The position numbers and the translations under genes are program-made. Below are positions 1 through 64,000 of a stretch of DNA of 64,000 nucleotides, piece after piece. The notes under the pieces are model-generated. The model was given only the letters and a program-made list of their open reading frames with translations, was not told where the DNA came from and did no database searches. How positions within the stretch are numbered: the first letter of the stretch is position 1; each line of letters begins with the position of its first letter. Source of the DNA: Sphingomonas sp. (GTDB lineage: Bacteria; Pseudomonadota; Alphaproteobacteria; Sphingomonadales; Sphingomonadaceae); assembly GCF_019746665.1 (NCBI RefSeq), contig NZ_JAIERS010000001.1, positions 124,001 through 188,000 of the forward strand, read 5' to 3'.

Positions 1-11
1 GGAAGCATCGT

Positions 12-875
12 TCAGCCCAGCACCCGGCCCGCGACTGCGTCGAGTTTGGCCACCAGCGCCGGATCGCGGCGCGCTGGATCGGTGATGAGCGCATGATCGA
101 GCACCCGGTCGATCGGCGAGGGCGCGCGCTCGGGCGGCAGCGCGCGCAGGAACTCGGCGACGGTGCGCCGGGCGAGATCGCCATTCGCGTGCATCTGCGC
201 GATCACCTCGCTCACTTCCACCGGCGCCTCGCTTTCGCGCCAGCAATCATAATCGGTGACCATGCCGATCAGCGCATAGGGTAGCTCGGCCTCGCGCGCG
301 AGCTTAGCCTCGGGCAGCGCGGTCATCCCGATCACGTCCGCCCCCCATTGCCGGTAAAGCAGGCTTTCGGCACGCGTGGAGAATTGCGGCCCCTCCATCG
401 CGATATAGGTCGCGCCGTCGGCCACCTGCCCGCCCGCGCGCGCCACCGCCGCCGCCGCGAAGCCCGACAGGCGCGGGCAGACCGGCTCGGCCATCGAGAC
501 ATGCGCGACCAGACCCGATCCGAAGAAGCTCGATACGCGCCCCTGGGTGCGATCGATGAACTGGTCGACGATCACGAACCGGCCCGGCTCCAGCTCCTCG
601 CGCAGCGATCCGATCGAACTGATCGCGAGGATATCGGTGCAACCGCTGCGCTTCAGCGCATCGATATTGGCGCGGGCGTTGATCTCGCCGGGAGAGATCA
701 CATGCCCCCGGCCGTGGCGCGGCAGGAAGCGCAGCTCGACCTCGCCGACCCGGCCGAACAGGATTTCGTCGGAGGGGTTGCCCCAGGGCGTATCGACCCG
801 GCGCCATTCGGCTTGTTCGAGCCCCTCGATCGCGTAAAGCCCGGAACCGCCGATAATGCCGATCGTCCACCCCAT
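12..875 (-). CDS. mtnP: S-methyl-5'-thioadenosine phosphorylase
   Basis: Phosphorolysis of 5'-methylthioadenosine to adenine and 5-methylthioribose-1-phosphate in cytosolic methionine salvage. The 287-residue protein has the family length. An N-terminal phosphate loop GIIGGSGLY lies at residues 6-14, LPRHGRGH at 51-58, EGPQFSTRAES at 161-171 and GMTALPE at 183-189. VTDYDCW at 206-212 carries the aspartate that recognises the 6-amino group, favouring MTAP over inosine/guanosine phosphorylases. The ATG lies only 25 bp from the divergent DUF2147 start, so the two promoters must be compact. No other mtn gene is adjacent. Confidence 0.93.
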   Translation of the reverse strand: MGWTIGIIGGSGLYAIEGLEQAEWRRVDTPWGNPSDEILFGRVGEVELRFLPRHGRGHVISPGEINARANIDALKRSGCTDILAISSIGSLREELEPGRFVIVDQFIDRTQGRVSSFFGSGLVAHVSMAEPVCPRLSGFAAAAVARAGGQVADGATYIAMEGPQFSTRAESLLYRQWGADVIGMTALPEAKLAREAELPYALIGMVTDYDCWRESEAPVEVSEVIAQMHANGDLARRTVAEFLRALPPERAPSPIDRVLDHALITDPARRDPALVAKLDAVAGRVLG

Positions 876-900
876 TTGCTCGCTCCGATGGAGAATGTTG

Positions 901-1311
901 ATGCGTTTCTATTGCCTGGCGCTGCTCGCCGCCCTGCCCGTCGCCGCTCATGCCGCCGAGCCGATCACGGGGCAATGGGTGACGAAGGAAGGCAAGGCGA
1001 TCGTGACGATCGCGCCATGCGGGGGCGGCGTGCTGTGCGGCAAGGTCTCCAAGGCGTTGAAGCCCTTCACCGAGGGCAATGGGCTGGACATCCGCAATCC
1101 CGATCCCGCGCTGCGCACCCGCCCGATCGTGGGGCTGACGATCCTATCGAGCTTCAAGGACACCGGGCGCGACTGGCGCGGGCGCATCTATAACCCTGAA
1201 GAGGGCCGCGATTATCGCTCGATCCTGCGCCGGCTGCCCGACGGCTCGCTCGAGGTGAAGGGGTGCTGGGGGATTTTCTGCCAGACGCAGAACTGGAAAG
1301 CCGCGCGATAG
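901..1311 (+). CDS. DUF2147 family exported protein
   Basis: Small secreted protein of about 136 residues with an N-terminal signal peptide (hydrophobic stretch ending Ala-His-Ala-Ala around residue 18). The mature part resembles DUF2147: GQWVTKEGKA near the start, a Cys pair flanking Gly-Gly-Gly around residues 40-45, and a C-terminal KGCWGIFCQTQNW segment with two more Cys, suggesting disulfides in the periplasm. The reading frame extends further upstream, but ATG 901 has GGAG 7 nt before it. The biochemical role of DUF2147 is unknown. Confidence 0.75.
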   Translation: MRFYCLALLAALPVAAHAAEPITGQWVTKEGKAIVTIAPCGGGVLCGKVSKALKPFTEGNGLDIRNPDPALRTRPIVGLTILSSFKDTGRDWRGRIYNPEEGRDYRSILRRLPDGSLEVKGCWGIFCQTQNWKAAR

Positions 1312-1381
1312 GAGCGTTCGAGGAGAAGCAAGGCTAAGCCCTGAGGGAGCAGCGATCTCCACGCCACCGCCTGAACCCAAA

Positions 1382-2002
1382 TCAAACGACTTCCATGTCC
1401 ACCTTATAATGGTGCCAGGCGAATATGGCCGCCGCGCCCCGGTGCGGGCGCCAGGCTTCGGCGAGCTCGCGCGTGCGCTTCTCGCTTGGGCGCGCCTCAA
1501 GGCCCAAGATCCGCCCGATTTCGATCTGCACCGCGAGGTCGCCCGCCGGCCAGATGTCACCGCGCCCCTCGGCGAACAGCAGGTAAATCTCCGCCGACCA
1601 GCGACCAATGCCCTTCACCCGCACGAGCTGGGCGATGGCTTCCTCGTCATCCGTCGGAAGGGCCGCGAAATCGAGCCGCCCGCTCGTCACTTCCTCGGCA
1701 AGGCTATGCGCATAGCTCGCCTTTTGCCGCGATAGGCCCACCGCGCGCAGTTCCTCGATGCTGGCGGCGGCGAGCACGGCGGGGTCCGTCAGATCACCGA
1801 GCGCCTCCAGCTTGCGCCAGATCGAGGCGGCCGCCGCCACGCTCACCTGCTGGCCGACGATCGTGCGCAGCAAGGTGGCATAGCCACGATCGCGCAGGCG
1901 CGGCTCCGGATAGCCGGCACGGTCCAGGGCACGCGCGAAAGCCGGCTCGAGCGCGGCGAGCGCGTCGACCCCGGCGCGTAGGCGCTCGGCGCTCAGGCCC
2001 AT
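1382..2002 (-). CDS. DNA-3-methyladenine glycosylase II (AlkA-like, HhH-GPD)
   Basis: Base-excision repair glycosylase removing alkylated purines. The 206-residue protein has QQVS at 51-54, a helix-hairpin-helix VKGIGRWSAEIY around 129-140 and the HhH-GPD catalytic aspartate D155 in PAGDLAVQ. The frame is open for 74 codons upstream, but that extension would overlap the ferredoxin gene and lacks family similarity, so ATG 2002 is chosen. It is shorter than E. coli AlkA because it lacks the N-terminal TBP-like domain. Divergent from the ferredoxin gene across 66 bp. Confidence 0.85.
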   Translation of the reverse strand: MGLSAERLRAGVDALAALEPAFARALDRAGYPEPRLRDRGYATLLRTIVGQQVSVAAAASIWRKLEALGDLTDPAVLAAASIEELRAVGLSRQKASYAHSLAEEVTSGRLDFAALPTDDEEAIAQLVRVKGIGRWSAEIYLLFAEGRGDIWPAGDLAVQIEIGRILGLEARPSEKRTRELAEAWRPHRGAAAIFAWHHYKVDMEVV

Positions 2003-2068
2003 AAGCACCGCCTTGAAAACACCGCGCCCACGCGGCAAGGCGCATGGGACGCCTGAGAGGAGATAGAC

Positions 2069-2386
2069 ATGCCGCAGCTTATCGTCGTGATGCGCAATGG
2101 GGAAGAAAAGACGATCACGGGCGAGGCGGGCCTTTCGGTGATGGAAGTGATCCGCGACGCCGGGATCGACGAAATCCTGGCGCTGTGCGGCGGCTGCTGC
2201 AGCTGCGCGACCTGCCACGTGCATGTCGACCCGGAATTTGCGGACAAACTACCCAAGATCAGCCTGGACGAGAACGACCTGCTGGACAGCTCGGCCGATC
2301 GTGATGCGACCAGCCGGCTTTCCTGCCAAATCCCGTTCACCGACGCGCTCGACGGGCTGAAGGTGCGGATCGCCGCGGAGGATTGA
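2069..2386 (+). CDS. 2Fe-2S ferredoxin, adrenodoxin type
   Basis: Electron carrier of 105 residues. Cluster ligands are C40, C46 and C49 (C-x5-C-x2-C) plus C86 in LSCQIPF, the adrenodoxin/putidaredoxin arrangement. GAGAGGAGAT just before ATG 2069 is a strong ribosome binding site. No cytochrome P450, ferredoxin reductase or isc gene is adjacent, so the partner cannot be named. Such ferredoxins serve P450s, Rieske oxygenases or Fe-S assembly. Confidence 0.88.
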
Positions 2387-2432
2387 GGGGGGCCTCTTTG
2401 GGGGGCCGCGCCCGATCACCGTTTTCCCGTCG

Positions 2433-2524
2433 CCCCGGCGAAAGCCGGGGCCCAGCGGCCGCCGCGAGCAGGCGTCGCGCGACGTTTCCCACGTTGCGCG
2501 ACTGGACCCCGGCCTTCGCCGGGG
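2433..2524. repeat. REPIN-like inverted repeat, copy 1
   Basis: A 92-bp element between the convergent ferredoxin and rlmB genes. The left end CCCCGGCGAAAGCCGGGG and the right end CCCCGGCCTTCGCCGGGG are each imperfect hairpins and are near reverse complements of each other across a variable middle. Three related copies occur at 39407, 47195 and 61523. Each arm could also terminate transcription. Confidence 0.85.
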
Positions 2525-2567
2525 AAGGAAGACATTTCGATAATGGCCGCGCCTTGGCCGCCAGCCC

Positions 2568-3305
2568 CTATCGCGTCGCCACCGCATAAAGCGCGATCGC
2601 GGCGGCGTTGGAGACGTTCAGGCTCTCCGCCTTGTCCGAAATCGGCAGCCGGGCGAGGGCGTCGCAATGCGCCTCGGTATTCTGGCGCATCCCCTCGCCT
2701 TCGGCGCCGAGCACGAGGCAGGTCTTACCCCCGCCCTTCAGCGCCTCGCCGAGCGTGAGCTTCGCCGCCCCGGTTAACCCGATGCGCCAATAACCCGCCT
2801 CGGCAATCTCATCGAGCGCGCGCGCCAAGTTCACCACCCGCACCCACGGCACCACCTCCAACGCGCCCGAGGCCGCGCGCGCCACCACCCCCGATTCGGG
2901 CGGCGAGTGGCGGTCCTGCGTCACGATCCCCACCGCATCGAAGGCGGCGGCCGAGCGCAGGATCGCGCCGACATTGTGCGGATCGGTCACCTGGTCGAGC
3001 ACCAGCAGCGGCCGCGCTGGGCTCTCCTCACCCAGCAGCTCGTCCAGGAACACATCGTCCAGCGGATCGACCTCGCACACCAAGCCCTGATGCGGCGCGT
3101 CATTCGGCACCAGCCGCGCGAGATCAGCGACGTCGGCATACACCGTCGGCACGTCTTCCGGCATCACGATCAGCGACGCCGCCTCGCGCGTGATCCACAG
3201 CTTGCGCACCTGGCGCGCCGGATTGTCGAGCGCGGCATAGACCGCGTGCCGCCCCCAGAAGCGCGGCCGCTGGGGAGAGCCGGTCGGACGGCCGCGCTTA
3301 GCCAT
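2568..3305 (-). CDS. rlmB: 23S rRNA 2'-O-ribose methyltransferase (RlmB/SpoU family)
   Basis: SpoU/TrmH-fold SAM-dependent methyltransferase, 245 residues, with the two-part RlmB layout: an N-terminal substrate-binding domain (FWGRHAVYAALDNPARQ) and a C-terminal knotted domain. Motifs are VLDQVTDPHNVGAILRSA, GAEGEGMR and SLNVSNAAAIALY. RlmB methylates G2251 of 23S rRNA in E. coli; the exact target here is inferred. ATG 3305 starts 2 bp after the stop of the M28 peptidase; a TTG at 3311 would add two residues. A second SpoU-family gene lies at 58201. Confidence 0.87.
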   Translation of the reverse strand: MAKRGRPTGSPQRPRFWGRHAVYAALDNPARQVRKLWITREAASLIVMPEDVPTVYADVADLARLVPNDAPHQGLVCEVDPLDDVFLDELLGEESPARPLLVLDQVTDPHNVGAILRSAAAFDAVGIVTQDRHSPPESGVVARAASGALEVVPWVRVVNLARALDEIAEAGYWRIGLTGAAKLTLGEALKGGGKTCLVLGAEGEGMRQNTEAHCDALARLPISDKAESLNVSNAAAIALYAVATR

Positions 3306-3307
3306 GA

Positions 3308-4915
3308 TCAATCGTCGTCATTGCTATAGGCATAGGGATCGGTCGCCGCCGGTTTGGTCGGCAGCGGCGGCTTGGGCAGCGCCTTCTCGGCATTGGCGGC
3401 GTTCACCAGGAAGCTCGCGATGATGATCGAGCCCTGGCGCATATCGTCGCCCTTCAGGTGATCGAAGGTATCGGCGCCGGTGTGGTGGATGCGGCTATTA
3501 TAATCGAGCGGGTCCTGGATGAACTGGAAGCCCGGCAGCCCGATGGCCTGCATGAAATAATGGTCGGTGCCGCCGGTACGGTCGATCACCACCGCGCTCG
3601 CGCCCATGCCCGAGAAGGGCGAGAGCCATTCGCGAAAGATCGGCACCACCGCCGGGTTATTCTCGGCATAGATGCCGCGCACCTTGCCCGAGCCATTATC
3701 GAGATTGAAATAAGCCGCCAACTCATCATAGCCGGGCTTCGGATTGATCGGCCAGCGGTTGTTCCAGCCATAGAAGCGTGACAGGCCCGTCTGCTTGGGC
3801 TCGTTCCCCGTGCCGCGCGTCGCGATATGCTGCTCGATATAAGCGAGGCTGCCGAGGATGCCCTGTTCCTCGCCCGCCCACAGCGCGAAGCGGATGGTGC
3901 GTTTGGGCTTGATCCCGCTCGCCGCGATCAACCGGGCGGCCTCCATGATCATCGCGCTGCCCGCGCCATTGTCCGCCGCGCCGTCGCCCGCCACCCAACT
4001 GTCGAGGTGCGCACCGGCCATCACATAGCCCGCCTTGGGGTCGCTGCCGGGGATTTCGGCGATGATGTTGTACGCCTTGCTGTCGCTATCGTCGTAGCGG
4101 ACCTGCGAATCGATCTCGATGGTCGGGTTCATCCCCGCCTTGGCAAGGCGCGCGAGCCGGCGATAATCCTCGGCCGCGATCTCGACGCCGGGGAGCGAAG
4201 GGCTCTCTTCCTTGGTGAACAGATAGCCTTCGCCATGCAGCAGCTTGGCATCGAGCCGCGACATCTGCGCCCAGGCCACCGCGCCTTCGGCCTTCAGGAA
4301 AGCGTCGAGCTTCTTGGCGAAATCGAGCCGCTTCAGGCGGCGATCCGCCCCTTCGGGATCATGATTGGGCCAATCGAACTGATCGAGTTTCGACAGTTCC
4401 TCGCCCGTGTAGCGCTGAAAGGGCGGCTTGCTCGGCTCCGAGCCGGTGCCGGGGCGGCTGATCAGCACCACCTTGCCCTTCAGCTGGCCGCGCCACTTCT
4501 CGAAATCGCGCTCCTTGCTCATCGGCGCGACGATCACCGGCGCGGTGAGCGCGCCATTGGTCGCGGGCGTCCAGGCGATCGGGATCGCTGTCAGCTGCAC
4601 CGGACGCGGGGCGACCATGCGCACGCTGGAGCGCTCGATCCACCAGCCGCGACCGAACTCGAAGCCTTCCTTGTGGACGTTGACGAGGCCCCATTCGCGG
4701 AACTTGGCCTGGGTCCAGCCTTCCGCCTTGCGCATGTTGGGCGAGTTGGTGAGGCGCGGGCCGATCACGTCGGTCAGATATTCCGCCGTCACCATTACCT
4801 GGCTGTGGTTGGTGCCCTCGTCGATCAGCTTGTTGATCGCCGCGCGGTCGACGCTCTGCGCGAGCGCGGGCGCCGCCAGCACCACGGCGGCGGCCGCCAG
4901 CCAAAGTGAACGCAT
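3308..4915 (-). CDS. Secreted M28-family zinc peptidase
   Basis: Exported metallo-aminopeptidase or carboxypeptidase, 535 residues. A signal peptide ends at Ala-Leu-Ala-Gln, residue 20. A PA-like insert occupies roughly 110-270. The M28 catalytic domain has GAHLDSW with H303, bridging D315 in DGAADNGAG, the E349-E350 pair, D406 in NLDNGSG, and H452 in GGTDHYF. All co-catalytic zinc ligands are visible. It probably degrades peptides in the periplasm or outside the cell. The C-terminus is acidic (SNDDD). It may be cotranscribed with rlmB. Confidence 0.9.
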   Translation of the reverse strand: MRSLWLAAAAVVLAAPALAQSVDRAAINKLIDEGTNHSQVMVTAEYLTDVIGPRLTNSPNMRKAEGWTQAKFREWGLVNVHKEGFEFGRGWWIERSSVRMVAPRPVQLTAIPIAWTPATNGALTAPVIVAPMSKERDFEKWRGQLKGKVVLISRPGTGSEPSKPPFQRYTGEELSKLDQFDWPNHDPEGADRRLKRLDFAKKLDAFLKAEGAVAWAQMSRLDAKLLHGEGYLFTKEESPSLPGVEIAAEDYRRLARLAKAGMNPTIEIDSQVRYDDSDSKAYNIIAEIPGSDPKAGYVMAGAHLDSWVAGDGAADNGAGSAMIMEAARLIAASGIKPKRTIRFALWAGEEQGILGSLAYIEQHIATRGTGNEPKQTGLSRFYGWNNRWPINPKPGYDELAAYFNLDNGSGKVRGIYAENNPAVVPIFREWLSPFSGMGASAVVIDRTGGTDHYFMQAIGLPGFQFIQDPLDYNSRIHHTGADTFDHLKGDDMRQGSIIIASFLVNAANAEKALPKPPLPTKPAATDPYAYSNDDD

Positions 4916-4980
4916 TGAAAGCCTCCCTTATTCTATCGTCGCGCCGGGTTTAACGAGCGCCACCGCGAGCGCAAGCGCGG

Positions 4981-5016
4981 TTGACAGGGCGGCTCCGCCA
5001 CGTCATGGAGCCGCCC
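4981..5016 (+). promoter_or_regulatory. Possible tRNA-Tyr promoter overlapped by a hairpin
   Basis: TTGACA at 4981-4986 is a perfect -35 hexamer. A -10 near 5004-5009 (CATGGA) is weak. A perfect 10-bp inverted repeat, GGGCGGCTCC / GGAGCCGCCC (4987-4996 and 5007-5016), occupies the spacer and -10 zone. It sits between the divergent peptidase gene and the tRNA. Confidence 0.3.
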
Positions 5017-5042
5017 TCGTCCATCCGGGCGCCGGCACTCGT

Positions 5043-5128
5043 GGAAGGGTGGCCGAGTGGTTAAAGGCAGCAGACTGTAAATCTGCCCGCGTGAGCGTAC
5101 GCTGGTTCGAATCCAGCCCCTTCCACCA
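5043..5128 (+). tRNA. tRNA-Tyr (anticodon GTA)
   Basis: Complete class II tRNA with encoded CCA. The acceptor stem GGAAGGG (5043-5049) pairs with CCCTTCC (5118-5124), followed by A and CCA. The anticodon stem-loop GCAGA-CTGTAAA-TCTGC places GTA at the anticodon. A long variable arm (CCGCGTGAGCGTAC) is typical of bacterial tRNA-Tyr. The T arm is GCTGG-TTCGAAT-CCAGC. Confidence 0.97.
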
Positions 5129-5158
5129 TCGCTTCTCTTGGCGATCCCCTTGGGTTAA

Positions 5159-5185
5159 CCTCGCCTCGCAATAAGGGAGGCGAGG
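5159..5185 (+). promoter_or_regulatory. Hairpin covering the cytochrome c' ribosome binding site
   Basis: CCTCGCCT (5159-5166) is the exact reverse complement of AGGCGAGG (5178-5185), which abuts ATG 5186. The AAGGGAGG ribosome binding site is partly inside the right arm, so folding could restrict translation initiation. Its biological use is inference. Confidence 0.35.
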
Positions 5186-5641
5186 ATGCGAGTCATTTTA
5201 AGCGCGGCATTGGTGTTGGTGGCGGGCGTAGCGATGGCGCAACCTCCTGCCAAGGCGCCGAGCGCGACGGAGCTGGTGGCGGCGCGGCAGGCCGGGTTCA
5301 AGCTGATGGCGGCCGATTTCGTCGGGCTGAAAGCGGCGATTGATCGTGGCGACGATGTAAAGCGCCTCGCCTTCCCGGCGGGCGCGATCGCGGGCTGGGG
5401 CAAGGCGCTGCCCGGGCTGTTCCCGGCAGGCAGCGCGACGCCCGAATCGAAAGCATTACCGAGCGTGTGGACCGACCGTGCAGGGTTCGAGGCGGCGGCG
5501 GCCAAGCTGGCGATCGAAGCGGGCAAGCTCGCCGAGCTCGCCAAGGCGGGCGACACGACGGGATTCGCCGCGCAGTATCAGGCGGTCGGCGGTGCCTGCA
5601 AAGCCTGCCACGACAAATATCGGGTCGAGGAAAAGCGTTAG
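5186..5641 (+). CDS. Cytochrome c' (c-556-like)
   Basis: Periplasmic monohaem cytochrome of 151 residues. The signal peptide ends at AMAQ (residues 16-19). The mature protein is a predicted four-helix bundle with N-terminal RQAGFKLMAADF (M41 is a possible axial ligand) and the C-terminal haem site C138-K-A-C141-H142. This architecture matches cytochrome c' / c-556. The family carries electrons or binds NO and CO; the partner here is unknown. A strong hairpin follows, shared with the convergent outer-membrane protein gene. Confidence 0.88.
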   Translation: MRVILSAALVLVAGVAMAQPPAKAPSATELVAARQAGFKLMAADFVGLKAAIDRGDDVKRLAFPAGAIAGWGKALPGLFPAGSATPESKALPSVWTDRAGFEAAAAKLAIEAGKLAELAKAGDTTGFAAQYQAVGGACKACHDKYRVEEKR

Positions 5642-5657
5642 GACACGCCTGTCGTAA

Positions 5658-5683
5658 AGCCCCTCCCCTGAAGGGGAGGGGCT
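5658..5683. terminator. Bidirectional terminator hairpin
   Basis: AGCCCCTCCCC (5658-5668) pairs with GGGGAGGGGCT (5673-5683) around a TGAA loop. It lies between the convergent cytochrome c' and outer-membrane protein genes. There is no long T tract, so intrinsic strength is uncertain. Confidence 0.6.
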
Positions 5684-5693
5684 AGCCACAAGG

Positions 5694-6584
5694 TCAGAAT
5701 CGGAACGCCGCCGTAAAGCGGATCGAGTGCCAATCGAAGGTCGGGTCGCTGCGGCGGAAGATGGTGCCGCCCGGGCTGTTGAGGACGAACGGATTGGTCG
5801 CGGGCGCGGTGCCCTGAGTCGCGACCACGCGGTAGTTATTGTCCTCGTAATTGTGGTAGAGATATTCGAGGCCGACCGAGAAATGCTTGCCGAGCTTCTG
5901 CTCGATGCCGAGCCCGGTCTGATAGCCCCATTTCTCGCCGCTGCCATTGGTGACGAAGGCGTTGGCGGTGTTCGTCGTGCTGAAGCGGTTCTGGAGGCGG
6001 ATATAGCCGGCGCCGCCGGTCGCGTAGAACAGCGTCGTACGCGCGGCGTAACCCACACGCCCGCGCAGGCCCAGTTCCCAATCGACCCGGCGAGTGATGG
6101 TGTAGCTCGCGGGCGTGGTGCTGAAGGCGGAGACGCTGTCGGTGATCTCGCTCTTGCCGAATTCGGCGAGCGCGCCGAACACCAAGGCGCCGCTCTGCAC
6201 GTCGAACCCGACGCGGCCATAATAGCCGATATCGTCACGGTCGTTGCGGCAGCCCGAGTCCGGCGTCGCGCCGCGCGCCGCGCCGCCGCAGAAGCCCGGC
6301 GAAAAGGCGTTGTCACCGGCCGCGGTCGTCACCGTCGTGCTGCCGGCGCGGTTGAACAGGATGCCCGAGGCATAATCGTTCGCCTGCACATCATAGCTGA
6401 CGGTACCGCCGACATACAGGCCCTGGAACGGCTTCTGCGTCGGATCCCATTCGCTCGGCGGGGCTTCGGCGGTGGTCGTCGTCTGGGGATCGGTGGCGGT
6501 GCCGCTATTGTCTTGGGCGAGCGCGGGGCTGGCGACCGCCACGAGCGCGGCGCCCGCCGCGAGGGTGAGTTTGGTGAAGCGCAT
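5694..6584 (-). CDS. Outer-membrane beta-barrel protein (OmpA-like barrel)
   Basis: Predicted eight-stranded outer-membrane barrel of 296 residues without a periplasmic OmpA C-domain. The start is ATG 6584, preceded by AGGGAG; the longer frame has no signal peptide at its end. MRFTKLTLAAGAALVAVASPALAQ-type signal peptide, then GLYVGGTVSYD at the first strand, alternating aromatic strands, and the C-terminal strand ending in phenylalanine (FTAAFRF), the typical BAM targeting signal. A two-Cys loop is present near residues 96-110. Related to the surface-antigen/porin OMP_b-brl families; function unknown. Confidence 0.8.
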   Translation of the reverse strand: MRFTKLTLAAGAALVAVASPALAQDNSGTATDPQTTTTAEAPPSEWDPTQKPFQGLYVGGTVSYDVQANDYASGILFNRAGSTTVTTAAGDNAFSPGFCGGAARGATPDSGCRNDRDDIGYYGRVGFDVQSGALVFGALAEFGKSEITDSVSAFSTTPASYTITRRVDWELGLRGRVGYAARTTLFYATGGAGYIRLQNRFSTTNTANAFVTNGSGEKWGYQTGLGIEQKLGKHFSVGLEYLYHNYEDNNYRVVATQGTAPATNPFVLNSPGGTIFRRSDPTFDWHSIRFTAAFRF

Positions 6585-6710
6585 GGAGTACTCCCTGATG
6601 GTCCTGGCGGGGCGCTGAACGAGGGGAGCGCGAAAAGTATTCATCCATATCAAGTTTTCGGCCGCGAAACGTGGCTTTCGGGACACAGCACAGGACCGCA
6701 TATCCCTGCC

Positions 6711-6738
6711 TTGCGCCCGCTGTCGCGCCGCCTATAGC
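6711..6738 (+). promoter_or_regulatory. Candidate parE promoter, leaderless transcript
   Basis: TTGCGC (6711-6716) and TATAGC (6733-6738) are separated by 16 nt. The expected start site, 6-8 nt after the -10, falls on or beside the parE ATG at 6745, and no Shine-Dalgarno sequence is visible before that ATG. Confidence 0.35.
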
Positions 6739-6744
6739 CGTTGC

Positions 6745-8721
6745 ATGGCCGATGACCTTTTCGCCGCCAGCCCCAAGGCGGAACGCGACTACAACGCCTC
6801 GTCGATCGAAGTGCTCGAAGGGCTGGAGCCAGTGCGCCGCCGCCCGGGCATGTATGTCGGCGGCACCGACGAGCGCGCGCTGCATCACCTGGCGGCCGAA
6901 GTGCTCGACAATGCGATGGACGAGGCGGTCGCCGGCCACGCGACACGGATCGAGGTGGTGCTGGAGCCCGGCAACCGGCTGACCATCACCGATAATGGCC
7001 GCGGCATCCCGGTCGATCCACACCCCAAATTCCCGGACAAGTCGGCGCTCGAGGTGATCCTGTCGACGCTGCACTCGGGCGGTAAGTTCACCGGCAAGGC
7101 CTATGCGACCTCGGGCGGCCTGCACGGCGTGGGGGTAAGCGTGGTCAACGCGTTGTCGGCCGAGACGGTGGTCGAGGTCGCGCGCGCCAGGACGCTCTAT
7201 CGCCAGCGCTTTTCGCGCGGGGTGACGCTGGGGCCGATCGAGAATCTGGGTCCGGTGGCGAACCGGCGCGGCACAACGGTGAGCTTCGTGCCCGATGCCG
7301 AGATTTTCGGCCCCGAGCTGCACTTCAAGCCCGCGCGGCTCTACAAGCTCGCTCGTTCCAAGGCGTATCTCTTCGCCGGTGTCGAAATTCGCTGGCGTTG
7401 CGCGCCGGAGCTGATCGGCGACGAGACACCCGCCGAGGCGGTGTTCCAATTCCCCGGCGGCCTCGCCGACCATCTGCGCGAGCAGCTTGGCGACCGCGAG
7501 TGCGCGACGAGCGACTTCTTCAAGGGCAGCCAGGATTTCGCCGACGGCGCCGGCCGCGTCGAATGGGCGGTCGCCTGGCCGCTCTGGTCGGACGGTTCCT
7601 ACAGCTGGTATTGCAACACCATCCCCACCCCCGATGGCGGCACCCACGAGGCGGGGCTGCGCGCGGCGCTGGTGAAGGGCATTCGCGGCTTTGGCGATCT
7701 GGTCGGCCAGAAAAAGGCCAAGGACATCACCGCCGAGGATATCGTGACCGGCGCCGAGCTGATGCTCAGCGTCTTCATCCGTGAGCCTCAATTCCAAAGC
7801 CAGACCAAGGATCGGCTCACCAGCCCCGAAGCCGCGACGCTCGTCGAGCGCGCGATGCGCGACCATTTCGATCATTTCCTCGCCGATGGCGAACGCGGCC
7901 GCGCGCTCTTGGGCTTCGTGCTCGAGAAGATGGACGAGCGCCTCCGCCGCAAGGCCGAGCGCGAGGTGAAACGGAAGACCGCGACCGGCGGGCGCAAGCT
8001 GCGTCTGCCCGGCAAGCTCACCGATTGCGCCTCGGACTCGCCCGAAGGCACCGAGCTGTTCATCGTCGAGGGCGATTCGGCGGGCGGCTCGGCCAAGCAG
8101 GCGCGTGATCGCAAGACCCAGGCGATCCTGCCGATCAAGGGCAAGATCCTGAACGTCGCCAGCGCGACCACCGCCAAGATCCTCGCCAATGGCGAGATCG
8201 GCGATCTGGTGCAGGCGCTCGGCTGCGGCACGCGCAAGGACTGCCGGCCCGACAATCTGCGCTACGAGCGCGTCATCATCATGACCGACGCCGATGTCGA
8301 CGGCGCGCATATCGCGACGTTGCTGATGACCTTCTTCTTCCAGGAAATGCCGGAAATCGTGCGACGCGGGCACATTTATCTCGCGCAACCGCCGCTCTAC
8401 CGCCTCACCGCCGGCACCAAGAGCCTCTACGCTATGGATGACGCCCACCGCGCGCGGATCGAGACGAACGAGTTCAAGGGCAAGAAGGTCGAGGTCGCGC
8501 GGTTCAAGGGGCTCGGCGAGATGAACCCCGCGCAGCTGCGCGAGACGACGATGGACCCGCGCACCCGCCAACTGCTCCGCGTCACGCTCCCCCAGGAATA
8601 TGAGGAACGCGCCGAGATCAAGGATTTGGTGGAACGGCTGATGGGCACCAACCCGGCGCATCGCTTCGCCTTCATTCAGGAAAATGCGGCCCGGCTAGAC
8701 GAGGAAGCCATCGACGCCTGA
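6745..8721 (+). CDS. parE: DNA topoisomerase IV subunit B
   Basis: ATPase subunit of the type IIA topoisomerase that decatenates chromosomes, 658 residues. GHKL ATPase elements: EVLDNAMDEA, DNGRGIPVD, a glycine-rich lid SGGLHGVGVSVVNALS and the QTKDRL switch lysine. The TOPRIM domain has EGDSAGGSAKQARDRKTQAILPIKG-type residues and TDADVDGAHI. The length (near 650 rather than 800) and C-terminal PQEYEERAEIKDLVERLMG fit ParE over GyrB. No ribosome binding site precedes ATG 6745, and a -10-like TATAGC ends 6 nt upstream, so the mRNA may be leaderless. parC is not in the window. Confidence 0.95.
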   Translation: MADDLFAASPKAERDYNASSIEVLEGLEPVRRRPGMYVGGTDERALHHLAAEVLDNAMDEAVAGHATRIEVVLEPGNRLTITDNGRGIPVDPHPKFPDKSALEVILSTLHSGGKFTGKAYATSGGLHGVGVSVVNALSAETVVEVARARTLYRQRFSRGVTLGPIENLGPVANRRGTTVSFVPDAEIFGPELHFKPARLYKLARSKAYLFAGVEIRWRCAPELIGDETPAEAVFQFPGGLADHLREQLGDRECATSDFFKGSQDFADGAGRVEWAVAWPLWSDGSYSWYCNTIPTPDGGTHEAGLRAALVKGIRGFGDLVGQKKAKDITAEDIVTGAELMLSVFIREPQFQSQTKDRLTSPEAATLVERAMRDHFDHFLADGERGRALLGFVLEKMDERLRRKAEREVKRKTATGGRKLRLPGKLTDCASDSPEGTELFIVEGDSAGGSAKQARDRKTQAILPIKGKILNVASATTAKILANGEIGDLVQALGCGTRKDCRPDNLRYERVIIMTDADVDGAHIATLLMTFFFQEMPEIVRRGHIYLAQPPLYRLTAGTKSLYAMDDAHRARIETNEFKGKKVEVARFKGLGEMNPAQLRETTMDPRTRQLLRVTLPQEYEERAEIKDLVERLMGTNPAHRFAFIQENAARLDEEAIDA

Positions 8722-8804
8722 CGCGAAGCGCGCCAGTTGACGGCGGTATTGGTGATTGGCAATGTAAGTGTATCACAACACCAACACGGAGCCTTCCCGC
8801 CGCC

Positions 8805-9881
8805 ATGCTGCTCAATCGTCGTGAACTGATCGCCGTCGGCACCGCCGCCGCCGCCCTGCCGCTGATCGGCGCTGGCCCCGCCGAGGCGAGCTGGGAAACG
8901 CTCACCACCGAACCCTTTCCCGGCAAGCGGGACGATATCAGCTTCGCCGATGCCGCGCATGGCTGGTACGGCACCGGCAAGGGCGATCTGTTCCGCACGA
9001 CCGACGGCGGCGCGAGCTGGGCGAAAGTCGCGAGCAAGCCCGGCACGTTCATCCGCGCGCTGGGCTTTGTCGACGCGAACACCGGCTTTATCGGCAATAT
9101 CGGCACCGACTATTATCCGGGCGTCACCGACACCACCCCGCTGTATCGCACCGATGACGGCGGCGTCACCTGGACCCCGGCCGAGCTGGGCGGGAAGACG
9201 ATCACCGGCGTCTGCGCGATCGACGTGCTGCGCAGTCAGCGCATCTATCAGGGCAAGCTCGAGCCACGGCTGGTGGTCCATGCCGCCGGCCGGGTCGGTG
9301 GGCCGACGGGGATGCTCCGCTCGACCGATGGCGGCAAGAGCTGGACGGTCAGCGATCTAAGCGCGGTCGCCGGCATGATCCTCGACCTGAAATTCTTCGA
9401 CGAGCAGACCGGGCTGCTCTTCGCCTCGACCGGCCGCGATCCCGCGACAACCGAGGGACTGATCCTGCGCACCACCGATGGCGGCAAGAATTGGAGCGTG
9501 GTCTATAAGTCGGGTCGGGGCGCGGAGCTGATCTGGAAGGCGTCGTTCGTCAGCCGCCAGATCGGCTATGCGACCGTGCAAAGCTATGATCCGAACCGCG
9601 CCCAGCAGCTGATCGTGAAGACGCTCGACGGCGGCAAGACCTGGACCGAACTGCCGATGGTGCAGGATGCCAAAGCGCGCCAGTTCGGCATTGGCTTCAT
9701 CGACGAAAAGCGCGGCTGGGTCGGCACCGCCGCCGGCGGGTTCGAGACGCGCGACGGAGGCAAGAGCTTTACCCCCGCCCCCATCGCCCGCGCGGCCAAC
9801 AAGTTTCGAGTGGTGCAGGACGGAGCCAAGCGCCACGTTTATGCGATCGGCACCCAAGTCCAAAGGCTGACGATTGCCTAG
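8805..9881 (+). CDS. Tat-exported YCF48/BNR-repeat beta-propeller protein
   Basis: 358 residues starting with a twin-arginine signal (NRRELI at 4-9, then a hydrophobic segment ending AEA near residue 28). The remainder consists of repeated BNR/sialidase-type blades (TTDGGASW, RTDDGGVTW, STDGGKSW, TTDGGKNW, LDGGKTW), the signature of the YCF48/Hcf136 photosystem II assembly-factor fold. No photosystem genes are present, so a photosynthetic role is not implied. It is probably a folded periplasmic propeller of unknown partner. Its stop codon overlaps that of the convergent DUF417 gene. Confidence 0.82.
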   Translation: MLLNRRELIAVGTAAAALPLIGAGPAEASWETLTTEPFPGKRDDISFADAAHGWYGTGKGDLFRTTDGGASWAKVASKPGTFIRALGFVDANTGFIGNIGTDYYPGVTDTTPLYRTDDGGVTWTPAELGGKTITGVCAIDVLRSQRIYQGKLEPRLVVHAAGRVGGPTGMLRSTDGGKSWTVSDLSAVAGMILDLKFFDEQTGLLFASTGRDPATTEGLILRTTDGGKNWSVVYKSGRGAELIWKASFVSRQIGYATVQSYDPNRAQQLIVKTLDGGKTWTELPMVQDAKARQFGIGFIDEKRGWVGTAAGGFETRDGGKSFTPAPIARAANKFRVVQDGAKRHVYAIGTQVQRLTIA

Positions 9882-10336
9882 CGCGCCAGCCCCGCCCGGC
9901 GCGCCGAGGCGAGCGCGATCGTGTAGCAGCCGGCGAGCAGCACCGCGTCCTTAACGAGGAATTGCCCCGCCCCCGCCAGGAACGGCGCGCCGAGGGTCTT
10001 CTCGAAAATCGGCGCGCCGAGCATGAAGCTTAGCGTGATGAGGAACGTACACATCCCCATCAGCCCGCCAAGCAGCGACACGCGCGGCGAAAAGGCACCG
10101 ATCGCGAGCGCCGCGCCGGTTGAAAGTTCGATCACGCCGATCGCGTTGCTCGCGCCCTGCACGCCCCACAGCGGGTACATCCATGCAAACAGCGGATAAT
10201 GTTCGGCGATCTTGGAGACCCCTTCGGCTTCGTAGCCCGCGAACTTGGCGGTGCCGAACAGGAAAAAGATCAGCACCAGCGTCCAGCGCAGCGCCTCGAT
10301 GCCCGAGCGCTCACCCGGCAACGCGATTTTCGACAT
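9878..10336 (-). CDS. DUF417 (YkgB/DoxX-like) membrane protein
   Basis: Inner-membrane protein of 152 residues with four predicted transmembrane helices: LRWTLVLIFFLFGTAKF, GVIELSTGAALAIGAF, LGGLMGMCTFLITLSFM and a last one near GQFLVKDAVLLAGCYTIAL. The pattern matches DUF417/YkgB within the DoxX-like group. ATG 10336 is preceded by AGGGG at good spacing; the frame extends 8 codons upstream without a better site. Function unknown; relatives are linked to redox or hypochlorite stress. Confidence 0.78.
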   Translation of the reverse strand: MSKIALPGERSGIEALRWTLVLIFFLFGTAKFAGYEAEGVSKIAEHYPLFAWMYPLWGVQGASNAIGVIELSTGAALAIGAFSPRVSLLGGLMGMCTFLITLSFMLGAPIFEKTLGAPFLAGAGQFLVKDAVLLAGCYTIALASARRAGLAR

Positions 10337-10405
10337 TTTAGACCCCTGTTGTTCGATCACGGCAGGTTCGCGGGCATCGGGCCGAAGGTTACAGCCCGCA
10401 GCAAT

Positions 10406-10936
10406 TTATCGCGCGGGCCATTCCTCGCGCAGCATTCCCCAGATGAAGCTGTCGCGCACGCCGATATGCGTTTCCCACTCGCCACGCAGCCGGCCTTCGA
10501 GCGTGAAGCCCAGGTCTTTCAGCAGCGCGTTCGAGGCGACATTGTCGGGATCGACATCGGCGAAGATGCGGCGTTGCCCCTCTTCCTGGAACAGCCGGTC
10601 GAGCAATCGCGCGACGCCCTCGCGCGCATAGCCTTGACCCCAGAAACGCCGGATCAACAAATAGCCGATCTGCTGCACCCCGGTGCGTTCGCGCATCGCG
10701 GCGAGGGTACCGATCACCGCGCCGTCGCTGGCGCGGCGCATCGTCCAGCCGCGAAAATCCGGATCGTCCGGGCCGCTTGCCAGATAGTCGCGGCTTTCGG
10801 CGATCGAGCGATGCGGCGCGCTCGACCAGAAGCGCATCAGGTCCGCGTCCGCATAAGCCTCGAACAGCGCCTCGGCATCGGCGATCCGCTGGCGGTGCAT
10901 CACCAGCCGCGCGCTGGCGAACTCGCGGTCGCTCAC
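10406..10936 (-). CDS. GNAT N-acetyltransferase, RimJ/RimL type
   Basis: About 176 residues, starting at GTG 10936 in a GTGA overlap with the lysR stop, which implies translational coupling. The N-terminal SARLVMHRQRIADAEALFEAYADADLMRFW and the acetyl-CoA segment RRFWGQGYAREGVARLLDRLF are typical of RimJ/RimL-like enzymes that modify ribosomal proteins or small amines. NVASNALLKDLGFTLEG is the usual motif B region. The acceptor substrate cannot be told. Last gene of the metZ-apaG-lysR-GNAT run. Confidence 0.82.
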   Translation of the reverse strand: MSDREFASARLVMHRQRIADAEALFEAYADADLMRFWSSAPHRSIAESRDYLASGPDDPDFRGWTMRRASDGAVIGTLAAMRERTGVQQIGYLLIRRFWGQGYAREGVARLLDRLFQEEGQRRIFADVDPDNVASNALLKDLGFTLEGRLRGEWETHIGVRDSFIWGMLREEWPAR

Positions 10937-11724
10937 GCCGTTAGTGCCTCGACCAGGGCACGAACCTTTTTCTGGCGCCATTGCGGCACCGGCGCGATCA
11001 GCCAATAGCCCTCGCCATGCGGGCGCGGTTCGGCGACCAGAGCGAGCCGTCCGCTCTCGATGTCGCGCGCGGCGAGCAGTTCGGGGACGGTCGCGCGCCC
11101 CAGACCACAGGCAGCGGCATCGATCGCCAGCCCGGCATCGCCGACGCGCATGATCGACATCTCGGCCGCTTCCGGGCAGCCGGGCCAGGAAATCCGGGTG
11201 TCGAGCCCACCGCCGGGGCGCTCCACGGTTACCATCCCCGCCGATTCGAGCGCTTCGCCCTCATAATCGCCTGGCCCCGCGCCCCAGCGGATCGCGAGAT
11301 CGAGATTAGCCTCGGTAAAATCAACCGCGTCGTCGGCGGTCATCAGCGCGAAGCGAAGGTCCGCATCACGCGCGGCGATGCCGGAAAGGCGCGGCAACAG
11401 CCATTTCTCGATCAGCGCGCGGGGTGCGGCGATCGCGACCGCCTTGCTGCTCTGCCCGGCCTGCATCGCGCGGACCGATTCCTCGAACTGGAGCAGGCCA
11501 TCACGCAACGCGCGCAGCCCGGCCTCGCCCTCGGGCGTCAGTTCGAGCCCCTTGGTCGTGCGGCGGAACAACACGACGCCCAGCGTTTCCTCCAGCGCGC
11601 GGATCTGCTGGCCGACCGCGGCCGGTGTCACCGCCAGCTCATCGGCGGCGCGGGTGAAGCTCAAATGGCGCGCGGCCGCGTCGAGCACGCGCAACCCGTT
11701 CAGAGGCAGATGCGTCCGCTTCAT
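10933..11724 (-). CDS. LysR-family transcriptional regulator (GcvA-like)
   Basis: DNA-binding regulator of 263 residues. The N-terminal winged helix-turn-helix (LNGLRVLDAAARHLSFTRAA through TPAAVGQQIRALEETLG) closely follows the GcvA subgroup, with an effector-binding PBP2-like domain after residue 90. It lies downstream of metZ and apaG and overlaps the GNAT gene by 4 bp. It may act on distant genes, because it is not divergently placed next to a target as LysR genes usually are. Confidence 0.87.
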   Translation of the reverse strand: MKRTHLPLNGLRVLDAAARHLSFTRAADELAVTPAAVGQQIRALEETLGVVLFRRTTKGLELTPEGEAGLRALRDGLLQFEESVRAMQAGQSSKAVAIAAPRALIEKWLLPRLSGIAARDADLRFALMTADDAVDFTEANLDLAIRWGAGPGDYEGEALESAGMVTVERPGGGLDTRISWPGCPEAAEMSIMRVGDAGLAIDAAACGLGRATVPELLAARDIESGRLALVAEPRPHGEGYWLIAPVPQWRQKKVRALVEALTA

Positions 11725-11729
11725 TTGGT

Positions 11730-12161
11730 TCAGCCATTCCCCCGCGGCGGCGCGCGTTCGGCGCCGCCGGGCTGCACAGGCGCGATCAGCGCGAATTTGG
11801 GGATGTCGACATCGAACCCCGCGCCATCCTCGCCAATCACGTGGTAGCTGCCTTGCATATAGCCGCTCGGCGTCGGCAGTGGGCAGCCGGACACATAGTC
11901 GAAGCTGCCACCCGGCGCGATCAGCGGCTGCTCGCCGACGACGCCCTCGCCCTCCACCGAATGACGTGCGCCGCGGCCGTCGGTAATGATCCAGTGGCGG
12001 GTGAGCAATTGCACCGCCTGCTCCCCCTCATTCTCGATACGAACGTGATAGGCCCAGAACCAGCGCCCGCGCCGTGGCTCGCTCTGCTCCGGCAGATAGC
12101 TCACCGACACGCGCACGATCACGCCGCGCGTTTCAGCGACATTGGGGAAGAGCGCCTTCAT
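11730..12161 (-). CDS. apaG: ApaG domain protein
   Basis: 143-residue ApaG (DUF525) protein, an immunoglobulin-like beta-sandwich linked in enterobacteria to Co2+/Mg2+ resistance and diadenosine tetraphosphate levels. Family-typical segments are VRVSVSYLPEQSEP, RWFWAYHVRIENEGEQAVQLLTRHW, ITDGRGARHSVEGEGVVGEQP and SFDYVSGCPLPTPSGYMQGSY. ATG 12161 is selected because the ApaG family begins close to this point; the frame is open 13 codons further. It follows metZ by 7 bp. The C-terminus is proline/arginine-rich. Confidence 0.9.
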   Translation of the reverse strand: MKALFPNVAETRGVIVRVSVSYLPEQSEPRRGRWFWAYHVRIENEGEQAVQLLTRHWIITDGRGARHSVEGEGVVGEQPLIAPGGSFDYVSGCPLPTPSGYMQGSYHVIGEDGAGFDVDIPKFALIAPVQPGGAERAPPRGNG

Positions 12162-12168
12162 CACCGCG

Positions 12169-13371
12169 CTATAGCCCGGCTCGGCCGAGCGCGCGATCAA
12201 GATCGTCGATCAGGTCGGCAGGATCTTCCAGGCCGATGTTCAGTCGCAGCATCCCCTCGGTGACGCCCATTTCCAGCCGCTTTTCCTCGGCGAGGCCCGA
12301 ATGGGTGGTGGAGGACGGGTGCGTCATCAACGAGCGCGAATCGCCGATGTTGTTCGAAATGTCGATCAGTTCGAGCGCGTCGAGCAGCGCGTGCGCCTGC
12401 GCGCGGCCCTCGACGAAGAACGCGAAGATCGAACCGCCCGCCGCCATCTGAGCCATCGCCAGATTATGCTGTGGATGGCTCGGCAGCGCGGGATAGAGCA
12501 GCCGGGGCACGCGGCCCTCGAGAAAGCGGGCGACCGCGAGCGCGTTGTCGCTCTGCCGGCGGATGCGGAGATCGAGCGTCTCCAGCCCCTTCAACACCAC
12601 CCAGGCGTTGAACGCCGAGAGCGTCGGGCCGGTGTTGCGGATGAAGGCGAGCAATTCGCCCTCGATAAACTCTTGCGCCCCGCACACGGCGCCCGCGAGC
12701 ACGCGCCCCTGGCCGTCCATCATCTTGGTCGCCGAATAAGCGACGATGTCGGCGCCGAATTCCAGTGGGCGCTGGAGCGCGGGGGTCGCGAAGGCATTGT
12801 CGACCACGGTGCGAATACCGCGCGACCGGGCGAGACCGCACACCGCCGCCAGATCGACAATGTCCATCGTCGGATTGGCGGGGGTTTCGAAGAAGAAGAC
12901 CTTGGTGTTGGGTCGGCACGCCGCTTCGAACGCGGCCGTGTCGCGCGCGTCGATCACCGTCGTCTCGATGCCGAATTTGGGAAGCAGGCTGTCGACGAGC
13001 CAGCGACATGATCCGAACGCGGCGCGGCCTGCGACGACATGGTCGCCCGCCTGCAGCTGGCAGAGCAAGGCCGCCGTCATCGCGGCCATGCCGGTCGCCA
13101 TCGTCCGGCATGCCTCCGCGCCCTCCAGCAGCGCGATGCGCTTTTCGAGCATCTCGACGGTGGGATTCTGCAGCCGCGAATAGGTCATCCCAACTTGTTC
13201 GCCGGCGAAGCGGGCCGCGGCGTCGCCGGCGCAATCATAGGCGTAGCCCGAGGTTAGGAAGAGGGCTTCGCTCGTCTCCCCCCATTCGCTGCGCGCGGTG
13301 CCGCCGCGCACGGCTTGCGTGGCGGGGCGCCAGTGGCGCGCGGCGTCGGACTGGCCGGTGTGTCGCTTCAT
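12169..13371 (-). CDS. metZ: O-succinylhomoserine sulfhydrylase
   Basis: PLP enzyme of the Cys/Met metabolism family, 400 residues, making homocysteine from O-succinylhomoserine and sulfide. The Schiff-base lysine is K216 in AYSATKMMDGQG, D191 in VVDNAFATP binds the PLP nitrogen, and YSRLQNPTV (64-72) is the family N-terminal motif. Cystathionine gamma-synthase is an alternative, but the N-terminus WRPATQAVRGGTARSEWGETSEALFLTSGY-type order is that of MetZ. First gene of a four-gene operon; divergent from the PMT gene over 85 bp. No recognisable SAM riboswitch was seen upstream. Confidence 0.88.
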   Translation of the reverse strand: MKRHTGQSDAARHWRPATQAVRGGTARSEWGETSEALFLTSGYAYDCAGDAAARFAGEQVGMTYSRLQNPTVEMLEKRIALLEGAEACRTMATGMAAMTAALLCQLQAGDHVVAGRAAFGSCRWLVDSLLPKFGIETTVIDARDTAAFEAACRPNTKVFFFETPANPTMDIVDLAAVCGLARSRGIRTVVDNAFATPALQRPLEFGADIVAYSATKMMDGQGRVLAGAVCGAQEFIEGELLAFIRNTGPTLSAFNAWVVLKGLETLDLRIRRQSDNALAVARFLEGRVPRLLYPALPSHPQHNLAMAQMAAGGSIFAFFVEGRAQAHALLDALELIDISNNIGDSRSLMTHPSSTTHSGLAEEKRLEMGVTEGMLRLNIGLEDPADLIDDLDRALGRAGL

Positions 13372-13456
13372 GGCTCGGGCTTTGCCGGGCGTGAGGGGGC
13401 GTCGTCAATGCCGCCCGCGCTTGCACCGCCCCCAAGCCCGGCTTAACCGGCCCCGC

Positions 13457-14650
13457 ATGGGGAGCGACAAGGGACGAAGCCGGGCGATCGGCGCCGCGCT
13501 GGGGATCGTGGGGCTTGCGCTATTCCTGCCCAACCTCGCCCGCCCCGACCGCGCTTATTTCGACGAGGTCTATTATACCGATGCCGCGCGCCGGCTGGCG
13601 GCGGGGCATTCGCTGGTCAACACCGAGCATCCGCCGCTGGCCAAGGCGATCATGGCGGCGGGCATCAAGCTGTTCGGCGATACCCCGTTCGGCTGGCGCG
13701 TATTCTCGGCCGTCGCGGGGGCGCTGTGCGTGGTCGCGCTGTTCGCGATCGGCCGGCGGATTTTGGGGCGCGATCGGCCGGCGGCGGTCGCGACCGGCTT
13801 CGCGCTGATGAACTTCCTGCTTTTCGTCCAGAGCCGGATCGCGATGCTCGACATCTTCATGGCGGCGCTGCTGCTGAGCGGCACCGCCGTGCTGTTCGCG
13901 GCCTGGCAAAGCCGGCGAACGGCGACGATCGCGCTGGCGGGCGCGCTGATGGGCACGGCAACCGCGTGCAAATGGGGTGCGGCGCCGTTCATCGCGCTCG
14001 CCTGCCTCGCGCTGCTGATTGCAGGCCCACGCCGATGGCACGCGAGCCTCACCTTGGGCGCGGCGAGTCTCGCCGCCTATTTCCTGGCGTTCCTGCCCGG
14101 CTTCTTCGTCAGGCACGATCCGCTGACGCTGTCACAGTTGCTGCCGCGCCAGCTGGAGATGTACCGCGCGCAGACCCAGACCTATCCGCCGCACACCTAT
14201 CAGTCGCCCGCCTGGAGCTGGCCGCTCGATCTGCGACCGATCTGGTATCTGTATGAGCCCGTCGACGGTGTGTGGCGCGCCGTGCTGCTGGTCGGCAACC
14301 CCGTCGTGTTCTGGGCGGGGCTGGCGGCGGTGCTGGGGTGCCTGGCGCTGGGGCTGATACGGCGTTCGCCGGCCCTGCTCGCGCCCGCCGGGCTGTGGCT
14401 CGCGAGCTATGGCGTGCTGCTCTTGATACCCAAGAAGATCGGCTTCCTCTATTATTATTTGCTGCCGAGCCTGTTTCTGGGCCTGGCGATCGTCGCACTC
14501 GCGGAAGCGCTCCGGCGCCGGTGGGCGGCGGAGGCGCTGCTCGCCGCCGCCGCGTTGGTGTTCGTCTATTACTATCCCGCGCTCAGCGCCGCGCCGCTCG
14601 AAGGGCCACTCGCCTTCAAGCGTTACGCGCTACTGCCGAGCTGGCCCTAA
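13457..14650 (+). CDS. PMT/ArnT-type membrane glycosyltransferase
   Basis: Integral membrane GT-C glycosyltransferase of 397 residues with about 10 hydrophobic helices. The first periplasmic loop carries YFDEVYY (D36, E37) and NTEHPPLAK (E57-H58), the acidic pairs used by protein O-mannosyltransferases and ArnT to transfer a sugar from a polyprenyl-phosphate donor. Acceptor may be protein or lipid. The frame extends upstream antisense to metZ, so ATG 13457 is chosen although no clear ribosome binding site is seen. It overlaps tail-to-tail with the GT2-GtrA gene, a plausible donor-synthesis partner. Confidence 0.82.
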   Translation: MGSDKGRSRAIGAALGIVGLALFLPNLARPDRAYFDEVYYTDAARRLAAGHSLVNTEHPPLAKAIMAAGIKLFGDTPFGWRVFSAVAGALCVVALFAIGRRILGRDRPAAVATGFALMNFLLFVQSRIAMLDIFMAALLLSGTAVLFAAWQSRRTATIALAGALMGTATACKWGAAPFIALACLALLIAGPRRWHASLTLGAASLAAYFLAFLPGFFVRHDPLTLSQLLPRQLEMYRAQTQTYPPHTYQSPAWSWPLDLRPIWYLYEPVDGVWRAVLLVGNPVVFWAGLAAVLGCLALGLIRRSPALLAPAGLWLASYGVLLLIPKKIGFLYYYLLPSLFLGLAIVALAEALRRRWAAEALLAAAALVFVYYYPALSAAPLEGPLAFKRYALLPSWP

Positions 14651-15810
14651 TAGCGCCCCCACACGAAGCGCGACGACAGCGCGTAATTCCAAACCGCGCC
14701 CACCAGAACGCCAACCAGCGCCGATCCCGCCCAGCTGCCATGCTGCGCCTCATGCACGAAGCCCGCGACGCCGATATTGGCGACGAGCCCCACCGCGCAC
14801 ACCGCGCAGAACGACACCCAGCCATCGATCAAGGCCCGCGTGCCTCTCAGCCGCCGATCGCGATAAGTGAGCGCGTTGTTCAGGAAGAAATTCGCGGTCA
14901 TCGCTCCAAAGGCCGCCAATATCTGGCTCGCGAGGAAATCGCCGCCCAGACCCCAGGCACCGCCCAGGATCGCCATATGCACCAGCACGCCGAACGCGCC
15001 GACGCAGGCGAACAGTGCGAAGCGCGCCGGTACGATCCGCCCCGCGAGCCGATCATAAAGCGCGATCAGATATTCCATCGCGACGACGTGATCGAGCTTG
15101 CTCTCCCCCACCGCGCGGGTGCGGAAGGTACAGGGCAGCTCGATGAAGTTGAGCGGCCGCCGCGCGGTCGTCATGATGTCGAGCAAGATCTTGAAGCCGA
15201 TCGCCGAGAGCGCGGGCACCAGGCCGCGCACGATCTCGCTGCGGATCATGAAGAAACCGCTCATCGGATCGTTGAGCTCGGCCTTGAGCACCGCGCGCGC
15301 GAGCTTGGTCGCGAAAGCGGATTTGGCGACCCGGTCGCGGTCCCACTCCCCCGTCCCGCCGCCTGCCACGAAGCGCGAGCCAATGACGAGATCGAGCGCC
15401 GGATCGGCCCGGAGTGCGGCGACCATCTTGGGCAGCAAAGTCTCGTCATGCTGCAGATCGCCGTCGATCACCGCGACGAGCGGAGCCGCGGTCGCGCACA
15501 TGCCTTCGACGCAGGCCGAGGAAAGGCCGCGCCGGCCGATCCGCTGAATCACCCGCACCCGCCGGTCGGCACGGGCGAGCGCGCGGGCCGCGTCGGCGGT
15601 GCCGTCCGGGCTGTCGTCATCGACGAAGATCGCTTCCCAGGCGAGCCCGGCGAGCGCGGCATCGAGCAGCGCGACAAGGCGCGGCACGTTCGCCGCCTCG
15701 TTGAAGGTGGGGATCACCACCGCCAGATCGAGCAGGTCGGCCGCGTGTCCGGCCTCCCGCGTCATCAGCATCGCCGCGCCTTCCATCGTCCCCGGCCTTA
15801 CGCCGATCAT
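14647..15810 (-). CDS. GT2 polyprenyl-phosphate glycosyltransferase fused to GtrA domain
   Basis: 387 residues. The N-terminal GT2 domain resembles dolichyl-phosphate mannosyltransferase: VVIPTFNEAANVPRL, FVDDDSPDGTADAA and AVIDGDLQHDE (metal and nucleotide-sugar binding). The C-terminal third is a four-helix GtrA-like membrane domain (from about 255), ending SRFVWGRY. It is likely to synthesise a polyprenyl-phosphate-hexose and possibly flip it. The start is ambiguous: M1, M9, M14 and M16 are all possible. Follows recO by 13 bp. Confidence 0.85.
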   Translation of the reverse strand: MIGVRPGTMEGAAMLMTREAGHAADLLDLAVVIPTFNEAANVPRLVALLDAALAGLAWEAIFVDDDSPDGTADAARALARADRRVRVIQRIGRRGLSSACVEGMCATAAPLVAVIDGDLQHDETLLPKMVAALRADPALDLVIGSRFVAGGGTGEWDRDRVAKSAFATKLARAVLKAELNDPMSGFFMIRSEIVRGLVPALSAIGFKILLDIMTTARRPLNFIELPCTFRTRAVGESKLDHVVAMEYLIALYDRLAGRIVPARFALFACVGAFGVLVHMAILGGAWGLGGDFLASQILAAFGAMTANFFLNNALTYRDRRLRGTRALIDGWVSFCAVCAVGLVANIGVAGFVHEAQHGSWAGSALVGVLVGAVWNYALSSRFVWGRY

Positions 15811-15823
15811 GGTTAAGCGCTTC

Positions 15824-16570
15824 TTAACCCGCGTTTGGCGGGGGCGCCAACGGGGCGAGCCGATCGATCAGCCGCGCGCGCGCCGTCAGTGCTTCCGCGG
15901 CGCGGCCCACCAGCAGGTCGCGCGTCAGGAAATGGCCGGTGAGGGCTAGGCCGTTCAGCACCGCCGCCCAATCGGCCGACCCGCCCTCCAGCAGGAATGC
16001 CGGCAGCGGCAGCAGCTTGGCGGCATAGGGCGCCCCCGCCGCGGCGCTTACCGCCATCCCGCTCTTGGGGCTGACATAAGCGAGGTTGTCGCACGCGCCA
16101 GTCACCGCGCAGGCTGAAAGATCGAGCCCGAATCCCAGTTCGGCAAGCAGCAGCAATTCATAGCGCACCAGCGCCGCCGCCCAATCGCGTGCGGCTGGCG
16201 CCGCCTCGATCGCGCGCAATACCGCGTCGAGCCCGGCATAGAGCCGAGGATAGGGCTGCGCCTCGGGCAGTGTCGCGGCGGTGAGCGCGGTGAGCCACTC
16301 GATCGCGGCGGCGGCAAGCGGCTCGGCGAACAGCGGCGCGCGACTGTGCTGCAGCTCGATCGTGAGCGCGGCGAGCTGGCCTTCGGTCCGCGCGCGCCAC
16401 TCGCCGAGCAGTTCATTGCCCGGCTGAAGCACCGGCCGCAGCGCACGCGAGCGCCCGCCCCGCACATAACCGGGCTGCACCCCCGCCGTCTCGGTGAGCG
16501 CGCGCGCGACGACACCGTGCTCGCCGTGCGGCCGCGCGGTGAGCAGAATGGCGGGCGCGCGCAGGTACAT
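15824..16570 (-). CDS. recO: DNA repair protein RecO
   Basis: RecFOR-pathway mediator that loads RecA onto SSB-coated DNA, about 248 residues. The N-terminal OB fold starts [18 protein letters not shown], and [21 protein letters not shown] is typical RecO. A C-terminal helical region carries [21 protein letters not shown], a reduced form of the RecO zinc-site region. ATG 16570 is preferred over a TTG two codons upstream. Lies between a FemAB-like gene and the GT2-GtrA gene. Confidence 0.9.
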
Positions 16571-16620
16571 GGCCAAGCGTTAGCGCGGTAAGGAACGGGC
16601 GTCGATTGGGCCGCGACGCG

Positions 16621-17517
16621 TTACCGCCGCAACCGCCGCGCCACTCGCTCTAGCCCCAGCCGGCCAACCAGCGCCTTGCCTCGCGCGGCGGCGCCATCGA
16701 ACGCCGCGAGCGCTGTCAGCGCCGCCCGGTTCGCGAGCGTCGGCCGCAGCAGCAGCAGGTCGCGGCAATCGACCCCGCCGCTCGCGAACTGGCGCTTGTG
16801 CTGCCCTTCCCCCTCGGTGAAATCGAATCGGCCGAACCGCCCTTCGGACAGCAGCCCCTTCAGCGCCTCGAACAACAGCACCGAGCCAGGTGAGAGTTCG
16901 GCGAAATCGGGGTCGTGGCCGACATAGTCATAGCGCAGCGTGGCGCCGTCCGCCGGGCAATAGAGATAGGCCGCCGGCCGATCCTCGATAAGCAGCAGCC
17001 AGGCGCGGACCTGATCGGCGGCCGCCTGACGGAGCATCGTCGCGACAAAGGCCGGGTCGGCGGGGAGCGCGCTCCCCAGCAATCGCGCCTGATAGGTGCG
17101 CGCGGCGAGCGGCGCGGCGAGCGCGTGGAACGCCGCCAGCTCATCGGGCGTGCGATAGGCACGGATCATCATCCCCGCCCCGCCCAGCTTCTTCGCCTTG
17201 CGCTTGATGCCCGAGCGGGTGTTCGCACTCAGCCCCGCGAGGAACGCCGCCTCGCCCTGACGCAGATCGACGAAATAGCGGGTATAGGCTTGGCGCTCGA
17301 ATGCGATCAGGCCGTGCTTCGCGACGCCAGGCACCCAGGCGGCGGGAAGCGAAGTGATGCTATAGCCATGCGCCTCGGCCGCGAGCGGCGGCAGCGCGGG
17401 CGGCCCGCCGCCCAATGCCGCCTCCAGCGACAGGGGCACGCGCACCAACCGGCGCGGGATCGCGAACAGGGTGCGTGCACCGAGCTGGAATTTGAGCGGC
17501 AGGCTGACCGCGCTCAT
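16621..17517 (-). CDS. FemAB/BioF2-like GNAT acyltransferase
   Basis: 298-residue protein of the Acetyltransf_6 (FemAB/CelD-like) type. GLSANTRSGIKRKAKKLGGAG (residues around 117-137) is the conserved basic segment; LLIEDRPAAYLYCPADGATLRYDYVGHDPDFAELSPGSVLLFEALKGL is the GNAT core. Near the end DFTEGEGQHKRQF is also characteristic. Enzymes of this group transfer acyl or aminoacyl groups, often in envelope polysaccharide pathways. ATG 17517 overlaps the deacetylase stop (ATGA), implying coupling. A much longer frame upstream is antisense-like shadow. Confidence 0.75.
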   Translation of the reverse strand: MSAVSLPLKFQLGARTLFAIPRRLVRVPLSLEAALGGGPPALPPLAAEAHGYSITSLPAAWVPGVAKHGLIAFERQAYTRYFVDLRQGEAAFLAGLSANTRSGIKRKAKKLGGAGMMIRAYRTPDELAAFHALAAPLAARTYQARLLGSALPADPAFVATMLRQAAADQVRAWLLLIEDRPAAYLYCPADGATLRYDYVGHDPDFAELSPGSVLLFEALKGLLSEGRFGRFDFTEGEGQHKRQFASGGVDCRDLLLLRPTLANRAALTALAAFDGAAARGKALVGRLGLERVARRLRR

Positions 17518-18467
17518 GCCGCGTGCTCGGCGACCATGTTCGACCAGAGCTGCTCGGCCTGGCGCCAGCGCAGCCGCGCTTCGCTCGGCGGCAGCGGCGT
17601 ATCCCGGCGATCGAGCGGCAGCGGCGCGCGGCTGTCGAAGCGCGTCGTCGCCAGACTGTCGCCGCTTTCGGCGAGCATCGCGCACAGCGCCTCGAACCGG
17701 CGGACATGTACCGCGTTCGCGCCGGTGCCCGCACGATTGGCCAGTTCGAAACCGTGGCTCACGATCACCACCGCCGCATGATCGGCGGTAACCGCGTGAT
17801 CGAGCGCCGCACGCATCTCGGCGGCCGAGAGCGCGCAGATCTGAAAAGTGCGTAGCCGACCGGGGCGCTCCTCGATCAGGCTCACGGGCAGCTCGATCAC
17901 GCCGGCATGGCGACACGGTGCCACCTGCGCCGGCGCCAGCCCCACGCGCGAGGGCCAGGGCTGCATCGAGCCATTATGGCTGCTGTCATAAGTGAAACCG
18001 AGCCCGGCAAGCGCGGCGAGCGTCGCATCATCGGCGGCATAGCTACCCGCGCGAAACGCGATCGGGGGCGGCGCGCCCGCTTCGATCAGCAGCGCGCGCG
18101 CCTGGGCGATGAAATCGGCCTGCTCGTCCGGGGAACGCCCGATCAGCTCGAACGGTCCGTGATTCCGCCCCTGGTCCCCCACCATCGCGCCGTACCAATT
18201 GGGGTGAAGATGCAGCTGCACTTCCTGCCCGGCGGCGAGGATCGTCTCGACGATGCGGCGGATCGGCGCGAGGCCATAAACATGCGCCGGCATCGGATCG
18301 ATGAAGAAGCACGCGTTCAGGCCGAAATCACGCAATATCTCCAGCTGATAGGAGATGCCGACCCCCGCCGGCTCGAAACTGCGCTCGAACTGAGTCGCGA
18401 TCGGCAGCCCGGCGACGTGATGGCGCCAGACCAGCTCGGTATCGATCGTCAGGAACACCGCGGGCAT
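17514..18467 (-). CDS. Polysaccharide deacetylase-family protein (NodB-like)
   Basis: 317 residues with a CE4/NodB-like barrel. FLTIDTELVW (5-14) supplies the first aspartate (D9), although the second acidic residue is Glu11-Leu rather than the usual Asp-Asp. QLHLHPNWYG near residue 84-93 gives the metal-binding HxH, and AFRAGSYAAD carries the conserved Arg. ELPVSLIEE and VIVSHGFEL are later motifs. No signal peptide, so cytoplasmic or with an unusual substrate. Coupled to the FemAB-like gene, suggesting a glycan modification pair. Confidence 0.78.
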   Translation of the reverse strand: MPAVFLTIDTELVWRHHVAGLPIATQFERSFEPAGVGISYQLEILRDFGLNACFFIDPMPAHVYGLAPIRRIVETILAAGQEVQLHLHPNWYGAMVGDQGRNHGPFELIGRSPDEQADFIAQARALLIEAGAPPPIAFRAGSYAADDATLAALAGLGFTYDSSHNGSMQPWPSRVGLAPAQVAPCRHAGVIELPVSLIEERPGRLRTFQICALSAAEMRAALDHAVTADHAAVVIVSHGFELANRAGTGANAVHVRRFEALCAMLAESGDSLATTRFDSRAPLPLDRRDTPLPPSEARLRWRQAEQLWSNMVAEHAA

Positions 18468-18526
18468 GAGCGAGCCTTATCGGCTCGCGGTTAAACTTTG
18501 CCCAACATTCCCCTCGGGGACCGGCT

Positions 18527-19987
18527 TTATCCCAGCGCTTTCTTCAGCAGCTCGTTGACCACCGCGGGGTTGGCCTTGCCGCCCATCGCCTTCATCACTT
18601 GGCCGACGAAGAAGCCAAAGAGCTTGTCCTTGCCGCCGCGATAATCGGCGACCTTGTCCGCGTTCGCGGCCATCACCTTGGCGATTTCGGCCTCGATCGC
18701 GCCGGTGTCGCTGGTCTGCTTCAGCCCGCGCTCCTCGACGATCTTGCCCGCGTCGTCACCCGTTTCGAGCATGATCTCGAACACCTGTTTGGCGAGCGTG
18801 TTCGACAGCGTGCCATCGGCCACCAGCTCCAGCAACTCGGCCGCCTGAACGGGGCTGACCGGGCTGTCCGCGATGTCGCGCCCCAGCCGGTTGAGCGCGC
18901 CGAACAACTCGCTCGTCACCCAGTTCGACGCTTGGGAGGGCTGCGCGCCGGCCGCCAGCAGCGCGTCGAACCAGCGCGCGCTTTCAACCTCGGCGGTCAG
19001 CACGCCGGCATTGTACGGCGTGATGCCCGCGGCGACATAGCGCGCGCGCTTGGCGTCGGGCAGTTCGGGGAGGGACGCGCGGCAATCCTCGATGAATGCG
19101 TCGTCCAGCTCTAGCGGCAACAGGTCCGGATCGGGGAAATAGCGATAGTCGTGTGCATCTTCCTTGGAACGCATCGAGCGCGTCGTGCCCTTATCTGGAT
19201 CGAACAGCCGGGTTTCCTGGACGATGCGGCCACCGCTTTCGATCACGTCGATCTGCCGCCTCGCCTCATGCTCGATCGCCTGCATCACGAAACGCACCGA
19301 ATTGACATTCTTGGTCTCGGTCCGCGTGCCGAACGGCTCGCCCGGGCGACGGACGCTGACATTCACGTCGGCGCGCATCGAGCCCTGGTCCATATTGCCG
19401 TCGCAACTGCCGACATAGCGCAGAATCGCGCGCAGCTTCGTCAGATAAGCGCCTGCTTCAGCAGGAGAACGCATATCCGGACGGCTGACGATCTCCATCA
19501 GCGCGACGCCGGAGCGGTTGAGATCGACATAGGAGCGCGTCGGATGCTGATCGTGCATCAGCTTGCCGGCATCCTGCTCGACATGGATGCGCTCGACCCC
19601 GATGCGCTTGGTCTCGTCCCCCACTTCGATCTCGACCGCACCCTCGCCCACCAGCGGATGGTAGAGCTGGCTGATCTGATAGCCCTGCGGCAGATCAGCG
19701 TAGAAGTAATTCTTGCGATCGAAGCGCGACCATTTGTTGATCTGCGCATTGATCGCGAGCCCCGTTCGCACCGCCTGCCGGATGCATTCCTTGTTCGGCA
19801 CCGGCAGCATCCCCGGCATCGCCGCGTCGACCAGGCTGACCTGTGTGTTGGGCTCGGCCCCGAATGCCGTCGCCGCGCCGGAGAAAAGCTTGGCGTTGCT
19901 GACGACCTGGGCGTGAACTTCGAGGCCGATCACGACCTCCCAATCGCCGGTCGCGCCAGATATAAGATAGGGGGATACGTCAGCCAT
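18527..19987 (-). CDS. gatB: Aspartyl/glutamyl-tRNA(Asn/Gln) amidotransferase subunit B
   Basis: Kinase/tRNA-binding subunit of GatCAB, 486 residues. It activates misacylated Glu-tRNA(Gln) or Asp-tRNA(Asn) for amidation. Motifs include [10 protein letters not shown] near residue 20-29, [22 protein letters not shown], and the C-terminal YqeY-like tail ([33 protein letters not shown]). Complete and normal in length. Unusually it is separated from gatA by a small ORF and a vapBC pair, and its first 8 bp overlap the end of vapC. Only a weak ribosome binding site precedes ATG 19987. Confidence 0.96.
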
Positions 19988-20393
19988 GTTCGGTCTCGGG
20001 CGTGATGAGGGGAAGTTGGGGAAAATAGGCTCGGTAGCGACGAGGATCGCGGGTAATCAAGGTGGCGTCTTCGGCGGCTGCATGGCCTCCGATCAGAAAA
20101 TCGGAAAGCAATTTTTCTCGCTTGCCTCCTGCCTGCCGATACGCTCGATGGGCTTCGCCGGCCAATTGCGCTGCTGGTGCATCAAGCTGCCAAATCATGA
20201 TATCTAGCTGCTGTAGCAAGGATACCATCGCGGGCAAAATGCGCCCTCCCGACGCCAATTCCCCAATGACAACCGGACTCACCGTGACGAGTTCGGATTT
20301 CGCTGCCCGAGCAACTGCAGTTGCGGACCAATTAAACCAAACATCGTCTTCTTCGATCAAATCGATGAGGACATTCGTGTCGAGCATAATCAT
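19980..20393 (-). CDS. vapC: VapC-like PIN-domain toxin ribonuclease
   Basis: PIN-domain endoribonuclease of 137 residues. The acidic active site is intact: D5 in [10 protein letters not shown]45 in [10 protein letters not shown]98 in [10 protein letters not shown] and D116 in [10 protein letters not shown]. Many characterised VapC toxins cleave tRNA or the sarcin-ricin loop. It overlaps the antitoxin gene by 4 bp (ATGA) and its 3' end overlaps gatB by 8 bp. Base composition is lower in GC than gatA/gatB, consistent with acquisition. Target unknown. Confidence 0.87.
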
Positions 20394-20665
20394 GGCGGGA
20401 AAGGATCGTCCCCACGGAGGTCGCGCATGATCTCATCGGTCGGGCGACCGTCGCGCAAATGAGCGTAGCGGCGGCTCACCTCGCGCATTTCTGCTACCCG
20501 ACGAGCAAGCGGTTCATCGTCATCGCTTGCTTTGCGGATGACCATTTCGCCGGCTAAATTGCGCTCGAACACCACCGGCTCACCTGCGCGAAGCCCGAGG
20601 GCCTCCCGAACATCCGTTGGGATAGTAACCTGACCTTCGGGTGACATTCGAATAAGCGTGCCCAT
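20390..20665 (-). CDS. vapB: AbrB/MazE-type antitoxin of the vapC pair
   Basis: 91-residue protein with an N-terminal swapped-hairpin SpoVT/AbrB domain (LIRMSPEGQVTIPTDVREALGLRAGEPVVFE, about residues 4-35) for DNA binding and a flexible, charged C-terminal tail expected to wrap VapC. Sits immediately upstream of vapC with an ATGA overlap. It should autorepress a promoter if one lies upstream, but only 12 bp separate it from the small ORF that follows gatA. Confidence 0.85.
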   Translation of the reverse strand: MGTLIRMSPEGQVTIPTDVREALGLRAGEPVVFERNLAGEMVIRKASDDDEPLARRVAEMREVSRRYAHLRDGRPTDEIMRDLRGDDPFPP

Positions 20666-20677
20666 GCTCCCAGTCTA

Positions 20678-20833
20678 TCAGGCGGCGTCGTCATGGTCCA
20701 TGCGCGGACGTGGCGGCGGTGGTGCGGTGGACTGCGGCGGCCTGCGACGGGGCTTTTCCTCAGCCAGCCCCTCTAACACGCCCTCAACGACCGCCCAGGC
20801 AATCTCCAGCGCCGTTTCGAATGCCCAGTGCAC
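20678..20833 (-). CDS. Small hypothetical protein between gatA and vapB
   Basis: A 51-codon frame starting at GTG 20833, directly after the gatA TAG with no gap, and ending 12 bp before vapB. Residues 4-25 form a plausible amphipathic helix (FETALEIAWAVVEGVLEGLAE) and the rest is a Pro/Arg-rich tail (RRRPPQ, APPPPRPR) ending DHDDAA. No known family is recognised. Placement inside the operon and abutting start support it, but it could be a fortuitous frame in GC-rich DNA. Confidence 0.4.
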   Translation of the reverse strand: MHWAFETALEIAWAVVEGVLEGLAEEKPRRRPPQSTAPPPPRPRMDHDDAA

Positions 20834-22318
20834 CTACCACCACGCCTCCGGCCGCGCGATGAAGCCCGCCCGCTCCTCGATCGCGAGGCACGCATCGAGC
20901 ACGCCCCGCTCGTCAAGCGGCTTGCCGATGATCTGCAACCCCAGCGGCAGCCCCGCCCCATCGAGCCCGCCCGGCACGCTCATCGCCGGCAGCCCAGCGA
21001 GCGAGGAAGGTACGGTGAACACGTCGTTCAAATACATCGCGATCGGATCGGCCGATTTCTCCCCCAGCGCGAAGGCGGCTGAAGGCGCGGTCGGGGTCAG
21101 CAGCAGGTCGCACTGCGCCCATGCGCGTTCGAAATCGCGGGCGATCAGCGCGCGCACCTTCTGAGCTTGTGTGTAATAAGCGTCGTAAAAGCCTGCGGAC
21201 AAAACATAAGTGCCGATCATGATCCGGCGCTTTACCTCGTCGCCGAAGCCGGCGGCGCGGGTCGCGGCGTACATTTCCTGCAGGTTCGCGCCTTCGGGCA
21301 GGTCGCGCCGCCCATAGCGCACGCCATCATAACGCGCGAGGTTCGACGAGGCCTCGGCCGGGGCGATGATGTAATAGGCTGGCAGCGCGTACTTGGTATG
21401 CGGTAGCGAGACGTCGACGATCTCCGCGCCCGCGTCGCGCACCCAGGCGATGCCCTGCTGCCACAGCGCCTCGATCTCGGGCGGCATCCCGTCGACCCGA
21501 TATTCCTTGGGAATACCGATGCGCTTGCCCTTCAAATTGCTTGATAATCCCGCTTCCCAATTGGGCACGGCCAGATCGAGCGAAGTGGCATCCTTGGGAT
21601 CGAACTCGGCCATCGCCTGAAGCATGATCGCGCAGTCGCGCACGTCGCGCGCCATCGGTCCCGCCTGATCGAGCGACGACGCGAAGGCGACGACACCCCA
21701 GCGCGAGCAGCGGCCATAGGTTGGCTTGATGCCCGAAATGCCGGTGAACGCCGCCGGCTGGCGGATAGAGCCGCCGGTGTCGGTGCCCGTCGCCCCCGGC
21801 GCGATCCGCGCCGCGACCGCCGCCGATGAACCGCCCGACGAACCACCCGGCGCGAGCGGCGCGTTGCCGCCATCGTTGCGGCGCCACGGCGAGATGACAT
21901 TGCCATAGGCGCTGGTCTCGTTCGAAGAGCCCATCGCGAACTGGTCCATGTTCAGCTTGCCGAGCATCCCCGCGCCCGCCGCCCACAAATTGCCCGAGAC
22001 GGTCGACTCATAGGTGGGGGTGAAGCCTTCGAGGATCAGGCTCGCGGCGGTGGTCGGCACGCCCTTGGTGCAGAACAGGTCCTTCATGCCGATCGGCACG
22101 CCGGAGAGCGGCTTCAGCGTCTCGCCCGCCGCGCGCGCCGCGTCGGCGGCATCGGCGGCGGCAAGCGCGTGATCGGGGGTTTCCACGAGGAACGCGTTGA
22201 GCGGCCGCGCCTTTTCGACCGCGGCGACAAAGGCCTCGGCCACTTCGCGCGCGGAAAATGTGCCATCGCGCACCCCATCGCGGATCGCCGCGATCCCGAG
22301 ATCGGTGAGCGCGCTCAT
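20834..22318 (-). CDS. gatA: Aspartyl/glutamyl-tRNA amidotransferase subunit A
   Basis: Amidase subunit of GatCAB that releases ammonia from glutamine, 494 residues. The Ser-cisSer-Lys triad is visible as K79 (GVPIGMKD), S160 in the GGSSGGSS signature and S184 in [11 protein letters not shown]. Length and motif spacing are as in characterised GatA. It overlaps gatC by 4 bp and is followed without a gap by the small ORF. Confidence 0.97.
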
Positions 22319-22602
22319 TCGATCACCTTGGGCACGGTGAAGAAGCCATGCTCGGCCTGGGGCGCGTTGGCCAGCACCTTATCGCGAACGTCGCCATGGC
22401 TCACCACATCGTCGCGCAGGCGCAGATGATTGGGGATCACCGCCGTCATCGGTGCGACCTCGCTCACGTCCACCTCGCCCAGTTGCTCGATCCAGCCGAG
22501 GATCTTGCCAAGCTCGGGCGCGAGCCGCGCCGCCTCGTCCTCGCTGATCGCGATGCGCGCGAGGCCCGCGATCCGTTTCACGGTGGGAATATCGACTGCC
22601 AT
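22315..22602 (-). CDS. gatC: Aspartyl/glutamyl-tRNA amidotransferase subunit C
   Basis: 95-residue GatC, the small subunit that wraps GatA and GatB. Conserved elements are [34 protein letters not shown], the turn [17 protein letters not shown] and the C-terminal [10 protein letters not shown]. The frame is open for 95 codons upstream, but ATG 22602 ([16 protein letters not shown]) matches the family start. First gene of the gat run; ATGA overlap with gatA. Confidence 0.95.
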
Positions 22603-22681
22603 GCGAGCGCGGCTAGCACCGCCCGCGCGCCCCGTGCAACCGTCCGCGGCACGCATAAGGAGAGTTTCGCCGGTCCGCGCG

Positions 22682-22710
22682 TTGATGTTGCGCCGCACAA
22701 TGCGCATATG
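22682..22710 (+). promoter_or_regulatory. Candidate promoter of the DUF3089 gene
   Basis: TTGATG (22682-22687), 17-nt spacer, CATATG (22705-22710), in the 153-bp gap between divergent gatC and the DUF3089 gene. The -10 is a moderate match only. Confidence 0.3.
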
Positions 22711-22755
22711 AGGGCCCGGGCGGTATCTGCACCGGCTTAAGGTTCGGAGTGCGCT

Positions 22756-23853
22756 TTGGCTCGTAAATTTCTCTATTTGGTGGTGATTCTGGTTGTGATT
22801 GCGCTCGGCTCCTTGCTCGCCTTCCGCCTGTTCGGCGCGCAGATGATGCGCGCCGCGCTGGTGCCCAGCGCCGCGTTCGAAGCGCAAGCGGCAGTGCGCG
22901 CGCAGGCTTACGCGGAGCCCAATATGTGGATCGCGCGGCCGGACAAGCCGAGCAATCCCGCCCTATGGGCGCCGCCGGGCTATAAGCCAGCCACGGCGCC
23001 CAAGGCGGCGCTGTTCTTCGTCCACCCGACTTCGTATCTGGAGCGTACCCGCTGGAACGCGCCGCTGGATGACGCGACCGCCAATGACCGTGCGGCGCTG
23101 TTCCTGCGAGGCCAAGCGAGCGCGTTCAACGAATCGGCCGCCATCTGGGCGCCGCGCTATCGCCAGGCGACTTTCGGCGCGTTCCTGACCAACCAGCAAG
23201 CGGCGCAACAGGCGCTCGATCTGGCCTATGGTGACGTGCTGGCGGCGTTCGATGCGTTCCTGGCGCAGGTAGGGCCGGATCGCCCGATCATCCTCGCCGG
23301 CCATAGCCAGGGCGCGCTCCACCTGACGCGGCTGCTGCGCGAGCGCGTCGCGGGTAAGCCGCTCGCGTCGCGGATCGTCGCGGCCTATGTCGTCGGCTGG
23401 CCGGTGTCGCGCACCGCCGACCTACCCGCGCTCGGCCTGCCCGAATGCCGTACCCCCACCCAGCGGGGTTGCCTGCTGAGCTGGCAGAGTTTTGGCGAGC
23501 CGGCCGATCCCAGTCTGATCCTCGATACCTTCGACGCGACGCCTGGCTTCACCGGCGCAGCGCGGCGCGGGACGGCGCTTGTCTGCACCAATCCGCTCAC
23601 CGGCACGCCCAATGCCGACGCGCCGGCGAGCGCCAATCTCGGCACGCTGGTCCCCTCGGCCGATCTGAAGACCGCGACGATCGAGCCCGGCAAGATCCCT
23701 GCGCGCTGCTCGGGTCGTGGCGTGCTGCTGATCGGCACGCCGCCCATCCAATTCCCCAGCTTCGTGCTGCCGGGGAACAATTATCATGTGTTCGATTACA
23801 GCCTGTTCTGGGCGAATGTGCGCGCGGATGTGGCACGGCGGCTGGCGGGTTAG
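22756..23853 (+). CDS. DUF3089 alpha/beta-hydrolase-like protein
   Basis: 365 residues. An N-terminal hydrophobic helix ([20 protein letters not shown], 7-26) anchors or exports it. FFVHPTSYL at 87-95 and the nucleophile elbow AGHSQG with S184 identify the DUF3089 branch of serine hydrolases. The C-terminal [16 protein letters not shown]-like region ([12 protein letters not shown]) supplies a likely catalytic histidine. The start is TTG 22756, with GGAG 6 nt upstream. Substrate unknown. Confidence 0.8.
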
Positions 23854-23895
23854 CGGCCGCTGGAACGACGCGGCCAGGCGCGCCATAACGCCCCC

Positions 23896-24357
23896 ATGCT
23901 CATAACCACCGACCCCGCCGCCTTCCGCGTCGCGCTTCCCCAGGGCGGGCGGCTGCTGGGGCTCGACGTGGGCACCAAGACGATCGGCACCGCGCTGTGC
24001 GACGCCGAATGGCATTTCGCGAGCCCCGCCCTGCTCATCCGGCGCACCAAATTCACCGCCGACAAGGCGGCGCTCGCCGGGCTGATCGCCGCGCAGGCGG
24101 TAAAGGGCCTCGTGATCGGCCTGCCGCTAAACCTGGACGGCAGCGACAGTCCGCGCACCCAGTCGACCCGCGCCTTCGCGCGCAACTGCGCCGATCTCGG
24201 CCCCATATTATTGTGGGATGAGCGCTGGTCGACCCAGGCGGTCGAACGCCAGATGATCGCCGAGGATCTCTCCCGCGCCAAGCGCGCCGAGCGAGTCGAT
24301 AAGCTTGCGGCGAGTTACATCCTGCAAGGCGCGATCGACGCGCTGGCGATGGGGTGA
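23896..24357 (+). CDS. ruvX: RuvX/YqgF family putative Holliday junction resolvase
   Basis: 153-residue RNase H-fold protein. [15 protein letters not shown] is the first catalytic segment, [24 protein letters not shown] the conserved G-x-P-x-N-x-D-G motif, and [15 protein letters not shown] the second acidic motif. YqgF proteins act in pre-16S rRNA 5' processing and were proposed as junction resolvases. Starts near the end of a run with DUF3089 and is convergent with ppk2. Confidence 0.92.
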
Positions 24358-24361
24358 GCAT

Positions 24362-25135
24362 TCACTCACCCAGCGCCGCCTTTGCCACGCGCGCCAGCTC
24401 GGGGTCGAGCGGCGGCGGTTCCAGCGGCACGAACGCTTCGAGCCGATCGGCCACCGCCTTCAGCGCCGCGATCCGCGCGGCCTTCTTGTCATTGGCGTCG
24501 ATCGCGACCCAGGGCGCCCAACGCGTATCGGTGCGGCGGAACATTTCGGCCATCGCTTCCAGATAATCCTGCCGCCGCGCCCGGTTGCGATAATCGTCGA
24601 GGCCCGTCTTCCAGCGTTTCCACGGGTCTTCGAGCCGCTCGCGCAGGCGTTTGTCCTGCTCCTTCTGGGTGATGTGGAGGAACAGCTTGATGATGGTCGT
24701 GCCGCTGTCGGCCTGCTGCGCTTCGAATTCGTTGATCTCGTCATAGCCGCGGCGCCATTCGGGCTCGCTCGCGAAACCTTCGACCCGTTCGACGAGGACG
24801 CGACCGTACCAGCTGCGATCGAACACTGCGATGTTGCCGGCCGCTGGCAGCCGCGTCCAGAAGCGCCAGAGAAAGTGGCGGGCGCGCTCCTCGGCGGAGG
24901 GGGCCGCGATGGGAAAAACCTCGAAATAGCGCGGGTCCCATTCGGCGGTCAGGCGCTTGATCGCCCCACCCTTGCCCGCCGCGTCCCAGCCCTCGAACAC
25001 GATCACGGCGCGGCGTTTGTGGCAAAGATGCGCCACCTGGAGACGGGCGAGCCGGGCCTGCAACGCCTTCAAATCAGCATCGTAATCAACTTCATATTCA
25101 GCGTTTTGTTCAAAGTCTTTGAGATTGATTGTCAT
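24362..25135 (-). CDS. ppk2: PPK2-family polyphosphate kinase
   Basis: 257-residue single-domain PPK2, which uses polyphosphate to phosphorylate nucleotides or the reverse. Walker A GWDAAGKGG (49-57), Walker B FDRSWYGRVLVER (105-117) and the lid RLEDPWKRWKTGLDDY are all present. The preference for NMP or NDP cannot be read confidently. ATG 25135 overlaps the stop of the upstream APC permease (ATGA), so the two are translationally coupled. A longer frame upstream is an antisense-like shadow of the permease. A separate ppk1-ppx operon lies at 30.8-34.5 kb. Confidence 0.92.
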   Translation of the reverse strand: MTINLKDFEQNAEYEVDYDADLKALQARLARLQVAHLCHKRRAVIVFEGWDAAGKGGAIKRLTAEWDPRYFEVFPIAAPSAEERARHFLWRFWTRLPAAGNIAVFDRSWYGRVLVERVEGFASEPEWRRGYDEINEFEAQQADSGTTIIKLFLHITQKEQDKRLRERLEDPWKRWKTGLDDYRNRARRQDYLEAMAEMFRRTDTRWAPWVAIDANDKKAARIAALKAVADRLEAFVPLEPPPLDPELARVAKAALGE

Positions 25136-26496
25136 GTCGTCACCGGCAAATGAACGGTCCAGGCGCCGCGCGGTCGCACGACCAACCCATAATAGAGCGC
25201 CGACAGCGCGATCTGCGCGGCGGTGACGATCAAGCCCGTCCGCCCCTCGCCCGCGTCGAGCGCGTTGAGCACGACCAGATACAGGCTCGCAGCGAGCGTG
25301 ACCACCGGCGCGAGCGGAAACCACGGCATCCGGAACGGCGCCCCCGCCGTCGCCCCGTGCATCCGCCCGACGATCGCGGCGAGCGCGATGCCGGCGTAGA
25401 TCGCGGTCAGCCCCAGCCCGCTGGCGACGAGCAGCAGCGGCAGCGGCACGAAGCAGCACAAAGCCCCCAGCCCGCCCGTCGCGAGCGTCGCGATCCACGG
25501 CGAGCCGAAGCGCGGGTGGATCGCCGCCATCAGCGCGTCGCACGGCGCCCCCCAGCAGCGGTCGCGCCCGGTGCCGTAGAAGAAGCGCGCGGTCGACAGG
25601 ATGCTCGCGATCGCGGCGTTGATGATCGCGACCGCGACGCCCAGCGCCACCGCCTGCCCCGCCAGCCGACCGAGCCGGTGGGCGACGAGGAAGCCGAACG
25701 GATCGTCCATCGCCAGCAGCGCGGGCAGATCGGGGGCGCCGATCAGCACCGCGGCGATCGGCAGGCCCTCGATCGCGATGGTTAGCAACGCCGCCCACAG
25801 GATCACCCGGCCGATCCGCGCCGGCGCCGCGCGCATCTCTTCCCCGAAATAGACCGCGACGCCGAAGCCGTTGAGCGCGAGCGTCGCGATCGCGGCGGCG
25901 ATGCCGATCGAAACGCCCCTCCCGGGCAGCGCCGCGCCGCTCCCGGGCATCACGGGGTCGGTGAGGAACAGCCAAAAGCCGCGCTCGGGCAACGCGATCC
26001 CCGCCCAAACCACCGCGAGCACCGCCAGCAGTTCGACGAGCAGGAAGGCGCCGGTGATCCAGGCGTTCACCCGGATTTCCAGCAACGCGACCAGCGTCGC
26101 CGCGACCACCACCGCGAGCGCGAGCGGCACCTGCGGCACGCCCGGCACCACCGCGCCCAACACCGCCGCGAGGCCCAGCCCCAGGATCGGCGGGAACAGC
26201 ACATTGTTGAACAGGTTGACGCCGAGCATCACGAACCCCGCCATCGGCCCCAGCGTGCGCGCGACGAACACATATTCGCCGCCCGCCACCGGCCAGCAGG
26301 AGGAGAGCTCGGCATAGACATAAGCGGTCGCCACGCAGATGACGCTCGCCAGCGCCATCGCCCAGATCGCCCCGGTGCCGGCGGCGTGGAGCATCCCCGG
26401 CACCGCCGCGAACAGCGAAGAGACAGGGCTCGCGACCGAAAGGGTGAGGAAAAGGACGCCCAAGGGGCCGAGGCTGCGGTTGAAGGATTGGGTCAC
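25132..26496 (-). CDS. APC-superfamily amino acid permease
   Basis: Inner-membrane transporter of about 454 residues with 12 predicted helices. The first helix has LTLSVASPVSSLFAAVPG, and AELSSCWPVAGGEYVFVARTLG matches the APC helix-2/3 signature. The substrate is probably an amino acid or amine. A frame opens at GTG 26532 inside the repeat, but GTG 26496 (VTQSFNRSLGPLG) lies 9 nt after GGAGGAG and gives a better start. The ribosome binding site is itself the end of the intergenic repeat. Coupled to ppk2. Confidence 0.85.
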   Translation of the reverse strand: MTQSFNRSLGPLGVLFLTLSVASPVSSLFAAVPGMLHAAGTGAIWAMALASVICVATAYVYAELSSCWPVAGGEYVFVARTLGPMAGFVMLGVNLFNNVLFPPILGLGLAAVLGAVVPGVPQVPLALAVVVAATLVALLEIRVNAWITGAFLLVELLAVLAVVWAGIALPERGFWLFLTDPVMPGSGAALPGRGVSIGIAAAIATLALNGFGVAVYFGEEMRAAPARIGRVILWAALLTIAIEGLPIAAVLIGAPDLPALLAMDDPFGFLVAHRLGRLAGQAVALGVAVAIINAAIASILSTARFFYGTGRDRCWGAPCDALMAAIHPRFGSPWIATLATGGLGALCCFVPLPLLLVASGLGLTAIYAGIALAAIVGRMHGATAGAPFRMPWFPLAPVVTLAASLYLVVLNALDAGEGRTGLIVTAAQIALSALYYGLVVRPRGAWTVHLPVTT

Positions 26497-26503
26497 GTCA
26501 CCA

Positions 26504-26630
26504 AGCTCCTCCCCCAGTGGGGGAGGTGGCACCCGCGCAGCGGGTGACGGAGGGGTGTTCCCGGCAGTTCAAGGGCGTCACCCCTCCACCAGCCTTCGGC
26601 TGGTCCCCCTCCCCTTGCTGGGGAGGAGCT
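26504..26630. repeat. Second-type intergenic inverted repeat
   Basis: A 127-bp element between aspS and the permease. The ends AGCTCCTCCCC (26504-26514) and GGGGAGGAGCT (26620-26630) are exact reverse complements, each followed inward by its own hairpin (CCCCCAGTGGGGG; ACCAGCCTTCGGCTGGT). ACGGAGGGGTG and CACCCCTCC form an inner pair. Sequence is unrelated to the GGCGAAGGCC elements. Confidence 0.8.
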
Positions 26631-26656
26631 GGAAGGCGCCCCCGCCCCCACCGCAG

Positions 26657-28435
26657 CTAGTCGACCGTGCGGATATGCAGCTCGCGCAGCTGCTTCAGCG
26701 TCACCGCCGAAGGCGCGCCCATCATCAGGTCCTCGGCCTTCTGCGTCATCGGGAAGGTGATGACCTCGCGGATATTGGGTTCGTCCGCCAGCAGCATCAC
26801 GATCCGGTCGACGCCCGGCGCCGAGCCGCCGTGCGGCGGGGCGCCATATTTGAAGGCGTTGATCATGCCCGCGAAATTGGCATCGACATCGGCGCGCGAA
26901 TAGCCCGCGATCTCGAACGCCTTGTACATGATCTCGGGCCGGTGGTTCCGGATCGCGCCGGACGACAGCTCGATCCCATTGCAGACGATATCATACTGGT
27001 ACGCCAGGATATCGAGCGGATCCTTGGTCTCGAGCGCTTCCAGCTCGCCCTGCGGCATCGAAAAGGGATTGTGCGAGAAGTCGATCTTCTTCGCGTCCTC
27101 ATCATATTCGAACATCGGAAAATCGACGATCCAGCAGAATTCAAAGCGCTTTTCGTCGATCAGGCCAAGCTGCTGGCCCACCCGGGTGCGCGCGAGGCCG
27201 GCGAGCTTGGCCGCTTGCGCCTCTTTGCCGGCGGCGAAGAACACGCCGTCGTCCGGCCCCAGCCCCAGCGCTTCGGCGATCGCCGCCATCCCCGCCTCGC
27301 CGTGATTGTTCGCGATCGGGCCGCCGAACACGCCGCCCTTGCGCGTCGCATAGCCCAGGCCGGGAAAGCCCTCGCTCTGCGCCCAGGCGTTCATGTCGTC
27401 GAAGAATTTGCGGCTCTTGTCCGCCGTGTTCGGCGCGGGGATCGCGCGCACGACATCGCCCGCCGCCACGATCGCGGCGAAGCGGCCAAAGCCCGATCCC
27501 TCGAACAGCGTCGAGACATCGGTGATGACGAGCGGGTTGCGCAGATCGGGCTTGTCGTTGCCGTATTTGAGCATCGATTCGCGATAGGGAATGCGCTTGA
27601 ACGGCAGCGGCGAGACGGTGCGCCCCTTGCCCTGCCAATCGGCGAACTCCTCGAACACCCCGTGCAGCACCGGCTCGATCGCGGCGAACACATCGTCCTG
27701 CGTCACGAAGCTCATCTCGAAATCGAGCTGGTAGAATTCACCCGGCGAACGGTCGGCGCGGGCATCCTCGTCGCGGAAGCAGGGGGCGATCTGGAAATAG
27801 CGATCGAAGCCCGCGACCATCAGCAGCTGCTTGAACATCTGCGGCGCCTGGGGAAGCGCGTAGAACTTGCCCGGATGCACCCGGCTCGGCACCAGATAAT
27901 CGCGCGCGCCCTCCGGCGACGAGGCGGTGAGGATCGGCGTCTGGAACTCGGTGAAGCCCTGGCCAATCATCCGCTGGCGCAGCGACGCGATCACTTGCGC
28001 GCGCAGCATGATGTTGGCGTGCACCTTCTCGCGCCGCAGATCGAGGAAGCGGTAGCGCAGGCGAATATCCTCGGGATATTCGGACTCGCCCGCCACCGGC
28101 ATCGGCAGCTCCTGCGCCGCCGATTGCACCACCGCTTCGCGCGCGCGCACTTCGATCGCGCCGGTGGCGAGGTTCGGATTCACCGCCTCGGCCGCGCGGG
28201 CGACGACCTCGCCAGTGATGGTGACCACGCTCTCGCTGCGCAGCCCCTCGATCACCGCGAAGGCGGGGCCGTCAACCTCGGTCACGATCTGGGTGATGCC
28301 GTAGTGATCGCGCAGATCGACGAACACCAGATCGCCATGGTCGCGCTTCTTATGGACCCAGCCGGAAAGGCGGACGGTCTGGCCGACATCGGCGGCGCGC
28401 AACTGGGCGCAGTTATGGGTGCGATAGCTATGCAT
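26657..28435 (-). CDS. aspS: Aspartyl-tRNA synthetase
   Basis: Bacterial-type AspRS of about 592 residues: N-terminal OB anticodon domain ([23 protein letters not shown]), class II core with RFLDLRR, motif 2 [24 protein letters not shown]-type region, the GAD insertion domain, and motif 3 [18 protein letters not shown]. With GatCAB encoded nearby it may be the non-discriminating form that also makes Asp-tRNA(Asn); this is inference. ATG 28435 ([11 protein letters not shown]) is preferred over ATG 28447. Confidence 0.96.
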
Positions 28436-28478
28436 GGCCGCGCCCATCGGGTGTTGGCGCGGCGCTTGTCAAGCGCGG

Positions 28479-28739
28479 CTATGGTTCGCCGTCATTCGCC
28501 CCGCGGTGGCTCGCCTCGCCACCCTTGCGCCCGGCCTCGGCGGCGCGCTGCGGATCGTTGGCGAAGTTGCCGCCCGATACCTTGCCGCCCGCCCGGCCCG
28601 CCGCCGCTGCCCGCGCGGGATTGTTCTTGAAATTGCCCCCGCTCGCCTTGCCGCCCATGCGCGCAATCTCGCGCTGGCGTTCGGCATCCATCGCCGCGAA
28701 ACCGCGGCCACTCCCCTTGGATTTGGGCGTCTCCGCCAT
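28479..28739 (-). CDS. KGG-repeat general stress protein (YciG-like)
   Basis: 86-residue hydrophilic protein with three KGG-type repeats: ARMGGKASGGNF, GRAGGKVSGGNF and GRKGGEAS, separated by NNPARAAAA / NDPQRAAEA segments. This is the con-10/YciG stress protein family, often controlled by general-stress sigma factors. ATG 28739 follows GGGAGG. A TGAAC-N17-CGTT sequence upstream resembles an EcfG promoter. Molecular function is unknown, perhaps protection during desiccation or stationary phase. Confidence 0.85.
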   Translation of the reverse strand: MAETPKSKGSGRGFAAMDAERQREIARMGGKASGGNFKNNPARAAAAGRAGGKVSGGNFANDPQRAAEAGRKGGEASHRGANDGEP

Positions 28740-28772
28740 CGTCTTCCTCCCGAACCTGGTGGGTGCGGTGAA

Positions 28773-28798
28773 AACGCGGCGAGATTTCAATCCGTTCA
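28773..28798 (-). promoter_or_regulatory. Possible EcfG (general stress) promoter of the KGG gene
   Basis: Reading the minus strand, TGAAC (28798-28794) is followed after exactly 17 nt by CGTT (28776-28773). The alphaproteobacterial EcfG consensus is GGAAC-N16/17-CGTT, so there is one mismatch. The KGG start codon lies 33 nt downstream of the -10. Confidence 0.5.
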
Positions 28799-28881
28799 CA
28801 TAGTTTCGCCGGCGAGCAGCTTCGCTTGGCTTGGGATATGCCCGGTCTGGCCGCTGGCCGATGGTGGTGCTACCGGATGCC

Positions 28882-30054
28882 ATGCACATTCACGATCTGA
28901 TCACCGACTCTGCCACGCTCGCCAATCTCTGCCACCGCTTGTCGCAAGCGCGTTTCATCACGGTCGATACCGAGTTCATGCGCGAGAACAGCTATTGGCC
29001 CGAGCTGTGCCTGATCCAGATCGCCGACGAGAACGAAGCCGCGGCGATCGATCCCAAGGCGCCCGATCTCGATCTGGGGCCGCTGCTCGAACTGCTGGTG
29101 AACAATGAGGAGGTGCTGAAGGTGTTCCACGCCGGCGGGCAGGACATCGAGATCATCTACAACCTCACCGGCAAGACCCCGCACCCGCTGTTCGACACCC
29201 AGATCGCGGCGATGGCGCTGGGGATGGGCGAGCAGATCGGCTATTCCAACCTGGTCGAGGCGTTCCTGGGGATCGGCATCGACAAGGGCGCGCGCTTCAC
29301 CGCCTGGAGCCGCCGTCCGCTCGACAAGCGCCAGATCGAATACGCCATCGGCGATGTGACGCACCTCGCGACGATCTTCCCCAAGATGCTGGACCGGCTG
29401 CGCAAGACCGGGCGCGGCGCCTGGCTCGACGAGGAGATGGAGCGCATCGCCGAGCCGGGCAATTATCGCAACGACCCCGATCAGGTGTGGCAGCGGGTGC
29501 GCATCCAGGGGCGCAAGCCCGAAGTGCTCGGCCGGCTGAAGGCGCTCGCCCGCTGGCGCGAGATCGAGGCGCAGACCAAGGATTTGCCGCGCGGGCGGAT
29601 CGTGAAGGACGAGACGCTGGCCGACCTGGCGCTGTCGCCGCCCAAGAAGCAGGCCGATCTGGCGAAGGTGCGCGGCCTCTCGGCGAGCTGGGCGGGGAAC
29701 GATATCGGCGCGCGGCTGATGGCGGCGCTGGAGGATGCGCGGCCGATGTCAGCCAGCGAAATGCCGCCGCGCGACGATCGCAAGCCCGGGCTGGGCAAGG
29801 ACGGCGCGCTGGTCGCCGATCTGTTGAAACTGCTTCTGAAGATTCGCGCGCGCGACATTGATGTGGCGGCGAAACTCCTCGCCCGCAGCGACGAGCTGGA
29901 GGCGCTCGCCGCCGGCCAGCGCCAGGGGCTGCCGATGCTGGAGGGCTGGCGCTACGAGCAGTTCGGCAAGGACGCGCTCGCGCTGGTCGAGGGGCGGCTG
30001 GGCTTCACGGTACGCGGCGGCAAGCTGAAGATGACGCGGGCGGAGGAAGCGTAA
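28882..30054 (+). CDS. rnd: Ribonuclease D
   Basis: 3'-5' exoribonuclease trimming tRNA and other stable RNA, 390 residues. DEDD exonuclease domain: FITVDTEFMRE (D29, E31), FHAGGQDIEIIYN and the final KRQIEYAIGDVTHL with the Tyr-Asp motif. An HRDC domain follows (near residues 212-290). The frame is open upstream, but MHIHDLITDS at ATG 28882 matches alphaproteobacterial RNase D starts. Divergent from the KGG gene. Confidence 0.94.
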   Translation: MHIHDLITDSATLANLCHRLSQARFITVDTEFMRENSYWPELCLIQIADENEAAAIDPKAPDLDLGPLLELLVNNEEVLKVFHAGGQDIEIIYNLTGKTPHPLFDTQIAAMALGMGEQIGYSNLVEAFLGIGIDKGARFTAWSRRPLDKRQIEYAIGDVTHLATIFPKMLDRLRKTGRGAWLDEEMERIAEPGNYRNDPDQVWQRVRIQGRKPEVLGRLKALARWREIEAQTKDLPRGRIVKDETLADLALSPPKKQADLAKVRGLSASWAGNDIGARLMAALEDARPMSASEMPPRDDRKPGLGKDGALVADLLKLLLKIRARDIDVAAKLLARSDELEALAAGQRQGLPMLEGWRYEQFGKDALALVEGRLGFTVRGGKLKMTRAEEA

Positions 30055-30091
30055 TCTGCTATAGACAGCGCAGTCTCAAGGAGAGTTGCCA

Positions 30092-30604
30092 GTGAAGCAC
30101 GATCTCGTCAAGCTCAACGAAAGCGACGGCAGCTGGGATGTTTTTTGCGCGCAATGGCGCGACAGCTGCACATTATATGACGAGGATTTTGAAACTTACG
30201 CACGCGATGCCATGCCTGTGCTTATTGATCTCGTTCGCCAACCGAAGGAGGGTGCGGGCGTCTATGCGCTTCGGTCGGAGCAGGGGTCGTTCGACGCCGC
30301 CTGCCAAGCCAATTCGACGTATCTGCCAGGTTATACGGGTAAAGTTTTACGGGTTCGCCATCTACTGATGTCGCCACATTTCGACTTTGGCGATTACCCT
30401 ATTGAAGATTATTCTCGCGTTTTGGCCCGCATGTTTTCGCGGACTATCGAATTGGCAAAATCCGATTTGCCTTCGGAACATATTAAGTTTCATCTGCGTA
30501 GTCCTGCTGACCGGCAGTTTTTTGAAGCGATGACCGAGGCGCTTCAGGCCGGCGGCATGTCGAATGTTGCATTGAAGGGAGCGTGGCTCTATTTAACGCT
30601 GTAA
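30092..30604 (+). CDS. Unrecognised 170-residue protein, possibly GNAT-fold
   Basis: No family recognised. It starts at GTG 30092, 6 nt after AAGGAGAG. Codon usage is noticeably more AT-rich than in rnd or ppx (TTTTTTGCG, AAAGTTTTACGG, many TTT/GAA/ATT codons). A possible GNAT-like order is seen: strand KVLRVRHLLMSPHFDF, helix YSRVLARMFSRTIELAKS, strand HIKFHLRS, helix ADRQFFEAMTEALQAGG and a final strand GAWLYLTL; this is inference only. Followed 31 bp later by a 45-residue frame, with which it may form a small acquired cassette. Confidence 0.7.
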   Translation: MKHDLVKLNESDGSWDVFCAQWRDSCTLYDEDFETYARDAMPVLIDLVRQPKEGAGVYALRSEQGSFDAACQANSTYLPGYTGKVLRVRHLLMSPHFDFGDYPIEDYSRVLARMFSRTIELAKSDLPSEHIKFHLRSPADRQFFEAMTEALQAGGMSNVALKGAWLYLTL

Positions 30605-30635
30605 GCCTGGGCGTAGCTTGGGCGGGGAGTCGCAA

Positions 30636-30773
30636 ATGAAGCAGAATTTGGACGCGATTTTTGAAGTCGCTATCAAGTCCGCGATCCAAAAAATCGGCGT
30701 GACCGCGTTCAAGCGGACGTCGTTTTTCGCCTCTAACGAGGCCACTCGGCCGAGCCTCGCGAAGGCAGCGTAA
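30636..30773 (+). CDS. Small 45-residue protein downstream of the unknown gene
   Basis: ATG 30636 is preceded by GGGGAG at 7-nt spacing and the frame ends at TAA 30773, 4 bp before the stop of convergent ppx. The N-terminal half (MKQNLDAIFEVAIKSAIQKI) is a likely amphipathic helix, followed by a basic TAFKRTSFF segment and a Ser/Ala-rich tail. Codon use matches the AT-richer upstream gene. No family recognised. Confidence 0.5.
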   Translation: MKQNLDAIFEVAIKSAIQKIGVTAFKRTSFFASNEATRPSLAKAA

Positions 30774-30777
30774 CAGC

Positions 30778-32283
30778 CTATCCTGTTGTTCGCACCACCG
30801 CCGGTCGCCCGAGCGCGCCGGCCAGCGCCTTATGGCGGCGCTCGACCGCTTCGGAATAGAGCGCGCGATCGTCGCCGCTCAACGTCAACGCCAGCGCCTC
30901 GCCGTCGTCGCGCAGCGCCGAGCGGGTCAGCGGTCCGGCGAGCCCGCCTGACAGGCGCTGCCCCAGCCGCATCGCCAACCCCCAGGCGACCGCGCGCTTC
31001 AGCTCGGCGGGCGTCGCGAGCGCCGGCAGCGGATCGGGCGAGGTCAGCCCGCCGCCGAGCGAGGTGAACAGCGCCTGCGCCACCAGCGCGCGGCCGGCGG
31101 CGTCGATCGCGACCCAGTTGCCGTGGAGCGCGATCTCCATGCCGCGTTCGGCGCGGAATTCGGGGTTGGCGCGCCAGCCCACGTCCGCGAGGAGGCAGGC
31201 GGCGTGGCGCAGCCGCGTCAGCCGCGCGCCGTCGCCCTCGAACAGCGGCGCGATCCAGCCGTCGAGCAGGTCGCCATGTTCGGGGAAGCGCCCCAGCCGC
31301 CGCCCCTCGTCGCGCGCGGCGACGATCAGCGGATCGAGCGCGCGCTCCTCGGGCGCGAGCGCCGCGTAGAGCAGTCCCTCGCGCAGCCCGAAGGCGGAGA
31401 CGATCGTCGTGCTCGATCCCAGATGCCGCAGCAGCACGCCGAGCAGCGCGCAGGCGTCCCCCAGCGTCGGGATGCGCGACGATGACAGGTTGGGAATCGC
31501 CCGCAGCGTGCTCTTCGAGATGTGCGCGAGGGTGCGCGAAAGCCGCGCGATCGCAGCCGGCGGCATCTCATATTGGTGGATGATCGGCAACTCATAGCCG
31601 GTCTGGTGCATGTCGAGCCGGGCGAGCGAGCGCCATGATCCGCCGACGAGGTAGAAGGGCAGCCCCGCGCCCGCGCCTTCCCAGCCCGCCGCCGCGATCA
31701 GCCGATCGACCGCGCGATCGAATTTGCGCGGCCCCTCGCCCCGGAGCGCCGGCAGCCGCAGCACGCCGAGCGGGAAGCTGGCGCGCGCATGGACCGCGCC
31801 GTCCTTCACCCGCACCAGTTCCAGGCTCCCGCCGCCGAGATCGCCGACGATGCCGTCCGCCTCGGGGATCGCGGAAAGCACGCCCAACCCCGACCCCAGC
31901 GCCTCCTGCTCGCCCGACAGCAATTCGACCGTCAGCCCCATCGCCCGCGCCTCGGCGAGGAGTTCGCCGCCATTGGCCGCGTCGCGCACCGCCGCGGTCG
32001 CGACCACTTTCAGCGCCGCGACATCCATCTCGCGCGCGACGGCGGCGAACCGCGCGAGCGCCATCCGCGCGAGGTCGAGCGCGGCGGGGTCGATCGCCCC
32101 CGTCTCGGCGAAACCGCGCCCCAGCCCCGCCATCACCTTCTCGTTGAACAAAATCGCCGGCAGCCGCGCCGGTCCCTGATAGACGACCAGGCGGATCGAG
32201 TTCGAGCCGATGTCGATGATCGCGGTGCGCGGCTCGACGCCCGCCGGGCGGGCCTTCGCCTTGCCGAAGAACAAGGTCGCCAT
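30778..32283 (-). CDS. ppx: Exopolyphosphatase / guanosine pentaphosphatase (Ppx/GppA)
   Basis: 501-residue ASKHA-fold phosphatase. IDIGSNSIRLVVY at about 23-35 is the first phosphate loop and GIVGDLGGGSLELVRV the second. The C-terminal half is HD-like and helical (ACLLADVGWRANPEFRAERG). Hydrolyses terminal phosphates of polyphosphate or pppGpp. It overlaps ppk1 by one base (TGATG), so polyP synthesis and breakdown are cotranslated. Confidence 0.93.
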   Translation of the reverse strand: MATLFFGKAKARPAGVEPRTAIIDIGSNSIRLVVYQGPARLPAILFNEKVMAGLGRGFAETGAIDPAALDLARMALARFAAVAREMDVAALKVVATAAVRDAANGGELLAEARAMGLTVELLSGEQEALGSGLGVLSAIPEADGIVGDLGGGSLELVRVKDGAVHARASFPLGVLRLPALRGEGPRKFDRAVDRLIAAAGWEGAGAGLPFYLVGGSWRSLARLDMHQTGYELPIIHQYEMPPAAIARLSRTLAHISKSTLRAIPNLSSSRIPTLGDACALLGVLLRHLGSSTTIVSAFGLREGLLYAALAPEERALDPLIVAARDEGRRLGRFPEHGDLLDGWIAPLFEGDGARLTRLRHAACLLADVGWRANPEFRAERGMEIALHGNWVAIDAAGRALVAQALFTSLGGGLTSPDPLPALATPAELKRAVAWGLAMRLGQRLSGGLAGPLTRSALRDDGEALALTLSGDDRALYSEAVERRHKALAGALGRPAVVRTTG

Positions 32284-34457
32284 CAGTCCCGCGCCACCGC
32301 CGCGCCCCGGCTGAGCGACAGGCGCGGCACCGCCCCGCCCTTCAGCGCCGCGCCGCGCCCGGAAAGCGACGCGTTGGTCATGAAATAACGGTGCAGGTTG
32401 AACGGCTTGGCGCCCGGCTCCAGCCGACGATAGCTGCCATCAGCCTGCAATTCCCAGCTCTGCTCGGTGTCGATCAGGTTGGCGACCATCACCTGATCGA
32501 GCACCTGCATATGCACCGTGGGGTTCAGGATCGGCAGCATATATTCGACACGACGATCGAAATTGCGCGGCATCCAGTCGGCCGAGCTGATGAACAGCAG
32601 CGCATCGTCGTTGGGCAGCGCCGCGCCATTGCCGAACGCCCAGATGCGGCTGTGCTCCAGGAAGCGGCCGACCACCGATTTCACCCGGATCAGCTCGCCC
32701 ATGCCGGGCACGCCCGGTTTCAGGCAGCAGATACCGCGAATGATCAGCTCGATCCGCACCCCGGCGTTGCTCGCCTCATACAGCTTCTCGATGATCGCGG
32801 GATCGACCAGCGAGTTCATTTTTGCCCACAGCGCCGCCGGCTTGCCGGCGCGCGCCGCAGCGATCTCGGCGTCGATCAGCTCGAACAGCCGGCCGCGCAG
32901 GTTGCGCGGGCTCATGCACACCAGCTCCATGTCGGTCGGCTCGAGATAGCCGGTGACATAATTGAACATCTGCGCCGCATCGCGCCCGATGCGCGGATCG
33001 GCGGTGAAGAAGCTCAGGTCGGTATAGATGCGCGCGGTGATCGGGTGATAATTGCCGGTGCCGAAGTGGCAATAGGTGCGGAACTCCGCCCCTTCGCGGC
33101 GCACCACCATCGATACCTTGGCGTGCGTTTTCCAGTCGATGAAGCCGTACACCACCTGCACGCCCGCGCGTTCGAGCGCGGAGGCCCAGAGCAGGTTCTG
33201 CTCCTCATCGAAGCGCGCCTTCAGCTCGACGACCGCCGTCACCGATTTGCCGGCCTCGGCGGCGGCGATCAGCGCGTTGATGACGCCCGGCTGCTTGCCC
33301 GCGCGGTAGAGCGTCTGCTTGATCGCCACGACATCGGGGTCCGCCGCCGCCTGGCGCAGAAAGGCGAGCACCACGTCGAACGTCTCGTACGGATGCTGGA
33401 CGACGATGTCCTTGGCGCGGATCGCCGCGAAGCAATCGCCGCCAAACTCGCGGATGCGCTCGGGGAAGCGCGGGGTGAAGGGGGTGAATTTCAGGTCGGG
33501 CCGATCCTCGTCGACCAGCGCCGCCAGATCGCCCATGCCGAGAAAGCCGACGCTTTCGGTGATGATCCCGTCCGCGCCGCCCAGCTCGGCCTTCAGCAGC
33601 GCCTCGATCTCGGCGGGGAGATCGGGCTCGCGCTCCAGCCGGATCACCCGGCCGCGCCGGCGCTGCTTGATCGCGGCGGCGAAGTGGCGGACGAGATCCT
33701 CCGCCTCTTCCTCGATTTCCAGATCGCTGTCGCGCAGCACGCGGAAGGTGGCGGCGCCGCGCACTTCGTAACCGGGGAAAACCAGCCAGCAATAGCGCTT
33801 GATCAGCGTTTCGATCGCCATGTAGCGCGCGCCCTCGCCCGGCAGGCGGACGAAGCGGCCGAGCGCGGTTGGCAGCATCACCAGTTCGCGGAACATCGCC
33901 TTGTCGCGCAGGCGGCACAGATCGAAGATCAGGCTCATCCCCTTGTTGGGGATGAACGGAAACGGGTGCGCCGGATCGAGCGCCTGGGGGGTGAGGATCG
34001 GGAAAATCTGCTCGCGGAAATAGGCCTCCAGCCAGGCGGCGTCCGCCTCGGGCACTTCGCGCGCGCCGAGCACGGTGATGCCGCTGTCCGCCAGCTGGCG
34101 GCGCAGCGACTGCCACACATTCTGTTGCTCGGCCATCAGCCGGTCGGCCTCGGCGGCGGCGAGCGTCAGCTGCTGGCCCGGCGTCAAGCCGTCGGCGGAA
34201 AGGCGATCGACCTCCTGCGACAGCTGGCCGCGCAGGCCCGCCACCCGGACCATGAAGAATTCGTCCAGATTGCTCGCCGAAATCGACAGGAAGCGCAACC
34301 GTTCGAGCAGCGGGTGGGCGGCGTTGCTCGCTTCCTCCAGCACGCGGCGGTTGAAGGCCAGCCAGCTCAGCTCGCGGTTGAAATAGCGTTCGCCGCGCGC
34401 GGCGGGTTCGCCCATCGCGTCATCGTCTTCCATTTCGGCCAGCGTCGGACGGTCCAT
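32283..34457 (-). CDS. ppk1: Polyphosphate kinase 1
   Basis: Membrane-associated polyP synthase of about 724 residues. N domain with RYFNRELSWLAFNRRVLEEA, catalytic C1/C2 domains with AIKQTLYRAGKQPGV, the autophosphorylated histidine in YCHFGTGNYH, and RGICCLKPGVPGM with the second conserved segment SADWMPRNFDRRVE. ATG 34457 shares TGATG with the hda stop and follows GGAGAGG; GTG 34460 is an alternative. Third gene of DUF2066-hda-ppk1-ppx. Confidence 0.96.
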   Translation of the reverse strand: MDRPTLAEMEDDDAMGEPAARGERYFNRELSWLAFNRRVLEEASNAAHPLLERLRFLSISASNLDEFFMVRVAGLRGQLSQEVDRLSADGLTPGQQLTLAAAEADRLMAEQQNVWQSLRRQLADSGITVLGAREVPEADAAWLEAYFREQIFPILTPQALDPAHPFPFIPNKGMSLIFDLCRLRDKAMFRELVMLPTALGRFVRLPGEGARYMAIETLIKRYCWLVFPGYEVRGAATFRVLRDSDLEIEEEAEDLVRHFAAAIKQRRRGRVIRLEREPDLPAEIEALLKAELGGADGIITESVGFLGMGDLAALVDEDRPDLKFTPFTPRFPERIREFGGDCFAAIRAKDIVVQHPYETFDVVLAFLRQAAADPDVVAIKQTLYRAGKQPGVINALIAAAEAGKSVTAVVELKARFDEEQNLLWASALERAGVQVVYGFIDWKTHAKVSMVVRREGAEFRTYCHFGTGNYHPITARIYTDLSFFTADPRIGRDAAQMFNYVTGYLEPTDMELVCMSPRNLRGRLFELIDAEIAAARAGKPAALWAKMNSLVDPAIIEKLYEASNAGVRIELIIRGICCLKPGVPGMGELIRVKSVVGRFLEHSRIWAFGNGAALPNDDALLFISSADWMPRNFDRRVEYMLPILNPTVHMQVLDQVMVANLIDTEQSWELQADGSYRRLEPGAKPFNLHRYFMTNASLSGRGAALKGGAVPRLSLSRGAAVARD

Positions 34458-35065
34458 CACGCCTCTCCTTCCAACATTCCCGCCGCCGTCAGCGCCGCGC
34501 GGGCGAGCGGGATCGACAGCCGCCGGCGCTCGGCGAGCGCCGCCATGTCGAGCACATCGGCCGCGCGACCCAGCGCGATATGGCTACGCTCGACTCGGGC
34601 GACGAGCCATTGCACCAGTTCGGGCCGGGCATCGAGCCCGCGCTTGAGGAAAGCACGCTCGAACAGCGCCTGCATCAGCGCGTCGTCGGGCGGGGCGATC
34701 CGCGCGATCGGGGTCGCGCCCAGGCGCGAGCGCAGATCGGGGAGCTTCACCCGCCATTCGGGTGGCGCGGCATCCGCCACCAGCAGCAGCGGCACGCCAT
34801 CGGCCTGCGCCGCGTTCCAGGCGTGGAACAGCTGGGTCTCGTTCTGTTGATCGGCGTCGTCGATCGCGCGCCCGCCGCCCTTCACGAACAGCCGCGCGAG
34901 CAGCGTGCGCCCCGATTTGCGCGGCCCGATCAGCAGGCTGGCGGGCACCGGCCAGCGCCGCCAGTCGCGCAAATGCGCGGCGGCGCCGGCGTTCGACTCG
35001 CTCAACAGAAAGTCATCGTCACTCGGGTCGGGCGGCCAGACGAACGGAAGCGCGAGCTGGGTCAT
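34457..35065 (-). CDS. hdaA: DnaA-regulatory protein HdaA
   Basis: 202-residue DnaA-related AAA+ protein. Residues 3-8 (QLALPF) match the beta-clamp-binding motif of Hda proteins. The P loop is GPRKSGRT (47-54), with Arg replacing the usual Lys as in E. coli Hda; a Walker B-like AIDDAD follows. No DNA-binding domain IV. It promotes DnaA-ATP hydrolysis after replisome loading. ATGA overlap with DUF2066 upstream and TGATG overlap with ppk1 downstream. Confidence 0.85.
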   Translation of the reverse strand: MTQLALPFVWPPDPSDDDFLLSESNAGAAAHLRDWRRWPVPASLLIGPRKSGRTLLARLFVKGGGRAIDDADQQNETQLFHAWNAAQADGVPLLLVADAAPPEWRVKLPDLRSRLGATPIARIAPPDDALMQALFERAFLKRGLDARPELVQWLVARVERSHIALGRAADVLDMAALAERRRLSIPLARAALTAAGMLEGEA

Positions 35066-36276
35066 CCGGCGGTGGCGTTTTCCGCCGGGGTATCGGGGAT
35101 GATGTTGGGCGGGATGCGGCTCTGGCGCAGCAGGCGCAGTGCGCCACCCCCGGCGATCACCTGCCAGCCGCGTGCCTCCAGCGCGGCGCGCAGGCCGTTG
35201 GCGTCGCCCTGATAGCCGACGCGCAGCACCGACACCCCGCCCAACGCCAGGCTGACGAGCGAGACCTGCCGGACACCCGGCACCCCGCGCAGCGCGGCTT
35301 GGGCGCCATCGAGCGCGTTCGGACTGGGGGTATCGACCTGCACGGTGAGCGCGGTGACCGGCACCTCGGCGACCGGCTGGCCTTCATTGCCCAGGATCGA
35401 ATCGTCGAGTCCGGGCACCTCCACGGGCGCGACCGGCGCGGGTTCGATCAGGCTGGGGTCGATCCGCAGGACGCCGGCCGAAAGCGCCTGCTGATACGCC
35501 TCGTCGATCCGCTTCACCCCCGCGTCGAGCAGCGCCGGCAGCGCGTCGCCATCGCGCACCTGCAGCGAGAATTGCGCCAGCGGCGTATTGTCCGGCCCGA
35601 AGCGCGCCTGGAACTCGCCGATGATCGGCCCGCCGGGATATTGGCGATAGAGATGCACGATCGGCATCACCACGTCCCTGGCGCCATATTGCGCCAGGAT
35701 CGAACGCCACCAGCCGCGCCCGCGGCGGTTGAGCTGGCCCTGGTTCAGCAGCAGCGGATCGGGGCCGCCGCCCGCCGGGCGCACATAATCGATCGCGCTG
35801 TTGCCGGTGTTGAACCGCGCCCACGCCTTCAGCCAATCGCTCTCGCGCTCGAAGCCGACCGGAGCGCCGCCCGACCATTCGATCGGCAGCAGCAGCATCG
35901 GCGGCGAGCGGGTGAGCGCCGAGGAGACGCCCAGGATCGCCGCCGCCCGGTCACGATCGAAGCGCACGCCGAGCCGGGCGATGTAACGGTTCGGGCCGAT
36001 CTGCTCATTCTCGACGACGATGCCCGAGACGATCGAGTCGAGCGTGGCATCGGGCAGGCCCACGCCGGGCGCGCCCAGCCGCCGCGCGAGCATCGCCCAG
36101 CCCTTGCGCTGCGCGATCCGCCAGCCGGTCTCGCGCGCCGCCTCGGCCGATTTGGCGGTGACGTCGACCGCCACCCCGCTCACCTCGAAGCTCGACCCCT
36201 GCGCGCGCACCAGCCCGGTCGCGGCGAGCGAAACCAAGGCGATGGCGGAAAGGCCGAAAGCGAGCGGGCGAAGCAT
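35062..36276 (-). CDS. DUF2066 exported protein
   Basis: 404-residue protein with a signal peptide ([24 protein letters not shown], cleavage near residue 25). The DUF2066 domain ([17 protein letters not shown]; then [10 protein letters not shown]) is followed by a Pro-rich linker and a C-terminal module ([36 protein letters not shown]). In proteobacteria it often precedes hda. Function unknown; exported. ATG 36276 is chosen on the signal peptide; the frame extends 22 codons further. Divergent from purM over 64 bp. Confidence 0.8.
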
Positions 36277-36340
36277 AGGCGCGCCCTTTTGGCGAAGCAG
36301 GCGTGGAAATCCAAGCGCGTTATCGCTAGGCGGCTGGGGC

Positions 36341-37435
36341 ATGAGCGAACAGCGCGGCTATACCTATGCCCAGGCGGGCGTCTCGATCGCGGCGGGCAAC
36401 GCGCTGGTGCGCGCGATCGCCCCGCTCGCCAAGGCCACACGGCGCCCGGGCGCCGATGCCGAGCTTGGCGGGTTCGGCGGCTTTTTCGATCTGAAGGCGG
36501 CGGGGTTCCGCGATCCGCTGCTCGTCGCCGCCAATGACGGTGTCGGCACCAAGCTGAAACTCGCGATCGACAGCGGGCGGCACGAAGGCGTCGGCGTCGA
36601 TCTGGTCGCGATGTGCGCCAACGATCTGATCGTGCAGGGCGCCGAGCCGTTGTTCTTCCTCGATTATTATGCCTGTGGCCGGCTCGATCCGGCGGTCGCG
36701 GAGAAAGTGGTCGCCTCGATCGCCGAAGGTTGCCTGCTCGCCGGCTGCGCGCTGATCGGCGGCGAGACCGCCGAAATGCCCGGCATGTATGCCGAGGGCG
36801 ACTATGATCTCGCCGGCTTCTGCGTCGGCGCCGTGGAGCGCGACCGGGTGCTGACCGGCGCCACCATCGCGCCGGGCGACGTGCTGTTGGGGCTCGCCTC
36901 GTCGGGGGTGCATTCGAACGGCTTTTCGCTCGTCCGCCGGCTCGCCGCCGACAAGGGGTGGAAGCTCAACCGGCCGGCCTTGTTCGATCCCGACACGCTG
37001 CTGATCGACGCGCTGATGGCGCCGACGCGGATCTACGTGAAATCGCTGCTGCCGCTGATCGCCGATGCGCGGCTGAAGGGCCTCGCGCACATCACCGGCG
37101 GCGGCCTGCTGGAAAATGTGCCGCGCGTGCTGCCGGCGGGCTGCCATGCCGCGATCGACGCCGATGCCTGGCCGCTGCCGCCGCTGATGGCGTTCCTGCA
37201 AGCCCAGGGCGCGATCGAGCCCGGCGAGCTGGCGCGCACCTTCAACTGCGGGATCGGCATGGTCGCGGTGGTCGCCGAGCATGAGGCGGCGGGCGTCACC
37301 GCCGCGCTCGAAGCGCAGGGCGAGCGCGTATTCCGCATCGGCCAGGTCGAAGCCGGACCGCGCGGCTGCACCGTGCGCGGCGGCGCCGAGGCGTGGAGCG
37401 CCCGCGCCGCCTGGCACGCGACCCACACCGCATGA
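36341..37435 (+). CDS. purM: Phosphoribosylaminoimidazole synthetase (AIR synthetase)
   Basis: Fifth step of purine synthesis, 364 residues. [72 protein letters not shown] and [15 protein letters not shown] are the expected PurM/PurL-family segments. ATG 36341 is the natural start; upstream sequence is antisense to DUF2066. ATGA overlap with purN. Confidence 0.97.
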
Positions 37436-38004
37436 GCGCGCGGCGCAAGGTCGCGGTGCTGCTCTCGGGCCGGGGCTCGAACCTGCAGGCGCTGGTCGCC
37501 GCCGCGCGCGAGCCGCACTGCGCGTTCGAGGTGGTCCTCGCCGCGTCGGACAAGCCCGAGGCGCCCGGCATCGCCTGGGCCGCCGAGCAGGGCATCGCCA
37601 CCTTCGCCACGCCCGCCAAAGGCCGCGCCAAGGCCGAATATGAGGCCGAGATCGAGGCCGCGCTCCACCATGAAGGCGCCGAGTTCATCGCGCTCGCCGG
37701 CTATATGCGGCTGTTGTCGCCCGCCTTCGTCCAGCGCTGGCAGGGGCGCGTGCTCAACATCCACCCCTCGCTGCTGCCCAAATATAAGGGGCTCGACACC
37801 CATGCGCGGGCGATCGAGGCGGGGGACAAGGTGGGCGGCTGTTCGGTCCACATCGTCACCGAAGCGCTTGACGAGGGCGAGGTGCTCGGCCGCGCGGTGG
37901 TGCCGATCCTGCCCGGCGACACGCCCGAAAAGCTCGCCGCGCGCGTGCTCGTCGCCGAGCACCGCCTCTATCCCCGGCTGCTGGCGGAGTATGTCGCGCG
38001 ATGA
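37432..38004 (+). CDS. purN: Phosphoribosylglycinamide formyltransferase
   Basis: 10-formyl-THF-dependent GART, 190 residues. Phosphate loop [12 protein letters not shown] near 10-21; catalytic Asn-His in [13 protein letters not shown]; conserved [13 protein letters not shown] containing the catalytic aspartate. Coupled to purM by an ATGA overlap and to the MmcQ gene downstream by another. Confidence 0.96.
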
Positions 38005-38375
38005 ACCAGGAAGCCTTGCTCGCCGAGGTCCGCGCCCGCGCGCTCGCCCTACCCAACGCCGCGGAGAAGCTGTCGCACGGGTCGCCCGGCTTCTTCGTCC
38101 AGAAAGGCAAGTTCTTCGCCTATTTCTGGAACGATCACCACGGCGACGGCCGCACCGCCGTGCTGGTCAAGACCAGCGGGCGCGAGGAACAATCAATGCT
38201 CTGCGAGGTCGCGCCCGAGGATTATTTCATCCCGCCCTATCTGGGGCCGAGCGGCTGGGTGGGGCTGCGGCTGGACGGGCGCGCGGTCGATTGGGCGCAG
38301 GTGGAGCACCGGCTACGGCAAAGCTGGGAACGCGCCGCGCCGTCCGCGCTGCTGCGTGGGTTCGAAACCCCCTAA
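38001..38375 (+). CDS. MmcQ/YjbR family protein
   Basis: 124-residue MmcQ/YjbR (DUF419) protein: AEKLSHGSPGFFVQKGKFFAYF, VLVKTSGREEQSML and YFIPPYLGPSGWVGLRLDG are the family segments. The fold resembles a double-wing DNA-binding motif; function is not established. Translationally coupled to purMN, an unusual partner. Its stop overlaps the stop of the convergent GNAT gene. Confidence 0.82.
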   Translation: MNQEALLAEVRARALALPNAAEKLSHGSPGFFVQKGKFFAYFWNDHHGDGRTAVLVKTSGREEQSMLCEVAPEDYFIPPYLGPSGWVGLRLDGRAVDWAQVEHRLRQSWERAAPSALLRGFETP

Positions 38376-38908
38376 TCCAGCGCGCGGGCGTACAGCACCT
38401 CGGTATAGTTGATCGTGCTGATCGTCACCACGCGTTCGCCGGCGAGGACGAAGCCGCGACGCTCGTACAGCGTGCGATTATGGTGATCGTCGGGCTCGCA
38501 ACCGATGATGATGCGGCGCGCGCCCAAGGTGCGGGCGTCGTCATAGGCGAAGTCGAACAGCCGCGCCCCAACCCGCAGCCCGCGATAGCCCGGCAGCACG
38601 TGCAGCCGCTTCACTTCCAGTTCGAGCGCGTCCTCGGTGACGATCAGGGCGGCGGGGTCGATCATCATATAGCCGACCAGGCCACCGCAATCGAGGCGCG
38701 CGACGCGGATCAGGCAGCGCCGCCCCGCCAGCCGCTCCGCGAAATAGCGGGGCGAATGTTCCTGCTCGATATAGCGGACGAGAACTTCTGGCGGCGCGAT
38801 ATGCGTCTTGTTGTTCACCAGGCACGCGGTCGACAACAAGGACAGGGCCGGCACATCGGCGATGCCGGCCGTATCGACGGTGATCGTCAGATCAGCCGAC
38901 AAGCTCAT
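38372..38908 (-). CDS. GNAT-family N-acetyltransferase
   Basis: About 178 residues. Motif A is [21 protein letters not shown] (acetyl-CoA pyrophosphate loop), followed by [22 protein letters not shown], motif B. The N-terminal part ([22 protein letters not shown]) is not diagnostic. ATG 38908 overlaps the 3' end of ndk by 17 bp, with no obvious ribosome binding site, suggesting coupling. Acceptor unknown. Confidence 0.78.
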
Positions 38909-39314
38909 CGTCGCGGAAGAAATAGGCGATTTCGATGGCGGCATTCTCATCCGAGTCCGAACCATGGACCGAGTTCGCCTCGATCGATTCGGCGAGTTCG
39001 CGGCGGATCGTGCCGGGTTCGGCGTTGGCCGGGTTGGTGGCGCCCATCACCTGGCGGTTGCGCGCGACCGCGTCCTCGCCCTCCAGCACCTGGACGACGA
39101 CCGGGCCGGAAATCATGAACGTCACCAGATCGTTGAAGAAGGGGCGTTCCTTGTGCACCGCGTAGAAGCCCTCGGCCTGCTCGCGGCTCATGCGAATCCG
39201 CTTCGAGGCGACCACGCGCAGCCCGGCTTCCTCAAGCATCTTGGTCACCGCGCCGGTCAGGTTGCGGCGGGTGGCGTCGGGCTTGATGATCGAGAAGGTA
39301 CGGGTAACGGGCAT
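38892..39314 (-). CDS. ndk: Nucleoside diphosphate kinase
   Basis: 140-residue [21 protein letters not shown] is the N-terminal nucleotide-binding strand. The phosphohistidine lies in ANSVHGSDS near residue 117. [16 protein letters not shown] is the conserved Kpn-loop following segment. AGGAG precedes ATG 39314. A REPIN-like repeat separates it from holC. Confidence 0.97.
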
Positions 39315-39406
39315 GAGAAACTCCTGAAGCGTTCGGCGCGGGGCTTAGCGGCGTGGGCGCGCGGGGGCAAGCTGGGGCTATTCGGGTCTGGTTTCCGTTT
39401 GCCCCC

Positions 39407-39500
39407 TCCCCGGCGAAGGCCGGGGCCCAGCAGCGCGCTGCTTGATGTGCTGCGCGGCCGTTGCGCCGGAGGAATACTGGGCCCCGGCCTTCGCCGGGGA
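39407..39500. repeat. REPIN-like inverted repeat, copy 2
   Basis: 94-bp element between ndk and holC (both minus strand). Ends CCCCGGCGAAGGCCGGGG and CCCCGGCCTTCGCCGGGG are exact reverse complements over 18 bp, extended by CCCAG/CTGGG inside. Confidence 0.9.
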
Positions 39501-39529
39501 GGAAGTAAGCCCCGGAAGCACGCTATGCG

Positions 39530-39967
39530 CTAGGCCGCCTGCTCCCAGCCCCTGTCGCCCTGCTTCCAATAGCGCCGCTCCACCCCCTCGCGCCCGGTGA
39601 GCCCCTTCCACGCGGCGCGCGCGGCGGCGATCCCGCTTTCGTCGAACAGATGGAAGGCGCGGTCGAACCCCAAGGCTTCCTCGCGCCACATCCCGTCGGC
39701 GATCAGCACATGGCGCGCGCCGTTCCCCGCTTGCGTATCGCCCGCGATCAGGATCGGCTGCGCGGCATCGTCCATCGCCCCGGCGATCGCGTGCGGCAGG
39801 AAGCTTTCGGGCGCATAGTCCCACAGCAAGCGGTCGAGCGCCGCCCGCTGTTCGGCATCCGCGGTCACGATCAGCAGCCGCGCGCCGCCCGCGACCACCC
39901 GCTCGGCGAGGCGCGGCAGCACGCGCGCGAGCGGCTGGCGGGTGAGGTGGTAGAAATCGACCTGCAC
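39530..39967 (-). CDS. holC: DNA polymerase III chi subunit
   Basis: 145-residue HolC linking the clamp loader to SSB. VDFYHLTRQPLARVLPRLAE, LLIVTADAEQRAALDRLLWDYAPESFLPHA and PILIAGDTQ are typical. Starts at GTG 39967, 15 bp downstream of pepA; the pepA-holC order is common in proteobacteria. Confidence 0.9.
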   Translation of the reverse strand: MQVDFYHLTRQPLARVLPRLAERVVAGGARLLIVTADAEQRAALDRLLWDYAPESFLPHAIAGAMDDAAQPILIAGDTQAGNGARHVLIADGMWREEALGFDRAFHLFDESGIAAARAAWKGLTGREGVERRYWKQGDRGWEQAA

Positions 39968-39982
39968 CCGCCCCGCCTTCGA

Positions 39983-41458
39983 TCAGGCTTCCAGGGTGTC
40001 GCGCACCAGCCGGTCGAGCAGGCGCACGCCGAACCCGGTCGCGCCCTTGTCATGCGTCGCGCCCGGCTTGTCGACCCATACCGTGCCGGCGATGTCGAGA
40101 TGCGCCCAGCGCACGCCCTTGTCGATGAAGCGCTGGATGAACTGCGCGGCGGTGATCGATCCGGCGCCGCGTGGGCCGACATTCTTCATGTCGGCGATCG
40201 GGCTGTCGAGCAGCTTGTTATACGCATCCGCCAGCGGGAAGCGCCACAATTGGTCGCCGGTCGCACGCCCCGCGGCGAGCAGCTGGTCGGCGAGCGCGTC
40301 ATCGTTGCTGAACAGCCCGGCATGTTCGTGGCCGAGCGAGACGATCATCGCACCCGTGAGCGTCGCCAGATCGACGATCGCCTTGGGCCGGTGCGTGCGC
40401 TGAACCCAGGTGAGCACGTCCGCCAGCACCAGCCGCCCTTCGGCGTCGGTGTTCAGGATCTCGATCGTCTGGCCCGACATCGAGGTGACGATGTCGCCCG
40501 GGCGCTGGGCGTTGCCGTCGGGCATGTTCTCGACCAGCCCGCACACGCCGATGACGTTCGCCTTGGCCTTGCGCCGGGCGAGCGCCTTCATCGCGCCCAC
40601 CACCGCGCCGGCGCCGCCCATGTCCCACTTCATGTCTTCCATGCCCGGGCCGGGCTTCAGGCTGATGCCGCCGGTATCGAAGGTGACGCCCTTGCCGACC
40701 AGCGCGAGATCGGGATCGCCCGCGCCCTTGCCGCTCCACTTGAGCGCGAGCAGCTGCCCCTCGCGCACCGAGCCCTGGCTGACGCCGAGCAGCGAGCCCA
40801 TGCCGAGGCCGCGCATCTCCTCCTCGCCGAGCACGGTGATCTCCAGCCCCAGCCCGTCGACCGAGGCGCGTACGCGCTCGACGAAGCTCGCCGGGTAGAT
40901 GATGTTCGGCGGCTCGGACACCAGCTCGCGGGTGAGCGCGACGCCCTCGGCCACCGCCTGCGCCTCGGCCCAGGCGGCCTCGGCCCCCTCGGGCGCGCCC
41001 ACCAGCACCACTTCGCCGAGCGTCGGCTTCTGCTTGTCGGTCAGCTGGGTGCGATACGTGTCGATCCGCCAGCCGCGCAGCACCAGGGCGAGCGCGAAGC
41101 GGGTGACCGCCGCCACCGCGGGCGCACCGCCCAGCGCCGCGAAATCCACCGCCAGCCGCGTCGCGCCCGAGGTGAGCAGCTTCGCGGTGAGCGCGCCGCC
41201 CGCGCGCTCATAATCCACCTCGCCACCATGGCCGACGCCCACCAGCAGCAGCCGCACCACCTGCCCGTCGTGCTCGACGAACGCTTCGGCGATCGCCCCC
41301 GCCTCGCCCTCGAACCGCGCGGCCCGCGCGGCGCCGCGCGCCAGCAGCTCGGCGGCGGGGCCGAAGCCGCCAAAGCCGAGGCGCTCCAGCCCGTCCTTTT
41401 CCACCGGCAGCGCGACAACCGCTTCGGCGGCGAGCGTGGGCGCAAAGCTTATCTTCAT
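39983..41458 (-). CDS. pepA: Leucyl aminopeptidase (M17)
   Basis: 491-residue dizinc aminopeptidase. The metal/catalytic region GKGVTFDTGGISLKPGPGMEDMKWDMGGA and the M17 signature NTDAEGRLVLAD are present. Some PepA proteins also bind DNA in carAB control and Xer recombination; nothing here shows that role. AGGATATGAGG precedes ATG 41458. Divergent from lptD across 164 bp. Confidence 0.96.
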   Translation of the reverse strand: MKISFAPTLAAEAVVALPVEKDGLERLGFGGFGPAAELLARGAARAARFEGEAGAIAEAFVEHDGQVVRLLLVGVGHGGEVDYERAGGALTAKLLTSGATRLAVDFAALGGAPAVAAVTRFALALVLRGWRIDTYRTQLTDKQKPTLGEVVLVGAPEGAEAAWAEAQAVAEGVALTRELVSEPPNIIYPASFVERVRASVDGLGLEITVLGEEEMRGLGMGSLLGVSQGSVREGQLLALKWSGKGAGDPDLALVGKGVTFDTGGISLKPGPGMEDMKWDMGGAGAVVGAMKALARRKAKANVIGVCGLVENMPDGNAQRPGDIVTSMSGQTIEILNTDAEGRLVLADVLTWVQRTHRPKAIVDLATLTGAMIVSLGHEHAGLFSNDDALADQLLAAGRATGDQLWRFPLADAYNKLLDSPIADMKNVGPRGAGSITAAQFIQRFIDKGVRWAHLDIAGTVWVDKPGATHDKGATGFGVRLLDRLVRDTLEA

Positions 41459-41622
41459 GTAAACCTCATATCCTTACACGCCTTATGGCGTCTGACTTAG
41501 GCGCGACGCGGGGCGGCGCCAAGCACAAGACGCCGCCCCACCCGCCGATTGCCCCCGGGCGCAACCGGTGCGATAGGGCCGATTGCAGCGGCAACAGCCG
41601 CACGTAAAGGGGTAAAGTCCGC

Positions 41623-43893
41623 GTGGTGCGTCGCATCCTTCTTGGTCCCAGCGCACTGGTCGCGGCGTTCGCCGCCCAACCGCTCTGGGCGCAAGACCTG
41701 CAGAACCGCGCGGCGCAGCCCGCGCCGCCGCCCCCGCCGCCCAGCAGCGCCGAGCCCGTCGTCACCGCCGAACGCGAGCCCAATGCCCGCGAAATCACCT
41801 TCAGCGCCGATCAGCTGGATTATGATAGCGACGCCGACATCGTCACCGCGATTGGCGACGTGCGCATGTACCGCGAGGCCGATCGCCTGCGCGCCGACAC
41901 GATCAGCTGGAACCGTCGCACCGGCAAGGTGATCGCGCGCGGCAATGTCGTGATCGTCAACCCGACCGGCGACACCGCTTATGGCGACATGGTCGAGCTG
42001 ACCGATTCGCTGCGCGACGGGGTGGTGGACAACATGCTCATCGTGCTCGATCGCGGCGGGCGGATCGCCGCGCGGCGCGGGGTGCGCGACAATGGCGTCG
42101 TCACGCTGAGCGACGCCGCCTATACCCCCTGCGCGGTGACGGACAGCGCCGGCTGCCCCAAAAGCCCGACCTGGAAAGTCACCGCCGTCCGCGTGGTGTA
42201 TAACCCGGACAAGCGCCGGCTGTATTTCGCCGGCGCGCAGCTCAGCATCTTCGGCGTGGCGACGATCCCGCTGCCCGCGCTGTCCACGCCGGTCGGCGGC
42301 GGCAGCAACAGCGGCCTGCTCTCGCCCGACATCCGCTACAGCCGGGTCAACGGCTTCGAATATGCCCAGCCCTATTTCCTGTCGATCGCCGACAATCGCA
42401 ACCTGACGATCACGCCGCGCTTCTTCAGCAACGTGCTGCCGATGCTGGGGGTCGACTACAACGCGATCACCAGCAAGGGCGCCTATCATGTCGGCGGCTA
42501 TGCGACCGAATCGGACCGCACCGACGCGATCGCGTTCGGCGATCCCGCCGATGCGACCACCCGCAACGTGTTCCGCGGCTATGTGGAAGGCAATGGCCGC
42601 TTCCAGCTCGATCCCAACTGGAGCGCCTCGGGCAGCTTCCGCGTCGCGACCGACCGCACGTTCCTGCGGCGCTACTTCATCTCGTTCGACGATTTGCTGC
42701 GCAACACGATCAACGTCAGCCGCATCGATCAGGACAGCTATTTCGCCGTCACCGGCTGGGCGGTGCAGACGCTGCGGGTCAACGACCGCCAGGGCTTGCA
42801 GCCGCTGGCGCTGCCGGAGATCGACTATCGCCGCCGCTTCCGGGGCGTGCTGGGCGGGGTGCTGGAGGCGCAGCTCAACACGCTCGCGATCGGCCGCTCG
42901 GCGGGGCAGGACACGCAGCGCGCCTTCACCAGCGTGCGCTGGGACATGCGCCGGCTGACGCGCTGGGGGCAGGAAATCACCCTCACCGCCTATGGCCGCG
43001 CCGACCTGTACCACGCGACCAACACCGTCGCGACGACGGTGGGCAGCTATCGCGGGCGCGAGGGCGTTACCGGGCGCGGCATCGCCGCCTTCGCGATCGA
43101 CGTGAAATGGCCGCTGGTCGGCGGGCTGTGGGGCGGGTTGCAGCGCTTCACCCCGCGCGTGCAGATCGTCGCGACGCCGCCGCTCGCCAACCTGATCGTC
43201 CCCAACGAGGATTCGCGCTCGGTCGAACTCGAGGACGCCAACCTGTTCTCGCTCAACCGCTTCCCCGGTTATGATCGGTTCGACGATACCACCCGCCTCA
43301 CCTATGGCTTCGAATGGGCGCTGACGCTGCCCGATTTCACGATCAACAGCGTGCTCGGCCAGAGCATCCGCCTGACCGGGCGCAACACCGTGATCCCCGA
43401 CGGCGTGGGCTTCGCCGACCGGGTTTCCGATTTCGTCGGCCGCACCGAAATCCGCTACAAGGACATCGTCTCGCTCACCAACCGCTACCGGGTGGACAAG
43501 GACGATTTCAAGCTGCGCCGGCTGGAAGTGGACGCGACGATCGGCAGCCGCGCGAGCTATTTCCTGGTCGGCTATCTGCGACTCAACCGCCAGATCGCGC
43601 CGACGCTCGAGGATTTGCGTGACCGCGAGGAGGTGCGCCTCGCCGCGCGGGTTCAGGTTACGCGCTTCTGGTCGGCGTTCGGCTCGACCACGGTGGACTT
43701 GACCACCCGCCAGGCCGATCCGCTCTCGCTCACCGACGGTTTTTCGCCGATCCGCCACCGCGTCGGCGTCGCTTATGAGGATGACTGTCTGCGCCTCGGC
43801 GTCACCTGGCGGCGCGATTATCAGAACACGGGCGACGCGCGTTCGGGCGATGCCATCTTGCTGACGCTTTCTTTTAAGAACCTCGGACGGTAA
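41623..43893 (+). CDS. lptD: LPS-assembly protein LptD
   Basis: Outer-membrane LPS translocon, 756 residues. An N-terminal signal peptide (ILLGPSALVAAFAAQPLWAQ) is followed by a Pro-rich linker, the OstA/LptA-like beta-jellyroll (ITFSADQLDYDSDADIVTAIGDVRMYREADRLRADTISWN region) and a large barrel ending in aromatic strands. Start is one of two consecutive GTG codons (41623, 41626) after AAAGGGG. Upstream of surA and pdxA as in many proteobacteria; SurA chaperones LptD. Confidence 0.95.
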   Translation: MVRRILLGPSALVAAFAAQPLWAQDLQNRAAQPAPPPPPPSSAEPVVTAEREPNAREITFSADQLDYDSDADIVTAIGDVRMYREADRLRADTISWNRRTGKVIARGNVVIVNPTGDTAYGDMVELTDSLRDGVVDNMLIVLDRGGRIAARRGVRDNGVVTLSDAAYTPCAVTDSAGCPKSPTWKVTAVRVVYNPDKRRLYFAGAQLSIFGVATIPLPALSTPVGGGSNSGLLSPDIRYSRVNGFEYAQPYFLSIADNRNLTITPRFFSNVLPMLGVDYNAITSKGAYHVGGYATESDRTDAIAFGDPADATTRNVFRGYVEGNGRFQLDPNWSASGSFRVATDRTFLRRYFISFDDLLRNTINVSRIDQDSYFAVTGWAVQTLRVNDRQGLQPLALPEIDYRRRFRGVLGGVLEAQLNTLAIGRSAGQDTQRAFTSVRWDMRRLTRWGQEITLTAYGRADLYHATNTVATTVGSYRGREGVTGRGIAAFAIDVKWPLVGGLWGGLQRFTPRVQIVATPPLANLIVPNEDSRSVELEDANLFSLNRFPGYDRFDDTTRLTYGFEWALTLPDFTINSVLGQSIRLTGRNTVIPDGVGFADRVSDFVGRTEIRYKDIVSLTNRYRVDKDDFKLRRLEVDATIGSRASYFLVGYLRLNRQIAPTLEDLRDREEVRLAARVQVTRFWSAFGSTTVDLTTRQADPLSLTDGFSPIRHRVGVAYEDDCLRLGVTWRRDYQNTGDARSGDAILLTLSFKNLGR

Positions 43894-43954
43894 ACGGGCG
43901 TTCAGCCGCGGCACGCTACCAGCGACCGCAAGCCCCCTTTTTCGAGGACCAAGA

Positions 43955-45304
43955 GTGAAGACGTCGATCCTTTCCCTGCGCGGCCTGAGCCTTACGGCGC
44001 TCGGCGCGGCGCTCGCCGTGGGCGCCGCCGCGCAGACGGTTCCCGATCAAAGCCTGCCGCAGAGCAACCTGAACATCCCGACCAATTTGCAGGTATATGG
44101 CAAGCGTGACCCCAATGTGCGCAAGGCGACCGCGATCGTGAACGACGCGGTGATCACCGGCACCGATGTCGACCATCGGATGAACCTGATCATCGCCGCC
44201 AACCAGCTGAAGCTCTCGCCCCAGGAACTCGAAGCGCTGCGCGTGCAGGTGACGAGCCAGCTGATCGACGAAACGCTGCAGATCCAGGAAGCCAAGGCGG
44301 CCGACATCAACGTCAGCGCGCAGGAGATCGACAACGGCTTCACGCGCATCGCCGGCAGCTTCAACCGGCCGCTTAGCGAGATGCGCAGCTATCTGCGCTC
44401 GATCGGATCGTCGGACCGGACGCTGCGCCGCCAGATCGAGGCGCAGATCGCCTGGCGCCGCTATCTCCAGCGCCGGGTGACCTTCAACGTCAACATCCCC
44501 GATGCCGAGGTGAAATCGATCCTCGCCCGCCTCGCCGCCCAGAAGGGCTCCGAGGAAGTGCATGTGAAGGAGATTTATCTCCGCGCCGCGCCCGGGCAGG
44601 AAACCCAGATCATCAACGAAGCGCGCACGCTGATGGATGAGATCAAGGCCGGCAAGCGCAGCTTCGAGCAGATCGCTTTCGAGCGTTCGGACGCAACGAC
44701 GCGCCCGGTGGGCGGCGATCTCGGCTGGGTGAAGCCGGGCACGCTGCCCGATACGCTCGCGCAGGCGGCGGTGGAGATGAATCCGCAGCAGCTCGCCGGG
44801 CCGATCGAGGTGCCGGGCGGCTTTTCGCTTCTCTACGTCGTCGAGAAGCGCAAGCTGCTGATGGCGAACCCCGACGATGCGGTGCTGAGCCTGCGCCAGC
44901 TGTCGGTCGCATTCCCCGCGGGCACCACCAAGGAACAGGCGACCGCCAAGGTCGCGCAGTTCGCCGAGGCGACCAAGGCGCTGAAGGGCTGCGGCGACGC
45001 CAAGAAGGTCGCCGATGGCCTGGGCGCCGAAGTGGTCGACAACGACTCGATCAAGCTGAAGGACCTGCCCGGGCCGCTCAAGAACATGATCAGCTCGATG
45101 CAGGTCGGCGAGACCACCCCGCCCTTCGGCTCGCCCGAGGATGGCGTGCGCGTGCTGGTGCTGTGCGGCCGCAACGATCCGGTCGCGGGCCAGTTGCCGA
45201 CCGCCGAGCAGATCCGCAACCAGATGGAGGACCAGGCGATCAACCTGCGCGCCGACCACAAGCTGCGCGATTTGCGCCGCGACGCGGTGATCGAGTATCG
45301 CTGA
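43955..45304 (+). CDS. surA: Periplasmic chaperone / PPIase SurA
   Basis: 449 residues starting at GTG 43955. Signal peptide ends near AAAQT. SurA N domain (ATAIVNDAVITGTDVDHRMNLI...), then a parvulin domain (SEEVHVKEIYLRAAPGQE; FEQIAFERSDATTRPVGGDLGWVKPGTLPD; GPIEVPGGFSLLYVVEKR), and a second degenerate domain before the C-terminal helix. Assists folding of outer-membrane proteins including LptD. Confidence 0.93.
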   Translation: MKTSILSLRGLSLTALGAALAVGAAAQTVPDQSLPQSNLNIPTNLQVYGKRDPNVRKATAIVNDAVITGTDVDHRMNLIIAANQLKLSPQELEALRVQVTSQLIDETLQIQEAKAADINVSAQEIDNGFTRIAGSFNRPLSEMRSYLRSIGSSDRTLRRQIEAQIAWRRYLQRRVTFNVNIPDAEVKSILARLAAQKGSEEVHVKEIYLRAAPGQETQIINEARTLMDEIKAGKRSFEQIAFERSDATTRPVGGDLGWVKPGTLPDTLAQAAVEMNPQQLAGPIEVPGGFSLLYVVEKRKLLMANPDDAVLSLRQLSVAFPAGTTKEQATAKVAQFAEATKALKGCGDAKKVADGLGAEVVDNDSIKLKDLPGPLKNMISSMQVGETTPPFGSPEDGVRVLVLCGRNDPVAGQLPTAEQIRNQMEDQAINLRADHKLRDLRRDAVIEYR

Positions 45305-45338
45305 TCCCGCCGGCCTTGGGGCGGCGACGGAGAATGCT

Positions 45339-46328
45339 ATGATTGCGCCGATCGCCGCCTCGATGGGCGACCCCGCCGGCATTGGCCCGGAGATCATCGC
45401 CAAGGCGTGGGCGGCACGCGGCGCCGAGGGGGTCGAGCCGTTCTTCGCGGTCGGCGATCCGCGCGCGATCGAACTGGTGAGCGACGTGCCGATCGCGCAT
45501 ATCGCCACGCCCGCCGAAGCGGCGGCGGCGTTCGCGACCGCGCTGCCGGTGGTCGATGTGCGCGATGGTGGCGAGATCGTCCCCGGCCAGCCCGATCCGC
45601 ACGGCGCCCGCTGCGCGCTGCAATCGCTGGAAATGGCGGTGGGCCTCGCGCGATCGGGCGCGGCGGGCGCGCTCGTCACCGGCCCCGTCTCCAAGGCGCA
45701 ACTCTACGCCGCCGGCTTCACGCATCCCGGCCAGACCGAATTCGTCGCCGAACGCTGCGGCATCGCGCGCGAGAACGCGGTGATGATGCTCGCCGGGCCG
45801 AGCCTGCGGGTGGTGCCGATCACCACTCATGTGCCCTTGGCCGAGGTGAGCGGTCTGCTTTCGATCGAGCTGATCGTCGCGCGCGCGCGGGCGACGGCGC
45901 GGGGGCTGACGCGCAATTTCGGGATCGAGGCGCCGCGGCTGGTGTTCGCCGGCTTCAACCCCCATGCCGGCGAGCAGGGCGCGATCGGGCGCGAGGAGAT
46001 CGACCTGCTGATCCCCGCGATCGAGCAGCTGCAAGCCGAAGGCATCGACGCCAAGGGACCGTTCGCCGCCGATACGCTGTTCCACGCGCGCGCCCGCGCG
46101 ACATATGACGCGGCCTTGTGCTGCTATCACGATCAGGCGCTGATCCCGCTGAAGACGCTGCATTTCGACGAAGGCGTGAACATCACCCTGGGCCTGCCGA
46201 TCGTGCGCACCTCGCCCGATCATGGCACCGCCTTCGCGATCGCGGGCACCGGCCAGGCGCATCCCGGCGCGATGATCGCCGCGCTGAAGCTGGCGCAGGA
46301 GGCCGCGGCGCGGCGGCGCGAGAGTTGA
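45339..46328 (+). CDS. pdxA: 4-hydroxythreonine-4-phosphate dehydrogenase
   Basis: 329-residue PdxA of DXP-dependent vitamin B6 synthesis. [17 protein letters not shown] at the N-terminus, [36 protein letters not shown] and [19 protein letters not shown] metal/substrate segments, and [14 protein letters not shown] near the C-terminus are all present. TTGA overlap with rsmA. Confidence 0.97.
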
Positions 46329-47140
46329 GCACGCTCCCCCCGCTGCGCGAGGTGATCGCGCGGCACGGCCTGACCGCGAGCAAGGCGCTGGGGCAGAATT
46401 TCCTGCTCGACGGCCAGTTGCTCGCCCGCATCGCCGCCATTCCCGGCGACCTGACCGACGCCGAGGTGCTGGAGATCGGCCCCGGCCCGGGCGGGCTGAC
46501 GCGCGCCCTGCTTCAGGCCGGCGCGCGGGTGACCGCGATCGAGCGCGACCGCCGCTGCCTGCCCGCGCTCGCCGAGCTGGAGGCGGCCTTTCCCGGGCGG
46601 CTGCGCGTGATCGAGGGAGACGCGCTCGCGATCGACCACCGCGCGCTGTTCGAGACCGCGCCGCACATCGTCGCCAATCTGCCCTATAATATCGGCACCG
46701 CGCTCGCGATCGGCTGGCTTTCGGCGGAGTGGCTGCCCTGGTGGCGATCGCTGACCTTGATGTTCCAGCGCGAGGTCGCCGATCGCATCGTCGCGCCGGC
46801 GGGCGGCGATGCTTACGGCCGGCTGGCGGTGCTCGCACAGTGGCGCAGCACCGCGCGGATCGCGATGCCGGTCCACCGCTCGGCCTTCACCCCGCCGCCC
46901 AAGGTGATGTCGGCGGTGGTCGCGATCCAGCCGGTGCCGGCGCCCGAGGGGGTACGGCTCGCGGCGCTCGAAGCGCTGACCGGCGCGGCGTTCGGCCAAA
47001 GGCGCAAGATGCTGCGGCAAAGCCTGAAGGGCGTGCCCGGGGCCCTGGCGGCGTGCGCGGCGGTGGGCGTGGACGAGACGCGGCGCGCGGAAACGGTGAG
47101 CGTCGCCGAATGGGTGGCGCTGGCCCGGGCCTTGGGGTGA
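46325..47140 (+). CDS. rsmA: 16S rRNA dimethyladenosine transferase
   Basis: KsgA/RsmA, 271 residues, dimethylates A1518 and A1519 of 16S r[32 protein letters not shown] motif [16 protein letters not shown], and [15 protein letters not shown] catalytic motif are seen. The start is TTG 46325 (overlapping the pdxA stop), inferred from the family N-terminus. The surA-pdxA-ksgA order is widely conserved. Confidence 0.95.
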
Positions 47141-47194
47141 CGTAGGTTCGCGCGGAGGCGCGGCGGACGGGTGCGGGCTTTCCCTCAAACCCCA

Positions 47195-47289
47195 TCCCCG
47201 GCGAAGGCCGGGGCCCAGTATCGCGCGGCTGGACAAGGAGTGCGAGACCAGCCACCGCCGCGCGACTGGGCCCCGGCCTTCGCCGGGGA
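47195..47289. repeat. REPIN-like inverted repeat, copy 3
   Basis: 95-bp element between convergent rsmA and the TPR gene. Ends CCCCGGCGAAGGCCGGGG and CCCCGGCCTTCGCCGGGG with inner CCCAG/CTGGG. Best-preserved copy together with copy 2. Confidence 0.9.
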
Positions 47290-47375
47290 GGACGACCGGG
47301 TCGGGCAGGCCCCTTGCCGCCTCGGCGCCCGCGCGCGAACCTAAACCCTCAGCATCTCGGCACCAACCGAAAACC

Positions 47376-47876
47376 CTATTCCCGCCCGGCCACCTTCGCC
47401 GTCTGTGCCGCGACCGCCGGCCCCGCCTGGCCGCGCGCGATGGTCGCGGTGAGCGACGTGAGCGGCGGGCAGCCGCTCGGGCAGCGGCGGCGGATCTTCG
47501 CCAGATTGTCGCGCGCGCGCTCGATCGCGCCGCGCGCGACGAACGCCTCGCCCTGGCCTTCCAGCGCCGCCAGATCATTGGGATCGAGCGTCAGCGCCTC
47601 GCGATAGAAGCGCACCGCCTTGCCCGGCAGCCCCTGCGCCTGGGCGATCTGGCCGAGTTCCACCAGCGCGCCCCGGTTGCGCGGATCGACCGCGAGCGCC
47701 GTTTCCAGCAGTTCGTTGGCGCGCGCCAGTTCGCCCGCGCCGCGCGCCGCCTTGGCCTGCGCGAGCAGTTCCAGCGAGCGCGGCGCGATCTGATCGTCGG
47801 GCCGCTGGCCGTAGAGCGCGGTCGATACCGAAACCAGGGCAAGCGCGGCAGCGACCGCCAGCGACGCATAACGCAT
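47376..47876 (-). CDS. Exported tetratricopeptide-repeat protein
   Basis: About 166 residues with a signal peptide ([22 protein letters not shown]) and roughly three TPR units: [64 protein letters not shown] and [34 protein letters not shown]-terminal CPSGCPPL holds a Cys pair. ATG 47876 has GGAG 6 nt upstream; ATG 47879 and 47912 are alternatives, the last overlapping the rsmB stop. Probably a periplasmic scaffold; partner unknown. Confidence 0.75.
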
Positions 47877-47905
47877 CATTTTCTCCAGACCGTAAGTCAG
47901 CAGGG

Positions 47906-49078
47906 CTAGCATGGCGCCCGCAGTCTCGCGACAAAAAATCCGTCCGTCGAGTCCCGTGCCGGACTGAGCCGCCAGCCCGGCCCATGCGGCCGCCCGAGCG
48001 GCAACGCGAGCGGCTCGGCGCGCCATTCGGGATGATCGGCCAGGAAGCGCGCGATCTGCGCCGGCCCCTCGACATCGAGCAGCGAGCAGGTGATGTAGAG
48101 CAGCGCCCCGCCCGGCCGCACCAGCGCGGGCGCGAGCGCGAGCAGCTGCGCCTGGGTCGCTACCAGCCGCGCGAGCCGCGCCGGGGTCAGCCGCCAGCGC
48201 GCCTCCGGGTTGCGCCGCCAGGTGCCGCTGCCCGAACAGGGCGCGTCGATCACCAGGTCCGCGCGCCCCGCCCAATCGGCGAGCGCCGCCGCCTCGCGCC
48301 CCGGATCGAGCAGCCGCGTCTCGACCGCCACGCCCGCGCGCTCGGCACGCGGAGCGAGTCGCGACAGCCGGGCGCGATCGACGTCGCACGCCAGGATCGG
48401 CCCCGCCCCTTCGGCGGCGAGCGCGAGCGTCTTGCCCCCCGCCCCCGCGCACAGATCGATCACCGGCTGACCGTCGAGCGGCAGCGCGCGGCTCGCCAGC
48501 TGGCTGCCGGCGTCCTGCACCTCGAACCCGCCCGCGCGGTAGAGATCGAGCTGATCGACCTGGGTGCCGTGCGGCAGGCGCAGCGCCTGGGGCAGGCCGG
48601 CGATCGGTGCGGCCTCGGGCAGCGCCGCGCGGAGCTGCGCGACGCTCGCCCGCGCCGGGTTCACCCGCAGATCGAGCGGGGCGCGATCGACCAGCGCCGC
48701 TTGCTCGGCCGGCGCGGTGCCCGATTCGGTGAGCGCCGCTTCGAGCCACGCCGGCGCGATGCCCGCGGGCGCCACCGGCTCACCGGGCGCGATCGGCGGG
48801 GGCGCATGGGGGCCGCCATCGAACAGCGGGGCGAGCGCCGCGTCATCCTGGGCCAGGCCGAGCATCGCCGCGCGGCCGCTCACCGGCACCTCGCCCGCGC
48901 GGCGGATCGCGGCATAGACCAGCTCGCGCACCGCGCGCCGGTCCTTGGATCCGGCGTAGCGGCGGGTGGCGAAATAGCGCGCGATCAGCGTATCCGCCGC
49001 CGCCCCACCTTCGCGCGCGGCGGCGATGATCGCGTCGAGCAGCTCGATCGCCGCCTGGGCACGGGCCTGGGGCGTCAC
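47906..49078 (-). CDS. rsmB: 16S rRNA (cytosine-967 C5)-methyltransferase family protein
   Basis: 390-residue NOL1/NOP2/Sun-family methyltransferase with an N-terminal NusB-like helical domain. [16 protein letters not shown] binds SAM. The two catalytic cysteines are in [18 protein letters not shown] and [11 protein letters not shown]. RsmB is the best call because of the NusB-like domain. GTG 49078 starts 1 bp after the guaB TGA. Confidence 0.88.
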
Positions 49079-49079
49079 C

Positions 49080-51106
<2,027 letters not shown>

Positions 51107-51122
51107 TCCCGCGCTAACGCGG

Positions 51123-51158
51123 AGCGTGGCTCCGGGCGGCACTGCCCGGGTCCACGCT
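51123..51158. terminator. Strong hairpin between convergent genes
   Basis: AGCGTGGCTCCGGGC (51123-51137) pairs with GCCCGGGTCCACGCT (51144-51158), 15 bp with two mismatches. It lies between DUF3597 and the YidB-like gene and could terminate both. No T tract follows. Confidence 0.55.
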
Positions 51159-51166
51159 CGCCGGCC

Positions 51167-51523
51167 TCAATTCTTGCCGCCGAACAGCCCGCCCGCGAGC
51201 CCGGCGATGTCGTTCAGCGGATTGCCGTCACCGTCGCGGTCGAGCATCCCCATCACGCCGCCGCCCTGTTCCTGCAGCATCTGCGCGAACCGACCGAGCG
51301 AGCCCTCGCCGCCGATATGGCCGACGATCTGCTGCAGCACATCGGGCGCGAGCCCGGTCTGCGCGGCGGCCGCCTGCACCGTGTCGCCCGGCTGCGGATG
51401 CGCGACGCCGAGCGCCTGCACCGCCTGCTCCACCTGTTCCTTGCTGAGGCCGAGCTTGGTGCCGAGATTGGCGAGATCGAAATCGGGGCCGAGTTGAGCC
51501 AGCAGACCGTCGAACATTCCCAT
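51167..51523 (-). CDS. YidB/DUF937-like small protein
   Basis: 118 residues. Helical, starting GMFDGLLAQLGPDFDLANLGTKLGLSKEQVEQAVQAL, with VLQQIVGHIGGEGSLGRFAQML and a C-terminal LDRDGDGNPLNDIAGLAGGLFGGKN. The pattern resembles DUF937/YidB proteins; the DRDGDGNPLND stretch looks like a single EF-hand loop. Start ATG 51523. Role unknown. Confidence 0.65.
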   Translation of the reverse strand: MGMFDGLLAQLGPDFDLANLGTKLGLSKEQVEQAVQALGVAHPQPGDTVQAAAAQTGLAPDVLQQIVGHIGGEGSLGRFAQMLQEQGGGVMGMLDRDGDGNPLNDIAGLAGGLFGGKN

Positions 51524-51556
51524 GGTACGCCTCCGCATGAAGAGGCGCCTACCCTA

Positions 51557-52009
51557 TCAGAGCATGGGCAGCGGCGCGAGGTCCGGCGGCACGAACGCGC
51601 GGCGCGCGGGCACGGAGAAAAGGCGCGCCGCCGAGTAAAAATCGAGCGGCCAGCGGCGGCCGCCGATCGGGCTCAGCAGCAGCGCGTTCACCGCCTCGGC
51701 CAGCCCCTCCCCCGCCGCGCGATCGCGGAGGAACAGCCGCACCCCGTGGACGAACACGCGCGTGATCGTGTCGTGATAGCCCTGGCTATCGTCATTCACC
51801 CCGCCCACCGCGACGTTATAGCCGCTGATGATCACGACGATCCGCCCATCGACATCGATGTCCGGCCGGTCTCGCAACAGATAGAGGCACGCGCCGAGGT
51901 GCGCCTCGTGCGTCCACTCGGGCTTGGGCAGGGTGCGGTCGAGCAAGCCTTCGCCGATCCGCGTCACGGCGGCGTCGTCGGCGAACAGGCGGGGGGCGGG
52001 ATCGGTCAT
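51557..52009 (-). CDS. Conserved-looking hypothetical with WTHEAHL motif
   Basis: 150 residues, no family named. Four histidines are clustered in likely helices: H34 and H37 in EWTHEAHLGA, H79 in GYHDTIT and H88 in VFVHGV, together with YNVAVGGVND (64-73). This arrangement suggests a metal-binding helical bundle, but that is inference. Located upstream of the YidB-like gene and downstream of pckA, all on the minus strand. Confidence 0.7.
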   Translation of the reverse strand: MTDPAPRLFADDAAVTRIGEGLLDRTLPKPEWTHEAHLGACLYLLRDRPDIDVDGRIVVIISGYNVAVGGVNDDSQGYHDTITRVFVHGVRLFLRDRAAGEGLAEAVNALLLSPIGGRRWPLDFYSAARLFSVPARRAFVPPDLAPLPML

Positions 52010-52058
52010 CGTCGGGCTTCCTTGGCGGAGGCCCGACGATCACGTCAATCGGGCCGAA

Positions 52059-53672
<1,614 letters not shown>

Positions 53673-53707
53673 ATCCTCTCTCCCAAAACTCCCGCCTGCC
53701 CGGCGGT

Positions 53708-53719
53708 GCATACGTATGC
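53708..53719. promoter_or_regulatory. 12-bp palindrome at the pckA start region
   Basis: GCATACGTATGC is a perfect palindrome. It lies just downstream of the candidate pckA -10 (53729-53734), about where the transcript would begin, and in the intergenic region shared with chvI. Could be an operator. Confidence 0.5.
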
Positions 53720-53728
53720 TCGACTCGG

Positions 53729-53757
53729 CGCATATCGTCACGCCCCCGCCCGGTCAA
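53729..53757 (-). promoter_or_regulatory. Candidate pckA promoter
   Basis: On the minus strand TTGACC (53757-53752), exactly 17 nt, then TATGCG (53734-53729). Good -35, moderate -10. The GTG start is about 57 nt downstream. Confidence 0.5.
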
Positions 53758-53849
53758 ATCGCGATGGTTAGCGCAAAGGTTGAGCCCGGCGGCGCTTTCG
53801 CCTAGCGATGCGGCAGGCGGCAACAAGCGAACAAGGAACCCCGGCGCCG

Positions 53850-54560
53850 ATGACAGCTTCGATCGCCCTGGTCGATGATGATCGCAACATCCTCACGTCC
53901 GTGTCGATCGCGCTACAGGCGGAAGGATTTTTGACGCGGGTCTATTCGGACGGCGAAACCGCGCTGAAGGCGCTGGTCGACAACCCGCCCGATCTGGCGA
54001 TCTTCGACATCAAGATGCCGAAGATGGACGGGCTCGAACTGCTGCGCCGCCTGCGCGAGAAATCGGCGCTGCCGGTGATCTTCCTGACGAGCAAGGACGA
54101 TGAGCTGGACGAGGCGCTGGGCCTGGCGATGGGCGCGGACGATTATATCGCCAAGCCCTTCTCGCAGCGGCTGCTGATCGCCCGCATCCGCGCGATCCTG
54201 CGGCGGACCGAGCTCGCCACGCCGCCGCCGCCCGGAGAGGCGCCCGAGCCCACCCCCGAAATCCTGGAGCGCGGGCGGCTGGCGATGGACCCCGCCCGCC
54301 ACAAGGTGACCTGGGGCGGCGAGACGGTGACGCTCACCGTCACCGAATTCCTGATCCTGGAGGCGCTCGCCCAGCGGCCGGGCATCGTCAAGAACCGCAA
54401 CCAGCTGATGGACGCGGCCTATCAGGACGATATCTACGTCGACGACCGCACGATCGACAGCCACATCAAGCGCGTCCGCCGCAAGTTCCGCCAGGTCGAC
54501 CCCGAGTTCGACGCGATCGAGACCCTGTACGGTGCCGGCTACCGCTTCTCGGAGGATTGA
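53850..54560 (+). CDS. chvI: Response regulator ChvI (OmpR family)
   Basis: 236 residues. Receiver domain with D9-D11 acidic pocket ([10 protein letters not shown]), phospho-accepting D53 in [14 protein letters not shown], and Lys in [10 protein letters not shown]-terminal winged helix ([26 protein letters not shown]...[16 protein letters not shown]). Partner of ChvG; controls envelope, exopolysaccharide and acid responses in rhizobia and Brucella. ATG 53850 chosen; frame opens 14 codons earlier. Confidence 0.92.
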
Positions 54561-56079
54561 GGCCGAGCCCGGACTGAACTGGTCCGGCCGGGTCTCGCTC
54601 ACCTCGCGCATCCTCGCCGTCAACATCTTCGCGCTCGCGCTGCTCGCGGGGGGCTTCTTCTATCTCGACAGCTATCGCAGCCGGATCGTCGACAGCCGGG
54701 TGGCGCAGGCGACGCGGGAGGCACGGCTGATCGCCGCCGCGCTCGCCGCGGCGCCGCCGCCCGCCCGCCCGGCGCTGGCGCGCGATCTGGCGGCCGACAC
54801 GGGCACAAGGCTCCGCCTGTTCGAGGGTACGCGCGAAACACTCGATACCCGCGCGATGGGGCTGGGCAATTTCGCGCTGATCGACCCGCGCAAGGAAGGC
54901 GCCGGCCAAGTGGCGGGGCGGTTCCTCGACGCGATGATCGACACGGTGGTCGGTGCCGAACGCCCGCCGCTCTACCGCGAGCGCCGGCCCGGCCAGCCCT
55001 GGCCCGATGTCGCAACCGCCGCGCAGGGTCAGGCCAGCGCCAGCGTGTGGCGCGCGCCCGATCGCACCCCGGTGATCACCGCCGCCGCGCGGGTTGGCCC
55101 CGGGCTGGTGGTGATGAGCGCGGTCAACGCCCGCGACATCACCCAGACCGTGCGGCTGGAGCGTTTCCGCCTGTCGCTGGTGCTGGCGGCGACGACGATC
55201 GTCTCGGTCTATCTCTCGCTGTTCCTCGCGCGCACTATCGTCGGCCCGCTGCGGCGGCTGGCGCGCGCCGCGATCCGGGTGCGGCGCGGGCGGGCGCGCG
55301 AGGTGGTGGTGCCACGCCTGCCCTATCGCCGCGACGAGATCGGCAGCCTGGCGCGCGCGCTCTCCGACATGAGCCAGGCCTTGCGCGCGCGGATCGACGC
55401 GACCGAGGCGTTCGCCGCCGATGTGACGCATGAGCTGAAGAACCCCCTCGCCTCGCTGCGTTCGGCGATCGAGGGGCTGGGGCGGATCGCCGATCCGGCC
55501 TTGCGCGACCAGCTGCTCGCGGTGATGCGCGACGATGTGCTGCGGCTCGACCGGCTGATCACCGATATTTCGGAGGCCTCCCGGCTCGACGCGCAACTTA
55601 GCCGCGCCAAGTTCGAGCAGGTCGATCTGCGCGCTTTGCTCGGCGCGATGATCGAGGGGCGCGACGCACGGGGCATCGAGCGCGACATCCGCCTGCGCTT
55701 CGATCCGGGGCGCGGCCCGGCCACCGTGCTCGGCGAGCCCATTCGGCTGGAACGGGTGTTCGACAATCTGATCGACAACGCCATTTCCTTCTCCCCCGAT
55801 GGCGGCCTGGTGGTGCTCGCGATCACGGTGGAGGAAGGCGAGATCGTCGTCCGCGTCGAGGACGAAGGGCCGGGCGTGCCCGAGGAAGCGCGCGAGGCGA
55901 TCTTCAGACGTTTCCATTCGGTTCGCCCTGGTGGCGAAGCTTTTGGCAAGCATTCGGGGCTAGGCCTCGCCATTGCCCGGACCATCATCGATGGGCATCA
56001 GGGCAGCATCACGGTCGAATCGCGCGACGATCGGCTGAGCGGCGCACGTTTCGTGGTCTCGCTGCCGCTCGCCAGTTAA
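54532..56079 (+). CDS. chvG: Sensor histidine kinase ChvG (ExoS/BvrS-like)
   Basis: 515 residues. Two membrane helices ([19 protein letters not shown] and [18 protein letters not shown]) flank a periplasmic sensor. HAMP ([20 protein letters not shown]), H box [21 protein letters not shown] box [16 protein letters not shown], and G boxes [33 protein letters not shown] follow. The only in-frame conventional start before the first helix is GTG 54532, overlapping chvI by 29 bp. Confidence 0.92.
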
Positions 56080-56090
56080 AGGGGGATGTC

Positions 56091-56519
56091 ATGACGGTGC
56101 TGTCGTCGGAGACGCTTCATGCCTCGTGCGTCGCGATCGGCGATCTCGCGGTGCTGATCCAGGGCCATTCGGGCGCGGGCAAATCCGATCTCGCGCTGCG
56201 CCTCGTCGATCGCGGCGCGAAGCTGGTGAGCGACGATTACACGTTGCTGCTGCGCGACGGCACGCGCCTGCTCGCCAGCCCGCCGGCAACGATCGCTGGG
56301 CGGATCGAAGTGCGCGGGATCGGCATTGTCCCCATGCCGCATGTCGAGCGGGTGCCGGTCGCGCTGCTCGTGGAGTTGAGCGACGATGTCGAGCGGATGC
56401 CCCCGCTCACCGCGCAACGCCGGCTGTGCGGTATCGACGTGCCGGTGATCGCGGTGGAAGGCCATTATGCCTCGGCCCCGATCAAGGTCGAACTCGCACT
56501 GAAGCAGCCTCGCCGATGA
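56091..56519 (+). CDS. hprK: HPr kinase/phosphorylase, short alphaproteobacterial form
   Basis: 142 residues, only the C-terminal kinase domain of Gram-positive HprK. P loop IQGHSGAGKSDLALRLVDRG, then KLVSDDYTLL and the GRIEVRGIGIVPM signature. It phosphorylates a serine of HPr. Downstream of chvG and ATGA-coupled to rapZ, as in the BvrRS/ChvGI regions. Confidence 0.93.
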   Translation: MTVLSSETLHASCVAIGDLAVLIQGHSGAGKSDLALRLVDRGAKLVSDDYTLLLRDGTRLLASPPATIAGRIEVRGIGIVPMPHVERVPVALLVELSDDVERMPPLTAQRRLCGIDVPVIAVEGHYASAPIKVELALKQPRR

Positions 56520-57457
56520 CCGACGCCGCCAACGCCAAGAGCATCCTGATCGTCACCGGCATGTCGGGCGCGGGCAAATCGACCGTGCTCAACACGCTGG
56601 AGGACATGGGCTGGGAGGTGATCGACAATTTCCCGCTGCGCCTGATCGATCGGCTGCTCGCACGCGGCGCGGGCGGCGACGAGGGCGACCGGCCGCTCGC
56701 CATCGGCATCGGCGTGCAGACCCGCGACTTCGATCCCGAACGCATGATCAAGCGCATCAACGCGCTGCGCGAGGACGAAGCGCGGCCGATCGGCACGCTG
56801 TTCCTCGATTGCGCCAATGGCGAGCTGGAGCGGCGCTATTCGCAGACGCGGCGGCGCCACCCGATGGCGGTCGATCGCCCGGCGGCCGATGGCATCATCC
56901 AGGAACGCACCCTGCTCGCACCCTTGCGCAGCTGGTCGAACCGGCTGATCGACACGACCAGCCTTACCGCCAACGAGCTCGCCGCGCTGATCCGCGAGAC
57001 CTTCGGCGCGCACGGCACGACCGGGCCGACACTGTCGGTGATGTCGTTCGGCTTCGCGCGCGGCATCCCGCGCGAGGCCGATCTGGTGCTCGACATGCGT
57101 TTTTTGCGCAATCCGCATTGGGTGGCGGAGCTGCGCCCCGGCACCGGGCTCGACGCGGGCGTCGCCGACTATGTGAAGGGCGATCCCGCTTATGAAGCGG
57201 CGATGGCGGCGATCGACCAGCTGCTGCTCACCCTCCTCCCCCGCTACAAGGCTGAAGGCAAAAGCTATGTGACGATCGCCTTCGGCTGCACCGGCGGGCG
57301 CCACCGTTCGGTCCATGTCGCCGAGCGCACGGCGAGCCTGTTGCGCGCGCGCGGATTTTCGCCCACGGTCAATCATCGCGATTTGGGCGCGGCGCCACAA
57401 GACGCGCTGGAAGGCGCACCCTCTGGCGCCCAGGCCCAGCCGCGACATGGAGCTTGA
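56516..57457 (+). CDS. rapZ: RNase adapter RapZ (YvcJ family)
   Basis: 313 residues. Walker A GMSGAGKSTVLNTLEDMGWEVIDNFP, SFGFARGIPREADLVLDMRFL in the middle and FGCTGGRHRSVHVAE in the C-terminal phosphosugar-sensing domain. In E. coli RapZ controls glmS via GlmZ and RNase E; in other bacteria it binds nucleotides or UDP-GlcNAc. Placed between hprK and EIIA. ATGA overlap with hprK. Confidence 0.94.
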   Translation: MTDAANAKSILIVTGMSGAGKSTVLNTLEDMGWEVIDNFPLRLIDRLLARGAGGDEGDRPLAIGIGVQTRDFDPERMIKRINALREDEARPIGTLFLDCANGELERRYSQTRRRHPMAVDRPAADGIIQERTLLAPLRSWSNRLIDTTSLTANELAALIRETFGAHGTTGPTLSVMSFGFARGIPREADLVLDMRFLRNPHWVAELRPGTGLDAGVADYVKGDPAYEAAMAAIDQLLLTLLPRYKAEGKSYVTIAFGCTGGRHRSVHVAERTASLLRARGFSPTVNHRDLGAAPQDALEGAPSGAQAQPRHGA

Positions 57458-57479
57458 CGGTAAAAGTGACCAATTTCAA

Positions 57480-57887
57480 ATGATTGGGCTGGTTCTGGTA
57501 ACGCATGGCCGGCTGGCCCAAGAGTTCGTGACGGCGATGGAGCATGTCGTCGGCAGGCAGGAGCGAGTCGCCGCGATCTCGATCGGCCCGGACGACGACA
57601 TGGAGAGCCGCCGCGCGGATATCGCCGCCGCAATCGCCGCCGTCGATACCGGCGCTGGCGTGATCGTGCTCACCGATCTGTTCGGCGGCACCCCCAGCAA
57701 TCTCGCCATCTCGCTGATGACCCCCGGCCGGATCGAGGTGATCGCGGGCATCAACCTGCCGATGCTGATCCGCCTCGCCGGCGCGCGCCAGGCGATGGAC
57801 GTGGGCGAAGCGGTCGCCGCCGCGCGCGAGGCGGGGCGCAAATATATCTCGGTCGCCTCCGAAGTGCTGGGTGCGGCGGCGGCGTGA
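57480..57887 (+). CDS. manX: PTS EIIA component, mannose-type
   Basis: 135 residues. IGLVLVTHGRLAQEFV has the phospho-accepting H9 of EIIA-Man; VIVLTDLFGGTPSNLAISLM is family-typical. No EIIB, EIIC or EIID domains are present, so this is a regulatory EIIA. ATG 57480 gives the canonical MIGLVLVTHG N-terminus; ATG 57447 is an alternative inside rapZ. GTGA overlap with the HPr gene. Confidence 0.9.
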   Translation: MIGLVLVTHGRLAQEFVTAMEHVVGRQERVAAISIGPDDDMESRRADIAAAIAAVDTGAGVIVLTDLFGGTPSNLAISLMTPGRIEVIAGINLPMLIRLAGARQAMDVGEAVAAAREAGRKYISVASEVLGAAAA

Positions 57888-58156
57888 GCGAGGTCGTCCG
57901 CACGGTGCCGATCACCAACCGGCGTGGCCTGCACGCGCGGGCGAGCGCCAAGTTCGTGACTCTCGCGGCCACGCTGCCGGTCGAGGTGATGGTGGAGAAG
58001 GACGGCCAGGCGGTGACCGCGCGCTCGATCATGGGGCTGATGATGCTCGGCGCGGCGATCGGCGATTCGATCACCATCCGCGCGAACGGCGACGGCGCCG
58101 CCGAAGCGGTGGGCGCGCTCGCCGCGCTGGTCGAGGCCAAGTTCGGCGAGGAATGA
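57884..58156 (+). CDS. ptsH: HPr-family phosphocarrier protein
   Basis: 90 residues starting at GTG 57884. Phospho-histidine H17 in ITNRRGLHARASAKF and the regulatory serine around S48 in ARSIMGLMMLGA, a target of HprK. Enzyme I is absent from the window. Last gene of the regulatory PTS block. Confidence 0.94.
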   Translation: MSEVVRTVPITNRRGLHARASAKFVTLAATLPVEVMVEKDGQAVTARSIMGLMMLGAAIGDSITIRANGDGAAEAVGALAALVEAKFGEE

Positions 58157-58200
58157 GGGCGCCCACGCTGCCCTCACCCGTTCGTGACGCGAGCTGATCC

Positions 58201-58998
58201 TTGCCCCGCCTGATCACCGCCTTTTCCAACCCGCTGGTCAAGCGCGTGCGGGCTTTACGCGACAAGCGCCACCGCCGCGCGGAAGGGTTGTTCCTCGCCG
58301 AGGGGCTGCGCATCCTGACCGAGGCCCGCGAGGCCGGGCGGCTGCCGCGCTATCTGTTCTTCGCCGCCGACAGCGCGCGCCACCCGCTCGTCCAGGCGCT
58401 GATCGCCCCGGTGGAAGCGGCTGGCGGCGAGGCGATCGAGACCAGCGCGGACATTCTCGGCAAGCTATCGGGCAAGGACAATCCGCAGACCGTGCTCGGC
58501 GTGTTCGAGGAATTCGCGGTGCCGCTCGCCAGCCTGGATCGGGGCGCGGCGCGCCTCTGGCTGGTCGCCGAGCGGCTCCGCGATCCAGGCAATCTCGGCA
58601 CGATCCTGCGCACCGGCGACGCGGTCGGCGCGGGCGGGCTGATCCTGGTCGACGAGTGTGTCGATCCCTTCTCGGTGGAGGCGGTGCGGGCGAGCATGGG
58701 CGCGCTGTTCACGGTGCCGGTGGTGCAAACGAGCTGGAACGACTTCATCGCCTGGCTGCGCGCCGGTCCGGGCCAGCTCGTCGCGCTCAGCCTCGATACC
58801 GTGCATGATTACCGCGCCGCCCGCTATCAGGCGCCCTGCTTCCTGCTGACCGGCAACGAGGCGCAAGGGCTGCCCCCCGCTTACGCCGCCGCATGTGACC
58901 TGCGCGTGAAAATCCCGATGCGCGGCAAGGCGGACAGCCTGAACGCGGCGGTGGCGACGGCGGTGATGGCCTATGAGGTGCTCGCGCAACTGGGCTAG
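58201..58998 (+). CDS. SpoU/TrmH-family RNA 2'-O-methyltransferase
   Basis: 265 residues. N-terminal RNA-binding part (LITAFSNPLVKRVRALRDKRHRRAEGLFLAEG) and knotted SPOUT core: LRDPGNLGTILRTGDAVGAGGLILVDECVDPF, MGALFTVPV, LLTGNEAQGLP and SLNAAVATAVMAYEV. TTG 58201 is the first possible start because a TGA stop precedes it in frame. Distinct from rlmB at 2568; target rRNA or tRNA unknown. Confidence 0.87.
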   Translation: MPRLITAFSNPLVKRVRALRDKRHRRAEGLFLAEGLRILTEAREAGRLPRYLFFAADSARHPLVQALIAPVEAAGGEAIETSADILGKLSGKDNPQTVLGVFEEFAVPLASLDRGAARLWLVAERLRDPGNLGTILRTGDAVGAGGLILVDECVDPFSVEAVRASMGALFTVPVVQTSWNDFIAWLRAGPGQLVALSLDTVHDYRAARYQAPCFLLTGNEAQGLPPAYAAACDLRVKIPMRGKADSLNAAVATAVMAYEVLAQLG

Positions 58999-59118
58999 GG
59001 CAGTTTCCGGTCCGATCGCTTCGGATCACCGATCAGGATGTTTGGCCCACGAAGATTTTCGAGCCGGCGAGTGATGCCGCCGGCCTCGCGATCGCTTTAA
59101 CGCGCCAGCCGTGGATCG

Positions 59119-59146
59119 GGGCGACCGGCCAGTGGCCCGGTCGCCC
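59119..59146. terminator. Hairpin between convergent genes
   Basis: GGGCGACCGG (59119-59128) pairs perfectly with CCGGTCGCCC (59137-59146) around an 8-nt loop, between the RNA methyltransferase and the CocE-like gene. Confidence 0.55.
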
Positions 59147-59159
59147 TGCGCCGCCACGC

Positions 59160-61052
59160 CTATTCCACCACCGGCAGCCACACCGCGCTCGCCTGCATGC
59201 CGCCGCGCATCAGCGTGATGGTCGCGGGCTTATAGTCGCTGGCTTTGGCGAGGAAGATGTTGGGCACATAGGTTTGCGGGTTGCGATCATAGAGCGGGAA
59301 CAGGCTCGATTGCACCTGCACCATGATCCGGTGCCCCGGCTGGAACACGTGGTTCACCGCCGGCAGGCGGAACTTGTAGCGCTGCACCTGCCCTGCGGGG
59401 ATCGGCTTGGGATCGGCGAAGCTGTCGCGGTAGCGGCCACGGAAAATGTCGAGGCTCACCGCGAGCTGATAGCCGCCCATCTTGCCGCCGCCCGGCGCCT
59501 CGTCGGGATAGACATCGATCAGCTTCACGACGAAATCTGCATCGGTGCCGGTCGTCTTCGCGAAAATCTCCGCCCAGGGCACGCCCGAGACGGTGACCGC
59601 CTTGGTGAGCACCGGCGTCTGATAGGTCATCACATCGGGGCGGCCATCGACGTGGCGCTGGTCGCTCACCAGCCAGTCACCCCAGCGGCCATCATCGAAA
59701 TTCACCGGCCGCGACAGGTGCGGCACCGGCTTGGCGGGATCGCTCAGATAGCTATCCCCGCCGCCCGCGCCCTTGGCGAAGCCGAGGCCGCCGGCCTCGC
59801 TCAGATAGAGGGGCGTGAGCGGCTTGGCACAACCCGCTTCGCACGCCGCCGGCCAGCTCGCGAAGCGTTGCCAGCGATCCTCGGCGGTGTTGTAGATGGT
59901 CGCCGCCGGCGGAGTGTAGGCCGGGCCGTCCTTCAGATATTGGTCGAACAGCGGCAGCACCATGTCGTCGCGAAACTGGGCGGCGGTGTCGGTGCGCCAT
60001 TTCAGCGGCCCCAACTCGCGCCCCTCGCGGTTGACCTGGCTGTGGCGCCATGGCCCCATCACCAGCCAGTTATTGCCGGTCTTGCCGGCGGCGCGCAAAG
60101 CCTCCCAGGCGTGGATCGCGCCGTACATATCCTCCTGATCCCACAGCCCCTGCTCCCAGAGCGTCGGCACGTTGCTGGGGTTGGCGGCGAGCATCTTGTC
60201 GAGCGCCTGGCCCTGCCAGAAAGCGTCATAAGCCGGGTGCTGCACCATGCGCTGCCACGCGGGCAGCTGATCGAACCCCGAGCGCTTCGCCCATTCGGCG
60301 GCGCCGCCGATCCGGCGGAACTCCTCATAATTGTCGTAAATGCCGGTCGCGGGATCGTCGCCCTTGCCCTTGTAGCCGGTCTGCGAGGCGATCCAGCCGA
60401 TATTGGCCAGGCGGAAGGCGCCGTAATGGAACCAGTCATCGCCCATCCAGCCGTCGATCATCGGGCTTTCGGGCGCGGCGACCTTCAGCGCCGGGTGCGG
60501 CTTCAGCAGCGCCATCACCACGGTAAAGCCTTCATAGGACGAGCCGATCATCCCCACGCGCCCGTTCGATTCGGGCAGGTTGGCCTTGTTCACCAGCCAA
60601 TCGATCGTGTCCCACGCATCGGTGGTGTGATCGGTGGTCGTGGGGTTGAGCGGCCCGACCGGCGGGCGGGTGACGACATAGTCGCCTTCCGACTTATACT
60701 TGCCGCGCACGTCCTGATAGACGCGGATATAGCCGCCCTTCACGAAGCCTTCGTCCGCGAGCGGCAGCATCGACAGCATGTTGGGGCTGTCCATCCGGTT
60801 CGCCCGCGCGCTTGCGTTATAGGGCGTGCGGGTGAGGACGATCGGGGCGTTGCGCGCGCCCTTGGGGATGACGATGACGGTGTAGAGCTTCACCCCGTCG
60901 CGCATCGGGATCATCACTTCGCGCTTCACATAATCGTTCGCGGTTTGCGGTGGCTGGAACTTGGCCGGCACGTCGCCGCTGGGCGCCGCCTGCTGGGCCA
61001 GGGCCGGAGTGAGCGCGAGCACGGCTGCGCCGAGCAGGATGATTTTCTTCAC
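59160..61052 (-). CDS. CocE/NonD (X-Pro dipeptidyl-peptidase S15) hydrolase, secreted
   Basis: 630 residues. Signal peptide IILLGAAVLALTPALAQ, S15 alpha/beta hydrolase with nucleophile GSSYEG (S172), acidic DVRGKYKSEGDY, and a C-terminal jellyroll (RPVNFDDGRWGDWLVSDQRHVDGRPDVMTY...). Acts on acyl esters or peptides; cocaine-esterase-like and glutaryl-acylase relatives. Start GTG 61052 with GGGAG upstream; a longer frame is a shadow of the divergent GFA gene. Confidence 0.88.
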   Translation of the reverse strand: MKKIILLGAAVLALTPALAQQAAPSGDVPAKFQPPQTANDYVKREVMIPMRDGVKLYTVIVIPKGARNAPIVLTRTPYNASARANRMDSPNMLSMLPLADEGFVKGGYIRVYQDVRGKYKSEGDYVVTRPPVGPLNPTTTDHTTDAWDTIDWLVNKANLPESNGRVGMIGSSYEGFTVVMALLKPHPALKVAAPESPMIDGWMGDDWFHYGAFRLANIGWIASQTGYKGKGDDPATGIYDNYEEFRRIGGAAEWAKRSGFDQLPAWQRMVQHPAYDAFWQGQALDKMLAANPSNVPTLWEQGLWDQEDMYGAIHAWEALRAAGKTGNNWLVMGPWRHSQVNREGRELGPLKWRTDTAAQFRDDMVLPLFDQYLKDGPAYTPPAATIYNTAEDRWQRFASWPAACEAGCAKPLTPLYLSEAGGLGFAKGAGGGDSYLSDPAKPVPHLSRPVNFDDGRWGDWLVSDQRHVDGRPDVMTYQTPVLTKAVTVSGVPWAEIFAKTTGTDADFVVKLIDVYPDEAPGGGKMGGYQLAVSLDIFRGRYRDSFADPKPIPAGQVQRYKFRLPAVNHVFQPGHRIMVQVQSSLFPLYDRNPQTYVPNIFLAKASDYKPATITLMRGGMQASAVWLPVVE

Positions 61053-61118
61053 GTGGCATTCTCCCTCGCCTAAGTCTTGGCGCGAGGCGCGGCTCCCGCG
61101 CAAGGGTTTGGAGGCGAA

Positions 61119-61508
61119 ATGAGCGAAAGGCATAGCGGCGGCTGCCTGTGCGGCGCGGTCCGCATCACGGTCGAGGGTCCGCTGGGGCCGGTGTCGGCGT
61201 GCCACTGCGCGCAATGCCGGCGTCAGTCGGGCCATTATTGGGCGGCGACCGAAGTGCCACGCGCGGCGGTGCGGGTCGAGGGCGAAGCGGCGCTCCGCTG
61301 GTATCAGGCCTCGCCGCGTGCCCGGCGCGGCTTTTGCGGCACCTGCGGATCGTTCCTGCTGTGGCAGCTGATCGACGGCGAGACGATCGACGTCGCGATG
61401 GGGGCGCTGGACGCGCCGAGCGGCACCGCCCTCGCCCAGCACATCTTCGTCGCCGAGAAGGGCGATTACTACACCATCGCCGACGGCCTGCCGCAGCGAG
61501 CGGACTAA
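61119..61508 (+). CDS. GFA-family (CENP-V/GFA fold) protein
   Basis: 129 residues of the glutathione-dependent formaldehyde-activating (GFA) fold. Zinc cysteines in GGCLCGAVR, CHCAQCRRQSG and FCGTCGS. GGAGG precedes ATG 61119. Many GFA-fold proteins lack formaldehyde activity, so the reaction is unsure. Divergent from the CocE-like gene. Confidence 0.88.
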   Translation: MSERHSGGCLCGAVRITVEGPLGPVSACHCAQCRRQSGHYWAATEVPRAAVRVEGEAALRWYQASPRARRGFCGTCGSFLLWQLIDGETIDVAMGALDAPSGTALAQHIFVAEKGDYYTIADGLPQRAD

Positions 61509-61522
61509 ACCCCGGATGCGCG

Positions 61523-61618
61523 TCCCCGGCACGGGCCGGGGCCCAGTCGCGACGGCTGTTGTCTGGTTCGAGCGCCATGGCAGCCGCGCCCATGCTAGGC
61601 CCCGGCCGTCGCCGGGGA
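61523..61618. repeat. REPIN-like inverted repeat, copy 4
   Basis: 96-bp diverged element between the GFA gene and the rpoB promoter. Ends CCCCGGCACGGGCCGGGG and CCCCGGCCGTCGCCGGGG have changed loops but keep the arms and inner CCCAG. Confidence 0.8.
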
Positions 61619-61654
61619 AGAGTTTTGGGGATGGAAGAAACCCGCCCTACCCCT

Positions 61655-61683
61655 TTGACAGCATCCAACACCGCCCCTATATC
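61655..61683 (+). promoter_or_regulatory. rpoB promoter
   Basis: TTGACA (61655-61660), exactly 17 nt, TATATC (61678-61683). This is the best promoter match in the window. The start site would be near 61690, leaving about 183 nt of leader before rpoB. Confidence 0.7.
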
Positions 61684-61733
61684 GCGCGCTCTGCCACATC
61701 TTCCGGGACAGGACGCGCCGTCGCGCAGCGTGT

Positions 61734-61775
61734 TCGCAGCATGGGGAGAGTGGTGACCGGACGCTGAAGCTGCGA
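61734..61775 (+). promoter_or_regulatory. Possible antiterminator pairing and mini-ORF in the rpoB leader
   Basis: TCGCAGC (61734-61740) is the exact reverse complement of GCTGCGA (61769-61775), the left base of the terminator hairpin, so the two structures exclude each other. An 8-codon frame, 61741-61767 (MGRVVTGR), lies in the loop; it has no clear ribosome binding site. Confidence 0.35.
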
Positions 61776-61800
61776 GCCCCATCGGGCATCGCGGCTTTTT
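61769..61800 (+). terminator. Intrinsic terminator/attenuator in the rpoB leader
   Basis: GCTGCGAGCCC (61769-61779), loop CATC, GGGCATCGCGGC (61784-61795) with one bulge and one G-T pair, then TTTTT (61796-61800). A textbook Rho-independent terminator, located between the rpoB promoter and its ATG. There is no gene just upstream for it to end other than the leader. Across 61509-61872 nothing besides the repeat, promoter, this hairpin and a small CCCGG/CCGGG hairpin at 61821-61836 is seen. Confidence 0.7.
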
Positions 61801-61872
61801 GCGTCTCTAGGCGTGCCTGGCCCGGCGGCAACCGGGACGCTTATTTTCGGCTGACGAGGCGATACCGACCCC

Positions 61873-64000
<2,128 letters not shown>

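Follow-up and report, generated by a model that had tools for sequence, protein, structure and literature searches.

A mainly phage-borne gene pair encoding a predicted GNAT-fold protein without a CoA loop and a microprotein, found between rnd and ppx in a Sphingomonas genome

The stretch of Sphingomonas sp. DNA analysed here, 64,000 nucleotides in all and referred to below as the window, carries two genes in the same orientation between rnd and ppx/gppA (Table 1). They are separated by 31 bp, both frames are intact, and both are preceded by a purine-rich ribosome binding site (RBS). The original prediction had placed two intact genes of 170 and 45 codons with ribosome binding sites between rnd and ppx, and the open reading frames (ORFs) together with the Pfam matches of the flanking genes confirm this. 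Its further description of an AT-richer cassette with a codon use unlike that of its neighbours was borne out as well. The two 500-base segments that cover the pair have a GC of 0.53, as against 0.70-0.75 in the nearest segments clear of it (29250-29999 and 30750-31749), with values of 0.61-0.66 just left of these. The large ORF departs strongly from the 53 window genes used as reference: its GC3 is 0.56 where theirs averages 0.85 (sd 0.05), and its codon fit, -1.37 against -0.83 (sd 0.12), is below every one of theirs. The small ORF departs more mildly (GC3 0.74, codon fit -1.13). The contrast is overstated, since the reference genes were chosen by their GC3 bias. The lowest GC3 values among the 53 belong to the ORFs at 61807-63744 (- strand, 0.64) and 24305-25153 (+ strand, 0.69), neither of which has a Pfam match at E 0.01. 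At the window copy no promoter-like site of its own was found, and an RNA family search gave a single weak match (E 0.81). Both window proteins were compared with Pfam, PHROGs, NCBIfam and PADLOC, where all matches were at chance level (best E 0.028, for the small ORF); a match to a household family was sought and none was found, so that the family is as unrecognisable to these four libraries as had been proposed.

Table 1. Features of the window locus, and phage-type genes near the pair at other loci
Feature	Position or locus	Strand	Description and basis
Large gene	30092-30604	+	GTG start, 170 aa; predicted GNAT-fold protein without CoA loop; ORF list
RBS of large gene, AAGGAGAG	30078-30085	+	Direct reading
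Small gene	30636-30773	+	ATG start, 45 aa, C-terminus ...LAKAA; ORF and family profile
RBS of small gene, GGGGAG	30624-30629	+	Direct reading
rnd, flanking core gene	28882-30054	+	Pfam: DNA_pol_A_exo1 and HRDC (RNase D type, 3'-5' exonuclease)
ppx/gppA, flanking core gene	30778-32283	-	Pfam: Ppx-GppA and Ppx_C
Junction downstream of rnd stop, 37 bp	30055-30091	+	Direct reading
Tape measure	L088		PHROGs neighbour of pair
Terminase	L089, L035, L006		PHROGs neighbour of pair
Portal	L090, L094		PHROGs neighbour of pair
Amidase	L091		PHROGs neighbour of pair
Integrase	L092		PHROGs neighbour of pair
RusA	L093		PHROGs neighbour of pair
Head protease	L095		PHROGs neighbour of pair

After removal of duplicates the pair is known from 19 distinct loci, the window included, and eight further genomes have the large gene without the small one. 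In each of the 19 paired loci the small gene lies 3' of the large gene, which it either overlaps or follows at a distance of at most 119 bp. A single-protein search of 396 genomes of the order returned one sure relative, in Novosphingobium sp. AP12 (39% identity, E 3e-31). With alignments as queries and a threshold of E<=0.001, matches were obtained in 3 of 385 genomes of the class, in 7 of 398 genomes of the phylum, in 1/9, 7/119, 1/18 and 1/7 genomes of the families to which members belong, and in 3 of 347 genomes of one more family search, each count taking in the genome used as centre. Scans of viral contigs yielded 1, 3 and 9 loci with repeats among them; further scans of this kind added no loci (none, or repeats only), and tblastn against phage and plasmid collections gave nothing credible (best E 0.8). 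The nearest relative of the window's large protein is 53% identical to it. The unit is known from viral contigs and alphaproteobacterial genomes, and two divergent, tentative members come from other parts of the phylum; its occurrence is rare and scattered, as for mobile cargo.

Three of the 19 loci (L006, L033 and L034) are tentative members, as their large proteins are 15-21% identical to that of the window and their small ORFs, with first-profile E values of 0.44, 0.03 and 0.28, were accepted by position and by eye. L006 was retained from the single-protein list because a profile lifted its large protein to E 3e-12. The other doubtful matches on that list, L003-L005 and L007-L020 (E 0.003-0.1), were discarded as chance; L009, at a profile E of 0.004, was judged by eye to be a likely chance frame. 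We also rejected L037, a viral match of L025 (E 3e-4), as a chance match of a 185-aa ORF amid long ORFs of phage structural type. The literature covered (titles and the starts of abstracts, with few subscription papers) holds no description of this pair.

The small protein was first noticed by eye beside the first relative. A profile of nine sequences then ranked the ORF downstream of the large gene top at L045, L051 and L050 (E 6e-6, 6e-4 and 0.01, among 3236 ORFs), and a 12-row profile detected the small ORF at 7/7 new viral loci (E 6e-16 to 1e-7, among 897 ORFs), an eighth, L094, being excluded as a repeat of L051. The protein was in this way recovered at 10 of 10 loci outside the set from which the profiles were built. 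Furthermore, the distances between small proteins follow those between the large proteins encoded beside them: the correlation is r 0.67 for 17 of the 19 pairs, two with partial large sequences being left out, and r 0.58 when the three tentative members are omitted, and in neither case did any of 10000 permutations reach the observed value. This out-of-sample recovery and the co-divergence with the large protein indicate that the small protein is real, and not a chance ORF.

Across loci the small protein measures 41-60 aa, and by eye a single amphipathic stretch, a basic tail and a motif resembling G-x4-[KR]-x2-S-x-F can be made out in it. Twelve members compared with Pfam gave chance matches only (E>=0.068), RHH and DUF1778 being absent, and the best match of the small-protein profile among solved-structure sequences had E 0.16. 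The most regular feature is found at the C-terminus, where 17/19 small proteins end in Ala-Ala as compared with 3/53 window genes; the exceptions are L033 and L034. According to a portion of PMC7652416, no element of the ssrA degron matters more to ClpXP than the terminal Ala-Ala. Judged by its residues, the tail of the small protein fits a predicted ClpXP degron, and Ala-Ala ends in Ala-rich genomes may also have other causes.

A small gene without a large gene was seen neither in 18 genomes (eight with a solo large gene and ten with the pair, in which the small match lies beside the large gene by construction) nor in 166 genomes of the order. In the latter set the strong matches were confined to the window genome and G110, both of which have the pair; partial matches in G084, G086 and G073 (E 0.001-0.01, covering profile positions 4-29 at most) were judged to be chance, their sequences remaining unread. 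At L024:1223-1833 (= L027:9639-10249) the large gene is split into overlapping frames of 95 and 110 aa and the small gene is intact; the break is either real or a sequencing error. The two-gene reading had been staked on the 45-residue frame recurring at orthologous loci. It stood in so far as the frame is present at the 18 other paired loci, and failed for the eight genomes in which the large gene occurs and the frame is absent.

A comparison of the rnd-ppx junction in related genomes, which had likewise been proposed, was carried out. The large protein was found in none of 60 relatives besides the window's own genome. The gene rnd is present in 57 of the 61 genomes, and 30 of these loci were examined, namely the window and 29 others (L059-L087), in seven of which no ppx was found in the fetched stretch. 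At least 19 of the 29 have an ORF of 85-107 aa that starts inside the rnd stop codon, a lower bound given that the longest ORF alone was scored per locus, and both of the two such ORFs tested were of the Inhibitor_I78 type; L059, L069, L074 and L083 have no ORF of this size at the rnd stop. Since the contents differ among relatives, the slot between the two core genes is variable, and in the window it is taken up by the pair. A search for target-site duplications or att repeats at the junction returned just short, chance-like repeats. No tRNA adjoins the pair in the six loci scanned, the sole tRNA of the window being at 5043.

In the window the pair stands by itself, with chromosomal genes on both sides. 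Eleven of the paired loci are on IMG/VR contigs. At ten loci one protein lying no more than about 5 kb from the pair was compared with PHROGs, and each of the ten matched a phage family (Table 1). The AP12 copy is near a phage lysozyme and L050 adjoins a serine recombinase; for a long ORF in L036 Pfam gave no match. Translated comparison of the flanks (up to 1.5 kb, some of them shortened by contig ends) found common sequence in 2 of 171 locus pairs, L006-L095 and L035-L092. The differing phage neighbours imply that the pair occupies different modules of different phages, and one unit recurring in unrelated phage modules is what defines a moron, or phage cargo. In the libraries searched it is a family without annotation, carried mainly by phages. 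Neither this phage association nor the conserved Ala-Ala end was part of the original prediction. No searched family model covers either protein, and annotation would consequently give two hypothetical proteins or overlook the small one.

Some neighbours of the pair deserve mention in their own right. Directly upstream of the large gene, L035 (5750-6001) and L092 (2702-2944) have related small HTH genes (HTH_3/HTH_31) within related upstream flanks. A DUF5131 gene lies just upstream of the pair on a viral contig (L036:894-1829). At L034, a tentative and divergent locus, a SocA_Panacea (DUF4065) gene is located 244 bp beyond the small gene (630-1073, - strand), and the ORF upstream is presumably an IS66-type transposase.

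The large protein had been guessed to be a degenerate GNAT from the order of its strands and helices, and the structure prediction then recommended supports this guess. AlphaFold2 with a 12-row alignment returned a confident model (pLDDT 93.0, pTM 0.87), which superseded an earlier single-sequence model (pLDDT 55, mostly helical, with weak and unrelated neighbours). Its elements, E3-8, H14-28, H40-49, E55-62, E67-77, E84-93, H104-123, E130-134, H138-153, E159-162 and E165-169, follow the GNAT core order b1-a1-a2-b2-b3-b4-a3-b5-a4-b6-b7. In structural alignments 644 of 999 PDB chains reached Z>=8. The best neighbour is a Bacillus acetyltransferase (8q6u; Z 11.2, 3.2 Å over 133), with which AtaT ties (6gtq; Z 11.2, 3.5 Å over 138), and TacT3 (7ak9; Z 10.9, 3.3 Å over 135), KacT (5xun; Z 10.5, 3.3 Å over 137) and GmvT (9ils; Z 10.5, 3.2 Å over 134) follow closely. 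Also within one Z unit of the best is 4crz, which we take to be PanZ with PanD, and nearly all of the best 50 neighbours are titled as acetyltransferases or GNAT toxins. Since the nearest structures tie in Z, the model favours no GNAT subfamily. Foldseek gave 112 PDB matches and 60 viral matches at E<=0.001, with TMq values against solved GNATs that were moderate, mostly 0.4-0.57. Comparisons at the level of sequence gave nothing of the kind: against solved-structure sequences the best E was 1.2 for the large protein and 4.8 for a 13-row profile, the 13 large members matched no Pfam or NCBIfam GNAT model at E 1, and against PHROGs, through which alone kinship with Mom was probed, they gave nothing below E 0.16.

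In GNATs the CoA pyrophosphate loop, R/Q-x-x-G-x-G/A, is located between strand 4 and helix 3. This loop is missing from the expected place in all 23 large sequences inspected, four of which are solo copies, so that the fold would indeed be degenerate; the motif occurs elsewhere in the sequence in L035 and L050 only, and the loop position mostly reads S/A-P-x-x-D/E-F/Y/L instead. Eight residues are invariant in the 12-row alignment (P95, D98, Y107, F133, H134, S137, G163 and W165); some follow strand 4 or sit where helix 3 begins, others sit where strand 5 ends, and the rest fall in the final two strands. To go by the order of the elements in the model, the first groups of these would line the usual GNAT groove. 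D98, H134 and W165 are not universal, being altered in 3/4 of the solo sequences aligned. Differences between paired and solo sequences at C26, N74, K132, L151, V159 and L166 are confounded by the kinship of the four solo sequences and were left unused. LuxI-type synthases have a GNAT fold without the CoA loop; none is among the best 50 structure neighbours, which excludes nothing. Taking the context and the model together, we hold it to be very probable that the pair is a mobile, mainly phage-borne unit of a GNAT-fold protein and a microprotein.

The genomes in which the large gene occurs without the small gene (G1059, G995, G980, G1057, G1176, G1215, G1236 and G1254) belong to one family, and across them the small-protein profile gave best E values of 0.02-0.27; G1196, from the same family and the ninth of its genomes with the large gene, has both genes. 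Seven of the eight solo copies were tested, and their dN/dS is below 1, at about 0.03-0.12 among near relatives and 0.2-0.37 over larger distances, at which dS is often above 1 and unreliable. The solo copies tested are under purifying selection, and the large protein can consequently persist without its partner; these copies could be domesticated. Toxin-antitoxin systems usually show the opposite of what is seen here, namely solo large genes and no solo small gene, and the general type II rule that an effector comes with its antitoxin fails in the eight genomes. In a plain toxin-antitoxin pair it is rather the toxin that would be lost, a loss that L024 may have undergone. The solo copies offer a natural contrast for learning what the partner does.

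We propose, at a probability of roughly 40%, that the pair is a phage-borne cargo unit with a labile-inhibitor mechanism that resembles a toxin-antitoxin system. By their titles the structures 6gtq, 7ak9 and 9ils contain a GNAT toxin with only a C-terminal piece of the antitoxin bound, and those of AtaT and TacT3 imply that a GNAT toxin can be bound by a fragment of this kind. A short and possibly labile protein encoded together with one of GNAT fold points to an inhibitor, the loss of which would release an effector. According to this proposal the microprotein would bind the GNAT-fold protein and keep it inactive, and its Ala-Ala tail would make it a substrate of the ClpXP type. When expression is disturbed, through loss of the cassette, phage takeover or stress, the microprotein would vanish, and the released GNAT-fold protein could then hit a target of the cell or the phage by way of the groove at strands 4 and 5 (P95, D98, Y107, H134, S137), either with a donor other than classically bound acetyl-CoA or by binding alone. 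The outcome would be a pair of the toxin-antitoxin or phage-exclusion kind in which the gene order is reversed and the antitoxin is a microprotein without a recognisable DNA-binding domain; the HTH_3/HTH_31 gene of two loci could provide operator control there, as PaaR2 does for PaaA2-ParE2. Considered by itself, the effector and labile-inhibitor mechanism is tentative and falls somewhat short of even odds. We find it doubtful that the pair is specifically a phage conflict module of a new kind, with a GNAT effector that is devoid of the CoA loop and works through another chemistry or through binding only, an antitoxin of about 45 aa bearing an ssrA-type degron and no recognisable DNA-binding domain, and ClpXP, or a phage disturbing it, as the trigger.

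Alternatively, the GNAT-fold protein might be an enzyme of host takeover or anti-defence that modifies a host protein, RNA or the phage DNA, with the small protein as its activator, chaperone or expression regulator. Such activities are familiar from phages: Rac of phiKMV modifies RNA polymerase, and Mom of Mu modifies adenine. The phage setting of most paired loci would agree with this explanation, as would the purifying selection on the solo large gene in one family and the fact that the small gene was never seen without the large gene, as expected of an accessory; phage GNATs in such roles are described in part of PMC7824862. We nevertheless consider it rather unlikely, given that the 13 large members have no PHROGs match below E 0.16, that the CoA loop is missing in 23/23 sequences, and that the window copy lies by itself between two core genes, a place in which a takeover gene would have no obvious use. 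Compared with the inhibitor reading, it accounts better for the solo copies and worse for the Ala-Ala tail.

The roles could also be exchanged, so that the small protein is an effector or adaptor whose Ala-Ala tail serves to hand over to ClpXP a protein that it has bound, with the GNAT-fold protein as the binding regulator of the small one. PanZ is a precedent, being a GNAT that acts on PanD by binding, and 4crz is among the tied nearest folds; the missing CoA loop and the Ala-Ala tail in 17/19 small proteins are consistent with this arrangement too. Eight genomes keep the large gene alone, which makes the small gene the dispensable part there and the explanation improbable. We give equally poor odds to the view that the window pair is the decaying remnant of a prophage or larger element, without present function. 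Its place directly between two core genes, the lack of the large protein in 60/60 other relatives and the broken large frame at L024 would suit a relic, but the window copy has kept both frames, both ribosome binding sites, the conserved residues and the Ala-Ala tail; with the nearest relative only 53% identical, selection on this copy is beyond measurement. Finally, an ordinary acetyltransferase gene trailed by a chance small ORF would explain the GNAT fold and is otherwise very hard to sustain, as the small ORF is conserved as a protein whose divergence tracks that of the large one, no CoA loop is present, and 13 members match no Pfam or NCBIfam GNAT model at E 1.

If the labile-inhibitor mechanism that we prefer is true, the pair would represent a GNAT system that lacks both the CoA loop and an RHH antitoxin and has its two genes in the opposite order, and would be a test case for antitoxin lability encoded in a two-residue tail. 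Several known systems invite comparison. Non-RHH antitoxins are combined with GNAT toxins in the GNAT-DUF4065 (Panacea) pairs, as outlined in part of PMC9177977, and a SocA_Panacea gene does occur near our pair at the tentative locus L034; this is one locus only, however, and the window pair is adjoined by ppx and by no Panacea gene. The prophage system PaaR2-PaaA2-ParE2 has three components, among them a separate regulator gene in the toxin-antitoxin operon (PMC8630535, in part). Our pair shares with it the prophage setting and, at L035 and L092, a preceding HTH gene; it differs in that the toxin there is ParE2 and that an HTH gene is found at 2/19 loci and not in the window. In Mu, a small companion gene, Com, lies upstream of mom and encodes a zinc finger, whereas the small gene of our pair lies downstream and has no Pfam domain, and the large protein has no PHROGs match. 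The Mom family itself consists of divergent enzymes of the GNAT superfamily on phages, as far as the consulted part of PMC7824862 goes.

A further parallel is provided by the GNAT-RHH systems TacAT, AtaRT, KacAT and GmvAT, which also consist of two genes and include a GNAT-fold protein of like size. In these systems the antitoxin gene is upstream of the toxin gene (PMC9431474, in the part available); in ours the partner is downstream at 19/19 loci, and the pair has neither an RHH or DUF1778 match nor the R/Q-x-x-G-x-G/A loop. Identity to the GNAT-RHH toxins is 6-11%, and other GNATs score equally, hence no special kinship emerges. The original prediction had withheld a GNAT-RHH assignment on account of the gene order and the missing RHH antitoxin, and both points, now examined, justify that restraint. 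To judge from the sequences compared, the pair constitutes a new family and is not a member of the GNAT-RHH toxin-antitoxin systems, and it may work in a similar way.
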